A stretch of 64,000 nucleotides of DNA from Rubrivivax sp. Its GTDB lineage: Bacteria; Pseudomonadota; Gammaproteobacteria; Burkholderiales; Burkholderiaceae_C. The DNA lies in contig JAIXWM010000082.1 of assembly GCA_027491255.1 (NCBI GenBank), positions 1-64,000 of the forward strand, given 5' to 3'. A program made the translations under genes and the position numbers. The notes under the pieces were generated by a model. It saw only the letters and a list, made by a program, of their open reading frames with translations, was not told the DNA's origin and searched no databases. Positions 1 through 64,000 of the stretch are shown here, piece after piece; within the stretch, counting starts at the first letter, position 1, and each line of letters opens with the position of its first letter.

Positions 1-20
1 ACAAGCAACCCCACCAAGAC

Positions 21-42
21 GATGGCCCCTCACGGGGCCATC
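21..42. terminator. GC-rich hairpin, probable terminator of a gene left of the window
   Basis: A perfect 9-bp inverted repeat (GATGGCCCC / GGGGCCATC) with a TCAC loop lies just before the first gene. No clear T-tract follows on either strand, so the direction is uncertain. It most likely ends a transcript entering from outside the window. Confidence 0.5.
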
Positions 43-118
43 TGCACTTCGGGGGCCGAAGAAATCAAAACCGCCACCTCGCCAGCGAATAACGGCGGAT
101 TTGTACCGGCGGCAACAC

Positions 119-1342
119 ATGCGACAAGCCATACCGATCGTCCCCTTGGCCACCCTGGTTGCAGGTACGAAAGGCCGCGGGGCGCATGCGTCCGCAGCTC
201 ACCGGTTCGAAAATTGGGAACGTGAAGCCTGCGACGACGGTTGGTGGAGCGACGCGGGCACGCGCGACCCGGCAGCCACGGGCGCCGTGAACTCGGAAGA
301 CCAGGTGCCGGAAGTTGCCGCGCCCGCCCTGCCGCGCACCGAAGTGATGCGGGAGTCGGCGCGCTCGATCCTCACCCGCAACACCTCGCCGGACATCGGC
401 TTCGAGGTGTCGATCAACCCCTACCGCGGCTGCGAGCATGGCTGCAGCTATTGCTATGCGCGTCCCACGCACGCCTACCTCGACCTGTCTCCCGGGCTGG
501 ACTTCGAAACCCGGATCGTTGCCAAGATGAATGCGGCGGCCCTGCTGCGACAGGCATTCGACCGCCCAGGCTACGTGGCCAGACCCTTGGCGCTGGGGAC
601 AGTCACCGACGCCTATCAACCGGTCGAACGTCGGCTGCGCCTGACGCGCGACGTCGTCGAGGTGCTGGCGCAGTACCGACACGCCTTTGCGATCGTGACG
701 AAGTCGGCTCTGGTCGAGCGCGATCTGGACCTGATCGCCCCGATGGCCGCGCAGCAACTGGCGGCTGTCCACATCTCCCTCACGACGCTGGACGAGGCGC
801 TCGCGCGCCGCCTGGAGCCGCGCGCGGCGTCGCCTCGACGCCGTCTGCAGACGATCGAGCGGCTGGCTCGCAGCGGCGTGCCCGTGGGGGTGAGCGTCTC
901 GCCACTGATCCCCTTCCTCAACGAGCCCGAACTCGAGACGATCCTGCAGGCCGCCGCGCAGGCCGGCGCCAGCACGGCCTTCAGCGTCGTCCTGCGCCTG
1001 CCGTGGGAGCTTGCGCCGCTCTTCCGTGAATGGCTGCAGCGCCATGTCCCCGACCGCGCGCAGCGCATCATGGCGCGGGTGCAGGACATGCGAGGCGGGC
1101 GCGACAACGATCCACGGTTCGGCACGCGCATGACGGGCCAGGGGCCGTGGGCGGCCTTGATGCGCCAACGCTTCGAGGTCGCGGCGCGCCGCCATGGGCT
1201 GCTCGGGCAACGCGTGCCGCTGGACCTGTCGGCATTCCGTCGCGCCACGGAGCCGCCGCTCCACGAGCCGGCGCCGGCTGGCCCACGCAAGAACCCGGTC
1301 GACCTCAGAGCGTCCTCGCCTGGGCAGGCCGAATTGTTCTGA
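119..1342 (+). CDS. PA0069-family radical SAM protein
   Basis: Radical SAM enzyme of the PA0069 (Rv2578c-like) family; the substrate of this family is not established. With the ATG at 119 the protein is 407 aa. The cluster-binding motif CEHGCSYC (Cys105, Cys109, Cys112) follows a conserved INPYRG segment. The N-terminal KGRGA element and the PLIPFLNEPE segment near residue 265 are also typical of the family. An upstream in-frame TTG at 101 could extend it by 6 residues, but ATG is preferred. No Shine-Dalgarno is obvious. It appears to be monocistronic, convergent with the dnaB block across about 245 bp (1343-1588) in which I see no gene. Confidence 0.85.
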   Translation: MRQAIPIVPLATLVAGTKGRGAHASAAHRFENWEREACDDGWWSDAGTRDPAATGAVNSEDQVPEVAAPALPRTEVMRESARSILTRNTSPDIGFEVSINPYRGCEHGCSYCYARPTHAYLDLSPGLDFETRIVAKMNAAALLRQAFDRPGYVARPLALGTVTDAYQPVERRLRLTRDVVEVLAQYRHAFAIVTKSALVERDLDLIAPMAAQQLAAVHISLTTLDEALARRLEPRAASPRRRLQTIERLARSGVPVGVSVSPLIPFLNEPELETILQAAAQAGASTAFSVVLRLPWELAPLFREWLQRHVPDRAQRIMARVQDMRGGRDNDPRFGTRMTGQGPWAALMRQRFEVAARRHGLLGQRVPLDLSAFRRATEPPLHEPAPAGPRKNPVDLRASSPGQAELF

Positions 1343-1588
1343 AGCCCGCCCTCGCCTGGGCACCGGCGGCAGGCATCAACACACGGTCCGGGCAGACAAG
1401 CCCGGGATGCTCACAGGCCGTGAGGCGTTCCGCCGTGCCCGCAAGGCGCACAAGACCGCCCCGTATCGACGCGCAAACCGAGACCGTGGCTCGGGCCATG
1501 GCGAAGACGTTCAATGACGGGACGGGATGTATTGACACGCAAGGTGGGCCTGGACGAATGCCCCTCAGCCCTTCCTCTCCTCATGCCC

Positions 1589-3004
1589 TCAGTACTCGGA
1601 CACGCTCGCATCCGCGGCCAGGTTGTCGAACCGGGTCAGCGGTTTCAGGAAGGTGAGCTTGACCGTCCCCACCGGACCATTGCGCTGCTTGGCGACAACG
1701 ATCTCGGCGACGCCGGGCTCCTTCGACTCCTTGTTGTAATAGTCATCCCGGTAGATGAACATGATGACGTCGGCATCCTGCTCGATGGCGCCGGACTCGC
1801 GCAGGTCGCTCATCATCGGGCGCTTGTCTGGGCGGGTCTCGACGCTGCGGTTGAGCTGCGACAGCGCGATCACCGGGCATTGCAGTTCCTTGGCCAGGCC
1901 CTTCATGCCACGCGAGATCTCGCCCAGCACGGTCGCGCGGTTCTCGTCGCTGGTCTGGCTGGTGCCGCTCATCAGCTGCAGGTAGTCGATGACGATGAGC
2001 CCGAGCGTGCCCCCGTACTGACGCGCCAGACGCCGCGCGCGGGCGCGCAGCTCGGCCGGGTTCAGGCCGGGGGTCTCGTCGATGAACATCGGCGCCTCGC
2101 CGAGCTTGCTCGCCGCCTCGGGCAGGCGCTCCCACTCGTCGTCGCGCAGGCGGCCCGTGCGCAGGTGCTGCTGGTCGATGCGACCGAGCGAACCCACCAG
2201 ACGCAACGCCAGTTGCGAGGCGCCCATTTCCATCGAGAACACGGCCACCGGCAGCCCTTCCTGCACGGCCACATGCTCGGCAATGTTCAGCGCGAAGGCG
2301 GTCTTGCCCATCGAGGGCCGGGCAGCGACGATGACGAGATCGCCCTTCTGCAGGCCGGCGGTCATGCGGTCCAGGTCGTAGAAGCCCGTGCGGATGCCGG
2401 TCACGTCCTCGGCGCCGTTCTGCTCGAGTTCCTGCACGCGATCGATCAGGGCCTGCACGAGCTTGCCCATGGCCTGGAAGCCCGCGCCTGATCGGCTGCC
2501 CTCCTCGCCGATGCGCATGATCTTCGACTCGGCTTCGTCGAGGATCTGCGAGACCCCCTGGCCCTGCGGGTTGAAGGCGGTCGTGGCAATCTCGTCGCTG
2601 GCGCTGATGAGCTTGCGCAGCACCGCGCGCTCGCGCACGATCTCGGCGTATCGGCGAACGTTGGCCGCACTCGGAACGCTCTGCGCAAGTGCGTTCAGAT
2701 AGGCCAAGCCGCCGCAGTCCTCGGCCTTGCCCAGGCTCTGCAGCGCCTCGAACACCGTGATGACATCCGCGGGCTTGCTGGCCGCCACCAGCGTGGCAAC
2801 CGCGCTGTAGATGAGCCGGTGCTCGTGCCGGTAGAAGTCGCTGTCGTTCAACAGGTCCGCGCAGCGGTCCCAGGCGAGGTTGTCGAGGAGCAGGCCGCCG
2901 AGCACGCTCTGCTCGGCCTCGGTGGAGTGCGGCGGCACGCGCAGGCGGGCCACCTCGTCGTCGCGTATCGACGGGCTGGAGGAGGTTTCGAAGACGGCAG
3001 ACAT
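1589..3004 (-). CDS. dnaB: Replicative DNA helicase DnaB
   Basis: Hexameric replicative helicase that unwinds DNA ahead of the polymerase and binds primase. It is 471 aa, normal for the family. The N-terminal domain (about 20-125) begins with the typical PPHSTEAEQSVLGGLLLD segment. The RecA-like C-terminal domain carries the Walker A ARPSMGKT at 228-235 and the Walker B/DnaB region IVIDYLQLM. The start at 3004 (MSAVFET) is preferred over the upstream in-frame ATG at 3097 because the upstream stretch is not conserved-looking. It is last in the rpsF-priB-rpsR-rplI-dnaB block but separated from rplI by 174 bp holding a hairpin, so it probably also has its own promoter. Confidence 0.97.
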   Translation of the reverse strand: MSAVFETSSSPSIRDDEVARLRVPPHSTEAEQSVLGGLLLDNLAWDRCADLLNDSDFYRHEHRLIYSAVATLVAASKPADVITVFEALQSLGKAEDCGGLAYLNALAQSVPSAANVRRYAEIVRERAVLRKLISASDEIATTAFNPQGQGVSQILDEAESKIMRIGEEGSRSGAGFQAMGKLVQALIDRVQELEQNGAEDVTGIRTGFYDLDRMTAGLQKGDLVIVAARPSMGKTAFALNIAEHVAVQEGLPVAVFSMEMGASQLALRLVGSLGRIDQQHLRTGRLRDDEWERLPEAASKLGEAPMFIDETPGLNPAELRARARRLARQYGGTLGLIVIDYLQLMSGTSQTSDENRATVLGEISRGMKGLAKELQCPVIALSQLNRSVETRPDKRPMMSDLRESGAIEQDADVIMFIYRDDYYNKESKEPGVAEIVVAKQRNGPVGTVKLTFLKPLTRFDNLAADASVSEY

Positions 3005-3037
3005 CACGAGATCATAGGCCCCGTGCCGGGACCGGCC

Positions 3038-3080
3038 TGTGTACAAGCCTGGGGACAAGCGGTGCCTGGACGGTGAACAA
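3038..3080 (-). promoter_or_regulatory. Cluster of DnaA-box-like 9-mers upstream of dnaB
   Basis: Read on the minus strand, three near-matches to the DnaA box TTWTNCACA occur 34-76 bp upstream of the dnaB start: TTGTTCACC (3080-3072), TTGTCCCCA (3058-3050) and TTGTACACA (3046-3038). The last has one mismatch to the consensus; the others have two. They lie in the same orientation. Binding by DnaA is an inference only. Confidence 0.3.
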
Positions 3081-3133
3081 GTTCCGTCTGCCGGCAAGCC
3101 TGCCGCGAGGAGCGAAGCAGCCCCTGAAAGCGC

Positions 3134-3156
3134 GAAGGCCGGCAGAGCCGGCCTTC
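3134..3156 (-). terminator. Hairpin between rplI and dnaB
   Basis: A perfect 10-bp stem (GAAGGCCGGC / GCCGGCCTTC) with a 3-nt loop begins 22 bp downstream of the rplI stop. On the minus strand the stem is followed by GCGCTTTC, a weak T-run. It would end or attenuate the ribosomal-protein transcript before dnaB. Confidence 0.6.
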
Positions 3157-3178
3157 CATCATGGCGCAGATGAACAGA

Positions 3179-3631
3179 TCAGTCCGTCTGTGCGACGACC
3201 TGCACCTTGATCTCGACCACGACGTCCGTGTGCAATGCCACCGAGACGGTGTACTCGCCCACCGTCTTCAGCGGACCACTGGGCATGCGTACCTGGGACT
3301 TGGTCACCGCATGCCCCTGAGCCACCAGCGCCTCGGCCACATCGTGGTTGGTCACCGAACCGAACAGGCGGCCGTCGACACCGGCCTTCTGCGCCACGCG
3401 CACAAGCTGACCGGAGATGCGCTCGCCCAGGGCGCGGGCGCCGGCCAGCTTTTCTGCGGCAGCCTTCTCGAGATCGGCCCGGCGGTCGGCGAACTCCTTG
3501 ACGGCGGCTTCGGTCGCACGACGGGCACGCCGCGTCGGGATGAGGAAGTTGCGCGCGTAGCCGTCCTTGACCCGGACGACATCACCGAGGTTGCCGAGGT
3601 TGGCAACCTTCTCCAGCAGGATCACTTGCAT
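3179..3631 (-). CDS. rplI: 50S ribosomal protein bL9
   Basis: Large-subunit ribosomal protein that binds 23S rRNA with its N-terminal domain. It is 150 aa, standard length. It begins with [19 protein letters not shown] and contains the conserved RNFLIPT turn, a long charged helix (about 45-75) and the C-terminal domain with GRLFGSVT. The start at 3631 is the canonical one; the open frame upstream does not look coding. It follows rpsR by 13 bp and is followed by a hairpin. Confidence 0.97.
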
Positions 3632-3644
3632 GGTGGGGTTCTCC

Positions 3645-3938
3645 TCAGACCTTGTGCAGATCGGAGTACGGCAGCAGCGCGAGGAACCGCGCACGCTTGA
3701 TCGCCGTCGTGAGCTGGCGCTGGTAGATGGCTCGCGTGCCGGTCAGGCGCGCGGGCGTGATCTTGCCGTTCTCGCCAATGAAGTCGCGCAGGACGTCGAC
3801 ATCCTTGTAGTCGATTTCCTCGACGCCGGCGACGGTGAAGCGGCAGAAGCGCTTGCGGCGAAACAGCAGCGACTGTTGGTTGCGCTTGGGGCGGCGGTCC
3901 TTCGAGAACCGACCTTTGCCACGGGGTGGGGGCATCAT
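3645..3938 (-). CDS. rpsR: 30S ribosomal protein bS18
   Basis: Small-subunit protein that pairs with bS6 on 16S rRNA. It is 97 aa and basic, with the characteristic KRFCRFT and [12 protein letters not shown] segments and the C-terminal [16 protein letters not shown]. Two adjacent ATG codons (3938 and 3935) follow an AGGAG; the second has the better spacing, so the true protein may be 96 aa. It sits between priB and rplI, the usual beta-proteobacterial arrangement. Confidence 0.97.
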
Positions 3939-3983
3939 GGACTCCTGGAACTTGATCGTTGAAGCTGTCAGGACGGCCGCCGC

Positions 3984-4268
3984 TCAGGCGACCATCCCGG
4001 TGATGTGGAACAAAAGGCCTTTGCCGTTGCGCGCGGAAGCAAGAAAGCCGCTGAAGGTGGCGCCACTGCCCAGGGGCATCGCGGACACGGAAGCGACCAT
4101 CGAACCGATGGCCAGCGCCTTCAACTGCATCGTCACCTTGCGCGCCTGGCCCTCTTGCGACACCTCGGACTCGTGAGCCAGCACCACGTCGAGTGCGGGC
4201 AATCCGGCCGGGGTGTAACGCAGGGCCCCTCGCTGCTCGAGCACCGCCTGCAGAACCAGATGATTCAT
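3984..4268 (-). CDS. priB: Primosomal replication protein PriB
   Basis: Small single-stranded-DNA-binding OB-fold protein that helps PriA restart stalled replication forks. It is 94 aa. The frame reads MNHLVLQAVL at the start, then GLPALDVVLAHESEV and a C-terminal segment ending ITGMVA, all typical of the PriB/SSB-like family in beta-proteobacteria. It lies between rpsF (37-bp gap) and rpsR (45-bp gap), the position where priB is classically found. Confidence 0.93.
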   Translation of the reverse strand: MNHLVLQAVLEQRGALRYTPAGLPALDVVLAHESEVSQEGQARKVTMQLKALAIGSMVASVSAMPLGSGATFSGFLASARNGKGLLFHITGMVA

Positions 4269-4305
4269 CAGCAGGCACCCGGGCGTGCACAGGCGCGGCG
4301 GCAGT

Positions 4306-4668
4306 TCAGGCCTGGGCCTCCTGTGCGGCCTTGCGCGACTCTTCGCGCTCGACCACCTTCATCATGACCGAGGGCGCGGTCTCCGCCTTGCTGCGTGCCA
4401 CGGTCAGGTGGCGCAGCACCGCATCGTTGAAGCGGAAGCCGGTCTCGAGTTCGGCCAGCGTCTCGTGGCTGCACTCGATGTTCAGGCACAGGTAGTGCGC
4501 CTTCGCGAGCTTCTGGATCATGTAGGCCAGTTGGCGCCTACCCCAATCCTCGACGCGGTGCACCTTGCCACCGGCGCCGGTGACCAGGCCCTTGTAGCGT
4601 TCCAGCATGGCCGGAACCTGTTCGCTCTGATCCGGATGGATCAGCAGCACGATCTCGTAATGACGCAT
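4306..4668 (-). CDS. rpsF: 30S ribosomal protein bS6
   Basis: Small-subunit ribosomal protein that forms a heterodimer with bS18. It is 120 aa. It starts [18 protein letters not shown] and contains the conserved [12 protein letters not shown] and HYLCLNIE segments; the C-terminal tail is charged. The start at 4668 has GGAGC upstream; the open frame extending to 4794 is not conserved-looking. It is the first gene of the block ending in dnaB. Confidence 0.97.
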
Positions 4669-4758
4669 GGATGCTCCTTGTGGATTCCGTGAGGAAGCTG
4701 CCCCGAGGCGTCGATGCCGGCAAGCCGGCGACGGGTACAGCAAGGCGAAAAGCCCATG

Positions 4759-4764
4759 ATTGTA
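4759..4764 (-). promoter_or_regulatory. Candidate -10 element (TACAAT) for the rpsF operon
   Basis: On the minus strand TACAAT lies about 90 bp upstream of the rpsF start. A possible -35 (TTGCAG) lies 20 bp further upstream, overlapping the symporter terminator; that spacing is longer than ideal. The -10 alone is a good match. Confidence 0.35.
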
Positions 4765-4777
4765 GGCTGAAACGAAT

Positions 4778-4806
4778 GCGGCCCCTGCAAACATCGCAGG
4801 GGCCGC
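4778..4806 (-). terminator. Terminator downstream of the Na+/solute symporter
   Basis: A perfect 11-bp stem (GCGGCCCCTGC / GCAGGGGCCGC) with a 7-nt loop lies 47 bp after the symporter stop. On the minus strand it is followed by ATTCGTTTC, a T-rich tail. It separates the symporter operon from the rpsF operon, both read on the minus strand. Confidence 0.75.
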
Positions 4807-4852
4807 GAGATGGCCCGCGGGTTCAGCCGCAGGCCGGGCGCATCAGGCGCGG

Positions 4853-6985
4853 TCAGGCCTTCGAAGGCGCGAGATTCGGATACCGGACGTGCTCGACCAG
4901 TTCCTGCACCTCACGCTTGGGGGCCGGGGTCAGCAGGCTGACGATGATGATCACCGCCAGGCCGACCGGCACGCCAAAGACGCCTGCCGAGATCGGCTGG
5001 ATGCCCCACCAGATGTTGTCAGCCACCGGCGAGGTGACGCCGAACACGCCGCGCAGCCAAGGCTGGGTGGTGACCATGTAGTAGAACGTCACGCTGACGC
5101 CGGACAGCATGCCCAGCACCGCGCCCCACTTGGACGCACGCTTCCAGAAGATGCCGAGCACCAGCGCCGGGAAGAATCCCGCCGCAGCCAGCGAGAAGGC
5201 CGCCGACACCAGGAAGAGGATGTCAGCCACCTTCAGCGAGGCGACGTAGGCGGCGAGCAGAGCCACCACCAGCAGCAGGACCTTCGAGAGCATGACGCGG
5301 CGTGCCGTGGGCGCGTTCGGATCGATCATCTTGTAGTAGAGATCGTGCGACAGCGCATTGGCGATCGTCAGCAGCAGGCCGTCCGCGGTGGACAGTGCCG
5401 CCGCCAGACCACCGGCGGCAACCATCCCCGAGATGACATACGGCAGACCCGCGATCTCCGGCGTGGCCAGCACGATGATGTCGCCCCCGATACGCATCTC
5501 ACCGAGTTGGAAGATCCCGTCCTTGTTGATGTCGCTGACCGCCAACAATGCCGGGTCGACCTTGGCCCAGGCCGAGATCCACGCCGGAAGCTTGTCGAAC
5601 GGTGTGCCCACCAGCACGTTGAAGACCTCGTACTTCACCAGCACTGCCAGAGCCGGCGCCGTGAAGTACAGCAGGAAGATGAAGAACAGCGACCAGGTCA
5701 CCGACTCCCGGGCTTCCTTCACCGAGGGCGTGGTGTAGTAGCGCATCAGGATGTGCGGCAGCGCCGCCGTGCCCACCATCAGGCAGAACACCAGGGCAAG
5801 GAAGTTGCGACGGGACTCGTCGTAGGCCTTCTGCGCCTTGGCATCGCCATTGGGGTCACCGGCGAAGGGCTTCGCATGCACAGGCATGCCCGCCAGCGGC
5901 TTGGCGCGGCCATCGGCCGCAGCCTTCGCGCGCGTCCAGGCTTCCTTCGCAGCCGCGTCGTCCTTCGGCAGCGCCGCCAGGGCCTTCTCGGCTGCCTGCA
6001 CCTCGGCCACCGGAGCGTTGGCTGCCTTGAGGTCTTCGACCTTCTTGGCTGCCGCCTCCTTGTCGGCCTTGAGCGCCGCAGGCACGTCCTTCAACTTCGC
6101 AGCGAGGTCGTCGGACTGCTTCTGGAAGATGGCGATGACCTCCTTCTCCTTCGCGTCCGCGATCAGCTGCTTCTCCCGCTCGCTGACCTTCTGCAGCTGG
6201 AAGCCATAGACCGCCTGCGGCACGGGCACGCCGGTCTGCTTGACCGACAGCCACACCACCGGGATCATGTAGGCAATGATCAGGATGATGTACTGCGCCA
6301 CCTGCGTCCAGGTCACCGCCCGCATGCCGCCCAGGAAGGAGCACACGAGGATGCCGCCCAGACCGACGAAGATCCCGATCTCGAAGGCCAGGCCGGACAG
6401 CCGGGTCGTGATCAGGCCCACGCCGTAGATCTGCGCCACCACATAGACGAAGGAGACCAGGATCGCGATCAGGATGCCCACGAAGCGCGCCAGGTTGCCT
6501 TCGTAGCGCGCGCCGAGGAAGTCAGGGATCGTGAACTGGCCGAACTTGCGCAGGTAGGGCGCCAGGAACAGCGCCACCAGGCAGTAGCCGCCGGTCCAGC
6601 CCATGATGAAGGCCAGGCCGCCGTAGCCCGACAGGTAGAGCGTGCCCGCCATGCCGATGAACGAGGCCGCGCTCATCCAGTCGGCGCCCGTGGCCATGCC
6701 GTTGTAGACGGCGGGCACGCGGCGTCCGGCGACGTAGTACTCCGCCGCGTCGTTCGTGCGGCTCATGATGCCGATGCCGGCATAAAGAGCCACGGTCGCG
6801 AGCAGGAAGACGATGCCGATGGCGCCGCGGCTCATCCCCATCTGCTCCAGGATGGCGAGCACGACGATGAAGGCAACGAAGCCCCCGGTGTACCAGCTGT
6901 AAACCTTGTTGAGTTGCTTCTTGAAGGCCGCGTTGGCCTCCTTGTTGGAGACGCCGGTATCGGCGTCGAAACTCAGGCCTGCCAT
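4853..6985 (-). CDS. Na+/solute symporter (VC_2705/ActP-like), with large hydrophilic insertion
   Basis: Inner-membrane secondary transporter of the sodium:solute symporter family, VC_2705-type, probably importing a short organic acid such as acetate; the substrate is inferred from the family. It is 710 aa with about 13 predicted membrane segments. Family features are NDAAEYYVAGRRVP (78-91), the ATGADWMSAASFIG segment (98-111) and the late EIAGLPYVISGMVAAG region. Residues about 267-392 form a hydrophilic Ala/Lys/Glu-rich stretch with coiled-coil character between two membrane segments, making it longer than ActP (about 550 aa). Its gene lies 4 bp after the DUF4212 gene, the usual small partner, so they form one operon. 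Confidence 0.9.
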   Translation of the reverse strand: MAGLSFDADTGVSNKEANAAFKKQLNKVYSWYTGGFVAFIVVLAILEQMGMSRGAIGIVFLLATVALYAGIGIMSRTNDAAEYYVAGRRVPAVYNGMATGADWMSAASFIGMAGTLYLSGYGGLAFIMGWTGGYCLVALFLAPYLRKFGQFTIPDFLGARYEGNLARFVGILIAILVSFVYVVAQIYGVGLITTRLSGLAFEIGIFVGLGGILVCSFLGGMRAVTWTQVAQYIILIIAYMIPVVWLSVKQTGVPVPQAVYGFQLQKVSEREKQLIADAKEKEVIAIFQKQSDDLAAKLKDVPAALKADKEAAAKKVEDLKAANAPVAEVQAAEKALAALPKDDAAAKEAWTRAKAAADGRAKPLAGMPVHAKPFAGDPNGDAKAQKAYDESRRNFLALVFCLMVGTAALPHILMRYYTTPSVKEARESVTWSLFFIFLLYFTAPALAVLVKYEVFNVLVGTPFDKLPAWISAWAKVDPALLAVSDINKDGIFQLGEMRIGGDIIVLATPEIAGLPYVISGMVAAGGLAAALSTADGLLLTIANALSHDLYYKMIDPNAPTARRVMLSKVLLLVVALLAAYVASLKVADILFLVSAAFSLAAAGFFPALVLGIFWKRASKWGAVLGMLSGVSVTFYYMVTTQPWLRGVFGVTSPVADNIWWGIQPISAGVFGVPVGLAVIIIVSLLTPAPKREVQELVEHVRYPNLAPSKA

Positions 6986-6989
6986 GGTG

Positions 6990-7247
6990 TCACTCCTCCT
7001 CGGCCACGCCGTGTTCCTGGTCCAGCTTGTTCATGTAACGAGCGTAGTACCAGATGATGGCCACGTAGACGACCAGCGAGCCCTGGGAAGCGACCCAGAA
7101 GCTGAACGGCCAGCCGAAGAACGTGAAGTCCAGGTCACGGGCGAAGAACCCGATGACATAGGTGACGAAGAACCAGATCGCCAGCAGGATGGCCGTGATC
7201 CGGAGGTTCTTCTGCCAGTAGCGCTGGTGGTTCTCACTCACCTGCAT
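6990..7247 (-). CDS. DUF4212 small membrane protein, partner of the symporter
   Basis: 85-aa inner-membrane protein with two predicted membrane helices (about 17-40 and 51-72). It carries the DUF4212 hallmarks YWQKNLRIT near the N-terminus and FWVASQGSLVVYVAIIWYYA. The start at 7247 (MQVSENHQRYW) follows an AGGGG; a longer frame begins at 7283. DUF4212 genes nearly always precede a VC_2705-type sodium:solute symporter, as here. A role as small accessory subunit is inferred. Confidence 0.88.
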   Translation of the reverse strand: MQVSENHQRYWQKNLRITAILLAIWFFVTYVIGFFARDLDFTFFGWPFSFWVASQGSLVVYVAIIWYYARYMNKLDQEHGVAEEE

Positions 7248-7371
7248 GTCGACACCCCTTTTCCAGTTGAAATCCGCCCGCAAGCGGCCCTCTCGCCCTA
7301 GGCTGCACGTGCTCTCGCACGCGCGCTGCAGCCGGCGCCCTCCCCCTCGACGCCGGACCGGAACCCCCGCC

Positions 7372-7947
7372 TCATGAGACGGAATTGCCGGCCAGCAGTC
7401 CTGTCTCGCGCTCGAGTTGCGCGGCGACCTTGGGCTCGAAACCCTTGAGGTGGCGAATGATCTTCACCGCCTCCTGGGGCTCTCGCCGATCGACATGAAC
7501 CCGCGCCAGCTGATACCAGCCGTAGGGGCTCATGGGCTGCAGTTCGGTGTTGCGCTTCAAGGCGACCACGGCCTCGTCATAACGCTGCAATCGGATGAGG
7601 ACCAGGCCCATGCCGTACCAGGCACGGTCGAGCTTGGGGGAGAGTTCGGCCGCGCGCGCGAAAGCTTCCAAGGCGCCGTCCCAACGCTCCATGGATTCGA
7701 GAATGAAACCGCGGTTGAACCAGGCGTGGGCATCGCCAGGCTGCGCAGCCAAGATCTGGTCGTTGTCGGCCAGGGCGTCGCCAAGGCGACCGACCTGTGC
7801 AAGCAGATGACTGCGACTGGCCAGCGCGTAGGGATCGCCAGGCCACCGTTGGAGCATGCTGGAGAACTGCCCGAGCGCCTGGGTTTGCCGCCCGAGCACG
7901 AGCCAAGCCATCGCGGTCCACTTGGCAAGCAGGTAACCCAGCCTCAT
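7372..7947 (-). CDS. Tetratricopeptide-repeat protein
   Basis: 191-aa protein of tandem TPR helical pairs, for example DAHAWFNRGFILESMERWDGALEAF and LDRAWYGMGLVLIRLQRYDEA in shortened view; about four repeats cover residues 30-170. TPR domains bind partner proteins; no function is known here. The start at 7947 overlaps the upstream membrane-protein stop as TGATG, so the two are translationally coupled. The N-terminus (residues 4-20) is hydrophobic and could attach the protein to the membrane. A longer frame starts at 7980 inside the upstream gene. Confidence 0.8.
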   Translation of the reverse strand: MRLGYLLAKWTAMAWLVLGRQTQALGQFSSMLQRWPGDPYALASRSHLLAQVGRLGDALADNDQILAAQPGDAHAWFNRGFILESMERWDGALEAFARAAELSPKLDRAWYGMGLVLIRLQRYDEAVVALKRNTELQPMSPYGWYQLARVHVDRREPQEAVKIIRHLKGFEPKVAAQLERETGLLAGNSVS

Positions 7948-8243
7948 CAGCGGCACCCCGTCATCTCGACGCTCACGCACAGCCGGATCTTCTCGAAAGT
8001 GACCACGGCCCAGATCAGCAGCAGGACGAAGAAGGCGACGAAGGGAACGTGGCGGTCGGCCACCTTGGAGGGAGTCAGCCGCCGCGCCGCGGCCGTGAAC
8101 GGCCGCGTCAGGACCTTCAGGAGCTGGTAGAAGAAATTGCCGTCGCGCCGCTCACCCGCCAGGATGTACAGCACGCCCTGACCCGCGAGGGACAGGAGCG
8201 CGATCTCCATCACCAGTTTGAGAATCGACAGCAGCAAAAGCAT
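7947..8243 (-). CDS. Small two-helix membrane protein of unknown function
   Basis: 98 aa. Residues 1-28 and 66-85 are hydrophobic and predicted to span the membrane; between them is a basic loop (RRDGNFFYQLLKVLTRPF) likely cytoplasmic. I do not recognise a characterised family; similar two-helix proteins next to a TPR gene occur in Burkholderiales. It is coupled to the TPR gene by TGATG. The ATG at 8243 lies 4 bp after an inverted repeat TTTGTC-AAG-GACAAA (8250-8264) that could hide the ribosome-binding region; an internal ATG at 8210 is an alternative start. Confidence 0.7.
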   Translation of the reverse strand: MLLLLSILKLVMEIALLSLAGQGVLYILAGERRDGNFFYQLLKVLTRPFTAAARRLTPSKVADRHVPFVAFFVLLLIWAVVTFEKIRLCVSVEMTGCR

Positions 8244-8360
8244 TTCGGCTTTGTCAAGGACAAAAACGACAATGTCGAAGGATGACCTTACGGATTACTT
8301 ACAAATTGGCATCCCTTCGCGTAATCCCAGTCAGGTGTTTCCCTGGTCTGCAAGCCAGTG

Positions 8361-10772
<2,412 letters not shown>

Positions 10773-10942
10773 GGGAAAACTCCTTGATGACATGGATCGG
10801 GGTAGCCTCCGCGCGCGGGCTGCAGGGCCAGCAGGGCCTCTGGCTGTTGTTGTGGGCGCATGGCGCAGCCTGGGCGGGCGGGGGAAGGAAGGGGAGCGGG
10901 GGGGCGGATCTGCGCGCATGCCAGCGGCCGCGCGACGTGACT

Positions 10943-10972
10943 TTGCCGATTCTAGGGATGAATCCCTATGAT
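10943..10972 (+). promoter_or_regulatory. ppsR promoter with overlapping palindromic operator
   Basis: TTGCCG (10943-10948), an 18-bp spacer and TATGAT (10967-10972) make a sigma70-type promoter ending 29 bp before the ppsR start. The inverted repeat TAGGGAT-GA-ATCCCTA (10953-10968) overlaps the spacer and -10. On the opposite strand TAGAAT (10954-10949) could be the -10 of ppsA, so one regulator bound here could control both divergent genes. The regulator is unknown. Confidence 0.5.
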
Positions 10973-11001
10973 GCAGGGGGTCTTGAAGCAGGAATTGAGC
11001 C

Positions 11002-11826
11002 ATGCCCCACCGCACCGTGTTCTTCGTCTCCGACGGCACCGGGATCACCGCCGAGACCTTCGGCAATTCGATCCTGGCCCAGTTCTCGATGCGCCCGCGC
11101 CACGTGCGCCGGCCCTTCGTCGACAGTGTCGACAAGGCCTGGGCGGTGCGGCGCGAGATCGACGAGACCGCCGATCGCGAGGGCGCGCGGCCCATCGTGT
11201 TCATCACCCTGGTCAACGAGGAGGTGCGCGACGTGATCGCCCGACGCGACGCGCGCGGTCTCGTGCTCGACATGATCCGCACCTTCGTCGAGCCGCTGGA
11301 GGCCGAGCTCGGCATGAAGAGCAACCACCGGGTCGGTCGATTCTCCGACGCAGCGAAGAGCCCGGAGTATGACGACCGCATTGCCGCGATCAACTTCTCC
11401 CTCGCCCACGACGACGGGCAGTCGGCGCGCAACCTGGAGGATGCCGACGTCATCCTGGTCGGCGTCAGCCGCTGCGGCAAGACGCCCACGAGCCTGTACC
11501 TGGCGATGCAGCACGGCATCAAGGCGGCCAACTACCCGTTGATCCCCGAAGATTTCGAGCGCAACCGCCTGCCCGCGCCGCTGACGCCGCATCGCGCCAA
11601 GTGCTTCGGCCTGACCATCGATCCCGAACGCCTGGCGCAGGTGCGCCACGAGCGCCGCCCGGGCAGCACCTATGCCTCGCTGCTCAACTGCCGCCAGGAG
11701 GTGCGTGCCGCCGAGACGATGATGCGGCGCGAAGGGATCAGTTGGCTGTCGTCCACGCACAAGTCGATCGAGGAGATCGCGACCACGATCCTGCGCGACA
11801 TCCGACCCGACCGACTCGTGTATTGA
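11002..11826 (+). CDS. ppsR: PEP synthase regulatory protein (kinase/pyrophosphorylase, DUF299)
   Basis: Bifunctional enzyme that inactivates PEP synthase by ADP-dependent threonine phosphorylation and reactivates it by phosphate-dependent pyrophosphorolysis. It is 274 aa, typical of the DUF299 family. It begins [18 protein letters not shown] and has the P-loop GVSRCGKT at 154-161. The C-terminus contains [15 protein letters not shown] and a lysine/serine segment [10 protein letters not shown]. It is divergent from ppsA across 229 bp, supporting PEP synthase rather than PPDK as its target. Confidence 0.95.
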
Positions 11827-11864
11827 GGTCGCCTGCTGGCGCGGAGCCGGCGGGGGAGGCAGCG

Positions 11865-11942
11865 CAAGGTGTGCGTGGGCGGCACGCCGCGTTCGAGCAT
11901 CAAGTCGATCAGGCCGCGCGCCTGGGGGTCGAGCATCGCCAT
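11865..11942 (-). pseudogene. Possible 5' remnant of an alpha/beta-hydrolase (esterase) gene
   Basis: On the minus strand an ATG at 11942 opens 26 codons reading MAMLDPQARGLIDLMLERGV followed by PPTHTL. This resembles the N-terminus of Burkholderiales alpha/beta-hydrolase esterases (DPQ-x-LLD-x-M-x-x-x-G-x-PP-x-HTL). Beyond that the similarity stops and the frame runs antisense into ppsR with no hydrolase motifs. I read it as a truncated leftover of a lost gene. A chance match is possible because the segment is short. Confidence 0.35.
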
Positions 11943-12105
11943 GTTCTTGGAATCGGGGCAGCGCGGGAGCGTACCGACAGGCGCCTGGCACGCCTCCCGC
12001 CCCCCGCTACGATACGGGCGCCACGCAGTCCACACCGCGGCGGCGCCGATGCGCGCGCCGCCGCCCGTGAGCCCTGCGAGGTCAAGTTCCGGAGCCTGCC
12101 GCGCC

Positions 12106-12510
12106 ATGCCTGCCGCCAACCCGCCCCCTGCCGCTGCCTGCCCTTGCGGTCTGCCTGCTCCCTACGGGCAATGCTGTGGCCGGTGGCACACGGGTCCCCT
12201 GCACCTGGCTGCACCCGACGCGGCCACGCTGATGCGCTCGCGCTACAGCGCCTACGTGCTCGGGCTGCGCGACTACATCCTCGACACCTGGCACCCGCGC
12301 ACGCGCCCTGCCGCGATCGCCCCCGATCCCCCCGGCCTGCGCTGGCTGGGCCTGGAGGTGCGACGGCACACACCCGGTGACGCCGACCACGCCGACGTGG
12401 AGTTCGTCGCCCGCAGCAAGCTCGCAGGCCGGGCGCAGCGACTCCACGAGACCAGCCGCTTCGAACGCGTCGCGGGACGCTGGTACTACGTCGACGGCCG
12501 TATCGACTGA
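12106..12510 (+). CDS. YchJ-family protein with SEC-C-like zinc motif
   Basis: 134-aa YchJ/UPF0225-type protein of unknown function. The N-terminus carries a Cys-rich SEC-C-like motif CPCGLPAPYGQCCGRW (about 12-27), expected to bind zinc. The rest is an NTF2-like fold segment with LMRSRYSAYVLG and a C-terminal FERVAGRWYYVDG, as in E. coli YchJ but without its second C-terminal SEC-C motif. The ATG at 12106 is chosen because it directly precedes the motif; the frame is open to 11869 without recognisable sequence. It follows ppsR after 279 bp. Confidence 0.8.
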   Translation: MPAANPPPAAACPCGLPAPYGQCCGRWHTGPLHLAAPDAATLMRSRYSAYVLGLRDYILDTWHPRTRPAAIAPDPPGLRWLGLEVRRHTPGDADHADVEFVARSKLAGRAQRLHETSRFERVAGRWYYVDGRID

Positions 12511-12511
12511 G

Positions 12512-12579
12512 CGGCCGGGAGTCTTTCGAAGTGCCCGCGAGGGCCGCAAGGCCCGGAGTGCGGGCGGAAGACCCGGCCG
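12512..12579. terminator. Nested stem-loop with GCAA tetraloop between convergent genes
   Basis: The 68-bp element starts one base after the ychJ-like stop. Outer arms CGGCCGGG/CCCGGCCG (12512-12519 with 12572-12579) continue through TCTTTCG/CGGAAGA after a 2-nt bulge, then CCCGC/GCGGG and an innermost GGGCC/GGCCC closing a GCAA loop (12546-12549). It sits between genes that converge on it and has no T-tract. A bidirectional terminator or REP-like element is the likely role. Confidence 0.55.
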
Positions 12580-12628
12580 TCCACTGCCGCGCCGTTGGAA
12601 CTTGCGGGCCGTTGGCGTCGCGCCGCGG

Positions 12629-15184
12629 CTACTCCGCCGCCGCCCGCCGCAAGGTCTCGACCACCGGGCGCTCGAGCACGCCCCGCAAACCCCACCAACC
12701 CGCGGCCAGCGCCAGCAACGCGCCAGCGGCGCTGCCAGCCAGGGGCACCCAGGGCGACGGGTTCCAGGCAAATTCGAAGGCATAGCGCGCCAGCGCCCAG
12801 CCCACGGCCACGGCGGCCAGTGTGGCCAGAAAGCCGGCCAATGCACCCACGCCCAGCAACTCGGCGCGCTGCACCTGGGCCAGCAGCGCGCGCCCGGCAC
12901 CCATGGCGCGCATCAGCGCGTACTCGCGCTCACGCGCCTCGCGCGTGGCGGTGACCGCGGCGAACAGCACCACGAGCCCGGCCGCAAGCGTGAAACCGAA
13001 GAGGAATTCCACCGCGCGGACGACCTGGTCGAGCACGCGCTGCACCTGCGCAATCGAGGCCGAGACATCGACATTGGTGACGTTCGGGAAGGCGCGGCTG
13101 AGCGCGTTGTCGAAGCCGCGCGTCGGCGGCGCACGGAAGGCGGTGATCCAGGTCACCGGGGCGTCGGCCATGGCCGAGCGCGGGAACAGGACGAAGAAAT
13201 TGACCCGCATCGAGCCCCAGTCGACCTTGCGCAGACTGGTGATGCGGCCCTCCTGCATGACGCCGGCCATGTCGAAGGCCAGGCGGTCGCCGAGCTTCAG
13301 CCCGAGGGTCTGCGCCAGACCTTCCTCCACGCTCAGGCCGTCGCCCTCCTCGGCGGTCCACTTGCCCGCGACGACCGGGTTGCCCGGCGGCAAGGTGGCG
13401 GTGTGGCTCAGATTGAACTCGCGCTCGACCAGGCGCTGTGCCCGCTCACCCTCGAAGCGCTCGGCCACGACGGGCTGGCCGTTGATCGCCACCAGACGGC
13501 CCCGGATCATCGGGTACCAGTCATAGCGCGCGACGCCGGCATCGACCAGGACCTTGCGGAAGGCCTCGGTCTGGTCGGGCTGGATGTTGATGACGAACCG
13601 GTCCGGCGCGTCGGGCGGCGTCGCGCGGCGCCAGCTGGAGATCAGGTCGGTGCGCAGCAACACCAGCAGCACGAGCGCAAGCAGGCCCACGGCCAGCGCC
13701 GAGACCTGCAGCACCGCGTAGGCAGGACGCGCCGTGACCTGGCGCGTGGCGAGCAGCAGCCAGCGCGGCGCCCCCACCTCCGGCACGAGGCGGCGCAGCG
13801 CCTGCACCCCCACCCAAGCCAGTCCGGCGAACAGCGCGAGCGCCAGGGCGAAGCCGCCCACCGCGATCGCGCCGAGCTTGATGTCGGCCGCCACCGCGAG
13901 CAGCAGTCCGGAGAAGCCGGTCACGCCCGCGCCCAGCACCACCAGCGACGCCGCCTTGGGCATGCCGACGTCGCGCCGCAGCACACGCAGCGGCGGCACG
14001 CGCGACAGCTGCAATACCGGCGGCAGGCCGAAGCTCAGCAGCAAGGCCATGCCCACGCCCAGACCGAACAGCGCCGGCCAGAGGCTCACCGCAGGCAGCG
14101 CCGACTGCACCAGCCCGGCCAGCAGGAGCACGAACACATGGTGCACGGCCCAACCCATCAACACCCCTGCCAGGCTCGCCACCAACCCGACGGCAAGAAA
14201 CTCGATCGCGTAGGCGCCGGCGATGCGGCGCTGCGCCAGGCCCAGCACGCGCAGCATCGCGCAGTCGTCGAGGTGCCGGCTGGCAAAGTCGCGCGCGCCG
14301 ATGCCCACCGCCACGGCGGCAAGCAAGGCCGCAAGCAGCGCCACCAGGTTCAGGAACTTCTCCGCCCGGTCCAGCGTCTGCCGCATCTCGGGCCGGCCGG
14401 CCTCGAGCGACTCCACGCGCACGCCGCGCAAAGGCGCAGCCGTAATCCGGGCCTCGACCTCGCGCACGAAGCGCGCCACGGCAGCGTCCGGTCCGGCCAC
14501 CGCCAGGCGCCAGTTGATGCGGCTGGCCGGTTGCACCAGGCCGGTGGCGTCCAGATCGTCTCGGTGCAGCATCACGCGCGGCGCGAAACTCATGAAGCCG
14601 GCGCCGCGGTCGGGCTCGATCACGATCAGTCGCGCGATCCTCAGCGTGCTGTCGCCGAGCAACAGGCGGTCGCCGAGCGCGAGTCCGAGCGAATCCAGCA
14701 ACTGCGGGTCGACCCAGGCCGTGCCCCGCGCGGGCACGCCGGCGGCCGGCTGCGCGGGGCCGTCGGCAGCATCGCGCACCTGCAGCGTGCCGCGCAAGGG
14801 GTAGCCGTCGCTGACGGCCTTGACCGCGACCAGGCGCGCCGCACCGCCCTTGTCCTCGGGCGCCCGGCCCATGCTCGGGAAGCTCGCCGTCGTGGCCACT
14901 TGGAGCCCGAGCGCCTGCGCCCGCGCCAGCACCTCGCCCGGCGCCGGCTTGTCGCTCGAGACGATGGCGTCGCCACCGAGCAACTGGCGCGCGTCGCGCG
15001 CGAGCCCGGCGTTGATGCGGTCGGCGAAGAAGGCCACCGCGCTGAGCGCGGCCACGGCCAGCATCACGGCCAGCGCCAGCAGCCGCAGCTCACCGGCCTG
15101 GAAGTCACGCCAGGTCTGGCGCAAGGCCAGCCGCCACAGCGAGGGGGGACGGGTGGGCGGACAGGCGGAGGGGTTCGGTTTCAC
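12629..15184 (-). CDS. Large FtsX-like ABC transporter permease (YbbP-type)
   Basis: About 851 aa inner-membrane protein with two FtsX/MacB-type permease modules. One membrane helix lies near the N-terminus (LLALAVMLAVAALSAVAFFA), then a large periplasmic domain (about 45-265), clusters of helices in the middle, a second periplasmic domain and a final trio of helices. This is the YbbP layout; YbbA-YbbP-like pairs are thought to move lipids or hydrophobic molecules, and the ATPase partner is not adjacent here. A GTG at 15184 is preferred because AGGTGA lies just upstream; the frame also opens with a GTG at 15220. Convergent with the YchJ-like gene. Confidence 0.85.
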   Translation of the reverse strand: MKPNPSACPPTRPPSLWRLALRQTWRDFQAGELRLLALAVMLAVAALSAVAFFADRINAGLARDARQLLGGDAIVSSDKPAPGEVLARAQALGLQVATTASFPSMGRAPEDKGGAARLVAVKAVSDGYPLRGTLQVRDAADGPAQPAAGVPARGTAWVDPQLLDSLGLALGDRLLLGDSTLRIARLIVIEPDRGAGFMSFAPRVMLHRDDLDATGLVQPASRINWRLAVAGPDAAVARFVREVEARITAAPLRGVRVESLEAGRPEMRQTLDRAEKFLNLVALLAALLAAVAVGIGARDFASRHLDDCAMLRVLGLAQRRIAGAYAIEFLAVGLVASLAGVLMGWAVHHVFVLLLAGLVQSALPAVSLWPALFGLGVGMALLLSFGLPPVLQLSRVPPLRVLRRDVGMPKAASLVVLGAGVTGFSGLLLAVAADIKLGAIAVGGFALALALFAGLAWVGVQALRRLVPEVGAPRWLLLATRQVTARPAYAVLQVSALAVGLLALVLLVLLRTDLISSWRRATPPDAPDRFVINIQPDQTEAFRKVLVDAGVARYDWYPMIRGRLVAINGQPVVAERFEGERAQRLVEREFNLSHTATLPPGNPVVAGKWTAEEGDGLSVEEGLAQTLGLKLGDRLAFDMAGVMQEGRITSLRKVDWGSMRVNFFVLFPRSAMADAPVTWITAFRAPPTRGFDNALSRAFPNVTNVDVSASIAQVQRVLDQVVRAVEFLFGFTLAAGLVVLFAAVTATREAREREYALMRAMGAGRALLAQVQRAELLGVGALAGFLATLAAVAVGWALARYAFEFAWNPSPWVPLAGSAAGALLALAAGWWGLRGVLERPVVETLRRAAAE

Positions 15185-15427
15185 GGGAGTCACCTGACGC
15201 AAGAAGCGTCGAAGGTACACGAGGGCGCTGTCAGCGGCCCGCGCAGGGTCATCGCAAGGCGGCGGTCGTGACGGTTGAGCGAGTTCCCGTCGTCTGCGAT
15301 CGCTGCGCCACGACGCCCCGCATCCTGGCGAGAAGCGCAGCCACGGCTCTGATCACGGCGAGATTTGCGACCGTGAGCGAGGGGTCTCCGCGCGCAAGGC
15401 GGGGATCGGGAGAAGACTGCGCCCCTC

Positions 15428-16498
15428 TCAGCCGCCCGCGACCGCGGCGCTGAAGACATCGCGCAGGCGCGCGGTCCAGGCCGCCTTCTGCGCCGCGGGC
15501 ACGAAGCTCGCCTCGAAACTGTTCTGCGCCAGCTGCCAGGCCTCGCGCGCGCCGAGCTGCGGCAGCGCCTCGAAGGTTTTGAGGAAGTTATCAGCGATAT
15601 AGCCACCGAAGTAAGCAGGATCGTCGCTGTTGACGGTGGCGCACAGACCTTCGGCCAGCAGCTGCGGCAGGTTGTGCTGCGCCAGCGAGGGGAACACGCA
15701 CAGCCTCACGTTCGACAGCGGGCACACCGTCAGCGGCACGCGCTCACGCGCCAGGCGCTGCGTGAGCGCCGGGCTGTCGGTGCAGCGCACGCCATGATCG
15801 ATGCGTTCGACCTTGAGCACGTCGAGCGCGGTCTCGATGTAGGCCGGCGGCCCCTCCTCCCCGGCATGCGCCACCACGTGCAGGCCGAGCGCGCGGCAGC
15901 GCGCGAAGACGCGCGCGAATTTCTCCGGGGGGTGGCCACGCTCGCTGCTGTCGAGTCCGACGCCGATGAAGTGATGCCGGTGCACAAGGGCCTGCTCCAG
16001 CGTGGCGAAGGCCTCATCCTCGCTGAGGTGGCGCAAAAAGCACAGGATCAGCTGCGCGCTGATGCCGAACTCGGCGTGTGCGCGCCGACAGGCGTGGGAC
16101 AAGCCCACCACCACGGCTTCCATCGGCACGCCGCGCATGGTGTGCGTCTGCGGGTCGAAGAAGATCTCCGCGTGCACCACACCGTCGGCCGCGGCGCGCT
16201 CCAGGTAGGCCCAGGCGAGGTCGAAGAAGTCGGCCTCCTTCAGCAGCACGCTGGCGCCGGCGTAGTAGATGTCGAGAAAGCTCTGCAGGTCGGTGAAGGC
16301 GTAGGCCGCGCGCAGCGCCTCGACACTGGCGTGGGGCAGCGCCACGCCGTTGCGCCGCGCCAGCCGGAAGATCAGCTCAGGCTCGAGCGAGCCCTCGATG
16401 TGCAGGTGCAACTCGGCCTTGGGCATCGCGCGCAGCAGCGCCGGCAGCCGCGAGCGCGGGATGGCGTCGAAGTCGATCGGGGGCGCTTGGTCGTTCAC
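15428..16498 (-). CDS. Adenine deaminase (adenosine-deaminase superfamily)
   Basis: Zinc hydrolase predicted to convert adenine to hypoxanthine and ammonia. It is 356 aa. Metal ligands are in [12 protein letters not shown] (His31, His33), in VVAHAGEEG and in [11 protein letters not shown]. The segments [33 protein letters not shown] and ERIDHGVRC match the fungal Aah1-type adenine deaminase branch rather than true adenosine deaminases, which favours adenine as substrate; automatic annotation would often say adenosine deaminase. The GTG start has GAGGAG eight bases upstream. It is the distal gene of the minus-strand purine island and would feed xanthine dehydrogenase. Confidence 0.85.
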
Positions 16499-16577
16499 GG
16501 CGAGGGCTCCTCAGGCATGGTCGCGTTGAGCATGCCATGCGCGGCCGGCGCGGGCAACGCGCAGCGACAAGCCCGCG

Positions 16578-17534
16578 TCAGCAGACGCCGTAGCCGATGC
16601 CGCAGGCCTTCAGGTAACGCCTGTAGGCGGCGCTGAGGCGGTCGGCTGCACCCATGGCCTCACCACCGGACAGCGGCAGGCGTTTGGGCTGCTGCGATTC
16701 GAGCACGGGCTGGTCCTGGGAAAAGATCGTGACCTGGAAGTCGAGCAGGGCCTGGGCCGGCGTGTCCTCGTCGGTCGTGTACTGCGCAAACCACAGCCGG
16801 CAGCTTTCCGGCGTCGTCGGGCAGGCCCAGATCGTGTAGCTGTCCTCGGGCCCGCCGGCCTGCCCGCGCTTGGTCAGCAGCGCCGCATACGGGCTCAGCA
16901 CCTCGTAGCGGTACTCGACCCAGTCGCCGCCCGCGGAGGTGGCCGAGGCGCGCGGCTGCCAAGCCCGGTAGCACTCGATCACAGGCCGGCCATCGGCCGT
17001 GTGCGTGACCTCGTAAGGCGGCACCTCGGGGTGCTGCGCATCGCCGAGCCACCCTTCATGCACGAAGGCGAAGTGCGAGGTGTCGAGGAAGTTCTCGACC
17101 GCGCGCGGCGCGCTGGTCGCGGTGTCGAAGGGCCCGTAGACCAGCCGCCGCGGCGCCACGCTGGGAAGTGCCGGCAAAGGATGCGAAGCCCCACCTGCGT
17201 CCGCCCAGAGCAGCCCGTGCGCCTCGCGCAAGGGCAGGCACTCAACGCTGCTGGAGTCGGGCGGTGTGAACCCGGGCTGGGCCGGGACCGCGACACACCG
17301 GCCCGCTGCATCGAAGCGCCAGCCGTGGTACGGACACTGCAGTGCGCCACCATGCAGCCGCCCCATCGACAGGCGCGCACCCCTGTGCGAGCACTGGTCA
17401 GCCAGCAGCGAGGGCCGGCCCTGGGCGTCGCGCCAAAGCACGAGCCGACGGTCGAACAACTGGAGCGCCACGGGCCCGTCACGCGCGTCATCGGCCAGCG
17501 CAACCGGCCACCACCATGCAGCTTCCTTCAACAC
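16578..17534 (-). CDS. Rieske-type oxygenase alpha subunit, NdmA/HpxD-like
   Basis: Mononuclear non-heme iron oxygenase of about 318 aa. The Rieske [2Fe-2S] motif reads CSHRGARLS then CPYHGW (C-x-H-x17-C-x2-H). The iron site ENFLDTSHFAFVH has the Asp/His/His pattern. The late segment DQPVLESQQPKRLP and final YRRYLKA resemble purine N-demethylases such as NdmA in layout, and HpxD of the Klebsiella hypoxanthine pathway is another purine-linked relative. A reaction on a methylated or oxidised purine is inferred from motifs and the neighbouring purine genes. No reductase gene is nearby. GTG (17534) or the next codon TTG, both just after AGGAGG, is preferred to the ATG at 17630. Confidence 0.75.
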   Translation of the reverse strand: MLKEAAWWWPVALADDARDGPVALQLFDRRLVLWRDAQGRPSLLADQCSHRGARLSMGRLHGGALQCPYHGWRFDAAGRCVAVPAQPGFTPPDSSSVECLPLREAHGLLWADAGGASHPLPALPSVAPRRLVYGPFDTATSAPRAVENFLDTSHFAFVHEGWLGDAQHPEVPPYEVTHTADGRPVIECYRAWQPRASATSAGGDWVEYRYEVLSPYAALLTKRGQAGGPEDSYTIWACPTTPESCRLWFAQYTTDEDTPAQALLDFQVTIFSQDQPVLESQQPKRLPLSGGEAMGAADRLSAAYRRYLKACGIGYGVC

Positions 17535-17647
17535 GCCCTCCTGGAAATCCGGCCAGCAGCCCGGACGATGCAGCCGACCACCCTGCCGAGGCAGCGTGGC
17601 CGCACCATTCTCGGCGCGACGCCGCAGCAAAACCTTGCTTCAGATGA

Positions 17648-17679
17648 AACGCCGCCCGGCACAGGGCACGGGCGGCGTT
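17648..17679 (-). terminator. Terminator after the BMP-type receptor gene
   Basis: A perfect 10-bp stem (AACGCCGCCC / GGGCGGCGTT) with a 12-nt loop lies about 60 bp past the receptor stop. On the minus strand the stem ends in GTTTCATCT, a modest T-rich tail. It would separate the transporter genes from the oxygenase and deaminase genes downstream. Confidence 0.6.
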
Positions 17680-17737
17680 CCAAGGGTTCGCTCGGACCCA
17701 GGCGGCCGCAATGCCGCCGTGGGCCGGTTTCAGGTAT

Positions 17738-18880
17738 TTACTTGCCGGACGGAACCTTGCCCTCGACGCCCTTGACGTAGAAGTCGATCTTGTCCCTCCA
17801 CTCCTGGTCGCCCTTCTGGTCCTTGGGCAGACGGACCTTGCCGGTGTTGTCGGTGATCGGGCCGGTGAAGACCTCGAAGCTGCCGTCCTTCAGGCCCGCC
17901 TTGATCTCCTCGACGCGCTTCTTCGCGTCTTCGGGCACGACGTCGTTGATCTTGACCAGATCGTTCAGGCCTTCCTTGACCCCCCAAACCGTACGCTCGG
18001 TCTTCCAGGTGCCGGCCTTCACTTCCTCGATGGCCTTGATGTAGTACGGGGCCCAGTTGACGATCGCCGAGGCCAGGTGAGCCTTCGGGCCGAAGGCGCT
18101 CATGTCGCTGTCCCAGCCGAAGGCGTACTTGCCATTCTTCTCGGCCGTCTGCAGCACCGCGGTGGAGTCCGTGTTCTGCAGCAGCACGTCGGCCTTGGCA
18201 TTGATCAGGCTCTGCGCGGCTTCGCTTTCCTTGGGCGGGTCGAACCAGGTGTTGACCCACACCACCTTGGTGCGGATCTTCGGGTTCACGCTTTGCGCGC
18301 CGAGAGTGAAGGCATTGATGTTGCGCAGCACCTCGGGAATCGGGAACGAGCCGACAAAGCCCAGCACATTGGTCTTCGTCATCTTGCCGGCGATGACCCC
18401 GGCCATGTAGGTGTCCTGGTAGAAGCTGGCGTCGTAGATGCGCATGTTGGGCGCGGTCTTGTAGCCGGTGGCGTGCTCGAACTTGACGTCCGGGAACTCA
18501 CCGGCCACCTTCAGCATCGCGTCCATGTAGCCGAAGGACGTGGCGAAGATGATCTTGTTGCCCTGCTGCGCGAGATCGCGGATGACACGCTCGGCGTCAG
18601 CGCCCTCGGGCACCTTCTCGACGAAGGTGGTCTTGATGGCGTCGCCAAACTTGGCCTCGACGGCCTTGCGTCCCAGGTCGTGCGCGAAGGACCAGCCGGC
18701 ATCACCGACCGGGCCGACGTAGATCCACGCTGCCTTCAGCGGCTCGGGCTTGGCGGGAGCCGATGCCACCGGGGCAGGAGCGGGCGCCTCCTTCTTGCCG
18801 CAGGCAGCGAGGAAAGCCGTGGCGGCCAGTGCGGTCAGGCCCGCCATCTGGACGAGGCGGCGCTTGGTCAAGTCGGTCAT
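17738..18880 (-). CDS. BMP-family lipoprotein, nucleoside/purine ABC receptor
   Basis: Periplasmic, membrane-anchored substrate receptor of the BMP/Med/PnrA family, whose members bind nucleosides or purines. It is 380 aa. The signal is a lipoprotein type: TKRRLVQMAG, a hydrophobic run and lipobox FLAAC. The mature part has WIYVGPVGDAGWSFAHD and TSFGYMDAMLKVA, both typical of the family. The start at 18880 has GGAG upstream; the frame is open to 18958. It is the last transporter gene, 190 bp after the second permease with a palindrome between, which may allow separate levels of receptor and membrane subunits. Confidence 0.92.
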   Translation of the reverse strand: MTDLTKRRLVQMAGLTALAATAFLAACGKKEAPAPAPVASAPAKPEPLKAAWIYVGPVGDAGWSFAHDLGRKAVEAKFGDAIKTTFVEKVPEGADAERVIRDLAQQGNKIIFATSFGYMDAMLKVAGEFPDVKFEHATGYKTAPNMRIYDASFYQDTYMAGVIAGKMTKTNVLGFVGSFPIPEVLRNINAFTLGAQSVNPKIRTKVVWVNTWFDPPKESEAAQSLINAKADVLLQNTDSTAVLQTAEKNGKYAFGWDSDMSAFGPKAHLASAIVNWAPYYIKAIEEVKAGTWKTERTVWGVKEGLNDLVKINDVVPEDAKKRVEEIKAGLKDGSFEVFTGPITDNTGKVRLPKDQKGDQEWRDKIDFYVKGVEGKVPSGK

Positions 18881-19011
18881 GAACGGATCTCCAGGAGGGT
18901 TGAGAAAGGGAAATCGAACGCCGGACAGGCGGCTGGCCAGCCCAGAACGCAGAAACAAAACGCAAATTATGTGCCCGAAACAACGCCCGGTTCAGCGACA
19001 CGGCGACAAGA

Positions 19012-19040
19012 CCCCCCGGTTGCGCCGCTCTGGGGGCGCA
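19012..19040. repeat. GC-rich palindrome between permease and receptor genes
   Basis: TGCGCC (19021-19026) pairs with GGCGCA (19035-19040); alternatively a run of six C (19012-19017) can pair with GGGGG (19032-19036). The element lies in the intergenic space of the transporter operon and resembles the C-rich/G-rich palindromes at 31641 and 45744. A role in attenuation or mRNA stability is possible. Confidence 0.35.
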
Positions 19041-19070
19041 GCCGCCCCTCGCGGGCCGGCGCCCACCCGT

Positions 19071-19991
19071 TCATCCGCCCGGGTGGAAGGGACGCCCCAG
19101 CGAGGCCGGCATGTTGATGCGGATCCACAAGGGGTTGCGGCTGATCAGCGCCAGCACGACGATGGTGGCCAGGTAGGGCAGCATGGCCAGCAGCTGGCTG
19201 GCGATCTGAACCCCCATGCCCTGCAGCGTGAACTGCAGCATCGTCACCCCGCCGAAGAGGTAGGCGCCCAGCAGCACCCGACCCGGGCGCCAGGTCGCGA
19301 ACGTCGTCAGCGCAAGAGCGATCCAGCCCCGACCGGCCACCAGCCCCTCGACCCACATCGGTGCATAGACCACCGACAGGAAGGCCCCGCCCACGCCGCA
19401 CAGCGCGCCGCCGGCCACCACCGCGGCCAGCCGGATCCAGCGCACCGGGTAGCCCAGCGCGTGCGCCGATTCGGGTGACTCGCCCACCGAGCGCAGCACC
19501 AGGCCGGCGCGCGTGCGGTAGAGGAACCAGGCACAGAGCAGCACCAGGGCCACCGTCGCGTAGGCCATCGGGTGCTGCTTGAAGAAGGCATCGCCGAAGA
19601 AAGGCAGATCCGCCAGAACCGGCACCTCGTAGGCCATCTGGTCCTCGAGCTTCTTGCCGGTGTAGGCCTGGCCGATGAAGGCCGACAGGCCGGCACCGAA
19701 CAGCGACAGCGCCAGGCCGGTGGCGTACTGGTTGGTGTTGAGCCAGATCACCAGCACGCCGAACACCGCCGCCGCCACGCCACCGACGAGCGCGCCGACA
19801 CCGAAGGCCAGCAGGTCGCTGCCGGTGGCCAGCGCGGCGGCGAAGCCCGCCACGGCGGCCATCAGCATCATCCCCTCGGCGCCCAGGTTCAGCACGCCCG
19901 CCTTCTCGTTGAGCAGCAGGCCCAGGCCGGCCAGGGCCACCGTCGTGCCCGAAGCGATGGTGGCCGCCAGCAGCAGCGCGAACTCGTTCAC
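19071..19991 (-). CDS. ABC transporter permease 2 (nucleoside/purine importer)
   Basis: 306-aa inner-membrane permease of the BPD_transp_2 family (YufQ/NupQ-like), with eight to ten membrane helices. The conserved LLNEKAGVLNLGAEGMML segment is the family hallmark, and GESPESAHALGYPV is the cytoplasmic coupling region. It starts at a GTG that overlaps the stop of permease 1 as GTGA, so the two are translationally coupled. Together with permease 1 it forms the heterodimeric channel. Confidence 0.92.
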   Translation of the reverse strand: MNEFALLLAATIASGTTVALAGLGLLLNEKAGVLNLGAEGMMLMAAVAGFAAALATGSDLLAFGVGALVGGVAAAVFGVLVIWLNTNQYATGLALSLFGAGLSAFIGQAYTGKKLEDQMAYEVPVLADLPFFGDAFFKQHPMAYATVALVLLCAWFLYRTRAGLVLRSVGESPESAHALGYPVRWIRLAAVVAGGALCGVGGAFLSVVYAPMWVEGLVAGRGWIALALTTFATWRPGRVLLGAYLFGGVTMLQFTLQGMGVQIASQLLAMLPYLATIVVLALISRNPLWIRINMPASLGRPFHPGG

Positions 19992-21085
19992 TGGACGGCC
20001 CCCCTGGAAGGCATGCGCCGGCCTTGCCAGCGCAGGCGGTAGGCGATCAGCGTGTCGCAGGCCAGCAGCAGGAAAAGCAGCAGGCCCTGGAACACCCCGG
20101 TCAACGCGTTGGGCAGCCCGATGCGCGACTGCGCGAGCTCGCCGCCGATCAGCAGCATCGACAGCAGGATGCCCGCCAGCAGGATGCCCACCGGGTGCAG
20201 GCGACCGACGAAGGCGACGATGATCGCGGTGAAGCCGTAGCCGGTGGAGACATGCGGCGTCAGCTGGCGCAGCGGCCCGGCAGCCTCCATCGCGCCGGCC
20301 AGCCCGGCCATGCCGCCGGAGACCAGCAGCGCCGTCCACAGCGCGCTGCGCGACGAGAAGCCCGCATAACGCGCCGCCGCCGGCGCCAGCCCCCCCACCT
20401 GCAGCTGGTAGCCGCGCCAGGAGCGGAACAGGAAGAACCAGAACACGACGACGGCCACCAGCGCCACCACCGCGCCCCAGTGCAGGCGCATGCCGCGCGC
20501 GATCGGCAGCAGCCAGGTGCTGGGGTCGAAGCTCGGCGTCTGCGGGAAGTTGAAACCCTTGGGGTCCTTCCAGGGGCCGAACACCAGGTAGTTCAGCAGC
20601 TGCTGCGCCACGTAGACCAGCATCAGGCTGACCAGGATCTCGCTGGCGTTGAAGCGGTCGCGCAGCAAGGCCGTCAACCCCGCCCACAGCATGCCGCCCA
20701 GCACGCCGGCGGCCAGCACCAGCGGCGCATAGGCGCCACGCGGCCCGGTGAAGCCGGCCTCGGCCAGCCACAGCGCCATGCCGCCGCCGGCGATCGCGCC
20801 CAGCAGCAACTGGCCTTCGGCGCCGATGTTCCAGACATTGCTGCGGTAGCACACCGCCAGGCCCAGCGCGCACAGCACCAGCGGGGTGGCCTTCAGCAGC
20901 ACCTCGGTCACCGGCCGCAGGCCGTTCAGCGGCTCGACGAAGAACATGGCCAGGCCGCGCACCGGGTCCTTGCCGAGTGCGACGAACAGCAGCGCCGCGA
21001 TGGCCGCGGTCAGCGCCAGCGCGATCAGCGGCGAGGCCAGCGACATCGCCATCGAGGGCTGGGCACGGGGTTCGAGGCGCAGCAT
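19988..21085 (-). CDS. ABC transporter permease 1 (nucleoside/purine importer)
   Basis: 365-aa inner-membrane permease of the BPD_transp_2 family (YufP/NupP-like). It has the family motif YRSNVWNIGAEGQLLLGA and the coupling-helix region QVGGLAPAAARYAGF followed by GGMAGLAGAMEAAG. The start at 21085 (MLRLEPRAQ) is chosen because the longer frame to 21166 overlaps the ATPase gene end; the gap to that gene is then 23 bp. Partner of permease 2. Confidence 0.92.
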   Translation of the reverse strand: MLRLEPRAQPSMAMSLASPLIALALTAAIAALLFVALGKDPVRGLAMFFVEPLNGLRPVTEVLLKATPLVLCALGLAVCYRSNVWNIGAEGQLLLGAIAGGGMALWLAEAGFTGPRGAYAPLVLAAGVLGGMLWAGLTALLRDRFNASEILVSLMLVYVAQQLLNYLVFGPWKDPKGFNFPQTPSFDPSTWLLPIARGMRLHWGAVVALVAVVVFWFFLFRSWRGYQLQVGGLAPAAARYAGFSSRSALWTALLVSGGMAGLAGAMEAAGPLRQLTPHVSTGYGFTAIIVAFVGRLHPVGILLAGILLSMLLIGGELAQSRIGLPNALTGVFQGLLLFLLLACDTLIAYRLRWQGRRMPSRGAVQ

Positions 21086-21108
21086 CGGTCTGGGATCCTG
21101 GTTCTTCG

Positions 21109-22632
21109 TCAGTTCGTCGCAGGCGCGGCGGCCGAAGGCGCTGCGTCCCACAGCCCCGACATCCACAGCCCGATCTGCTCGACCGTGGCCTGCGCCACCG
21201 GCACCGAGGGTGACAGGCGCCCGCGCGCGATCACGTGCAGGCGGTCGCTCAGCTCGAACAGCTCCTCGAGCTCCTCGCTGACGACGAGCACGGCGCAGCC
21301 GGCGTCACGCAGCGCCAGCAGCTCGGCACGGATCTGGCTGGCAGCGCCGACATCCACGCCCCAGGTCGGCTGCGAGACGACGAGCACACGCGGCCGGGCA
21401 TCGATCTCGCGCCCGACGATGAACTTCTGCAGGTTGCCGCCCGACAGCGAGCGCGCCGCCGCCTGCGGCCCGCCGGCCTTGACCTTGAAGCGCTCGATCA
21501 GCGCGGCGGCCTGCGTGCGCATCGCGCCGGTGCGCAGCCAGCCGGCGCGGCCGAGTGCCTCGCTGCGCGTCAGCAGCGTGTTGTGCGCCAGGCTCATCGT
21601 CGGCACGGCGCCACGGCCCAGGCGCTCCTCGGGCACGAAGTGCAGGCCCTGGGCGCGCCGCGCGCGCGGGCCGGCACGGCCCACCGGCGCGCCGAACAGG
21701 CGCACCGCATCGGGGTCGGCACGCACATCCTCGCCCGACAGCGCGGCCATCAGCTCCTGCTGGCCATTGCCCGAGACCCCGGCGATGCCGACGATCTCGC
21801 CGCAGCGCAGTTGCAGGTTCACCCCGTCGAGCGCGGTGCCGAAGGGCGAATCGCTGGCCAGCGTCAGCCCGCTCACCTCCAGCGCCAGCTCGCCCGGGGC
21901 CGAAGGGCGGTGCTGCAGCGGCGGGGGCTCGGCACCGATCATCAGGCGCGACAGGCTGGCGTTGGTCTGCTGGGTCGGATCGACCTCGCCGGTGACGCGC
22001 CCGCCGCGCAGCACCGTGCAGTGGTGGCACAGCGCGCGGATCTCGTCGAGCTTGTGGCTGATGTAGAGAATGGAGCAGCCGCTGGCGGCGAGCTGGCGCA
22101 GCGTCACGAAGAGCTTGTCGACCGCCTGCGGCGTGAGCACCGAGGTCGGTTCGTCCAGGATCAGCAGCTGCGGGCCGGTCAGCAGCGCGCGCACGATCTC
22201 CACGCGCTGGCGCTCGCCCACCGACAGCGAGTGCACCGGGCGCTGCGCGTCGACCTCGAGCCCGTAGCTGCCGGCGACCTCGACGATGCGGCGGCTGACC
22301 TCGGACAGCGACAGCGAGCGGTCGAGTCCGAGCCAGACGTTCTCGGCCACGGTCAGCGTGTCGAACAGGCTGAAGTGCTGGTAGACCATGCTGATGCCCA
22401 GCGCCCGCGCCGCCGCGGGGCTGGCCACCTGCACCGGCTGGCCGTTGAAGCGCACCGCGCCCTCGTCGGGCCGCACCGCACCGTAGATGATCTTCATCAG
22501 CGTGCTCTTGCCCGCGCCGTTCTCACCGAGCACGGCGTGGATCTCGCCGGGCTTGACGCGCAGGCTCACGCGGTCATTGGCCTTGACCGCGGGATATTGC
22601 TTGCTGATGTTCTCGAGTTCGAGCCGGTACAT
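21109..22632 (-). CDS. ABC transporter ATPase with two nucleotide-binding domains
   Basis: 507-aa cytoplasmic energising subunit of the sugar/nucleoside importer class (MglA/NupO-like). The first domain has Walker A GENGAGKST (36-44), signature LSVGERQRVEI and Walker B LLILDEPTSVLTP. The second has a degenerate Walker A GVSGNGQQEL, signature LSGGNLQK and VVSQPTWGVDVGA, as is normal for this class. The start at 22632 is ATG; the frame is open to 22764 inside the guanine deaminase gene. It lies 28 bp after guaD. Confidence 0.93.
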   Translation of the reverse strand: MYRLELENISKQYPAVKANDRVSLRVKPGEIHAVLGENGAGKSTLMKIIYGAVRPDEGAVRFNGQPVQVASPAAARALGISMVYQHFSLFDTLTVAENVWLGLDRSLSLSEVSRRIVEVAGSYGLEVDAQRPVHSLSVGERQRVEIVRALLTGPQLLILDEPTSVLTPQAVDKLFVTLRQLAASGCSILYISHKLDEIRALCHHCTVLRGGRVTGEVDPTQQTNASLSRLMIGAEPPPLQHRPSAPGELALEVSGLTLASDSPFGTALDGVNLQLRCGEIVGIAGVSGNGQQELMAALSGEDVRADPDAVRLFGAPVGRAGPRARRAQGLHFVPEERLGRGAVPTMSLAHNTLLTRSEALGRAGWLRTGAMRTQAAALIERFKVKAGGPQAAARSLSGGNLQKFIVGREIDARPRVLVVSQPTWGVDVGAASQIRAELLALRDAGCAVLVVSEELEELFELSDRLHVIARGRLSPSVPVAQATVEQIGLWMSGLWDAAPSAAAPATN

Positions 22633-22660
22633 GAGGAACTGGGGGACGGGATGGCCGCGT

Positions 22661-24016
22661 TCAAGACGGAGCGTAACCTGCCGCGGGCATCCGCCGACCG
22701 GCGACCCGGGTTTCCACGAGGTCGCGCTCGTCGCCGGAGGTGATCCACGCGAAAAGCCTGTCATGCAAGTCCCGCGCCACCTGCTGACGCCGCCGCGCGG
22801 CCGGGGTGCTCGCCCAGCGCCAAACGCACAGGTCGGCCGTGGCGCCGACCTCGAGCGAGCCGATCTCGTGCCCCAGCGTCAGCGCCCGTGCCGCGCCGCG
22901 CGTGGCCGCATGCAGCAGCGCATGGGCCGTCACACGCCGTCCGGCACAGGCCTGCACCTTGTAGGCGTCCAGCAGCGTGCGGCGCATCGACAGGCTGGTG
23001 CCGCCGCCGACATCGCTGGCGATGCTGACGGCCACGCCGGCCTGGCGCGCCGCCGCCCAGTCGAACAGGCCGCTGCCGAGGAAGAGGTTGGAACTCGGAC
23101 AGAAGGCGATCTGCGCCCCGGCCGCGGCCAGGCGCGCGCGGTCCTCGGCGTCGAGCCAGATGCCGTGGGCCAGGATGGCGCGCTCGTTCAACAGGCCGAA
23201 GCGCTCGTAGACGTCGAGGTAGCTGCGCGCGGCGGGGAAGAGCTCGCGCACCCAGCGCACCTCGTCGACGTTCTCGGCCACATGGGTCTGCAGGTACAGG
23301 CCGGGGTGCTCGGCCAGCAGCCGGCCGGCCATCGCCAATTGCGCGTCGGTGGAGGTGGGCGCGAAGCGCGGCGTCACCGCGTAGGCGATGCGGCCGCGGC
23401 CATGCCAGCGCTCGATCAGCACGCGGCAGTCGCGCTCGGCGCCGTCGACGTCGTCGCACAGCGCCGGCGGCGCGTGGCGGTCCATCAGGATCTTGCCGCC
23501 CACCAGCCGCATGCCGCGAGCATGCGCAGCCTCGAAAAGCGCATGCGCCGAGACCGCGTGCACGCTCGGAAACACGCAGGCCGAGGTGGTGCCATGGGCC
23601 AGCAACGCGTCGGTGAAGAGCTCGGCCGTGCGGCGCGCGTGCTCGGCGTCGGCCATGCGCTGCTCGGCCGGGAAGGTGTGCGTGGCCAGCCAGTCCAGCA
23701 GCTGCGTGCCCCAGGCCCCGATGACGTCGAGCTGGGCGCTGTGCACATGGGTGTCGACGAAGCCAGGCAGCACGAGGCAGCCGCGGTGATCGACCCGCTC
23801 CCAGCCCTCGGACGGGGCCTCGGTCTGGGCGCCGACGATGCGGCCGTCCTCGATGAGCAGCCAGTGATCAGGACGCCAGCGCACGCCATCGGCATCGGGC
23901 ACGTCCAGGGCCGGATCGGCGGTGTAGTCCAGCAGGTCGCCGCGCAGCGCCATGCGTGCGGGCAAGGCGGTGGGCCCCGCAGCGTCAAGCACGAGGTCTT
24001 TCGATGAGGTCACCAT
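22661..24016 (-). CDS. guaD: Guanine deaminase
   Basis: Zinc amidohydrolase that converts guanine to xanthine and ammonia. It is 451 aa, normal for the family. The metal-binding motif is PGFVDTHVHSAQ (His90, His92); further ligands are in THVAENVDEV, LAHGIWLD and SDVGGGTSLSM. The start at 24016 (MVTSSKDLV) is chosen; the frame is open to 24088 over the LysR gene end. It heads the minus-strand transporter genes, coupling guanine uptake to its deamination. Xanthine then goes to the divergent xdhABC genes. 8-oxoguanine deaminase is a less likely alternative. Confidence 0.9.
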   Translation of the reverse strand: MVTSSKDLVLDAAGPTALPARMALRGDLLDYTADPALDVPDADGVRWRPDHWLLIEDGRIVGAQTEAPSEGWERVDHRGCLVLPGFVDTHVHSAQLDVIGAWGTQLLDWLATHTFPAEQRMADAEHARRTAELFTDALLAHGTTSACVFPSVHAVSAHALFEAAHARGMRLVGGKILMDRHAPPALCDDVDGAERDCRVLIERWHGRGRIAYAVTPRFAPTSTDAQLAMAGRLLAEHPGLYLQTHVAENVDEVRWVRELFPAARSYLDVYERFGLLNERAILAHGIWLDAEDRARLAAAGAQIAFCPSSNLFLGSGLFDWAAARQAGVAVSIASDVGGGTSLSMRRTLLDAYKVQACAGRRVTAHALLHAATRGAARALTLGHEIGSLEVGATADLCVWRWASTPAARRRQQVARDLHDRLFAWITSGDERDLVETRVAGRRMPAAGYAPS

Positions 24017-24062
24017 GGCTGCAGGGGATGGCGTCTTGCCGCTGGGCCTGTTGTGCGTGAGC

Positions 24063-25085
24063 TCAGGGCGCCACCGCGCCTTGGGCACGGGGCGCTGCGG
24101 CCGAGCCGTCGGCGGCCAGCTCGCGCGCGACGTCGCGCACCTGCTCGCGCACCCAACGCCAGGCCGGCGCCGCGTGCGTGCGGTCGTGCCAGAGCTGGTA
24201 GTAGCTCATCGGTGGGAATTCCACGGGGCACGGCACGATCTGCAGCACCGGGCTGCCCGGCGCCGCAGCCAGGGGCCCGGGCGGCAGGGCGCAGAAGCGC
24301 TCACAGAAGCGCCGTCCGGTCGTCAGCACCAGCCGGGTGCGCGCGACCATGGCGGGGATGAGGCTGAAGTGGGCTGCGCGCACGGCCAGGCGGCGGCGCA
24401 GGCCACGCGCCTGCAGGTGCTCATCGATCACGCCGGGCGCGCCCGCGTGCAGCGGCGTGGGCGCCACATGCTCGGCCTGCAGGTAGCGTTCCAGCGTCCA
24501 TGCCCGCGGTTGGCGAGCGGCCGGGTGGTCAGCGGCCACCAGGCAGACGACCTCGTCAGTCGTCAGCCGTCCCAGATGGAGTTCGCCCGGCGGTTGCAAC
24601 CAGTTGCCGACGACGAGATCGACCTCGCCCGCCGCGAGCTTGCGCCGGTAGTCGAACTCGGCCGACAGCGGGTGCAGTTCCACCTGCAGGCCCGGCGCCG
24701 CCGACTTCAGCCGCGCCACCAGACCGGGCAGGAACCAGGGGTCGAGGTAGTCGCTCGCGGCAATACGCACGCTCATGGTGCTCGACGCGGGCTCGAAGGC
24801 GCCGCTGCGCTGGGCGGGGGAGAACAGACGCTCGGCCTCGCGCAGCAGACGCTGCGCCGGCTCCAGCAGCCCGAGCGCGGTGTCGGTGGGCGCCAGCCCG
24901 CGGCCCGACCGCACCAGCAGCGGGTCACCCGTCAGCGCGCGAAGACGACGCAATTGCGCGCTCACCACCGGCTGCGAACTGTGCAGGCGCACGGCCGCGC
25001 GCGAAACGCTGCGTTCAGAAACCACCGTGTGCAGAACCTTGACCAGATGAAGGTCGATGTTCGGTGAAGAATCCGGTCCTGGCAT
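24063..25085 (-). CDS. LysR-family regulator of the purine island
   Basis: 340-aa transcription factor. Residues about 9-65 form the winged helix-turn-helix (SVSRAAVRLHSSQPVVSAQL RR-type segment), and the rest is a periplasmic-binding-like effector domain. The C-terminus has PPMSYYQLWHDRTH typical of the NodD/NahR/PcpR-like branch of LysR proteins. It is divergent from xdhA with a 71-bp shared control region, and upstream of guaD on the same strand with a 46-bp gap. Regulation of xdh and probably of the guaD-transporter operon by a purine intermediate is inferred from this position. Confidence 0.85.
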   Translation of the reverse strand: MPGPDSSPNIDLHLVKVLHTVVSERSVSRAAVRLHSSQPVVSAQLRRLRALTGDPLLVRSGRGLAPTDTALGLLEPAQRLLREAERLFSPAQRSGAFEPASSTMSVRIAASDYLDPWFLPGLVARLKSAAPGLQVELHPLSAEFDYRRKLAAGEVDLVVGNWLQPPGELHLGRLTTDEVVCLVAADHPAARQPRAWTLERYLQAEHVAPTPLHAGAPGVIDEHLQARGLRRRLAVRAAHFSLIPAMVARTRLVLTTGRRFCERFCALPPGPLAAAPGSPVLQIVPCPVEFPPMSYYQLWHDRTHAAPAWRWVREQVRDVARELAADGSAAAPRAQGAVAP

Positions 25086-25124
25086 AAGCGACCGATTATC
25101 TATACCTTCTGCATACGCGCATGC
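25084..25124. promoter_or_regulatory. Candidate LysR operator region between lysR and xdhA
   Basis: The short intergenic region holds ATAA-N8-TTAT (25084-25099), an inverted repeat with the T-N11-A form expected for LysR proteins, and GCAT-ACGCGC-ATGC (25111-25124). The stretch is AT-rich compared with its surroundings and also contains TATACC. The exact promoters cannot be assigned. Confidence 0.4.
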
Positions 25125-25156
25125 CAAGCCACGGCACCATGCCCTATCTTCCGATC

Positions 25157-26778
<1,622 letters not shown>

Positions 26779-26782
<4 letters not shown>

Positions 26783-29157
26783 ACCAAGGCGTTGAAGCTG
26801 CGCCCCAGACACCTGAGCCTGTCGAGCGGGCGCCCTGGGGTGTGGTCGGCCGTGCGCTGGCGCACGAATCGGCACACCTGCACGTGGCCGGCGCGGCCGC
26901 CTACACCGACGACCTGCCCGAGCTGGCCGGAACGCTGCACTGCGCCCTCGGGCTGTCGCCCGTGGCGCACGGCACGCTGCGCGGCGTCGACGTCGACGCG
27001 CTGCGCGCCCTGCCCGGCGTCGTCGACGTGCTGACCGCGCGCGACATCCCCGGCGTCAACGACTGCGGCCCCATCGTCCACGACGACCCGGTGCTCGCCG
27101 ACGGCACCGTGCACTACCTCGGACAGCCGGTCTTCGCCGTGATCGCGACCACCCGCGACCTCGCCAGGCGCGCCGCGGCGCGCGCGCGCGACGTGCTGCG
27201 CATCGACCCCCTGCCTGCGGTGCTCACCCCCCGCGAGGCGCACGAGCGCGGGCAGCATCTGGGCACGCCGATGGCGCTGGCGCGCGAATCCGCGCCGGGC
27301 GGCACGCGACGCGCCATCGACAGCGCGCCGCACCGCCGCCGCGGCAGCTTCGTGCTCGGCGGGCAGGAGCAGTTCTACCTGGAGGGCCAGATCTGCTGCG
27401 CCGTGCCGCTGGAAGACGGCGCGATGAAGGTCCACAGCTCGACCCAACACCCGAGCGAGATGCAGCATGTGGTCGCGCACGCCTTGCGGCTGCCGGCACA
27501 CAAGGTGCAGGTGGAGTGCAGGCGCATGGGCGGCGGCTTTGGCGGCAAGGAGTCGCAGTCGGCGCTGTTCTGCGCCGTCGCGGCCGTGGCAGCGCGGCGG
27601 CTCGTCCGCCCGGTCAAGCTGCGCGTGGACCGGGACGACGACTTCATGATCACCGGCCGGCGCCACGGCTTCGAGTTCGACTACGAGGTCGGCTACGACG
27701 AGGCGGGTCGCATCCTCGGCGCCGAGGTGCTGATGATCTGCAATGCGGGCTTCTCCACCGACCTCTCGCCGGCGGTGCTGACGCGCGCCATCTGCCACTT
27801 CGACAACGCCTACTGGCTGCCCGAGGTCTCGATACGCGGCGTGCTCGTGCGCACGAACACACAGAGCAACACCGCCTTCCGCGGCTTCGGCGGCCCGCAG
27901 GGCGCGCTGGCGATCGAGGTCATCGTCGACGAGATCGCGCGCGCGCTCGGCCGCGACGCGCTCGAGGTGCGGCGCACGAACTACTACGCCGAGAAGCCCG
28001 GCGCGGGCTGCGACGTCACGCCCTACCGCCAGCCCGTGGCGGACAACGTCATCCACGCGCTGACCGACGAACTCGAGCGCACGAGCGACTACCGCGCGCG
28101 CCGCGAGGCCGTGGCGCGCTTCAACGCCTCGAGTCCGGTGCTGAAGAAGGGCCTCGCGCTGACGCCGGTGAAGTTCGGCATCTCCTTCAACGTCAGCCAC
28201 TTCAACCAGGCCGGGGCGCTGGTGCACGTGTACACCGACGGCTCGGTGCTGGTGAACCACGGCGGCACCGAGATGGGCCAGGGCCTGAACACCAAGGTGG
28301 CCCAGGTGGTGGCGCACGAACTCGGGCTGCCGCTGCAGCGGGTGCGCTGCACGGCCACCGACACGAGCAAGGTCGCCAACACCTCGGCCACTGCGGCCTC
28401 CACCGGCAGCGACCTCAACGGCAAGGCGGCGCAGGCTGCGGCGCGCCAGGTGCGAGAGCGGCTCGCGGCGTTCTGGGTCGCAAGCCTCGCGCCGGCCGCG
28501 CAGGCGCAGGCCGAGGACGTCGTCTTCGCCGACGGCGAGCTGCGCTGCGGCCCGCACGGGGCGCGCTTCGACGACATCGTGGCCCAGGCCTACCTGGCGC
28601 GGGTGCAGCTGTGGAGCGATGGCTACTACGCCACGCCCGGTCTGCACTGGGACCGCGCCACGCTCACCGGACACCCTTTCCACTACTTCGCCTACGGCGC
28701 GGCGGTCAGCGAGGTGCTGGTGGACACGCTGACGGGGGAGATGCGGCTGCTGCGCGCCGACCTGCTGCATGACGTGGGGCGCTCGCTGAACCCGGCCATC
28801 GACATCGGACAGGTCGAGGGCGCCTATGTGCAGGGCCTGGGCTGGCTGACCTGCGAGGAACTGGTCTGGCACCCCAAGACCGGCGCCTTGCTGACGCATG
28901 CGCCCAGCACCTACAAGATCCCGACGGCCAACGACGTGCCGGCGGATTTCCGCACCGCCCTCTTCGACCAGCCCTGCGCCGTCGACAGCATCCACCGCAG
29001 CAAGGCCGTGGGCGAGCCGCCGCTGTTGCTGGCTTTCTCGGCCTTCCTCGCCGTCCGCGACGCGGTCTCGGCCGCCGGCGGGCACCGCTCCCATCCGCCG
29101 CTGACGGCGCCCGCCACGCCCGAGGCCGTGTTGCGGGCCGTGAATGCGGTGGTGTAA
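26779..29157 (+). CDS. xdhB: Xanthine dehydrogenase, molybdopterin-binding subunit
   Basis: 792-aa catalytic subunit that oxidises hypoxanthine and xanthine to urate. Cofactor-binding motifs are GGGFGGKESQS, NTAFRGFGGPQGA and TEMGQGLNTKVAQV; the catalytic glutamate is in SKAVGEPPLLLA near the C-terminus. It starts at 26779 by ATGA overlap with xdhA; the longer open frame upstream lies inside xdhA. Followed by xdhC after 251 bp that contain a hairpin. Confidence 0.96.
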
Positions 29158-29348
29158 GGGGTGCGCACGGGCTGGCGAAGGCAGGCGCGGACCTCGCAGG
29201 GCGTCGGGCGCGACCACCCGTGCGGCGGCCCATGCTCGCGGGAGCAGGCCCCGGCGGGCGTGCAGCGCCTCGTCCACACCGGGCCGCGGAGCCGCCGCGT
29301 CGGCGAACGCGGGTGGGGCCTGCGCCCTGACGACCACGCCCGGCGCCC

Positions 29349-29368
29349 TGCCGGCATGTTGGCCGGCA
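29349..29368 (+). terminator. Hairpin in the xdhB-xdhC gap
   Basis: TGCCGGC-ATGTTG-GCCGGCA forms a 7-bp perfect stem 40 bp before xdhC. There is no T-tract. It may weaken read-through so that less of the XdhC maturation factor is made than of the enzyme subunits. Confidence 0.35.
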
Positions 29369-29408
29369 GTCGTTCGTCAGCACATCGGCCCTGACCGCGG
29401 CCTTCGAA

Positions 29409-30305
29409 ATGCCTTCATCCCGCCCGAGCGCTGACGACCCTCGCACCACAGCCCGCGCCGCCCTGGCCCGCGGCGAGGCTGCTGTGGTGGTCGAGGTCGT
29501 GCTGGCACGCGGCTCGGTGCCGCGGGGGCGGGGAACGCGCATGCTCGTCACGGCTGCGGCCGTGGCAGGAACGATCGGCGGCGGGCACCTGGAGTTGAAG
29601 GCGATCGAGTCGGCACGGCGCCGGCTGCAGCGCCCCTGCGGCCCGGACACCGGGCAGACCTCCCGGCCTGCGCAGGCGCTTGTCGACACCGAGCATTTCC
29701 CGCTCGGCCCGGCGCTGGGCCAGTGCTGCGGCGGCGCGGTGACCCTGCGCTACCTGACGCTGGACGCCGCACTGCTGGCGGCCTGGCCCGACCTGCCGCC
29801 GCGATTCCATCTGCAACTCTACGGCGCAGGACACGTGGGCCGCGCCCTGGTGCAGGTGCTGCGCGGCGTGCCCTGCGCCGTGCAGTGGATCGACGAGCGG
29901 GAAGATCAATTCCCGCCGCCGGACCCCGGCGAGGACAGCGGTGGCGGCGGCACGGCGCGCATCGAGCGGGTCTGCGTCGAACCCGTCGAGGCCGAGGTCG
30001 CCGCCGCGCCGCCCGGTGCGAGCTTTCTCGTGCTGACGCACAGCCACGACCTGGACCTGCGCATCTGCGAAGCCATCCTGCGGCGCGGCGACTTCGGCTT
30101 CCTCGGCCTGATCGGCAGCCGCACCAAGCGCGCCCGCTTCGTCAGCCGCCTGACCCAACGCGGCCTGCCCGCGGCCCTGGTCGAGCGCATCGCCTGCCCG
30201 ATCGGCCTGCCCGGCCTCGAAGGCAAGGAACCGGGCGTGATCGCGGTGGCGGCGGTGGCGCAGTTGCTGGCGTTGCATCCCGAGCCGCAGGCGGATCGCG
30301 CCTGA
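29409..30305 (+). CDS. xdhC: Xanthine dehydrogenase accessory protein XdhC
   Basis: 298-aa cytoplasmic chaperone that binds molybdenum cofactor, helps its sulfuration and inserts it into XdhB. The N-terminal XdhC/CoxI domain has SVPRGRGTRMLV, GTIGGGHLE and the cofactor-linked LGQCCGGAV. The C-terminal Rossmann domain begins LYGAGHVGRALVQVL and includes LGLIGSRTKRARF. The ATG at 29409 is used. It completes the xdhABC set and is followed by a hairpin. Confidence 0.94.
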   Translation: MPSSRPSADDPRTTARAALARGEAAVVVEVVLARGSVPRGRGTRMLVTAAAVAGTIGGGHLELKAIESARRRLQRPCGPDTGQTSRPAQALVDTEHFPLGPALGQCCGGAVTLRYLTLDAALLAAWPDLPPRFHLQLYGAGHVGRALVQVLRGVPCAVQWIDEREDQFPPPDPGEDSGGGGTARIERVCVEPVEAEVAAAPPGASFLVLTHSHDLDLRICEAILRRGDFGFLGLIGSRTKRARFVSRLTQRGLPAALVERIACPIGLPGLEGKEPGVIAVAAVAQLLALHPEPQADRA

Positions 30306-30439
30306 GGTCGTCGATGCACACGTCGACACCGACCTCGTCAGGGTCGCACTGCGAAGCCCGCGCGGAGCATCGGCCGCCCGGGACCTCGCGGCTCTGGATG
30401 GACAGGTAAACAACCTACCGGTCAGGGAACTCGGTTACC

Positions 30440-30459
30440 GGCGCACGAAGCAGTGCGCC
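30440..30459. terminator. Bidirectional terminator between xdhC and the RidA-like gene
   Basis: GGCGCAC-GAAGCA-GTGCGCC forms a perfect 7-bp stem between two convergent genes, 134 bp after xdhC and 30 bp after the RidA-like stop. T-tracts are weak on both sides. Confidence 0.5.
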
Positions 30460-30489
30460 CGATGGAAGCGCCCCCAAAGGCTCGGCCGC

Positions 30490-30885
30490 TCACCCCTGGG
30501 GCACGACCGCCGTCACCTCGATCTCCACCTGCGCCCGGTCCTCGATCAGCGCGGCCACCTGGACCGCGGTCATCGCGATCGAGTACACGCCGATCAGCTC
30601 GCGGAAGACCGCGCCGATCTCGCGCGCGCGCTTGAGGTACTCACGCTTGTCGACCAGGTACCAGGTCATGCGGGTGATGTGCTGGGGGCCGGCGCCGGCT
30701 TCGGCCAGCACCGCACGCACGTTCAGCAGGGCCTGGCGCACCTGGGCGACCAGGTCGTCGCTGTCGAAGGCGCACTGCGCGTTCCAGCCGATCTGGCCGG
30801 CCACGAAGACCTGCCGGCCTTCGGCGGCCACGCCGTTGGCATAGCCCTTGGGAGCCGTCCATCCGGCGGGCTGAAGAACTTTCAT
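30490..30885 (-). CDS. RidA-family protein lacking the canonical arginine
   Basis: 131-aa Rid-superfamily (YjgF/YER057c/UK114) protein. The fold markers are FVAGQIGWNA, LLNVRAVLAEAGA and VEIEVTAVV. Archetypal RidA deaminates imines using an arginine in a P-x-R-x-x-V segment (Arg105 in enteric RidA). Here the corresponding stretch reads IAMTAVQVAALI with Met at that place, so classical imine deaminase activity is doubtful. It lies 65 bp after the aminobenzoate-CoA ligase gene on the same strand. Rid relatives recur in 2-aminobenzoyl-CoA pathways, so a role there is plausible. Confidence 0.82.
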   Translation of the reverse strand: MKVLQPAGWTAPKGYANGVAAEGRQVFVAGQIGWNAQCAFDSDDLVAQVRQALLNVRAVLAEAGAGPQHITRMTWYLVDKREYLKRAREIGAVFRELIGVYSIAMTAVQVAALIEDRAQVEIEVTAVVPQG

Positions 30886-30950
30886 CGCATGTGTCTTTCA
30901 ATCAGAGAGCTTGCACAGGCCGCCCACGCGGCTCCAAACGGTCGGGCACC

Positions 30951-32636
30951 TCAAGCACGTAGCTTGAAGCGCTGCAGCTTGCCGGTCTCGGTGCGCGGCA
31001 GGCTGTCGCGGAACTCCACCGCGCGCGGGTACTTGTAGGGCGCGATCGTCTGCTTGACGAAGTCCTGCAGCGCCCTGACCATGGCCTCGTCGGCGGCCTG
31101 ACCCGGGCGCAGCACGACGAAGGCCTTGACGATCTGGCCGCGGTCGGCGTCGGCCACGCCGATCACGCCGCACTCGGCCACGGCCGGGTGCAGCAGCAGC
31201 GCCGACTCGACTTCGGGGCCGGCGATGTTGTAGCCGCCGGAGATGATCATGTCGTCGGTGCGCGCCTGGTAGACGTAATGCCCGTCGGCATCGACCAGGT
31301 AGGCGTCGCCCGTGAGGTTCCAGCCCCGCTGCACGTATTGCGCCTGGCGCGGATCGTCCAGGTACTTGCAGCCGGTCGGGCCCTTGACCGCCAGGCGGCC
31401 GACGCTGCCGCGGGGCAGTTCCTTGAACTCGTCGTCGACGATGCAGGCCCGGTAGCCCGGTACCGGCACCCCGGTCGCGCCGGGCTTGGCGCTCGCCTCG
31501 TCGGCCGAGATGAAGATGTGGAACATCTCGGTCGAGCCGATGCCGTCGATGATCTCGATGCCGGTGGCCTCGCGCCACATCGCGCGCGTGGCCGCGGGCA
31601 GGGCCTCGCCGGCGCTCACGCACTTGCGCAAGCTGGAAAGCGCCCCCAGCGCCGGGCCGCGCCCGGCCTGCCCCCCGAGGGGGTCGGGAGCACCTGGGGC
31701 GGCCTCGCGTTCTCCCGACCGATCGTGCTGCGCCACCGCTGCGGCCATCGCCCGGTATGAGGTGGGCGCGGTGAACAGCACACTGGCGCGGTGCTGTTCG
31801 ATTGCCGCCGGCAGCGCGTCGGGCGTGGCCTTCTCGAGCAGCACCGTGGCCGCGCCGATGGACAGCGGGAACAGCAGCAGCCCCCCGAGCCCGAAGGTGA
31901 AGGCCAGCGGCGGGCTGCCGATGAAGACATCGTCGGCCGTGGCGCGCAGCACGTGCGGCGGCCAGCAGGCGCAGGCGGCCAGCAGGTCGCGGTGGAAGTG
32001 CATGGCCGCCTTGGGCTGCCCGGTGGTGCCCGAGGTGAAGGCCATCAGGCAGACGTCGTCGGCCGCGCTGTCGAAGGGCTCGAAATCCGCCTGCTTCGCG
32101 CCGGCCGCCTGCTCCAGCGCCGAGCCCGGGCCGCCGTTGAAGTGCAGCACGGTGCGCAGCGTCGGGCACTGCGCGCGCGCCTGCTCGAGCTCGCCGGCCA
32201 GGCGCGCGTCGCACAGCGCGTGGCTGATCTGCGCCTTGTCGACGATGGTGATCAGCTCCTTGGCGCGCAACAGCGGCATGGTGCCCACCGCAATGCCACC
32301 GGCCTTGATCACGGCCAGGAAGCAGGCCGCCAGCATGGGACTGTTGGCGCCGCGCAGCAGCACCCGATTGCCGGGCACGAGGCCCAGGTCCTCCACGAGG
32401 ACGCGTGCGATGCGGTCGGTCTGGTCCTTCAGCTCGGCGTAGGTCCAGACGCTGCCGTCGGCGCCGATCAGGCAGCGCCGCGCGCCCTCCCCTTGGGCGA
32501 CGCGGTCGTCCAGCAGAGCCACCGCCGCGTTCAGGCGCCGCGGGAACTGCAGCTCGGGCCGCTCGAACAGGAACTCAGGCAGGTCCGGCGGCGCCGGCAG
32601 GCGGTCGCGCGCAAAGGTGTCGACAGGGGGCGCCAT
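30951..32636 (-). CDS. 2-aminobenzoate (or benzoate)-CoA ligase, with in-frame insertion
   Basis: 561-aa acyl-adenylate-forming enzyme expected to activate anthranilate to 2-aminobenzoyl-CoA. The P-loop-like motif is AFTSGTTGQPKAAMHF (about 199-214); later motifs are DGIGSTEMFHIF, GDAYLVDADGHYVYQART and the C-terminal lysine in PRTETGKLQRFKLR. The benzoate-CoA ligase branch is clear. Anthranilate as substrate is inferred from the divergent kynBUA genes, which produce it. Residues about 306-332 (Gly/Ala/Pro-rich) interrupt the segment that normally reads HD-LSSLRKC and coincide with a palindromic element. The ring-cleaving monooxygenase genes are not in the window. Confidence 0.87.
   Translation of the reverse strand: MAPPVDTFARDRLPAPPDLPEFLFERPELQFPRRLNAAVALLDDRVAQGEGARRCLIGADGSVWTYAELKDQTDRIARVLVEDLGLVPGNRVLLRGANSPMLAACFLAVIKAGGIAVGTMPLLRAKELITIVDKAQISHALCDARLAGELEQARAQCPTLRTVLHFNGGPGSALEQAAGAKQADFEPFDSAADDVCLMAFTSGTTGQPKAAMHFHRDLLAACACWPPHVLRATADDVFIGSPPLAFTFGLGGLLLFPLSIGAATVLLEKATPDALPAAIEQHRASVLFTAPTSYRAMAAAVAQHDRSGEREAAPGAPDPLGGQAGRGPALGALSSLRKCVSAGEALPAATRAMWREATGIEIIDGIGSTEMFHIFISADEASAKPGATGVPVPGYRACIVDDEFKELPRGSVGRLAVKGPTGCKYLDDPRQAQYVQRGWNLTGDAYLVDADGHYVYQARTDDMIISGGYNIAGPEVESALLLHPAVAECGVIGVADADRGQIVKAFVVLRPGQAADEAMVRALQDFVKQTIAPYKYPRAVEFRDSLPRTETGKLQRFKLRA
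31641..31721 (-). repeat. REP-like palindromic element inserted in frame in a CDS
   Basis: This 81-bp stretch (27 codons) folds as a three-way structure. Outer arms CGCCCCCAG (31641-31649) and CTGGGGCG (31694-31701) enclose two hairpins: GCCGGGC-CGC-GCCCGGC (31651-31667) and CCCCC-CGA-GGGGG (31671-31683). Removing it restores the usual benzoate-CoA ligase sequence. Its base composition and C/G runs resemble the intergenic palindromes at 19012 and 45744. Confidence 0.6.
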
Positions 32637-32676
32637 GCAAGCCTCTCGTGAGTACGCCCACAGGAACGGGCGACGA

Positions 32677-32693
32677 TTTACTTTATAACTAAA
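32677..32693. promoter_or_regulatory. AT-rich dyad in the ligase/kynB control region
   Basis: TTTACTTTATAACTAAA is an imperfect 17-bp dyad (6 of 8 pairs) in an AT-rich island within 205 bp separating the divergent ligase and kynB genes. It starts 41 bp from the ligase start, fitting a repressor site of MarR type. The regulator gene is not in the vicinity. Confidence 0.35.
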
Positions 32694-32841
32694 CTATTTC
32701 CTGTGGCAGCCCCATGACACCCGGATCGACCCTGATACCCTGCGCAGGGACGTCGCTCCAGGGGCATTCAGGGCCAGGGCCACCACCCCGGAACGAGCCT
32801 GCCGAGCCGCCGCATCACCGCCCACGGAGGACCTGAGGATC

Positions 32842-33519
32842 TTGGACACCGCCCTGCCCCGTCTGTGGGACATCTCGCCACCCGTGCACGAAGGCTCGCC
32901 CGTCTTCCCCGGCGACACGCCCTACGCCCAGACCTGGAGCTGGACGATCGGCCCCGGCTGCCCTGTCAATGTGGCCACCTTGTCGCTCAGCCCGCACGTG
33001 GGCGCGCACGCCGACGCGCCGCGGCACTACGACGCCGACGGCGCCTGCGCCGGCGCCTTGCCGCTGGAGCCCTACCTCGGCCCCTGCCGTGTCGTCCATG
33101 CGCTGGGCGCCCACCCACTCGTCACCTGGGAGCATGTCGCCGCCGGGCTTCAGGGCCGCGGCCCGCTGCCGCCGCGGGTGCTGGTGCGCACCTACCACCA
33201 GCACCCTGCCGACCGCTGGGACCCCAACCTGGCCGGCCTGGACCCTGCGCTCGTCGAGCGTCTGGCCGACCTCGGCGTGACACTCGTGGGCATCGACACC
33301 GCAAGCATTGATCCAGCCTCCAGCAAGGACCTGCCCAGCCACCAGACCGTGCGCCGACGCGGTCTGCGGGTGCTGGAGAACCTCCTGCTCGACGCCGTGC
33401 CCGAGGGCGACTACGAACTGATCGCATTGCCGCTGAAGCTGATGCAGGCAGATGCCTCGCCGGTGCGCGCGGTGCTGCGCACCTTGCCGACGAACGCCAC
33501 CCCACCGGAGGCCCGATGA
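32842..33519 (+). CDS. kynB: Kynurenine formamidase (arylformamidase)
   Basis: Hydrolyses N-formylkynurenine to kynurenine and formate. It is 225 aa, in the cyclase-like metal-dependent family. It opens LWDISPPVHEGSPVFPGDTP and carries the metal motif HVGAHADAPRHYD; later segments GIDTASIDPASSKDLPSH and ENLLLDAVPEGDYELIALP are typical. The start is TTG (32842) with GAGG just upstream; no ATG is available before the conserved region. It overlaps kynU by ATGA, so the kynBUA genes are an operon. Confidence 0.94.
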   Translation: MDTALPRLWDISPPVHEGSPVFPGDTPYAQTWSWTIGPGCPVNVATLSLSPHVGAHADAPRHYDADGACAGALPLEPYLGPCRVVHALGAHPLVTWEHVAAGLQGRGPLPPRVLVRTYHQHPADRWDPNLAGLDPALVERLADLGVTLVGIDTASIDPASSKDLPSHQTVRRRGLRVLENLLLDAVPEGDYELIALPLKLMQADASPVRAVLRTLPTNATPPEAR

Positions 33520-34796
33520 CCCTGACCCGTGACGACTGCGCCGCGCTCGACCGCGCAGACCCGCTGGCGCCGCTGCGCGAGCAGTTCCATGTGCCCGAGG
33601 GCCTGGTCTACCTCGACGGCAATTCGCTTGGCCCGCTGCCGCGCACCGCGCCTGCGCGCGTGGCCGAGGTGATGGAGCAGGAGTGGGGCCAGGGCCTGAT
33701 CCGCAGCTGGAACAGCGCCGGCTGGATGACGCTGCCGCAGCGCGTGGGCGACAAGATCGCGCGCCTGGTGGGCGCCGGCCCGGGCGAGCTCGTCGTCGCC
33801 GACTCGACCTCGGTCAACCTGTACAAGGCGCTGAGCGCGGCGCTGCAGCTTGCGACCGAGTCCGCAGACGCCGCACCGGCCCGGCGGGTCATCGTCTCGG
33901 AACGCGACAACTTCCCGACCGACCTGTACATGGCCGAGTCGCTGGCGCGCGAGCACGGCGGCCGGCTCGAACTGCTGGACGCCGCCGACATTCCCGCCCG
34001 GCTGGCGGATGGAAACGGGCACGACGTCGCCATCCTGCTGCTGACGCACGTGAACTTCCGCACCGGACGGATCCATGACATGGCCGCGCTGACGCAGGCG
34101 GCGCACGCGGCCGGCGCGCTCACGGTGTGGGACCTCGCCCACACCGCCGGCGCGCTGCCGGTGGACCTCACCGCGGCGCAGGCCGACTTCGCGGTGGGCT
34201 GCGGCTACAAATACCTCAACGGCGGCCCGGGAGCGCCGGCCTTCGTCTGGGTGCGGCCCGCGCTCGTCAATCGGGCCTCGCAGCCCTTGGCGGGCTGGAT
34301 CGGCCACGCCGCGCCCTTCGAGTTCACGCCCGGCTACCGCCCGGCCGCGGGCATCGCGCGCTATTTGTGTGGCACCCCGCCCATCCTGGCCGTGGCGGCG
34401 CTCGAGTGCGGCGTGGACACCGTCCTCGCGGCCGAGCCCCTGGGCGGGATGGCGGCCCTGCGCGCGAAGTCGCTCGAACTGACGCGGCTGTTCGCGCGGC
34501 TCGTGCGCGAGCGCTGCGCCGGGCATGGCCTGCGCATCGTCTCTCCCGACGAAGATGCTCGGCGCGGCAGCCAGGTGAGCCTGGCGCGTGACGAGGGCGC
34601 CTACGCCATCGTCCGGGCCCTGATCGAGCGCGGCGTGATCGGCGACTTCCGCGCTCCCGACGTGCTGCGCTTCGGCTTCACGCCGCTGTACCTGCGCCAC
34701 GTCGACGTCTGGGACGCGGCCGAGCAGCTGCGCGAGGTGCTGGACAGCGGCCAATGGCGCGAGCCGCGCTTTCACCAACGACAACAGGTGACCTGA
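33516..34796 (+). CDS. kynU: Kynureninase
   Basis: PLP enzyme that cleaves kynurenine to anthranilate and L-alanine. It is 426 aa. The segment [11 protein letters not shown] near residue 30 and the PLP-binding lysine in [17 protein letters not shown] are diagnostic. The segment [15 protein letters not shown] holds the aspartate that contacts the pyridine ring. It is translationally coupled to kynB (ATGA) and kynA (TGATG). Anthranilate would pass to the ligase encoded divergently. Confidence 0.96.
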
Positions 34797-35761
34797 TGGG
34801 CTGCCCCTACGGACACGGCGCGTCCGATGCGCCTGAGGACGACGAAGGCGAACACCCCAAGGAGACGTCGGGAACCACCCCGCCAGCTCCAGCCGCCGGT
34901 ATGGCGAGGACGGGCTCGACCGCGGCTGCGCCCCTGCACGCCGCCATCGCCGAGGGCGCCAAGACCGACTTCTCGCGCGACATGAGCTACGGCGACTATC
35001 TGCGCCTGGACCAGGTGCTGAACGCCCAGCACCCGCTGTCGCCCGACCACAACGAGATGCTCTTCATCATCCAGCACCAGACGAGCGAGCTGTGGATGAA
35101 GCTGATGCTGCACGAGCTGCAGGCCGCCATCGGCGCGGTCGCGCGCGACGAGCTGCCCGCGGCCTTCAAGATGCTGGCGCGCGTGAGCCGCATCATGGAG
35201 CAGCTCGTCCACGCCTGGGACGTGCTGGCGACGATGACGCCGCCGGAATACAGCGCGATCCGCGGCTACCTCGCCAACTCCAGCGGCTTCCAGAGCTGGC
35301 AGTACCGCTGCATCGAGTTCGCGCTCGGCAACAAGAAGGCGGCGATGCTGAAGCCGCACGCGCACCGGCCGGACCTGCTGGCGCGCGTTCAATCGGCCTA
35401 TGAGGCGCCCTCGCTGTACGACGCGAGCCTGCGCCTGCTGGCCCGGCGCGGCCTGCCGGTGCCGGCCAGCCACGTGCAGCGCGACTGGCGCGAGCCCTAC
35501 CCCGCCAGCGACGGCGTCGAGCAGGCCTGGCTCGTCGTCTACCGAGACCCCTCCCGCCACTGGGATCTCTACCAGCTCGGCGAGGAACTCACCGACCTCG
35601 AGGACGCCTTCCGCCTGTGGCGCTTTCGCCACCTCACCACGGTCGAGCGCGTGATCGGCTTCAAGCGCGGCACCGGCGGCACCAGCGGCGTGGGCTACCT
35701 GCGCAAGATGCTCGACGTCGTGCTCTTCCCAGAGATCTGGAAGCTCAGGACGGACCTGTAG
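34796..35761 (+). CDS. kynA: Tryptophan 2,3-dioxygenase
   Basis: Heme dioxygenase that opens the indole ring of tryptophan to N-formylkynurenine. It is 321 aa. The first 50 residues are a low-complexity extension; the core starts at [16 protein letters not shown]. The segment [17 protein letters not shown] holds active-site and heme-pocket residues; [17 protein letters not shown] and the C-terminal [16 protein letters not shown] are family signatures. The start at 34796 overlaps the kynU stop by one base (TGATG). Its 3' end overlaps the convergent thioesterase gene by 17 bp. Confidence 0.96.
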
Positions 35762-36197
35762 CCGGCGGCGCCTCGATCAAGGCGCGCACTGCGGCGGGCA
35801 GCGGCACCGACTTCTGTGCCGCGTGGTCGACCCACACGATGCGCGCTCCACCCTCGGCATAGCGCACGCCCGGCTGGTCGGTGCGCTCGAGCGTGATCCA
35901 GGTGTCGAAGCTGCTGCGACCCACCTCCCCGACGTAGTGCCGCGCCAGGACGTCGCCCGGGTACTCGATCTGCCGCAGGAAGTTGCAGAAGGCGTTGACG
36001 ATGACCGGGCCCTGCGGCCCCGGGGGCGCCACCCGGGTGAAGATCCATTCAAGCCGCACGATCTCCATGTAGCGGAAGTAGACCGTGTTGTTGACATGGC
36101 CCATGGCGTCCATGTCGCCCCAGCGCACCGGGATGACCATCTCGTAGACGAGCCTGCGCGACTGCGGCCCGGGCAACTCGAAGCGCAGGCCGCTCAC
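35745..36197 (-). CDS. Hot-dog acyl-CoA thioesterase (4-hydroxybenzoyl-CoA type)
   Basis: 150-aa 4HBT-superfamily thioesterase. The active-site motif is [21 protein letters not shown], shortened here to the D-x3-GHVNN core, where the Asp is the likely catalytic residue. The acyl-CoA substrate is unknown; the neighbouring aromatic-CoA ligase suggests a housekeeping role in releasing CoA from dead-end products. It overlaps yceH by ATGA and is last in the SDR-yceH-thioesterase operon. Confidence 0.85.
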
Positions 36198-36865
36198 TGT
36201 TGCACTCCCAACTCGCCGAACAGCCGCGCAACGCTGGTCTCCAGGGCTTCAATGCGGGCGTGGGCGCGGGCCAGCTCCGCCTTCAATGCCGCCAGTTCGG
36301 ATGCCGCCACGCTGGGTGAGGCCCCCGCGCCAACCGTGTCGCTTGCCGCCGCCGGCAGCCCGGCGTCACCGCACAACAGGTGCGCCCAGCGCGACTCGCG
36401 CTCGCCAGGTCCACGGGCCAGGCGCAGCACACGGGGCGGGTCCTTCTCGGCCAGCTCGACGAGGAAAGCCTCGACCGAGGAGATGTCGGCAAAACGATGC
36501 AGGCGCTCGCAGTTGATGCGCAACTCGGCGACCGTCTGCGGCCCGCGCAGCATCAGCACCGCCAGGAGCGCCACCGCCTGGCTCGGCACGCCCAGTCGAC
36601 GCCCCATGTTGTGCTCGAAACGCACGACGCGGCTGCCGCTGCCCTCGAAGGCCAGGCTCAGCGCCTTCAAGCCGTCGACGGCCGTCAGAACCTCGGCCTC
36701 GGAGGCCTCGATCACCGGCGCGCGCGCCGTCTTCTGGTTGCAACCGGCCACCAGAGCGTTCAGCGACAGCGGGTAGGTGTCGGGGACGGTGTGCTGTTTT
36801 TCCACCAGGACGCCCAGCACTCGGGCTTCGAGCGGTGTCAGCGGGCGCAATGGGGCGATCACCAT
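36194..36865 (-). CDS. YceH/DUF480 family protein
   Basis: About 223 aa UPF0502 protein of unknown function. It has two predicted winged-helix domains: LTPLEARVLGVLVEKQ and YPLSLNALVAGCNQKTAR in the first, VALLAVLMLRGPQTVAELR in the second. The C-terminal 35 residues form a short coiled coil. The start at 36865 (MVIAPLRPL) avoids overlap with the SDR gene and matches the usual length; ATG codons at 36892 and 36883 would add up to nine residues. It overlaps the thioesterase gene by ATGA. Confidence 0.85.
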   Translation of the reverse strand: MVIAPLRPLTPLEARVLGVLVEKQHTVPDTYPLSLNALVAGCNQKTARAPVIEASEAEVLTAVDGLKALSLAFEGSGSRVVRFEHNMGRRLGVPSQAVALLAVLMLRGPQTVAELRINCERLHRFADISSVEAFLVELAEKDPPRVLRLARGPGERESRWAHLLCGDAGLPAAASDTVGAGASPSVAASELAALKAELARAHARIEALETSVARLFGELGVQQ

Positions 36866-36872
36866 GGCGGGC

Positions 36873-37655
36873 TCAGACCGCATGGCCGTCATCGGCCTGG
36901 ATGATGGCGCCGTTGATGAAGTGGCTCTCGTTGGCGCACAGCATCATCAGCGTCGTGTCGAGGTCCTGCGGGTGCCCCACGCGCTTGCGCGGCAGCATCT
37001 GCACGAGCTTCTGGCCAGCCTCGGTCTGCCAGTGGCGGTGGTTGATCTCGGTGTCGATGTAGCCCGGGCAGATGGCGTTGACGTTGATGCCGAAGCGGCC
37101 CCACTCGTGCGCCATCGCCCGCGTCATGTGGATCATCGCCGCCTTGCTCATCGCATACAGCCCGATCTGGCTGAGCACGCGCAGGCCGGCCATCGAGGCG
37201 ATGTTGACGATGCGCCCGCCCACGAAGGTGCCCGGCGCGGCGCCGCGGGCGCGGGCGATCATGCGCTTGCCCACCTCCTGAGCCACGAAGAAGGCGCCGC
37301 GCGCGTTGGTATCCATCACGAAGGCGTAGTCCTCGGGCGTGACGTCCACCAGACGCTGTGTGGTGCTGACGCCGGAGTTGTTGACCAGGATGTCGATCGT
37401 GCCGACCTCGGTCTCGGCGTGGGCGACGGCGGCGCGGATGCTGTCGATGTCGGTGACGTCGAGGCTGACGCAATGGGCGTCACCGCCAGCAGCCTCGATC
37501 TCGGCACGCAGCGTCGTCAGGCGCTCGGTACGGCGGGCGGCCAGCACCACGGCAGCGCCGGCGCGGGCCAGCGTGCGCGCGAACTGCGCCCCGAGGCCGC
37601 TGGACGCACCGGTCACGAAGGCCACACGGCCCGAAAGGTCGATCTCGTAGGCCAT
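36873..37655 (-). CDS. Short-chain dehydrogenase/reductase
   Basis: 260-aa classical SDR. The cofactor motif is TGASSGLG near the N-terminus, NNSG follows, and the catalytic serine and Tyr-x3-Lys are in NIASMAG and YAMSKAA. The substrate is unknown; similar enzymes act as 3-hydroxyacyl-CoA dehydrogenases. The start at 37655 (MAYEIDLSGRVAFVTG) is the family-like one; the frame is open to 37709. First gene of the SDR-yceH-thioesterase unit, divergent from the ETF-ubiquinone oxidoreductase gene. Confidence 0.87.
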   Translation of the reverse strand: MAYEIDLSGRVAFVTGASSGLGAQFARTLARAGAAVVLAARRTERLTTLRAEIEAAGGDAHCVSLDVTDIDSIRAAVAHAETEVGTIDILVNNSGVSTTQRLVDVTPEDYAFVMDTNARGAFFVAQEVGKRMIARARGAAPGTFVGGRIVNIASMAGLRVLSQIGLYAMSKAAMIHMTRAMAHEWGRFGINVNAICPGYIDTEINHRHWQTEAGQKLVQMLPRKRVGHPQDLDTTLMMLCANESHFINGAIIQADDGHAV

Positions 37656-37710
37656 CGCTCGGCCCCTCCTGCAAGGTCTGGTGTGAGTGCGGCGAAGATA
37701 GCACGGCACC

Positions 37711-37716
37711 TAGAAT
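37711..37716 (+). promoter_or_regulatory. Candidate -10 (TAGAAT) for the ETF-QO gene
   Basis: TAGAAT lies 34 bp upstream of the ETF-QO start in the 95-bp divergent gap. No good -35 is visible at 16-18 bp. A purine-rich GGAGAGGGAAG follows as ribosome-binding site. Confidence 0.3.
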
Positions 37717-37750
37717 CCCCAGCCAGCGACGACAGTCACGGAGAGGGAAG

Positions 37751-39424
37751 ATGAGCCCGCAGGAGATCCTCGAACAGTTCGGCCCGCGCGAGTCGATGGA
37801 ATACGACGTCGTCGTCGTCGGCGCCGGCCCGGCCGGCCTGAGCACGGCGATCCGGCTGAAACAGCTGAACCCCGAGGCCTCCGTCGTCGTCCTCGAGAAG
37901 GGCTCCGAGCCCGGGGCACACATCCTGTCCGGCGCCGTGATGGACCCGCGCGCGATCACCGAGCTCTTCCCCGACTGGAAGGAGCGCGGCGCGCCGCTGA
38001 ACCAGCCGGTCACCGCCGACGAGGTGCTGTTCCTGGACGAGACACGCGCGCGCCGCACGCCCGACTGGCTGGTGCCTGACTGCCTGCACAACGAGGGCAA
38101 CTTCGTCATCAGCCTGGGCTCGGTGACGAAGTGGCTGGGCGAGCAGGCCGAGGCCCTGGGCGTGGAGATCTTCCCCGGCTTCACCGCCGCGGAGGTGCTT
38201 TACGACGACACGGGCGCGGTGCGCGGTGTGGCCACCGGCAACCTGGGCATCGGCAAGGACGGCCAGCCGCACGATGGCTTCCAGCTCGGCATGGAGCTGC
38301 TGGGCAAGTACACGGTCTTCGCCGAGGGCGCGCGCGGCCATCTGGGCAAGCAGCTGATCGCGCGTTTCGGCCTCGACGAGGGCCGCGACCCGCAGAGCTA
38401 CGCCATCGGCGTCAAGGAGCTGTGGGAGATCGACCCCGCCAAGGCGCGCCCGGGCCTGGTCGTGCACACCGCCGGCTGGCCGATGGACGAGCACACCTAC
38501 GGCGGCGGCTTCCTCTACCACCTCGAGGGCAACAAGGTCACGCTGGGCTTCGTCACCGGGCTCGACTACCAGAACCCCTGGATCAGCCCCTTCGAGGAGA
38601 TGCAGCGCTGGAAGACGCACCCGGCCATCCGCGCCCACCTCGAAGGCGGCAAGCGCATCGGCTACGGCGCGCGCGCCATCACCGCCGGCGGCCTATTGAG
38701 CCTGCCCAAACTGGTCTTCCCCGGCGGCGCGCTCGTGGGCTGCGACGCCGGCACGCTGAACGCGGCGCGCATCAAGGGCAGCCACGCCGCCATCAAGACC
38801 GGCATGCTCGCGGCCGAGGCCATCGCCCCGGCGCTGGCCGCCGGGCGCCAGCGCGACGAGCTCACCGCCTACCCCGAGGCCTTCGAGCGCAGCTGGCTGC
38901 ACGAGGAGCTGAACGCCAGCCGCAACTTCAAGCAGTGGTTCAAGAAGGGCAACACGGTGGGCGCGGTGATGACCGGCGTCGAGCAGTGGCTGCTGCCCAA
39001 GCTCGGCGTCAAGAGCCCGCCCTGGACCGTGCACCGCCACACGCCTGACCACGCGCGGATGCACGCCGCGAGCCAGGTGGCGCCCATCGCTTACCCCAAG
39101 CCCGACGGCAAGCTGACCTTCGACCGCCTGAGCTCGGTGTTCATCAGCAACACCAACCACGAGGAGAACCAGCCCGCCCACCTGACGCTGAAGGACGCGT
39201 CGGTGCCGGCGGCCATCAACCTGGCGCGCTACGCCGGTCCCGAGAGCCGCTACTGCCCGGCCGGCGTCTACGAATACGTCAAGAACGACGACGGCAGCGA
39301 CCGACTGCAGATCAACGCGCAGAACTGCGTGCACTGCAAGACCTGCGACATCAAGGACCCGACGCAGAACATCGTCTGGGTCACGCCCGAGGGCGGCGGG
39401 GGCCCGAACTACGCGGGGATGTGA
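37751..39424 (+). CDS. Electron transfer flavoprotein-ubiquinone oxidoreductase
   Basis: Membrane-associated FAD and [4Fe-4S] enzyme that passes electrons from electron transfer flavoprotein to ubiquinone during fatty acid, amino acid and sarcosine/dimethylglycine oxidation. It is 557 aa. The FAD motif is DVVVVGAGPAGLSTAIRL near residue 18; HTAGWPMDEHTYGGGFLYH is typical; the C-terminal cluster domain has CPAGVYEYV and CVHCKTCDIKDP. It stands alone, with a hairpin after it. Confidence 0.96.
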   Translation: MSPQEILEQFGPRESMEYDVVVVGAGPAGLSTAIRLKQLNPEASVVVLEKGSEPGAHILSGAVMDPRAITELFPDWKERGAPLNQPVTADEVLFLDETRARRTPDWLVPDCLHNEGNFVISLGSVTKWLGEQAEALGVEIFPGFTAAEVLYDDTGAVRGVATGNLGIGKDGQPHDGFQLGMELLGKYTVFAEGARGHLGKQLIARFGLDEGRDPQSYAIGVKELWEIDPAKARPGLVVHTAGWPMDEHTYGGGFLYHLEGNKVTLGFVTGLDYQNPWISPFEEMQRWKTHPAIRAHLEGGKRIGYGARAITAGGLLSLPKLVFPGGALVGCDAGTLNAARIKGSHAAIKTGMLAAEAIAPALAAGRQRDELTAYPEAFERSWLHEELNASRNFKQWFKKGNTVGAVMTGVEQWLLPKLGVKSPPWTVHRHTPDHARMHAASQVAPIAYPKPDGKLTFDRLSSVFISNTNHEENQPAHLTLKDASVPAAINLARYAGPESRYCPAGVYEYVKNDDGSDRLQINAQNCVHCKTCDIKDPTQNIVWVTPEGGGGPNYAGM

Positions 39425-39475
39425 GGCGCGCGCTTCGCCCGGCGCCTGGCGGCCTTGGCATGGGACAGTGCGATG

Positions 39476-39495
39476 CCCGACCCAGCGCGGTCGGG
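39476..39495. terminator. Hairpin between convergent ETF-QO and M20 genes
   Basis: CCCGACC-CAGCGC-GGTCGGG is a perfect 7-bp stem in the 91-bp gap between two convergent genes. On the plus strand it is followed by GTTAGAG. It could serve both transcripts. Confidence 0.45.
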
Positions 39496-39515
39496 GTTAG
39501 AGACGAGATACCCCC

Positions 39516-40715
39516 TCACCGCTCCATCCACCGCTGCACCAGCCGCACGAAGTAGCTGGCGCCAATCGGGATGATGGCGTCGTTGAAGTCGAACGAGGTG
39601 TTGTGCACGATGCACGGGCCCGGGCCGTGGTCGGGCAGGCGGTGGGCGCCGTCGCCGTTGCCGATGAAGGCGTAGCAGCCCGGGCGCACCTTCAGCGTGT
39701 GGGCGAAGTCCTCGGCGCCCATGACGGCCGGGAAGTTGTCGTCCACGGCCTCGTCACCGACGATCTCGCGCATCACCCGCGCGGCGAAGCGCGTCTCCTC
39801 GGGGTGGTTGACCAGCGGCGGCGAGGCACGGCGGAAGAAGACCTCGGCCGTGCAGCCGTGCGCGTGGGCGATCCCCTCGGCCAGGCGACGCAGGCCGGAT
39901 TCGATCGCATCGGTGGCCTTCTCGGAGAAGGTGCGCGCGGTGCCGCCGACCACCGCGATGTCGGGGATCACGTTGGGCGCGTCCGAGCCCTGCAGCTGGG
40001 TCACGGCCAGGATGGCGCGCTCGGTGGACGGGATCACCCGCGGCACCAGGCCCTGCAGCTGCTGCGCCAGGTCGATCACCGCACCCACCGGGTCGATGCC
40101 GGTGTGGGGCATCGAGGCATGCGTGCCGCGCCCGCGCAGCGTCACGCGCCAGGTGTTGCTGGAGGCCATTAGCGCCCCCGGGTTGACGGCGAACTGCCCG
40201 GGCACTCCCTTTCCGCCGATCGAGAAGTTGTGCAGCGCGAACACGGCGTCGCAAGGGAAGCGCTCGAACAGCCCCTCCTCGATCATCTTCAGCGCACCGG
40301 CCTTGCCCATCTCCTCGGCCGGCTGGAAGATGAAGTGCACCGTGCCGTCGAAGCCGCGCGCCTGGGCCAGGTGCCACGCAGCGGCCAGCAGCATCGTGGT
40401 GTGACCGTCGTGGCCGCAGGCGTGCATGCGCCCGTCGTGCACCGAGCGGTGCGCAAAGCGGTTGGCCTCCTGCAGCGGCAGGGCGTCCAGGTCGGCGCGC
40501 AGGCCGATGGTGCGCGCGCTGCTGCCGCAGCGCAGCACGCCCACGACCCCGGTGCCGGCGATGCCGGTGTGCACCTCCAGGCCCCACTCGCGCAGCAGGC
40601 GCGCGACGATCTCGCTGGTGCGGTGCTCCTCGAAGCCGAGCTCCGGGTGGGCGTGGATGTCGCGGCGGATGGCGGTGAAGCGCGAGAAGTCGGCGAAGGC
40701 GTCGATGGGTTTCAT
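39516..40715 (-). CDS. M20-family amidohydrolase (hippurate hydrolase-like)
   Basis: 399-aa di-zinc aminoacylase of the HipO/M20D group, which hydrolyses N-acyl amino acids. Metal and catalytic motifs are IHAHPELGFEE, MHACGHDGHTTMLLAA, FQPAEEMGKAGA and the late CIVHNTSFDFND. The start at 40715 (MKPIDAFADF) has GGAG upstream; the frame is open to 40763. It lies 44 bp after a class V aminotransferase on the same strand. The substrate cannot be read from sequence. Confidence 0.9.
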   Translation of the reverse strand: MKPIDAFADFSRFTAIRRDIHAHPELGFEEHRTSEIVARLLREWGLEVHTGIAGTGVVGVLRCGSSARTIGLRADLDALPLQEANRFAHRSVHDGRMHACGHDGHTTMLLAAAWHLAQARGFDGTVHFIFQPAEEMGKAGALKMIEEGLFERFPCDAVFALHNFSIGGKGVPGQFAVNPGALMASSNTWRVTLRGRGTHASMPHTGIDPVGAVIDLAQQLQGLVPRVIPSTERAILAVTQLQGSDAPNVIPDIAVVGGTARTFSEKATDAIESGLRRLAEGIAHAHGCTAEVFFRRASPPLVNHPEETRFAARVMREIVGDEAVDDNFPAVMGAEDFAHTLKVRPGCYAFIGNGDGAHRLPDHGPGPCIVHNTSFDFNDAIIPIGASYFVRLVQRWMER

Positions 40716-40759
40716 GGAAGGGGTCTCCTGCCTGCGTACGGTTTCGGGGTGCGGGCGTG

Positions 40760-41959
40760 TCAATCCAGCGCCAGCGCCGCCACGGCGCGCGCCACCCCGT
40801 CGCGGCCGAAAGGCACGCCGCAGGCGTCCAGCGCGGCCTCGATGCCGGCCAGGCAGCCGAGGATGGAGGCCGGGTTCTGGTCGCCGAGGTGGCCGATGCG
40901 GAACGCGGTGCCCGCCAGCGGGCCCAGCGCGCCGGCAAAAGCAACCTGAAAACGCTCGCGCGCGACGGCACGCAGCGCGTCGACATCGGTGCCCGGGGGT
41001 ACGGTGACGGTGGTGACCGAAATCGAGCGGCTCGCCGGCTGTTCGGCGTAGAAGCCCAGCGCCCCGGCACTCGACCAGGCCTGAACCGCGGCATGGACGG
41101 CACCAGCCAGGCGGCAGTGGCGCTCGAAGACCGCCTCCAGCCCCTCACGCAGCAGCAGGCCAAGCGCCACCTCGAGCCCGGCGATCAGCGTCTGCGGCGC
41201 GGTGCCGCAGAACTTGCGGTACGAAAGATCGCTGGCGCGCCGCACCCAGTCCCAGTAATAGCGCGGCGCCGGGTTGCCGCGCGCGATCTCCATCGCCCGC
41301 GCGTTGACGCCGACGAAGCCCACGCCCGGCGGGCACATCAGCCCCTTCTGCGAGGCACCGACGACGACATCGGCGCGCAGCGCGTCCATGGCGAAGGGCG
41401 CTGCGCCCAGTGAGGCCACGACGTCGACGACGAACAGCGCCGGGTGACCGGTGGCGTCGATCGCCGCGCGCAGCGCCGCCAGGTCGCTGGTGACGCCGCT
41501 GGAGGTGTCCGTGTGGACGACGAAGACGGCCGCGATCTCGCGCGCCTTGTCGTCGCGCAGCGCCTGCGCCACCGCATCCACGTCGATGGGCTGGCGCGGC
41601 ACCCAGGGTGTGCGCAGCACGCGCCGGCCCAGAGCCTCGGTCTGCACCGCCCAGGATTCCGAGAAATGCCCGGTGCCCGGTACCAGCGCCAGACCGCCCA
41701 GCGGCAGCAGGTTCTCGACCACGGCCTCCCACACGCCGTGGCCGTTGGAAGCGTACAGGAAGACCTCGCCGGCCTCGGTCTGCAGCACCTGCTTCAAGCC
41801 CTGTTCGCAGGCGGCGATCGTGCGCGCCAGGCGCGGATCGCCCAGGTCCATGGGCTGGCGGCTCATCGCCCACAGCACCTCGTCAGGTACCGGTGTCGGG
41901 CCCGGGGAGTGCAGGAAGCGGCGGCCGGGGATGCGGGGAAGATGGGAGGTGGGCGTCAT
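40760..41959 (-). CDS. Class V aminotransferase (alanine/serine-glyoxylate type)
   Basis: 399-aa PLP-dependent transaminase. The PLP lysine is in VVVGASQKGLMCPPG; GPTPVPDEVL near the N-terminus and the HTDTSSGVTSDL segment are typical of the alanine-glyoxylate/serine-glyoxylate group. Purine-derived ureidoglycine-glyoxylate transaminases belong to the same group, so that activity is an alternative. It precedes the M20 amidohydrolase gene, suggesting a joint role in amino acid or N-acyl amino acid use. Confidence 0.85.
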   Translation of the reverse strand: MTPTSHLPRIPGRRFLHSPGPTPVPDEVLWAMSRQPMDLGDPRLARTIAACEQGLKQVLQTEAGEVFLYASNGHGVWEAVVENLLPLGGLALVPGTGHFSESWAVQTEALGRRVLRTPWVPRQPIDVDAVAQALRDDKAREIAAVFVVHTDTSSGVTSDLAALRAAIDATGHPALFVVDVVASLGAAPFAMDALRADVVVGASQKGLMCPPGVGFVGVNARAMEIARGNPAPRYYWDWVRRASDLSYRKFCGTAPQTLIAGLEVALGLLLREGLEAVFERHCRLAGAVHAAVQAWSSAGALGFYAEQPASRSISVTTVTVPPGTDVDALRAVARERFQVAFAGALGPLAGTAFRIGHLGDQNPASILGCLAGIEAALDACGVPFGRDGVARAVAALALD

Positions 41960-42131
41960 ACCGTCATGCTAAACGCGGTTGCGATCAGGGACTCGCCCAC
42001 GAGATTCAGCACGTGCTCGACCGCCTTGAAATGGCCGGCCCGCCGTGGCCTGGGTGCCGCGGCGCAATCGGGCGGGCGCCTGGGATGGGCCGCAACTTCT
42101 CGCGGATGCAAAGCGCGACAGCCTCAGAACC

Positions 42132-42146
42132 ATAAATCGAATTTAT
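42132..42146. promoter_or_regulatory. Palindromic operator candidate upstream of the Bug receptor gene
   Basis: ATAAAT-CGA-ATTTAT is a perfect 6-bp inverted repeat and fits the T-N11-A form of LysR binding sites. It sits in an AT-rich spot 68 bp before the receptor gene and is a plausible target of the LysR regulator encoded at 44850. Confidence 0.45.
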
Positions 42147-42213
42147 AGGTTTGGTCCCTGGGGCGTTGCGTCAGGAAGGCTCGCACGCCAAGAATGAGGA
42201 TGTTTGCCCGACC

Positions 42214-43206
42214 ATGGAGGCCGCCTTGCCCCTGATCCGCCGATGGACCTTCATCCTGCTCGCCATCGCATGGGCGGCTCCCGGCCCGCTCCTCGCGCAG
42301 GCCTATCCGGCGAAGCCCGTCAGGATGATCGTGGCCTTCGCGCCAGGCGGGCCGACAGATCTGCTGGCCCGAGTGCTGGCCACTGGAATGTCCAAGGCCC
42401 TGGGGCAGCAGGTGATCGTCGAGAACAAGGCCGGCGTTGGTGGCGTGCTCGGCACGCGCGAGGCCGCGAGGGCTGCAGCCGACGGCTACACGCTGCTTTT
42501 CGCTGGCGACGCGGCGCTGACGGTGCAGCCGCAACTGTCGAAGAGCGCCGGCTACGACGCGAGGAAGGACTTCACGCCGCTGCGGATCGTGGCCTCGCAG
42601 ACGAACGTGCTGATGGCCCGCCGCGGCCTGGGCATTCGCGACCTGGCCGGCCTGATCGCCCAAGCCAAGGCCAAACCCGGCGCCCTCAGCTTCGGCTCGG
42701 CCGGCAACGGATCGCCGTCACACCTCGTGGGCGCCTTGTTCGAGGCCCAGGCAGGCATCGATCTGCTGCACGTGCCGTACAAAGGTGCGGCACCGGCGAT
42801 GAATGACCTCTTGGGCAGCCAGATCGACCTGATGTTCGTTGGCATGCCGGTGGCGCTGCAGCAGGCCGGCCGCAAGGACCTCGTGGCCCTTGCGGTCACC
42901 GGCGACAGGCGGTCGCTGAACCTGCCCGACGTCCCCACGTTTTCCGAATCGGGGATCTCGTCGCTGGGAAGCGAGAGCGCGATCTGGTGGGCCGTCGTCG
43001 GCCCGGCCGGCCTTGCGGCCGACGTGCGCAACCGACTGGACGCCGCGCTGCAGACGGCGCTCAACGACGCGGAGGTCCGCAAGGCTCTTTCGGCGCAAGG
43101 GGTGGACATTCCGAACCTCGACGCTGCGGCCGTGGCGCACTGGATCGAGCTGAGCCAGTCGAAATGGAGCCGGCTGATCGAGGCCCGCAAGCTCCAGGTC
43201 GACTGA
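42214..43206 (+). CDS. Bug/TctC-family periplasmic solute receptor
   Basis: 330-aa tripartite tricarboxylate transporter receptor, abundant in beta-proteobacteria. A signal peptide (residues 1-30) ends AQA before YPAKPVRMIVAFAPGGPTD, the typical start of the mature domain. The segments VENKAGVGGVLGTREAA and HVPYKGAAPAMNDLLGSQ are family signatures. No TctA/TctB membrane subunits are near, as is usual for these orphan receptors. It is 9 bp before the sulfatase gene, so its ligand may be a sulfated organic acid (inference). Confidence 0.92.
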   Translation: MEAALPLIRRWTFILLAIAWAAPGPLLAQAYPAKPVRMIVAFAPGGPTDLLARVLATGMSKALGQQVIVENKAGVGGVLGTREAARAAADGYTLLFAGDAALTVQPQLSKSAGYDARKDFTPLRIVASQTNVLMARRGLGIRDLAGLIAQAKAKPGALSFGSAGNGSPSHLVGALFEAQAGIDLLHVPYKGAAPAMNDLLGSQIDLMFVGMPVALQQAGRKDLVALAVTGDRRSLNLPDVPTFSESGISSLGSESAIWWAVVGPAGLAADVRNRLDAALQTALNDAEVRKALSAQGVDIPNLDAAAVAHWIELSQSKWSRLIEARKLQVD

Positions 43207-43215
43207 GCCCGCGTG

Positions 43216-44805
43216 ATGCGTCCGAACTTCCTGATCTTCGTCACCGACCAGCACCGCGCCGACCACCTCGGCTGCTACGGCAACCCGATCGTCAGAACGC
43301 CCCATATCGACGCGCTGGCCCGGGCCGGGCAGCGCTTCGAACGGGCCTACGTCGCCACGCCCATCTGCATGCCCAACCGGGGCTCGATCATGACTGGGCG
43401 CATGCCTTCGGCCCATGGCGCACGCAGCAACGGCGTGCCGCTGCCGTTGGAGTCAGTGACTTTTGCCGACCTGCTGTCCGAGGCTGGGTATCGCACGGCG
43501 CTGATCGGCAAGAGCCACCTGCAGAACATGGAAGACAAAGCACCGCTGCTGCCTCCGCCGCAACGGCTGCCGGGCACCCAGCCTTCGCCGCGCCATCCGG
43601 AGTCGAGAAGAGAAAGAGCACCGCCGTCGGCCTACCGGCAGGAACTGCGCTCGAGCTGGCTCGATCCCACTCACAGGCTCACGCTGCCGTTCTACGGCTT
43701 CCAGGAGGTGACGCTGTGCAACCACCACGCCGACGAGTGCTTCGGCGACTGGTTGCGCTGGCTGCAGGTCGAGCACCCCGAACTCACCCGGCGGCTGGGT
43801 CGTGAACACGGCCACCGCGATCCCCGCTACGTGGCGCCTCAGGCCTGGCGCACGAACCTCGACGAGTTCAGCTACCCGACGCACTACATCGCAGAGCAGA
43901 CGGCACAGTGGATCCGGACTCACGTCGAGCAACATGTCGACCAGCCCTTCGCGCTGGTGTGCTCCTTCCCAGACCCGCACCACCCCTGGACGCCCCCGGG
44001 GCGCTACTGGGACATGTACGACCCGGACGACATCGAGCTGCCCGCGAGCATGGCTTGGCGCGGTGAGCCGGCGCCGCACGTGCGCTGGCTGCTCGAGGAA
44101 CGCCGCCAAGGCCAGGCCAAGGTGGACGGGCCGCGCCTGTTCGCAGCATCCGAGCGCGAGGTGCGGGAAATGATCGCGCTGACCTACGGGATGATCACCA
44201 ACATCGACGATCGCGTCGGCTTGGTGATGGAGGCCCTGCGCACCAGCGGTGCCGACGACAAGACGGTCGTCGTCTTCACCTCGGACCACGGCGACCTGAT
44301 GGGCGACCACGGCATCGTGCTGAAGGGGCCGCTGCACTACCAGGGGCTGATCCGCGTGCCCTTGATCTGGCGGGAGCCCGGGTCCATGCCGGCGGTGCCG
44401 CGCACCGACCTGGTGTCCTCGATCGACCTGCCGGCGACCTTGCTCACCCGCGCCGGCATCGCCCCTCCCAACGGCAACCAGGGCCGGGCGCTCGTAGGAC
44501 CGCAAGGCGAGGCCCGGCCGACGCGGCGTGACGCCGTTCTGGTGGAGGAAAACCAGCAGCGCGCCTACCTGGGCTTCGACCAACCCGTGCGGGTGCGCAC
44601 CTTGGTCAGCGCCTCGCACCGCCTCAGCGTGTTCGCCGAGGGCGATTGGGGCGAGCTGTACGATTTGCGCACCGATCCACACGAGGTGCACAACCTCTGG
44701 AAGGTGCCTGACGCCCAGGACCTGAAACTTGCGCTGATGCAGCGACTGACGCAGTTGATGATCGAGCACGCCGACTCAAGCCCGAACCCCACGAGCATCG
44801 CGTAG
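43216..44805 (+). CDS. Type I sulfatase/arylsulfatase-like hydrolase
   Basis: 529-aa alkaline-phosphatase-superfamily hydrolase. Metal ligands are in NFLIFVTDQHRADHLGCYG and FTSDHGDLMGDHG; the formylglycine site is Cys51 in CMPNRGSIMTGR (C-x-P-x-R). No signal peptide is visible, so a cytoplasmic location is expected. A sulfate ester is the likely substrate; phosphonate monoester hydrolases share the motif. The maturation enzyme is not in the window. The ATG at 43216 is adjacent to an in-frame GTG at 43213. Between the Bug receptor and LysR genes. Confidence 0.88.
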   Translation: MRPNFLIFVTDQHRADHLGCYGNPIVRTPHIDALARAGQRFERAYVATPICMPNRGSIMTGRMPSAHGARSNGVPLPLESVTFADLLSEAGYRTALIGKSHLQNMEDKAPLLPPPQRLPGTQPSPRHPESRRERAPPSAYRQELRSSWLDPTHRLTLPFYGFQEVTLCNHHADECFGDWLRWLQVEHPELTRRLGREHGHRDPRYVAPQAWRTNLDEFSYPTHYIAEQTAQWIRTHVEQHVDQPFALVCSFPDPHHPWTPPGRYWDMYDPDDIELPASMAWRGEPAPHVRWLLEERRQGQAKVDGPRLFAASEREVREMIALTYGMITNIDDRVGLVMEALRTSGADDKTVVVFTSDHGDLMGDHGIVLKGPLHYQGLIRVPLIWREPGSMPAVPRTDLVSSIDLPATLLTRAGIAPPNGNQGRALVGPQGEARPTRRDAVLVEENQQRAYLGFDQPVRVRTLVSASHRLSVFAEGDWGELYDLRTDPHEVHNLWKVPDAQDLKLALMQRLTQLMIEHADSSPNPTSIA

Positions 44806-44849
44806 CGCACCCGGCGGGCGGAGGGTGCGGACTGCGCTACCCTCGTCAC

Positions 44850-45887
44850 ATGCACCTGCAGCACCTGCGCTACCTGCAGCTTGTCGTCGAGAAAGGCTCC
44901 TTCGCGTCAGCAGCCGAAGCCGCTGGCGTCAGCCAACCGGCGATCGCCCTGGCCATGCGCGGCCTCGAGCAGGCCTGGGGCATTGTCCTGTTCGAAAAAA
45001 CCGGACGGCAGAAGACACCGACCCGCGCCGCGGTGCGGGCAGCACAGCAGGCCGGCGAACTGCTGGGCCGGATCGAGCACCTGCCAAGGACCGCCATCGA
45101 ACCACCGGACGGGAGCCTGGGCCTCAGATCGTCCATGCTGCGCGTGGGCATGGCGCCCGCTGCAGCCTTGCTGTATGCACGGGCCGTCGAGGCTGCCTGG
45201 CGGCTGCACGCGCCCGACGGGTTGCTCCAGATCGTGGGAGGCAACGCGTCGGAGATGCTCACTGCGCTGCAGAACGATGGCCTCGACCTGGTGATCGCAC
45301 CGCTGCCGCGCCGATACTCGGCTGCGGGCATCAAGCGCCTGACCCTGCACACGAGCACGCCGACCATCCACGCCCGCATGGGCCACCCGCTGGCCGGCGC
45401 GCGGTCGCTGCGCGACATCGCCGCAGCCGGCTGGGCCGTGACGGGTCGCGCGGGCACCGCGGGCAATGTGATCGAGGAGGCTCACCGCGTCCACCGGCTG
45501 CCGCCGCCACGCATCCTCGTCCAGTGCGGTAACTATCCGACCCTGCTCGAGCTCGTGTCGCAGACCGACCTGCTCTGCGTGGTGCCCCACCCAGTCCTGA
45601 GGCCGAGCGACGCTGCCCGCGGCGGGTTTTGCGTCGTCAAGGTGGACGAAGGTCTTCCGCTGTATGAGGTGTGCCTGTTCTGGCCGGCCACGAGGGAGCC
45701 TGGCCATGCGACGCTCATTGCCAGCCTGGTGGACCGCCTCCAGCCACCCCCCGCGGGCTGCGAGCCGCCTCCACGGGGGGTGGGCAGACCCCAGGCTTGC
45801 GTCAGAACAAGCCCACGATCCGCCCGTCGTCGTCGACGTCGATGTGCGCCGCCGAGGGCAGCGCGGGCAGGCCCGGCATGGTCATGA
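44850..45887 (+). CDS. LysR-family regulator with arginine-rich C-terminal extension
   Basis: 345-aa transcription factor; residues 5-62 form the helix-turn-helix ([20 protein letters not shown]), followed by a substrate-binding domain to about residue 298. The last 47 residues (Pro/Arg-rich) begin exactly where a palindromic element starts and run 86 bp antisense into the fhs 3' end. This tail is unlike LysR proteins and was probably gained when the repeat displaced the natural stop. It likely controls the Bug receptor-sulfatase genes directly upstream. Confidence 0.83.
45744..45783. repeat. Palindromic element at the LysR/fhs junction
   Basis: CCACCCCCCG (45744-45753) pairs with CGGGGGGTGG (45774-45783), with GGCT-GCG-AGCC nested inside. 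It lies 18 bp past the fhs stop and within the LysR reading frame. It probably terminates fhs transcription and may be a mobile REP-like sequence. Confidence 0.55.
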
Positions 45888-47475
45888 GGTCGCCGCAGAC
45901 GAGCACCACGAACTCGGCCCCGGCGGCCAGCCGCACCTCGCGCACGTCGATCTCGTGGCCCTCGATCGCGCCGCGCTGGTTGGGGTCGGTGCCCCAGGAG
46001 TAAGGCGTCTTGGCGATGCACACCGGCAGGTGGCCGAAGCCCTGGTCCTGCAGCTTCTGCAGCTGCGCGCGCACCTTCGAGCCCGCCACCAGGCCCTTGG
46101 CGCGGTAGACGCGCCGCGCCACCGTCTCGGCCTTGTCCCACAGCGTGGCCTCGTCGGGGTAGAGGAAGGCCGGCGCGGGGTTCGGCGCGCTGGCGCAGGC
46201 CACGACGGCGCGCGCCAGTTCCTCGGCGCCGCGCCCGCCTTCGGCCCAGTGCCGGGCCACGACCATGGGCACGCCGGTGGCGGCCACGCGCTCGCGCACC
46301 ATCGCCACCTCGGCGTCGGTGTCGTGCACGAAGTGGTTCAGCGCCACCACACAGGGCAGGCCGTAGACGCGGGCGACGTTGTCGACATGGCGCTCCAGCG
46401 AGGCCAGGCCCGCCGCCAGGCGGGGCAGGTCTTCCCGGGACAGCGCCTTCACGTCGGCCCCGCCCTGGTACTTCAGCGCCCGCACGCTGGCGACGATCAC
46501 CGCCGCCGAGGGCCAGAGCCCGGCCTTGCGGCACTTGATGTCGAGGAACTTCTCGGCCCCCAGGTCGGCGCCGAAACCCGCCTCGGTGACCACCCAGTCG
46601 GCCAGCTGCAGGCCGGTGCGCGTGGCCATGACCGAGTTGCAGCCGTGGGCGATGTTGGCGAACGGCCCGCCGTGGATGAAGGCCGGGTTGTTCTCGAGTG
46701 TCTGCACCAGGTTGGGCTGGATCGCGTCGCGCAGCAGCGCCGCCATCGCGCCGGTGGCCTGCAGGTCGGCCGCGGTGACCGGCTTGCCGTCGAGCGAGGT
46801 GGCCACGACGATGCGCGCCAGCCGGGCCTTCAGGTCGGCCAGGCTGGTGGCCAGGCACAGGATGGCCATGATCTCGGAGGCGACGACGATGTCGAAGCCG
46901 TCCTGGCGCGGGTAGCCGTTGCCGGGCCCGCCCAGGCCGACGACGATCTCGCGCAGCGCGCGGTCGTTCATGTCGACGACGCGCTTCCAGGTGATGCGCC
47001 GCGCATCGATGCGCAGCGCGTTGCCGTGGTGGATGTGGTTGTCGACCAGCGCGGCCAGCAGGTTGTGCGCAAGCGCGATGGCCTGGAAGTCGCCGGTGAA
47101 GTGCAGGTTGATGTCCTCCATCGGCACCACCTGCGCGTGGCCGCCACCGGCCGCGCCGCCCTTCATGCCGAACACTGGCCCGAGCGAGGGCTCACGCAGG
47201 CACACCACGGCGCGCTCGCCGATGCGGTTGAGCGCATCGCCCAGGCCCACGGTCGTGGTCGTCTTGCCCTCGCCGGCGGGCGTGGGGTTGATGCCGGTGA
47301 CCAGCACCAGCCGCCCCGGTGCCCGCCCCTGCAGCGTGCGCAGGTGGGCGAGCGTGATCTTGGCCTTGTGGCGCCCGTAGGCCACGAGCGCGTCCTCGGG
47401 CAGGCCGAGCCGCTCGGCGATCTCGGTGACCGGCTTCAGGGTCGCCGACTGGGCGATGTCGATGTCGCTGCGCAT
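45802..47475 (-). CDS. fhs: Formate-tetrahydrofolate ligase
   Basis: ATP-dependent enzyme that joins formate to tetrahydrofolate to give 10-formyl-THF, or runs in reverse. It is 557 aa. The P-loop is [18 protein letters not shown]; further signatures are [19 protein letters not shown] and the [10 protein letters not shown] segment. The start at 47475 is preceded by a doubled GAGGAGCCCCC, giving a strong ribosome-binding site. It is last in the sdaA-soxBDAG-fhs operon, where it would handle formate and one-carbon units from sarcosine oxidation. Confidence 0.96.
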
Positions 47476-47525
47476 GGGGGCTCCTCGGGGGCTCCTGGGG
47501 TGCCGGCGGGGCGCCGGCCGGCCTT

Positions 47526-48062
47526 TCAGGCCTCGATCATCCCGCACTCCAGCGTGCTGCGCCGCAGCAACTCGCCGACATAGCCGGCGAAGCTGCTGCG
47601 CACCAGCAGCTCGAAGGCGTCGTCTTCGGTGCGCCACAGCCACACCGAAGCCTTGAAGAAGTGCGTGCCGGTGCAGCGCCCCACCGGGAAGACGCGCGGG
47701 TGCAGGTCCTGCGGGCAGCCCTGGGCGAGCACGTCGCGCACCAGCGCGCCGGCCAGCCGCAGCACGCAGTAGCCGCTGCTGACGTCGGTGACGGCGTGGT
47801 GGCGCGCGCCGGCAGCCGCGCGCAGCGCGCCTGCGATCGCACCCTCGGCGCCCGACTCGCCGACGACGAACCAGTCGTCGGGGCCGGCCCAGACGATGCG
47901 CCGGGCCGCATTCGACGGGCACTGTCCCGCCTGCGTCGGCAGCGGAAGGCCGACGGCCGCCGAGACGGTGTCGACGAAGCCCGTGTCGGCCGGGTCGCCG
48001 CGCAGATTGACGATGGCGCGGCTGCAGTCCCAGCGGACCTGCAGGTGGGTGTCAGCTGGCAT
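47526..48062 (-). CDS. soxG: Sarcosine oxidase gamma subunit
   Basis: 178-aa small structural subunit of heterotetrameric sarcosine oxidase. It has the GCV_T-related fold with [27 protein letters not shown] and the [20 protein letters not shown] segment typical of SoxG. It overlaps the end of soxA by 11 bp and is followed after 50 bp by fhs. Confidence 0.93.
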
Positions 48063-51000
48063 TCTGGCGCTCCCCCTTGGTGTCGTAGAAGACCGGGCTC
48101 GAGATCACGGCCGTGCGGCTGCGGCCGTCGCTGGTGGCCACGTGCACCCGCTCGCCCAGGCGCGCATGGCCGCCGCGCACCAGGGCGAGCGCGATCGAGC
48201 GGCCCAGCGTCGGGCTCCAGTAGCTCGAGCTCACGTGACCGGCCATCGGCACCGGGCCCGGGCCCTGGGGCCAGTCGCCCATCAGCACCTGCGCGCCCTC
48301 GGGCAGCACGAAGGCCGGGTCGTCGGTCAGCAGGCCGACGAGCTGCTTGCGGTCGGCGCGCGCGGTGTCGCTGCGCGCGAGCGAACGCTTGCCCAGGCAG
48401 TCCTTGGTCTTGGCCACCATGCCGCCCAGGCCCAGGTCGATCGGCGTCACCGAGCCGTCGGTGTCCTGCCCGACGATGATGAAGCCCTTTTCGGCCCGCA
48501 GCACGTGCATGGTCTCGGTGCCGTAGGGCGTGATGCCGAACTCGGCGCCGGCCGCGTGGATGGCCTCCCAGACCTGCAGGCCGTGGGCCGCCGGCACGTT
48601 GATCTCGTAGCTGCGCTCGCCCGAGAAGCTGATGCGGAAGATCCGCGCCTTCACCCCGGCCACCGTGCCCTCGCGGTACGACATGAAGGGGAAGGCGGCG
48701 TCGTCGAAGTCGACGTCGGGGCAGATCTTCTTCAGCACCGCGCGGCTCTTCGGGCCGACCACGGCCGTGGTCGACCAGTGGTCGGTCACCGTGGTCAGGT
48801 AGACCTTCAGGTGCGGCCATTCGGTCTGCAGCCAGCGCTCCAGCCAGGCCAGCACCCGCGCCGCGCCGCCGGTGGTGGTGTGCATCAGGAAGTGGTTCTC
48901 GGCCAGGCGCACGGTGACGCCGTCGTCGAAGACCATGCCGTTCTCGTCGAGCATCAGGCCGTAGCGCGCCTTGCCGACCTCGAGCTTGCTCCAGGCGTTG
49001 GAGTAGACCCAGTTCAGCAGCGTCGCGGCGTCAGGCCCCTGGATGTCGATCTTGCCCAGCGTCGAGGCGTCCAGCGTGGCCACGGCCTCGCGCGCGGCGC
49101 GCACCTCGCGCGCCACGGCGGCGTGCAGGTCCTCGCCCGGCTTCGGGAAGTACCAGGGCCGCTTCCACTGCCCCACGTCCTCGAAGGCGGCGCCGCGGGC
49201 CACGTGCCAGGGCTGGATGCAGGTGGTGCGCACCGGGTCGAAGGTGTCGCCGAGTTCCATGCCGGCCAGCGCGCCGAAGGTCACCGGCGTGTAGTTGGGG
49301 CGGAAGGTCGTCGTGCCCACCTTCGGGATCGGCTTGCCCAGGGCCTGGGCGACGATGCCCATGCCGTTGATGTTGCCGGTCTTGCCCTGGTCGGTGCCGA
49401 AACCCATCGCGGTGTAACGCTTGACGTGCTCGATGCTCTCGAAGCCCTCGCGCACGGCCAGCAGCAGGTCGGCTGCGCAGACGTCGTTCTGGAAGTCGAC
49501 GAACTGCTTGGGTGCGCGCGACGGCGGCAGCGCGTGCGGCACCAGCCACAGCGGGCGGATGGCGCCCGCCTGCGCTGCCGCAACGGCCGGCGGCTCGCCG
49601 GCCGGGCCGGTGCAGCCGCCAGCATGCGCCGTCGCCAGCCCCGCGGCCGCGCCACCGGCGGCCGCCTCGGCCAGCGTGCGCGCGCCGGCGCAGGCGCCGG
49701 CCGAGCGCTCGGACTGCGCCGGCGCGCCGGGCAGGAAGGTCGCGAGCTCGTCGCTCCACACGGCCTTGCTGCCGGCCTGCGAGTGCAGGTGGATGACGGC
49801 GCTGGCGCCGCCGCTGGTGGCCAGCAGGTCGCAGGCCAGCGTGCGGGGGGCGCCCTGCAGGCGGCCGTCGTCGGTGATCGCCTGGACGAGGGCGCCGGTG
49901 ACCGCGCGGCGACCCTGGGCCTCGGTGACGACGTGGCCCGCCAGCACCTCGATGCCGGCGGCGCGCGCGCGCTCGCCCATCGAGCCGTCAGGCCGGGCGC
50001 GGGCATCGACCACCTGCACCTGCGCGCCGGCGGCCTTCAGCGCCAGCGCCGCGTCGTAGGCGCCGTCGTGGTTGGTGAAGACGACGGCCCGCCGGCCCGG
50101 CAGCACCGCGTAGCGGCGCACGTAGGTGGAGACTGCCGAGGCGAGCATCACGCCCGGCAGGTCGTTGTGGGCAAAGACCAGCGGGCGCTCGTGCGCCCCC
50201 GTGGCCAGCACCACCTGCCTGGCGCGCACCCGCCACAGCCGCTCGCGGTAGGCGGGCTGGCGCCCGCGCGGCAGGTGGTCGGCGCGCTTCTCGACCAGGG
50301 TCACGAAGTCGTGGTCGTGGTAGCCGAAGGCCGTGGTGCGCGGCAGCACGGTGACATCGGGCATCGCGGCCAGCTCGCGCGCCGTCAGCTCGGCCCACTT
50401 CGGCGCCGGCCAGCCGTCCACCGTCTCGTCGCTGGACAGCAGCCAGCCGCCGGGCTCGGACTGCTCGTCGCACAGGATCACGCGCGCCCCGGCCCGGGCC
50501 GCGGCGCGCGCCGCCGCCAGGCCGGCGATGCCGGCGCCCACCACCAGCACGTCGGCGTGGGCGTAGCGCTTGTCGTAGCGGTCGGGGTCGGGCACCTCGG
50601 GCGAGTGGCCCAGGCCGCTGGCGGCGCGGATGTGCTTCTCGAAAAAGTGCCAGGCCGCCTGCGAGGCCATGAAGGTCTTGTAATAGAAGCCGGCCGGGAT
50701 CAGGCGCGAGAACCAGCCGTTGACCGCGCCGACGTCGAACTCGACGCTCGGGCTGGCGTGGATGCTGCGGGCCACCAGCCCGTCGACCAGCGCGGCCTCG
50801 GTCATCCGCACATTGGGCACGGTGCGCTCACCCTCGAACAGCTGCACCAGCGCGTTCGGCTCCTCCACGCCGGCGGCGAGCAGGCCGCGTGGGCGGTGGT
50901 ACTTCCAGCTGCGCGCGACCAGGCTCTGCCCGGCCGCCAGCAGCGCCGAGGCCAGCGTGTCGCCCTCGTACCCGGTGTAGGGCCGGCCGTTGAAGCTGAA

Positions 51001-51066
51001 CTGCAGCGGCCGGCTGCGATCGATGCGCCCGCCCTGCGGCAGGCGGCGGTTGGCGGCGGCGCTCAT
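48052..51066 (-). CDS. soxA: Sarcosine oxidase alpha subunit
   Basis: 1004-aa subunit that binds NAD+ and tetrahydrofolate and converts the imine product to 5,10-methylene-THF. The N-terminus has a ferredoxin-like segment (FNGRPYTGYEGDTLASALLA, 25-44); a Rossmann domain follows (DVLVVGAGIAGLAAARAA, 172-189); the C-terminal 400 residues resemble glycine cleavage T-protein, including GRSIALALVRGG. The start at 51066 overlaps the soxD stop by ATGA. Confidence 0.95.
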   Translation of the reverse strand: MSAAANRRLPQGGRIDRSRPLQFSFNGRPYTGYEGDTLASALLAAGQSLVARSWKYHRPRGLLAAGVEEPNALVQLFEGERTVPNVRMTEAALVDGLVARSIHASPSVEFDVGAVNGWFSRLIPAGFYYKTFMASQAAWHFFEKHIRAASGLGHSPEVPDPDRYDKRYAHADVLVVGAGIAGLAAARAAARAGARVILCDEQSEPGGWLLSSDETVDGWPAPKWAELTARELAAMPDVTVLPRTTAFGYHDHDFVTLVEKRADHLPRGRQPAYRERLWRVRARQVVLATGAHERPLVFAHNDLPGVMLASAVSTYVRRYAVLPGRRAVVFTNHDGAYDAALALKAAGAQVQVVDARARPDGSMGERARAAGIEVLAGHVVTEAQGRRAVTGALVQAITDDGRLQGAPRTLACDLLATSGGASAVIHLHSQAGSKAVWSDELATFLPGAPAQSERSAGACAGARTLAEAAAGGAAAGLATAHAGGCTGPAGEPPAVAAAQAGAIRPLWLVPHALPPSRAPKQFVDFQNDVCAADLLLAVREGFESIEHVKRYTAMGFGTDQGKTGNINGMGIVAQALGKPIPKVGTTTFRPNYTPVTFGALAGMELGDTFDPVRTTCIQPWHVARGAAFEDVGQWKRPWYFPKPGEDLHAAVAREVRAAREAVATLDASTLGKIDIQGPDAATLLNWVYSNAWSKLEVGKARYGLMLDENGMVFDDGVTVRLAENHFLMHTTTGGAARVLAWLERWLQTEWPHLKVYLTTVTDHWSTTAVVGPKSRAVLKKICPDVDFDDAAFPFMSYREGTVAGVKARIFRISFSGERSYEINVPAAHGLQVWEAIHAAGAEFGITPYGTETMHVLRAEKGFIIVGQDTDGSVTPIDLGLGGMVAKTKDCLGKRSLARSDTARADRKQLVGLLTDDPAFVLPEGAQVLMGDWPQGPGPVPMAGHVSSSYWSPTLGRSIALALVRGGHARLGERVHVATSDGRSRTAVISSPVFYDTKGERQNAS

Positions 51067-51413
51067 CGGGCGGCTCCTTCGGCGGCGGGCAGCGCGGCCG
51101 GGGTGGCCGGTGTGGCAGCCCCCTGCCCCAGCCGCGCGAAGGCCGGCGGCGGCTCGGCGCCGATCTTCCAGGTGCCGTGGAAGCGGTAGCTGACGGTGTC
51201 GCGCAGCGCGTTGAACCACTTGCCGCAGCCGCTGGCGTGGCGCCACTGCTCGTGGTGCAGGCCCTTGGGGTTCTTGCGCATGAAGACGTAGTCGCCCCAC
51301 TGCTCGTCGCTCATCGCCTCGGTGGCCCCGGGCCGGGCGATGCCGCCCTCCCCGCCGTAGGCGAACTCGCTCTCGGCGCGGGGGCCGCACCAGGGACAGT
51401 CGATGATCAGCAT
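51063..51413 (-). CDS. soxD: Sarcosine oxidase delta subunit
   Basis: 116-aa zinc-binding subunit. It begins MLIIDCPWCGPRAESEF, and the four zinc ligands known in heterotetrameric sarcosine oxidases are all present at the same positions: Cys6, Cys9, His59 and Cys63 (HASGCGKWF). The C-terminus has an Ala/Pro-rich tail of about 25 residues. It follows soxB by 20 bp and overlaps soxA by ATGA. The open frame upstream of 51413 belongs to another frame of soxB. Confidence 0.95.
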   Translation of the reverse strand: MLIIDCPWCGPRAESEFAYGGEGGIARPGATEAMSDEQWGDYVFMRKNPKGLHHEQWRHASGCGKWFNALRDTVSYRFHGTWKIGAEPPPAFARLGQGAATPATPAALPAAEGAAR

Positions 51414-51433
51414 GATGGCTTGCCCTCCCTCGT

Positions 51434-52678
51434 TCAGTGGGCGACGGCGGCGGCGCCGTGCTCGTCGATCAGGTGGCCGTTGTGGAAACGGTCGAGGCTG
51501 AAGGCCTCGTTCAGCGGGTGCGGGCGGTCCTGGGCCACGGTATGCGCCATCACCCAGCCCGAGCCCGGCGTGGCCTTGAAGCCGCCGGTGCCCCAGCCGC
51601 AGTTGATGTACAGGCCCTTGACCGGCGTCAGGCCGATGATCGGGCAGGCGTCGGGCGAGACGTCGACGATGCCGCCCCACTGGCGGTTCATGCGCACGCG
51701 CGAGAACAGCGGGAACAGCTCGACGATGGCCTGCAGCGTGCCTTCGATGATGGGGAAGCTGCCGCGCTGGCCGTAGCCGGTGTAGTGGTCGATGCCGGCG
51801 CCGATGACCAGGTCGCCCTTGTCGCTCTGGCTGATGTAGGCGTGGATGGCATTGCTCATCACCACGGTCGGGAAGATGGGCTTCATCGGCTCGCTGACCA
51901 GCGCCTGCAGCGGGTGGCTCTCGAGCGGCAGGCGGAAGCCCGCCAGCGAGGCCAGCACGCTGGAGTGGCCGGCGGCGACGATGGCCACCTTCTTCGTGCG
52001 GATGAAGCCGCGCGCGGTGTCCAGGCCCACCACCGCGCCGCCCTCGCGCCGGATGCCGGTGACCTCGCAGTTCTGCAGGATGTCCACGCCCAGCGCATCG
52101 GCGGCGCGCGCGAAGCCCCAGGCCACGGCATCGTGCCGGGCCACGCCGGCGCGGCGCTGGTACGAGGCGCCCAGCACCGGGTAGCGCGTGCTCAGGTTGA
52201 TGAAGGGCAGCATCGCCTGGATCTGCTGCGGGCTCAGCATCTCGGCGTCGACTCCGTTCAGGCGGTTGGCGGTGACGCGGCGCTCGATGTCGCGCATGTC
52301 CTGCAGCGTGTGGCCGAGGTTCATCACCCCGCGCTGGCTGAACATGACGTTGTAGTTCAGGTCCTGGCTCAGACCCTCCCACAGCTTCATCGACTTCTCG
52401 TAAAGGTGGGTGGCCTCGTCCCACAGGTAGTTGCTGCGCACGATGGTGGTGTTGCGCGCGGTGTTGCCGCCACCCAGCCAGCCGCGCTCGACCACGGCGA
52501 TGCGCCGCATGCCGTGCAGCTTGGCCAGGTAGTAGGCCGTCGCCAGGCCGTGCCCGCCGCCGCCCACCACCACGGCCTCGTACTCGCGCTGCGGCTCGGG
52601 CGCGCGCCACTGGCGCTGCCAGCCTTCGTGGTAGCCCAGCGCGTTGCGCGCCAGCGACCAGATCGAGAACTTCTGCAT
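51434..52678 (-). CDS. soxB: Sarcosine oxidase beta subunit
   Basis: 414-aa flavoprotein subunit that oxidises sarcosine. The FAD motif is [19 protein letters not shown] (35-53). His182 in [17 protein letters not shown] corresponds by context to the histidine that holds covalent FMN in the family. [17 protein letters not shown] near the C-terminus is the conserved FAD-binding end. The start at 52678 ([14 protein letters not shown]) is the standard SoxB N-terminus. It follows sdaA by only 11 bp. Confidence 0.96.
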
Positions 52679-52689
52679 CCGTGCCTCCT

Positions 52690-54084
52690 TCAGCACTCGA
52701 CGATGTTGACGGCCAGCCCGCCGCGGGCCGTCTCCTTGTACTTGGTCAGCATGTCGGCGCCGGTCTCGCGCATGGTCTTGATGACCTTGTCCAGGCTGAC
52801 GTGGTGCGTGCCGTCGCCGCGCAGCGCCATGCGCGCGGCGTTGATCGCCTTGACCGAGGCGATCGCATTGCGCTCGATGCACGGGATCTGCACCAGCCCG
52901 CCCACGGGGTCGCAGGTCAGGCCCAGGTGGTGCTCCATGCCGATCTCGGCCGCGTTCTCCACCTGCTCGGGCGTGCCACCCATCACCGCGCACAGCGCGC
53001 CGGCGGCCATCGAGCAGGCCACGCCCACCTCGCCCTGGCAGCCGACCTCGGCGCCGCTGATGCTGGCGTTCTCCTTGTAGAGGATGCCGATGGCCGCGGC
53101 GGTGAGCAGGAAATCCACCACGCCGCGGTCGTGCGCCCCGGGCACGAAGCGTGCGTAGTAGTGCAGCACCGCCGGGACGATGCCGGCCGCGCCGTTGGTG
53201 GGCGCCGTGACGACGCGACCGCCGGCAGCGTTCTCCTCGTTGACGGCCAGCGCGTAGAGATTGACCCAGTCGATCACCTGCAGCGGGTCCTTCAGCGCGG
53301 CTTCAGGGTTCGACGTCAGGTCACGGTAGAGCGCCGCGGCGCGGCGGCGCACCTTGAAGCCGCCCGGCAGTACCCCCTCGGTGCGGCAGCCGCGCGTCAC
53401 GCAGGCCTGCATCACCTGCCAGATCTTCATCAGCCCGGCGTCGATCTCGGCGTCGCCGCGCCAGTGGCGCTCGTTGCGCCGCATCACCTCGGCGATCGAG
53501 CAGCGCTGGGTGCGCGTCAGCTCCAGCAGCTCGGCCCCGCTGCGGAAGGGCAGCGGCAGCACCGTGGCGTCGGGCGCCACGGCCTTGTGGCGCGAGCCGT
53601 CGGCCGCGACCTCGTCGCTGACGACGAAGCCGCCGCCCACCGAGTAGTACACCCGCGCGCACAGCTCGCCGCCGTCGGCGCCGAAGGCCGCGAAACGCAT
53701 GCCGTTGGCGTGGAAGGGCAGCGTCTGCCGGCGGTGGAAGACCAGGTCGGCCTTCTCGTCGAAGGCGACCGCCGGGCCCGTGCCGCCCAGCGGCAGGCGG
53801 CCGCCGCCGCGGATGGCCTCGAGCAGCGACGGCACGGCCTCTACATCGACGGTGTCGGGCTCGTGCCCGGCCAGGCCCAGCAGCACCGCCTTGTCGCTGC
53901 CATGGCCCTTGCCCGTGGCGCCGAGCGAGCCGAAGAGCTCGGCCTTGACGCGCGCCACCTGCGCCAGTTGCGCGTCGGCCGCCAGGCGCGCCGTGAACAG
54001 GCGCGCGGCCCGCATCGGGCCCACGGTGTGCGAACTGCTCGGCCCGATGCCGATCTTGAAGAGGTCGAAAACGGAAACAGCCAT
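52690..54084 (-). CDS. sdaA: L-serine ammonia-lyase (serine dehydratase)
   Basis: Iron-sulfur enzyme that converts L-serine to pyruvate and ammonia. It is 464 aa, the single-chain form. It starts [20 protein letters not shown], the typical SdaA N-terminus, and has the cluster and active-site segments [17 protein letters not shown] and [18 protein letters not shown]. It is first in the operon with soxBDAG and fhs: sarcosine gives glycine and methylene-THF, serine hydroxymethyltransferase (elsewhere) joins these to serine, and SdaA makes pyruvate. Confidence 0.96.
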
Positions 54085-54130
54085 GGATGCGGGATGATCG
54101 GCGCGGGGGGCCGAAGCCACCTGCCTTTTT

Positions 54131-54157
54131 ACGTCACTCTACAAGACCGATGCGACA
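54131..54157 (-). promoter_or_regulatory. Direct-repeat operator upstream of sdaA-sox-fhs
   Basis: On the minus strand TGTCGC (54157-54152) and TGACGT (54136-54131) are direct half-sites 21 bp apart, 47 bp before sdaA. The same layout occurs before the creatinase gene, where eight bases around the first half-site (TGTCGCAT) are identical. This matches the 21-bp TGTCGC-type half-site known for GATase1-AraC activators such as Pseudomonas ArgR. Confidence 0.5.
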
Positions 54158-54278
54158 AGCGGCGGCACGGAAGCCGCCCGACCACCGAATCGAGACCTCC
54201 AGACCGTGCTCTTCCGGAGATCGACCGATCGCACGCCCGGCTCTACTGCAGACATCCCCGTTTCAAGTCCGTCGCCCC

Positions 54279-55211
54279 ATGTCTCCGTTCGCATCGGCAG
54301 CGGCCGCGCCATCGGCCGTCGAGACCCGGTACCGATCCAGTGACCCCCTGCAGCAGGCCATCGCCTTGAAAACAGCCGACGACGACGTACGCAGCGTCTT
54401 TTCCGCCCTGCTGCGCGAAGCCGGGCACGAAGGGTGGAAGTCGGCAGCAGCTCAGACCGAGCGGGTGACGGCCGAGCGCGCCGTGGCGAGTTGGGAGGGC
54501 TGGCTCGCGGCCCACGGCAGTTCCCGGTACGGCTTCGATCAGCAAGGCGGTTTCCTGCCCCTGCGGGGACTGGAGGGCAACCCTTCCGTTCGCCGGGGCA
54601 AGGGCTCCGACGACCTGCGGCAGGACTTCGGCCGCATCGTGCACGACGCCGTGCAGGCCGGCGCCTATGCAGCGCCCGAGGCCTGGCTGCGCAGCCTGCC
54701 GGCAGCGGACCTGGCCGCGCTGCAGCAGGTGCACCATCTGGCCGACCCGATCGAGCCCTGCACGCTGTCGAGGGAGGGTGCGCTGAACCTGCTGATGCCG
54801 CCCGCGGCCACCGTGGATCTGGACGGCAACGGCTTGACTTCGGCCGGCCGCGGGGGCTCGCTGCCCTTCCCGGACAGTCGCACTCCACCGCAGGCGGTCC
54901 GAGCCTGGGAGCAGGCCACCCGCGGGATGTCCGCCGAGGAAAAGCTGCTGCGCTCGGGCTCCATCGTCTTCCACGTCGGCCCCGAGAACATCCACCTGAA
55001 CAGCCGCGGCGAATGTGTCCGGGTCTCGATGCCGGGCGACCCCGATTTCGTCAACGCGAGGGAGGCCGCCGGGTTCAGCTGGGCCGACTTCGCCGCAGGG
55101 AAGCTCGACGCCCTGGAACACTTCAAGTCGAAGATCGAGCCGGCGCAGTACGCGCGGGATCGAGCCTTCTGGTCCGCGTTCCGCGACGCGCTGCCGGAGA
55201 AGCAACCCTGA
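54279..55211 (+). CDS. Hypothetical protein with a DxDGNG calcium-type loop
   Basis: 310 aa from the ATG at 54279; the frame is open to 54087 but that part overlaps the sdaA promoter. I do not recognise the family. It appears soluble, without signal peptide or membrane helices. Notable segments are SRYGFDQQGGFLPLRG, ATVDLDGNGLTSAG (a D-x-D-x-N-G loop like a calcium-binding EF-hand), FPDSRTPPQAVRAWEQAT and FHVGPENIHLNSRGE. Codon use is like its neighbours. It is divergent from sdaA and precedes the AraC-type gene on the same strand by 77 bp, so it may share the creatine/sarcosine regulon. Confidence 0.7.
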   Translation: MSPFASAAAAPSAVETRYRSSDPLQQAIALKTADDDVRSVFSALLREAGHEGWKSAAAQTERVTAERAVASWEGWLAAHGSSRYGFDQQGGFLPLRGLEGNPSVRRGKGSDDLRQDFGRIVHDAVQAGAYAAPEAWLRSLPAADLAALQQVHHLADPIEPCTLSREGALNLLMPPAATVDLDGNGLTSAGRGGSLPFPDSRTPPQAVRAWEQATRGMSAEEKLLRSGSIVFHVGPENIHLNSRGECVRVSMPGDPDFVNAREAAGFSWADFAAGKLDALEHFKSKIEPAQYARDRAFWSAFRDALPEKQP

Positions 55212-55288
55212 ACGCCTGAAACGGGCCCCGGCGGAGCCCTCCGGCAGAGCGCCCGCAGCGACGCGCTGGCATCATCCGAGATGCGCGT

Positions 55289-56305
55289 GTGGCAGGCACC
55301 GGACCTGCCGGCGCGCCCCCCGTGACGCACGACGCTCCCTCACCCCAGCGCTACGGACTGCTGCTGGTGCCGCAGTTCTCGCTGATCGCGCTGGCCGCGG
55401 TCGTCGATCCGCTGCGTCTGGCCAACAGCGTGCTCGAGCGGCGCGCCTACGAATGGGTGACGATCGGCCTCGCCGGCGAGCCCGTGATCTCGAGCGACGG
55501 CATCCGCGTGGTGCCCGACGCCTCCACCGACGACGGCCTGGCCTTCGACACCGTCTTCGTCATCGGGCCGAACCCGATCCCGCGCCGGGGCTTTGCCGAG
55601 ATCTCGGCCTGGCTGCGGCGCCAGGCCGCCGGCGGCGCCGCCGTGGGCGGCATCGACACCGGCGCCTATTACCTGGCGCAGGCCGGCCTGCTGAGCAACC
55701 ACCGCTGCACCATCCACTGGGAGGACCGCGAGCGCCTGCTCGAGAACTTCCCGAGCCTGCAGGTGACGCAGCGCCTGTTCGAGGTCGATCGCGACCGCTA
55801 CACCTGCAGCGGCGGCGTCAGTCCGCTCGACATGATGACCTGGCTGCTCAGCCGGCCGCCCGGCAACCGCGAGCTCGCCGAGCAGGTGGCGCACCTGCTG
55901 GTGGCGCAGCGTCGCGAGCCCGACGCGCTGCAGAACGTGCCGCTGCGCGACCGCTTCGCCAACGTTCCCGCGCCGCTTCTCGACGCGCTCGAGCTGATGG
56001 AGAGCAACCTCGAGGAGCCGCTGCACGTGGACGAGATCGCGCACTACCTGCGGATCTCCAGACGGACCCTCGAACGCCTGTTCGGCCTGCACCTGAAGAC
56101 CACGCCTTCGCGCAAATACCTGGAGCTGCGGCTGGCGCGCGCGCGCCTGGCGGTGCTGCGAAGCCAGCGCAGCCTGGACGACATCGCGCAGTCCTTCGGC
56201 TTCGCCTCGGCGAGCCACTTCGTCGCACGCTACCGGCAGATGCACGGTTGCACCCCGGCGGCCGACCGCGCGGGACGCACTGCTTCGGAGCGCGCACCGG
56301 ACTGA
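55289..56305 (+). CDS. GATase1-AraC (GlxA-like) activator, probable creatine/sarcosine regulator
   Basis: 338-aa regulator with an N-terminal class I glutamine-amidotransferase-like domain (about 22-200; GGIDTGAYYLAQAGLL and TCSGGVSPLDMMTWL) and a C-terminal AraC DNA-binding domain with two helix-turn-helix motifs (LHVDEIAHYLRISRRTLERL and LDDIAQSFGFASASHFVARY). GbdR, SouR and CdhR, which sense betaine, sarcosine and carnitine, are in this family. The start is uncertain: GTG at 55289 or GTG at 55322, neither with a good ribosome-binding site. It lies between the sox operon and creatinase. Confidence 0.88.
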   Translation: MAGTGPAGAPPVTHDAPSPQRYGLLLVPQFSLIALAAVVDPLRLANSVLERRAYEWVTIGLAGEPVISSDGIRVVPDASTDDGLAFDTVFVIGPNPIPRRGFAEISAWLRRQAAGGAAVGGIDTGAYYLAQAGLLSNHRCTIHWEDRERLLENFPSLQVTQRLFEVDRDRYTCSGGVSPLDMMTWLLSRPPGNRELAEQVAHLLVAQRREPDALQNVPLRDRFANVPAPLLDALELMESNLEEPLHVDEIAHYLRISRRTLERLFGLHLKTTPSRKYLELRLARARLAVLRSQRSLDDIAQSFGFASASHFVARYRQMHGCTPAADRAGRTASERAPD

Positions 56306-56407
56306 GGCGCATGCGCCCCCTGTGCAGCGCCGCGGGCCGGCGCTCACAAAGGCTGTGCGCGATGCACAGACCCGGTGCCGGCTACGGGTTTTCACTTAAC
56401 CCAAGGA

Positions 56408-56441
56408 TGTCGCATTCATGACATTTTTTGGCGCATTCCTG
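56408..56441 (+). promoter_or_regulatory. Direct-repeat operator upstream of creatinase
   Basis: TGTCGCATTCATG (56408-56420) is repeated as TGGCGCATTCCTG (56429-56441), 11 of 13 bases identical, starts exactly 21 bp apart. The first copy also lies in an inverted repeat ATGTC/GACAT (56407-56424). Creatinase starts 68 bp further on. The form suits an AraC-family activator binding two turns of one helix face. Confidence 0.6.
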
Positions 56442-56509
56442 GGGGCTTGAACACGCCCTGAAATCGATCATTCGAGGCATCGCGAACTGCCCCAGCAAGG
56501 AGCCTGTCG

Positions 56510-57727
56510 ATGATCGACAACATGCCCAGCCTGATCCGCCTGCGCAACGGCGAGAAGGTCAAGAACACCTTCCCCGTCGAGGAATACACCGCGCGGGTGG
56601 CCAAGGTGCGGCGCCACATGGCCGGGCACGGCATCGACGCGGTGCTGTTCACCTCGTACCACAACATCAACTACTACAGCGACTTCCTGTACTGCTCCTT
56701 CGGCCGCTTCTACGGCCTGGCGGTCACGCACGACAAGACGACCCTGATCGCCGCCAACATCGACGGCGCTCAGCCCTGGCGCAAGGGCGTGGCCGACGAC
56801 GTGCTGACCTATACCGATTGGCAGCGCGGCAACTACTTCCGCGCCGTCGCGCAGACCCTGGCCGGCTGCCGGCGCATCGGCGTCGAGATGGACCACCTGC
56901 CGGTGGACCGCCTGAAGGCGCTGCAGGAGGCGCTGCCGGGCGTCGAGTTCATCGATGTGGCCGCGGCCTGCATGCGCATGCGCATGGTCAAGTCACCGGC
57001 CGAGATCGAGTTCATCGCCCATGGCGCGCAGGTCTGCGACATCGGCGGCGCGGCCCTCGTTGCCGCCGTCAAGGAAGGCGTGCCCGAGCACGAGGTGGCC
57101 CTGGCCTCCACCGACGCGATGGTGCGCGAGATCGGCAGGCGTTTCCCGCACACCGAGCTGATGGACACCTGGACCTGGTTCCAGAGCGGCATCAACACCG
57201 ACGGCGCGCACAACCCCGTCACCACCCGACGCGTTCAGAAGGGCGACATCCTCAGCCTGAACTGCTTCTCGATGATCTCGGGCTACTACACGGCACTGGA
57301 GCGCACGCTCTTCCTCGACCACGCCAGCGATGCCCACCTCAGGCTGTGGGAGATCAACGTCAAGGTGCACGACGAGGGCAAGAAGCTGCTGAAGCCCGGC
57401 GTCAAGTGCAGCGAGGTCGCGCGCGAGCTGAACAAGATCTTCGCCGCGCACGACCTGCTGCAGTACCGAACCTTCGGCTACGGTCACTCCTTCGGCGTGC
57501 TCAGCCACTACTACGGCCGCGAGGCCGGGCTGGAACTGCGCGAGGACATCGACACCGTGCTGGAGCCGAACATGGTGATCTCGATGGAGCCGATGATCAT
57601 GCTGCCTGAAGGCCTGCCGGGCGCCGGCGGCTACCGCGAGCACGACATCCTGGTCATCACGCCCGAGGGCAACCGCAACCTCACCGGCTTCCCGTACGGG
57701 CCCGAGCACAACATCATCAAGGCGTGA
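56510..57727 (+). CDS. Creatinase (creatine amidinohydrolase)
   Basis: Hydrolyses creatine to sarcosine and urea. It is 405 aa, against 403 for the well-studied Pseudomonas putida enzyme, and collinear with it. Shared blocks are FTSYHNINYYSDFLYCSFGR, MDTWTWFQSGINTDGAHNP and FGYGHSFGVLSHYYGREAGL. His234 in DGAHNPVTTR matches the catalytic His232 of that enzyme. It has the pita-bread fold of M24 peptidases without metal. AAGGAG precedes the ATG by seven bases; Met5 is an alternative start. It stands alone between two GlxA-like regulators and provides the substrate of the SoxBDAG enzyme. Confidence 0.95.
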   Translation: MIDNMPSLIRLRNGEKVKNTFPVEEYTARVAKVRRHMAGHGIDAVLFTSYHNINYYSDFLYCSFGRFYGLAVTHDKTTLIAANIDGAQPWRKGVADDVLTYTDWQRGNYFRAVAQTLAGCRRIGVEMDHLPVDRLKALQEALPGVEFIDVAAACMRMRMVKSPAEIEFIAHGAQVCDIGGAALVAAVKEGVPEHEVALASTDAMVREIGRRFPHTELMDTWTWFQSGINTDGAHNPVTTRRVQKGDILSLNCFSMISGYYTALERTLFLDHASDAHLRLWEINVKVHDEGKKLLKPGVKCSEVARELNKIFAAHDLLQYRTFGYGHSFGVLSHYYGREAGLELREDIDTVLEPNMVISMEPMIMLPEGLPGAGGYREHDILVITPEGNRNLTGFPYGPEHNIIKA

Positions 57728-57925
57728 ACACCCCGCTCGTCCAACTGCCCGAGCGGCGCAACATCGGCATGGTCTTCCAGCGCCATGTGCCGGTCGCGCA
57801 CATCTGTGATCCAGCCGGGCACGCCCTTCGTGCCGATCACGAGTGCATCGATCTCGAGCCAGTGTGCCGCTGGATCACCGAGCACGGGCCCGGCACTGCG
57901 CCCACGCGGGTGCTCGAGGCGCGCG
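57728..57925. other. Unassigned interval after creatinase
   Basis: 198 bp without a convincing gene between two convergent coding regions. On the plus strand a frame reads LPERRNIGMVFQRH, which looks like the Q-loop of polyamine-type ABC ATPases, but flanking residues do not match. On the minus strand a frame reads EIDALVIGTKGVPGW. Neither has further family support; either could be a remnant or chance. Confidence 0.25.
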
Positions 57926-58927
57926 TCAGCCCAACGACTGAGGCTGAGCCTCGGCCCGCCCGCGCGCGCGCAGCTCTCGTGGGCTGCGGCCGTAGGCCTG
58001 CCGCACCGCGCGAGCGAAGTGCGCGCTGTCCTGGAACCCGCACTCCAGGCTCACCGAGCCGACTTCCAAATCGCTGTGGACGAGCAGCCAGCGCGCACGC
58101 TCCAGCCGCAGCCGCAGCCGGTAGCCGGCCGGGCTGAGACCGACGTCCTGCCGGAAGCGGCGTTCCAACTGGCGCCGCCCCAGCCCGAGCTGGTCGCACA
58201 CGGCCTGCACGGCCAGCGCCTCGTGCAGACGCTGCTCGAGCAGCAGCATGGCCTTGCGCACCAGCGGGTCGCTGGCGCGCTCGGTCAGCACCTCCTCGGG
58301 CTGCAGCGCGGTGGCGGGCAGCGGCTGGTCCTCGATCAGGATGCGCAGCGCCTTGGTGGCGCTGGCGCGGGCGACCGCCTGTTCGATCAGGTGGGCCGCC
58401 AGGTGCACGACGCTGGTGCCGCCGGCGCAGGTCAGGCGCTCGCGGTCGACGACGAACATCCGGTTCGACACCACCCGGTGGCCCGGGAACTCGGCCTCGA
58501 AGTCGGCGCGGTGGAACCAGCTCACGCAGGCCAGGTGGCCGTCGAGCAGACCGGCACGGGCCAGGACGAAGGAGCCGGTGCACAGCCCCACCAGCCGCCG
58601 CCCCGCGGCCGCCGCCTCGCGCAGGAAGGCGGTGACCGCGCCCGGCACCTTCTGCCCGCCGTGCAGCAGGCCACCGACGACGACCACCACATCCCAGGCC
58701 GCCGCCTCGCCCAGCGTCGCGGTCGGCGCGACGGAACAGCCACAGCTCGAACGCACAGGCTCGCTGCCCAGGACATCCCAACGGATGAGGCGTTGCCGGC
58801 TGCGGTCACCGTCGTCTGCGGCCAGCCGCAGCGCGTCGACGAAGCCGGCGAAGGCCGTCAGCGTGAACCGCGGCGCGAGCAGGAAGGCCACGCGCAGGCG
58901 GGTGGAAGGCGCATCGCCAGATAACAT
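57926..58927 (-). CDS. Second GATase1-AraC (GlxA-like) regulator
   Basis: 333-aa protein with a DJ-1/PfpI-like N-terminal domain (RVAFLLAPRFTLTAFAGFVD; VGLCTGSFVLARAGLL with the nucleophile-elbow Cys retained; TCAGGTSVVHLAAHLI) and a C-terminal AraC domain (VCDQLGLGRRQLERRF, LECGFQDSAHFARAVRQAYG). The ligand is unknown. The start at 58927 is ATG; the frame is open far upstream over the EamA gene. It is divergent from the EamA exporter gene with a 45-bp gap and convergent with creatinase, so it may control the exporter. Confidence 0.88.
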   Translation of the reverse strand: MLSGDAPSTRLRVAFLLAPRFTLTAFAGFVDALRLAADDGDRSRQRLIRWDVLGSEPVRSSCGCSVAPTATLGEAAAWDVVVVVGGLLHGGQKVPGAVTAFLREAAAAGRRLVGLCTGSFVLARAGLLDGHLACVSWFHRADFEAEFPGHRVVSNRMFVVDRERLTCAGGTSVVHLAAHLIEQAVARASATKALRILIEDQPLPATALQPEEVLTERASDPLVRKAMLLLEQRLHEALAVQAVCDQLGLGRRQLERRFRQDVGLSPAGYRLRLRLERARWLLVHSDLEVGSVSLECGFQDSAHFARAVRQAYGRSPRELRARGRAEAQPQSLG

Positions 58928-58972
58928 GGGCGGATTTTGCTGCCGCGGCGCCCGCGCCGCAGCCCCCAGACC

Positions 58973-59848
58973 ATGACCCACCCTCGAGCCGTTGCCCTGA
59001 TGATCTTCGTCACGATGATGTGGAGCACCGGGGGCGTGGTCAGTCGACACTTCGAATCGGCAGAGGGGCCGGAGGTCACCTTCTGGCGCAGCCTGTTCGC
59101 GGCCCTGACGGTAGCAGTGTGGATGGTGATCGAGGGACGGGGGCGCGCCTTTCGTGCCCTGGCGGCGGCAGGTTCGACCGTGTGGATCAGTGGCGCGATG
59201 TGGGCCACGATGTTCACCTGCTTCACGATCGCCTTGTCGTTGACGCTGGTGGCCAACGTGTTGATCGTTCAGAGCCTGGCCCCGGTCTTCACGGCGCTGC
59301 TGGCGGGCGTGGTGCTGCGCACGCCGGTGGGCGGGCGCACCTGGGCCGCGATCATCGTTGCGGCGCTGGGCATCTGCGCGATGTATGTGTTCGATGTCTC
59401 CGGCCTCGACGGTCGGCATATGCTCGGGGTCCTGGTGTCCCTGGGCATTCCGGTGGCAGCGGCCATCAACTGGGTGGTGGTGCAGCGCGCCGGACGCGGG
59501 CCGGATCTGTCGATGGCCGTCCTGATCGGGGGCTCGATCTCGGCGCTGTGCGTGTTGCCTCTGGCCTGGCCGTTGGGCGTGAGCGGCCACGACCTCGGCC
59601 TGCTGGCCGTGCTGGGCGTGTTCCAACTCGGCATCCCCTGCGTCCTTGCGATGCGTGCCGCGCGGCACCTCAGTGCCACCGAGGCCTCGCTGCTGATCCT
59701 GCTGGAAGTGGTCTTCGGCATCCTGCTGACCTGGGCCTTTGGGGGCGAACGCCCTGGCGCAGCCACGCTGCTGGGGGGAACCGCGGTGCTGGCGGCCCTC
59801 GCCTACCACGAGTTGACGAAACCGGACAGCCGGCCTCAGGCGGCCTGA
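58973..59848 (+). CDS. EamA/DMT-family membrane transporter
   Basis: 291-aa inner-membrane protein with ten predicted helices in two EamA repeats (about 5-135 and 145-280). MMWSTGGVVSRHF near the N-terminus and APVFTALLAGVVLRTPVGGRTW at the end of the first repeat are typical. Family members export amino acids or metabolites; the substrate is unknown. The ATG at 58973 (MTHPRAVALMIF) is chosen over 58937. It is divergent from the second GlxA-like regulator. Confidence 0.87.
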   Translation: MTHPRAVALMIFVTMMWSTGGVVSRHFESAEGPEVTFWRSLFAALTVAVWMVIEGRGRAFRALAAAGSTVWISGAMWATMFTCFTIALSLTLVANVLIVQSLAPVFTALLAGVVLRTPVGGRTWAAIIVAALGICAMYVFDVSGLDGRHMLGVLVSLGIPVAAAINWVVVQRAGRGPDLSMAVLIGGSISALCVLPLAWPLGVSGHDLGLLAVLGVFQLGIPCVLAMRAARHLSATEASLLILLEVVFGILLTWAFGGERPGAATLLGGTAVLAALAYHELTKPDSRPQAA

Positions 59849-60027
59849 AGCTCGCCGCCGCGACGCTCGGAGCCTGGACATTTCCCGTCGTGCCCCAAAA
59901 GCACGTCAGAACGCACCATATCCGGGCGCAAAACGCAGCCAAGGCTCGGGCCATGGCCATGTTCCGCAACGACGAGGCAGGGTCCTTGGGCGCGCGAGTC
60001 GAGGATGGGCGACAGCCGCTCAGCCTC

Positions 60028-61089
60028 TCAGGCGAGCGCCGCCATCTGGCCCTCACGCGCCGCGCGATCTGCGATCGCCCAGACCTCGCGCGCGGGAAGT
60101 CCGGCATGCCTGTGGTCGCTCCAGACCTGGCGCCAGCGGCGCGCGCCCGGCAGACCGTTGCGCAGCCCGAGCATGTGGCGCGCGATCTGGCGCCAGGGCG
60201 TGCCGCGCACCGTCTGCTCGCGTTCCATGTAGGCCACCATCGCCTCTTCGACCTCCTCGCGCGAGCGCGCCACCGCATCAGGCGCCCCCAGGAAACGGTC
60301 GTCCCACCGTGCCATCGACCAGGGGTTGTGGTAAGCCTCGCGACCGACCATCACCCCGTCGACGTGCGCCAACTGCTCGGCCACCTGCTGCGGCTGCGTG
60401 ATGCCGCCATTGACCACGAAGACCAGGTCCGGAAAGTCGAGCGCCAGCCGGTGCACGAACTCGTGGCGCAGGGGCGGAATCTCGCGGTTCTCCTTCGGGC
60501 TCAGCCCCTGCAGCCAGGCATTGCGGGCGTGGACGACGAAGACCTGGCAGCCACCTCGCTCGGCCACGGTACCGACGAAATCGCGCACGAAGTCGTAGCT
60601 CTCGACCCGATCGACCCCGATGCGGTGCTTGACCGTCACCGGCACATCCACCACCTCACGCATCGCCGCCACGCAGTCGGCCACCAGGTCGGGCTCGGCC
60701 ATCAGGCAGGCGCCGAAGGCCCCGCGCTGCACGCGTTCGCTGGGACATCCGCAGTTCAGGTTGATCTCATCGTAGCCCCAGCGCGCCGCAAGCCGTGCAC
60801 AGCGCGCCAGATCGTCGGGCTCGCTGCCGCCGAGCTGCAGGGCCAGCGGATGCTCCGCGGGGTCGAAGTCCAGGTGCCGCGGGACGTCGCCGTGCAGCAG
60901 GGCGCCCGTGGTCACCATCTCCGTGTAGAGGCGCGCGCGTCGCGTGATCAAGCGGTGAAAGTGCCGGCAGTGGCGATCGGTCCAGTCCATCATCGGCGCC
61001 ACGCACAGGCGCCAGGCGTGTCGACCCGTCGGCGGACACGGCCCCGCAGTCTGGGGCTCGGTGTCCGTGAGCATCGTTGGAAATGGCAT
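60028..61089 (-). CDS. dusA: tRNA-dihydrouridine(20/20a) synthase DusA
   Basis: FMN enzyme that reduces uridine 20/20a in the tRNA D-loop. It is 353 aa. The N-terminus has CVAPMMDWTDRHCRHFHRL, followed by the active-site cysteine region INLNCGCPSERVQRGAFGACL and the FMN-binding VKHRIGVD and VNGGI segments; the C-terminal helical domain has RHMLGLRNGLPGARRWRQ. ATG codons at 61089 and 61074 are both possible starts. Convergent with the EamA gene across 179 bp with no visible feature. Confidence 0.95.
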   Translation of the reverse strand: MPFPTMLTDTEPQTAGPCPPTGRHAWRLCVAPMMDWTDRHCRHFHRLITRRARLYTEMVTTGALLHGDVPRHLDFDPAEHPLALQLGGSEPDDLARCARLAARWGYDEINLNCGCPSERVQRGAFGACLMAEPDLVADCVAAMREVVDVPVTVKHRIGVDRVESYDFVRDFVGTVAERGGCQVFVVHARNAWLQGLSPKENREIPPLRHEFVHRLALDFPDLVFVVNGGITQPQQVAEQLAHVDGVMVGREAYHNPWSMARWDDRFLGAPDAVARSREEVEEAMVAYMEREQTVRGTPWRQIARHMLGLRNGLPGARRWRQVWSDHRHAGLPAREVWAIADRAAREGQMAALA

Positions 61090-61167
61090 CGGGCTCGATG
61101 AAACGCAGGGTGTTCAGAGGGTGATTTTCCCGGCTTGGGCCGGGCGCCGGGATGCTACCCTGACCGC

Positions 61168-63174
61168 ATGCGCCGATCAGCAAGACCCAGCGAGCTTGCA
61201 CCCGCGCCAGCAGCGCGGGGCATGGCGCATTCGCTGTGGCGGGCCGCCCGGCGTGCCGGCATCACGCCCGCGCTGTCTGTGTTCGTGCTGGCGCTCCTGG
61301 CCGGCCCGATGGTCATGTACATGGCGCTTCTGCGGCATGCCGAAACCGAGGCCTTGAAGGATGCCCGTGCCTTCAGCGCGGTGATCTCGATCGTGCGCTC
61401 CTACTACGCCGCCAACGTCACCGGGCGCTTGCTGCAAGGCTCGGGGCATGCTGCAGTCACTGAACGCTATCGCGACATCCCCGGCGGCGTGCCGATTCCT
61501 GCCACCTTGTCGATCGAGCTCGGCGAGAAGATGCGGCTGGAGGCGGTGGACAAGAGCCTGCAGTTCTCTTTCGTCTCCGACGCCCCCTTCCGCAACCGCG
61601 CGCGGCCGGCGCTCAGCGACTTCCAGGCGCAGGCGCTGCGCGTCTTCCGCCAAGGTGCGGCATCCCGGGAGTACTGGCAGGTCGAGAAAGGCCCAGGCGT
61701 GCACCGCATGCGCCTGGCCGTCCCGGTCACGATGGAGGCCGACTGCGTGAGCTGTCACAACGCGCACCCGGACTCGCCGGTGCGCAGCTGGAAGGTGGGC
61801 GACGTCCGGGGAATACAGGACGTCAGCGTCGACCTGGCGATCGTGGACCAGGCGGACCAGAGCGGCCTGCTGGCACTGTATATGGTGCTCTTTCTCGGCT
61901 CCGGCCTGCTCGCCGTACTGGAATCCCGCTCCAACAACGCGCGGCTGCGCCGCATCAACGACGAGCTCGAGATCTCGCGTGCCGAACTGGAGCAACGCGG
62001 GCAGACCCTGTCGCAGACGATCGCCGAGCTGCGCACCAAGACCACGGTCCTGGACCGAGCCCCGTTCGGCATCCTGATCGCAGAGCCGGGGGCGCCCGGG
62101 CTTCGCTTCACCTACGTGAACCAGGCCCTGTGCAGCCAGACAGGCTACCTGGCCGACGAGCTGATCGGCTGCGGGCTGCGCTTGCTGCAGGGACCGCGGA
62201 CGCGCGAGGAGACCATCGCCCAGGTCGACGCGACCATCGCGGAGGGCCGGACCTGCGAGCTCGAACTGGTGATCCATCGCCGCGACGGCACGCCATTGTG
62301 GACGCGCATCGTGATGTTCCCGAGCTTCGGCACCGAGGGCCGGCTGCTGCACTACGTCGCCTGCATCTCCGACATCTCCGACATTCGCCGCGCCGACGAG
62401 GAGCGACAGCGCCTGGCGGGCGAGTTGCACGAGTCCTTGAAGCTCGAGAGCCTGGGCCTGACCATCGCAGGTATCGCACACGACCTGAACACCCCGATCG
62501 GCGTGGCGATCACCGCGTCCTCGCTGCTGGAGGACAGCGCCCGGCGCATGGCCGCCGAGGCGGCCACGGCGCCACCGGCCAAGGACAAGCTCGAGCGCTT
62601 CTTCACCCAGGCCGAGCGTTCGCTGGCCCTGGTGCGCAACAACCTGAACAAGGCTGCCGTGCTCGTGCGCAGTTTCAAGCAGACCACGGCCGACGCCACC
62701 CGCGAGGAGTGGCGCATGGTCGACGTGAAGTCCTTTCTCGACACACTGCTGGTCTCCGTTTCGCCCCTGATGAGGCGCGCGCGCTGCGAGGTGCAGGTGC
62801 ACTGTCCGGCGTCGCTGGTGCTGCGCACCGAGCCGGGCTCGCTCGGACGGGCGCTGACCAATCTGCTGGTCAATGCCTCGATCCACGCCTTCGCGGACCG
62901 AGAGGAGCGCCGCGTGCGCATCGACGTCGTCCGCACGCCGGGCGGGGTGCGCATCAGTTGCTCCGACAATGGTGTGGGGATGAGCGAAGAAGCGGTCACC
63001 AAAGCCTTCACGCCCTTCTTCACGACCCGCCGGGGAACGGGCGGCTCGGGCCTGGGGCTGTTCTCCAGCCGGCGTGCCGTGGAACAGGTGCTCGGCGGCC
63101 GGATCACGCTCGAATCCCGCCTTGGTGTCGGAACCGTGTTCCACATCGACCTGCCCGGCACGCCCGAGGACTGA
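61168..63174 (+). CDS. Sensor histidine kinase with heme-motif DUF3365 domain and LOV-like PAS
   Basis: 668-aa membrane sensor kinase. Helices at about 33-53 and 234-252 enclose a periplasmic DUF3365/Tll0287-like domain with a CVSCH heme-c motif at 193-197. A short coiled coil leads to a PAS domain (about 298-405) of LOV type: YVNQALCSQTGY and IGCGLRLLQGPRTREE. In true LOV domains the G-x-N-C-R-F-L-Q cysteine forms the flavin adduct; here that place is Leu. The H-box is AGIAHDLNTPIG with His438, followed by an HATPase with NASIHAF, SDNGVGM and GTGGSGLGL. The start at 61168 is used; 61135 is an alternative. Its partner regulator starts 13 bp downstream. Confidence 0.88.
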   Translation: MRRSARPSELAPAPAARGMAHSLWRAARRAGITPALSVFVLALLAGPMVMYMALLRHAETEALKDARAFSAVISIVRSYYAANVTGRLLQGSGHAAVTERYRDIPGGVPIPATLSIELGEKMRLEAVDKSLQFSFVSDAPFRNRARPALSDFQAQALRVFRQGAASREYWQVEKGPGVHRMRLAVPVTMEADCVSCHNAHPDSPVRSWKVGDVRGIQDVSVDLAIVDQADQSGLLALYMVLFLGSGLLAVLESRSNNARLRRINDELEISRAELEQRGQTLSQTIAELRTKTTVLDRAPFGILIAEPGAPGLRFTYVNQALCSQTGYLADELIGCGLRLLQGPRTREETIAQVDATIAEGRTCELELVIHRRDGTPLWTRIVMFPSFGTEGRLLHYVACISDISDIRRADEERQRLAGELHESLKLESLGLTIAGIAHDLNTPIGVAITASSLLEDSARRMAAEAATAPPAKDKLERFFTQAERSLALVRNNLNKAAVLVRSFKQTTADATREEWRMVDVKSFLDTLLVSVSPLMRRARCEVQVHCPASLVLRTEPGSLGRALTNLLVNASIHAFADREERRVRIDVVRTPGGVRISCSDNGVGMSEEAVTKAFTPFFTTRRGTGGSGLGLFSSRRAVEQVLGGRITLESRLGVGTVFHIDLPGTPED

Positions 63175-63187
63175 GCGCGCGAACAAG

Positions 63188-64000
63188 ATGAACGACACCC
63201 TGGCCTGGAAGGTCCTCCTCGTCGACGACGAAGAGGACGTGATCGAAGTCTCCCGCATGGTGCTCGAGGACCTGACCTTCGAGGACCGCCCGCTGAACAT
63301 CCTGACGGCGCGATCGGGGCGGGAGGCGCGCGCGCTCTTCGAGCAGCACAGCGACATCGCCCTGGCCTTCATCGACGTCGTGATGGAGACCGAGCACGCC
63401 GGCCTGGACCTGGTGAAATACGTGCGCGAGCAGCTGCGCAACGACAGGACGCGCTTGATCCTGCGCACCGGCAACCCCGGTGCCGCTCCGGAACGCGACG
63501 TCGTGCGCTACCTGGAAATCGACGACTACAAGGAAAAGACCGAGCTCACCGCCGACCGTCTGTGCACGGCGGTGCTGACCTCCCTGCGCAGCTATCGCAA
63601 TCTACTCGCCAGGCTGCATTTCCAGGAGGGCTTGCAGCACATCATCGAGACCCCGGCCGTCGTCGGCAGCGCCGGTGGATGGGCCGATCACCTCGACGCA
63701 CTCGTGGTTCAGGCCGCCCAGATCATGAGCTTCGCGCTCGGTCAGGCGCGGGCGCACGGGCTGGTGCTGCAGCACGGTGCCGCGGGGCTGCGAGTCGTCG
63801 GTGGTTTCGGACGATTCGTTGGTGGGAACGTCGCCGAGACGGCACCGCGGCTCGTGCGGGTCATCTCCGACGAGTGCTTCACCCCGGGCACGTCGGTGGA
63901 GGCGACCCGCCCCACCGCCGGCGGATTGCTCCTGAGCCACGAAGCGCACCCGCGGGAGTCGTTTCACTTCTGGATCGCGGACGTGGGCAGCGTGCCCGCC
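63188..64000 (+). CDS. Response regulator with DUF3369 domain (cut by window end)
   Basis: Partial: 271 codons are visible and the frame is open at the end of the window. The receiver domain has VLLVDDEEDV (acidic pair) and the phosphoacceptor Asp63 in AFIDVVMETEHAGLDL; the usual lysine is in DDYKEKTELT. After it comes a DUF3369 domain starting SYRNLLARLHFQEGLQ. Many such proteins end in an HD-GYP or other output domain, which would lie outside. It is 13 bp after the kinase gene and is its probable partner. Confidence 0.88.
   Translation, partial: MNDTLAWKVLLVDDEEDVIEVSRMVLEDLTFEDRPLNILTARSGREARALFEQHSDIALAFIDVVMETEHAGLDLVKYVREQLRNDRTRLILRTGNPGAAPERDVVRYLEIDDYKEKTELTADRLCTAVLTSLRSYRNLLARLHFQEGLQHIIETPAVVGSAGGWADHLDALVVQAAQIMSFALGQARAHGLVLQHGAAGLRVVGGFGRFVGGNVAETAPRLVRVISDECFTPGTSVEATRPTAGGLLLSHEAHPRESFHFWIADVGSVPA

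Follow-up and report, generated by a model that had tools for sequence, protein, structure and literature searches.

Conserved 21-bp direct repeats as putative GATase1-AraC operators at the creatine and sarcosine genes of a Rubrivivax genome

Introduction

A 64,000-nucleotide stretch of DNA from Rubrivivax sp. (GenBank assembly GCA_027491255.1, contig JAIXWM010000082.1, positions 1 to 64,000), here called the window, carries a creatinase gene and a sarcosine oxidase operon, each preceded by a pair of short half-sites. Are these repeats operators, and if so, which protein acts on them? The locus encodes two paralogous regulators, named here by coordinate as 55289 and 57926, and so raises the question of how creatine and sarcosine are apportioned between two such proteins with one operator geometry.

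We consider it likely that both repeats are operators of GATase1-AraC activators, with 55289 acting at creatinase and 55289, 57926 or both acting at sdaA-soxBDAG-fhs. Conservation, geometry and gene order are read from the sequence; from these we infer binding, activation, the ligands and the protein that would act at sdaA. The result yields a predicted operator of creatine catabolism in Burkholderiales that can be tested. G and L numbers below are our handles for genomes and loci.

Locus and operators

Creatinase is the next gene after that of regulator 55289, and both lie on the plus strand (Table 1). The nearest solved relative of the enzyme is 1chm, a creatine amidinohydrolase (E = 8.9e-194, versus 1.8e-23 for the best prolidase). 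Regulator 55289 has the GATase1-AraC architecture, with Pfam matches to PF01965 (47.0 bits, cut-off 26.6) and PF12833 (67.7 bits, cut-off 33.6). The gene for 57926, absent from a first-pass annotation of this DNA, runs on the minus strand from 58921 to 57926 and points towards creatinase. The operon reads sdaA-soxB-soxD-soxA-soxG-fhs on the minus strand, from 54084 down to 45802, and glyA is absent from its front.

Both direct repeats lie where the first-pass annotation had placed them, one on the plus strand before creatinase and one on the minus strand before sdaA. Their first half-sites, in which it had noted a shared sequence, both read TGTCGCAT.

Table 1. Features of the window discussed in the text
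Feature	Positions	Strand	Remarks
fhs, formate-tetrahydrofolate ligase	45802..47469	-	domain extent, start not fixed
soxG	47526..48062	-	
soxA open frame	48052..51390	-	true start inside
soxD domain	51165..51407	-	gene ends not fixed
soxB, sarcosine oxidase beta subunit	51434..52675	-	
sdaA, L-serine ammonia-lyase	52690..54084	-	operon's first gene here; TIGR00720, 704 bits (cut-off 345)
Candidate -10 of sdaA, GATCAT	54094..54099	-	+37 from proximal half-site start
Putative operator of the sdaA-sox operon	54124..54157	-	half-sites TGTCGC 54157-54152 and TGACGT 54136-54131, 21 bp apart
Regulator 55289, GATase1-AraC	55289..56305	+	DJ-1/PfpI and AraC helix-turn-helix; start codon not fixed
AACCC element	56398..56402	+	10 bp before the creatinase operator; noticed after the fact
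Putative creatinase operator, direct repeat	56408..56441	+	half-sites TGTCGC 56408-56413 and TGGCGC 56429-56434, 21 bp apart
Candidate -10 of creatinase, GATCAT	56466..56471	+	+37 from proximal half-site start
Creatinase (creatine amidinohydrolase)	56510..57727	+	1chm; Pfam
Regulator 57926, second GATase1-AraC, paralogue	57926..58921	-	start codon not fixed

Conservation in related genomes and plasmids

The first-pass annotation had staked its proposal on the repeats recurring in orthologous promoters, and when looked for they did recur. The operator is conserved at orthologous promoters beside a GATase1-AraC gene, with G170 and G039 as exceptions and weak forms in Burkholderia vietnamiensis and Acinetobacter.

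A search of 399 family genomes for creatinase (E <= 1e-120) recovered it in 5, the window's own included. A 55289-type regulator (E <= 1e-90) was found in 4 of 200 (the own genome, G052, G070 and G168), and creatinase is present in all four. G267, the remaining genome with creatinase, is outside those 200 and has the regulator directly before that gene. Four of the five carry a G-N-CGC pair, spaced at 21 bp, 87-101 bp ahead of the start of creatinase; the geometry is seen in G267, G168 and G052 and is half-degenerate in G070, which has one good half. Creatinase occurs in two of the four genomes of G168's genus, both already in the set. Among 18 creatinase loci (17 genomes) from the wider taxonomic class, all with no regulator match in the 1.5-kb flanks, the pair was present within 450 bp at one (L047).

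At the sarcosine genes, soxB was found in 17 of 200 family genomes, at 19 places, and glyA, sdaA and the sox genes are consecutive in G267, G127, G070, G186 and G082. Pairs at 21 bp precede the first gene of the sox operon at the window's own sdaA and in G267, G127, G070, G186, G082, G040, G113 and G064, and soxB of G168 is likewise preceded by one. No clear repeat was seen at the sox promoters of G170 and G039, and no match stood out at the sox promoter of the distant loci L109-L115 or of the genome's second sox operon (L119). Several sox regions were truncated at contig ends, and for this reason no promoter was obtained from G158 and G052.

Seven plasmid records contain relatives of the regulator (E <= 1e-60, 48-54% identity), and in all seven a creatinase (about 72-74% identity) is next downstream on the same strand. 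The converse fails: creatinase (E <= 1e-150) is present in 412 plasmid records, 262 of them from Klebsiella and 102 from Acinetobacter. At the one Klebsiella locus examined, on a Klebsiella oxytoca plasmid, the gene immediately preceding creatinase is of the LysR type, unlike the GATase1-AraC gene of the window; the one Acinetobacter locus examined has a more distant GATase1-AraC gene (34%). In Paraburkholderia phymatum and Caballeronia SBC1/SBC2, glyA follows creatinase. The pattern GTCG-N17-GTCG precedes creatinase in Caballeronia NK8, P. phymatum, both P. fungorum copies, Caballeronia SBC2 and Azoarcus, and it also precedes the P. fungorum creatininase gene. The exact form was not found before creatinase in B. 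vietnamiensis, where the second half-site is degenerate, or in Acinetobacter, where it is weak.

Motif statistics

We rejected the bare pattern as evidence. TGNCGY-N15-TGNCGY has 8 matches in the window on both strands, and GNCGCA-N15-GNCGCA is not enriched in the genome (214 matches versus 196 for the reversed control). It is conservation in relatives, not the pattern as such, that lifts the repeats above chance. In the scan of creatinase loci, the pair pattern also gave a single hit inside coding sequence well upstream of the gene in L019 (305 bp) and another in L021 (400 bp), which shows that chance matches do arise at such lengths. GTCG pairs at 21 bp occur in 12 of 25 promoters, versus at most 3 for every other spacing from 8 to 60, and in 190 of 6,000 random 250-bp stretches. 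The looser G-N-CG pair at 21 bp is found in 21 of the 25 promoters, but also in 2,716 of the 6,000 random stretches. Locus L161, a near copy of L160, was left out of the spacing, ACCC and -10 analyses.

The pair patterns in these locus scans derived from the motif of the first-pass annotation, and an unseeded search was run in answer to that. Gibbs sampling at width 30 on 15 foreign promoters, with the window excluded, reached 25.2 bits, compared to 15.3-16.1 for six shuffled sets. Of the 15 sites that it chose, 11 have G-N-CG in each half at the 21-bp spacing.

A matrix was also built from 13 sites of other genomes, with no window site included. Of the 127,936 window positions, it ranks the creatinase site first (27.3) and the sdaA site second (19.1), the next best scoring 11.4; among 2,999,968 order-2 Markov positions, none scored as high as 19.1. 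When each site was withheld together with its near kin, 12 of the 13 foreign sites ranked first or second in their own locus, the exception being the sdaA site of G040, which ranks sixth. Applied unchanged to eight plasmid loci, the matrix places the creatinase-promoter site best in three, second in two and outside the four listed in three; the plasmid half-site is mostly GTCGAA, a form new to the matrix.

The two window sites differ in strength. A more conservative Infernal model, built on those 13 foreign sites, also puts the creatinase site first in the window (E = 0.0078), and as a predicted operator this site stands on its own score without need of context. The same model ranks the sdaA site second, with E = 1.2 over the whole window. 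A matrix of the 15 unseeded sites again ranks it second, at 15.7, a score equalled or exceeded somewhere in 6 of 30 random sequences of 128 kb. The sdaA site is thus the weaker candidate, convincing only when taken with its position before a conserved operon and the -10 register that it shares.

A whole-genome profile search, in which 150 of the 1,964 first-look candidates received a score, returned no matches and missed even the window's own sites; it is therefore uninformative on further targets. Among matches of the 13-site matrix, one candidate on contig C55 (L121:4200, 16.5 bits) lies ahead of a short-chain-dehydrogenase-like frame. Other matches away from sox promoters are L112:1832 (17.8 bits) and L120:3895 (17.4 bits).

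Promoter register

The operator keeps a constant distance upstream of the predicted core promoter. In all 24 promoters analyzed, a hexamer whose second base is A and whose sixth is T begins at +36 or +37 from the start of the proximal half-site; the 24 come from 26 sites, of which a remnant in G168 and one of the two from Azoarcus were dropped. The best TATAAT match between +28 and +51, a range picked after a look at a few promoters, falls at +36/+37 in 22 of 24 (at most 8 in 2,000 shuffles), and over the wider range +8 to +79 it does so in 14 of 24. By eye, no good -35 was found at a matching place upstream. A poor -35 is expected of an activator-dependent promoter. The predicted start for sdaA is about 3 bases before the ATG, which would make the transcript almost leaderless and counts against our reading; perhaps glyA and its leader were lost here.

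These positions bear on whether the sdaA repeat is a chance match beside a genuine creatinase site. Its Infernal E-value of 1.2, a matrix score that 6 of 30 random sequences also attained and its lack of the ACCC element described below would all fit such a match. We consider it very unlikely, since the repeat is placed 72 bp ahead of the leading gene in an operon for which related operons have the operator, ranks second in the window by held-out matrices and is followed at +37 by a -10-like GATCAT identical to that of creatinase.

Comparison with known systems

In Pseudomonas aeruginosa the sarcosine regulator SouR controls glyA1-sox, and in Pseudomonas putida the creatine regulator CahR is a GATase1-AraC protein encoded beside creatinase. 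Gene neighbourhood is suggestive of 57926 or 55289 as a possible orthologue of SouR. The best NCBIfam match of 55289 is GbdR (NF052371), which has the same domain architecture. Neither window protein is GbdR by its curated cut-off of 480 bits, with 300.9 bits for 55289 and 182.7 for 57926, and no place in the genome scored above it.

The closest described operator that we compared is that of CdhR at P. aeruginosa caiX, where 34 bp are protected and two GGTCGC half-sites are separated by a 15-bp spacer; its authors describe the site as very similar to those of GbdR, SouR and ArgR (PMC5806209). The CdhR site, as described there, and the window operators have in common a direct T-C-G-C repeat, a 15-bp spacer and a place upstream of the promoter. 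They differ in ligand (carnitine for CdhR, putatively creatine here), in half-site (GGTCGC versus TGTCGC) and in the kind of evidence, which for CdhR includes a footprint and mutation and for the window is the sequence alone. Geometry and conservation fit the earlier proposal that the repeats are operators of the GATase1-AraC type. Other regulators can govern the same genes, as AmtR is described to do for the creatine genes of Corynebacterium glutamicum (PMC8864220).

In the mechanism we propose, a GATase1-AraC protein would occupy a direct pair of TGNCG half-sites, whose starts are 21 bp apart, immediately upstream of the -35 region. Bound there, it would assist RNA polymerase where the -35 is poor and the -10 begins 36-37 bp beyond the start of the proximal half-site. 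The protein acting at creatinase would be 55289, most likely answering to creatine. Creatinase makes sarcosine, which the sdaA-soxBDAG-fhs operon would remove, and this operon would itself be a target of 55289, its paralogue 57926, or both.

The protein at these sites might instead repress. AraC-type proteins are capable of both, and CdhR inhibits its own gene in its authors' model (PMC5806209). An operator at a fixed spacing ahead of the core promoter, with no good -35, is however the arrangement of an activator, and the same source terms CdhR a class I activator; we judge repression improbable. Read as activator sites, the creatine and sarcosine repeats look like a well-supported yet fairly ordinary case of a known gene switch. 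The site type has already been described in Pseudomonas, and we do not claim the promoter register or the ACCC element as unreported.

Regulator assignment and the upstream ACCC element

The first-pass annotation had proposed a single creatine/sarcosine regulon with 55289 as its regulator. The operator type, the pairing of 55289 with creatinase and the linked gene order, which on plasmids runs along one strand, support the view that creatine and sarcosine genes form a regulon. A single regulator acting at both promoters is one of the candidate assignments.

We placed 36 regulators in a tree, which covers seven of the nine loci (36-42% identity) from a scan of contigs and no plasmid regulators. 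In it, 55289 clusters with proteins of G267, G070, G168 and G052 (100/99), and 57926 falls in a separate group with proteins of G070, G052, G127, G168, G064 and G113 (100/99).

The two window sites also differ in an upstream element. An [AT]ACCC motif lies within 25 bp upstream of the repeat at 14 of 19 regulator-linked sites, versus 0 of 6 sites from genomes without that regulator (Fisher p = 0.0026); this association is post hoc, many rows are kin, and the window's sdaA site was left out of the table. The element is present at the window's creatinase and absent at its sdaA. In G168, G052, G267 and G070, ACCC belongs to a longer sequence, GGGAAAACCC or GGGGAAACCC, whose start is 20-21 bp upstream of the first half-site. 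Exact GGGAAAACCC has six copies in 428 kb of loci, five of them at such operators, versus about 0.9 copies expected in all.

One possible reading, which we put below an even chance, is that 55289 alone serves creatinase and sdaA-sox and that 57926 has another job. Plasmids of B. vietnamiensis G4 and P. fungorum carry, in this order and on one strand, genes for the regulator and creatinase and then glyA, sdaA and soxB. In G267, the 55289 orthologue is divergent from glyA-sdaA-sox, and the glyA and creatinase promoters both have good operators; no 57926 orthologue was found there, the best match (150.7 bits) being the 55289 orthologue itself. The window regulator has a like position beside sdaA. 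Against 55289 as sole regulator, 57926 is present here, and its orthologues lie beside sox elsewhere: in G127 the gene is divergent from glyA-sdaA-sox, and in G113 and G064 it immediately precedes soxB. The window's sdaA site lacks ACCC and resembles the sites of genomes with a 57926 orthologue (-15.2, on a scale that rests on 4 and 3 sites).

Just as tentatively, 55289 as creatine sensor may act only at creatinase and 57926 as sarcosine sensor only at sdaA-sox, through look-alike operators. The two proteins fall in separate supported clades, and ACCC marks only the creatinase site of the window. In G127, G113 and G064, no 55289 orthologue (E <= 1e-90) and no close creatinase (E <= 1e-120) was found, and the sox operons beside the 57926 orthologues show the same operator geometry. 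This division is weakened by the class score, since on the same 4- and 3-site scale the window's creatinase site also falls on the 57926 side (-6.8), with other class matrices agreeing. It is also at odds with G267, where the 55289 type sits beside the sox operon. Finally, G186, G082 and G040 have sox operators and neither orthologue, their regulators being about 39% like 55289 or less; the operator therefore does not name its protein.

A broader model would have 55289 and 57926 as creatine and sarcosine sensors that share one rigid promoter plan and are distinguished by the upstream (A)ACCC, with sox operons switching regulator by gain or loss of the element. We regard this model as doubtful. 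For regulon prediction, in which the bare pattern is useless alone, the fixed -10 distance and the upstream ACCC would sharpen the search. As a minor observation on the element, the start of the fuller GGGAAAACCC lies about one more repeat period upstream of the first half-site.

Upstream element and the sdaA promoter

The operator, a direct repeat of two half-sites whose starts lie 21 bp apart, has a further element upstream at some sites. In four genomes with an orthologue of the 55289 regulator gene, GGGAAAACCC starts 20–21 bp upstream of the first half-site; the creatinase operator of genome G267 carries the variant GGGGAAACCC in its place. Five of the six exact copies of GGGAAAACCC in the 428 kb of loci scanned are at such operators.

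From the sequence at 54099–54082 (minus strand), transcription of sdaA is predicted to start about 3 bases upstream of the ATG. The message would then be almost leaderless, perhaps because this operon has lost glyA, its first gene in relatives. The sdaA promoter is overlapped by an open frame that has no match in Pfam or NCBIfam (Table). If this frame is a gene, a later ATG near 54279 is the likelier start.

Plasmids and further operator-like matches

Creatinase relatives, mostly 60–80% identical, occur on 412 records of the plasmid collection, including 262 from Klebsiella and 102 from Acinetobacter. One K. oxytoca plasmid record has a LysR-type gene immediately upstream of creatinase. The strongly matching locus on P. 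phymatum pBPHY01 also encodes a GATase1-AraC protein.

The second operator in G168 directly follows the regulator and lies upstream of a short, remnant creatinase N-terminus. The third match in the window's genome precedes a short-chain-dehydrogenase-like frame and may be a chance occurrence.

Table. Features and operator matches (bits, score of the operator match)
Feature	Location	Strand	Bits	Remark
Open frame, 374 aa	54087–55211	+		Between sdaA and 55289 regulator
GGGAAAACCC/GGGGAAACCC element	L024, L025, L030, L101			At creatinase and glyA operators
Strong operator match	L158:14105–14137 (P. phymatum pBPHY01)		21.2	Precedes unannotated frame
GATase1-AraC gene	L158:15693–16649 (P. phymatum pBPHY01)			42% like 57926, the window's second such gene
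Second operator	L024 (G168), about 10,094–10,310 of reversed locus	reverse		
Third operator-like match in window's genome	L121:4200–4232 (G000:C55)		16.5	
Operator-like match	L112:1832		17.8	Apart from soxB promoter
Operator-like match	L120:3895		17.4	Apart from soxB promoter
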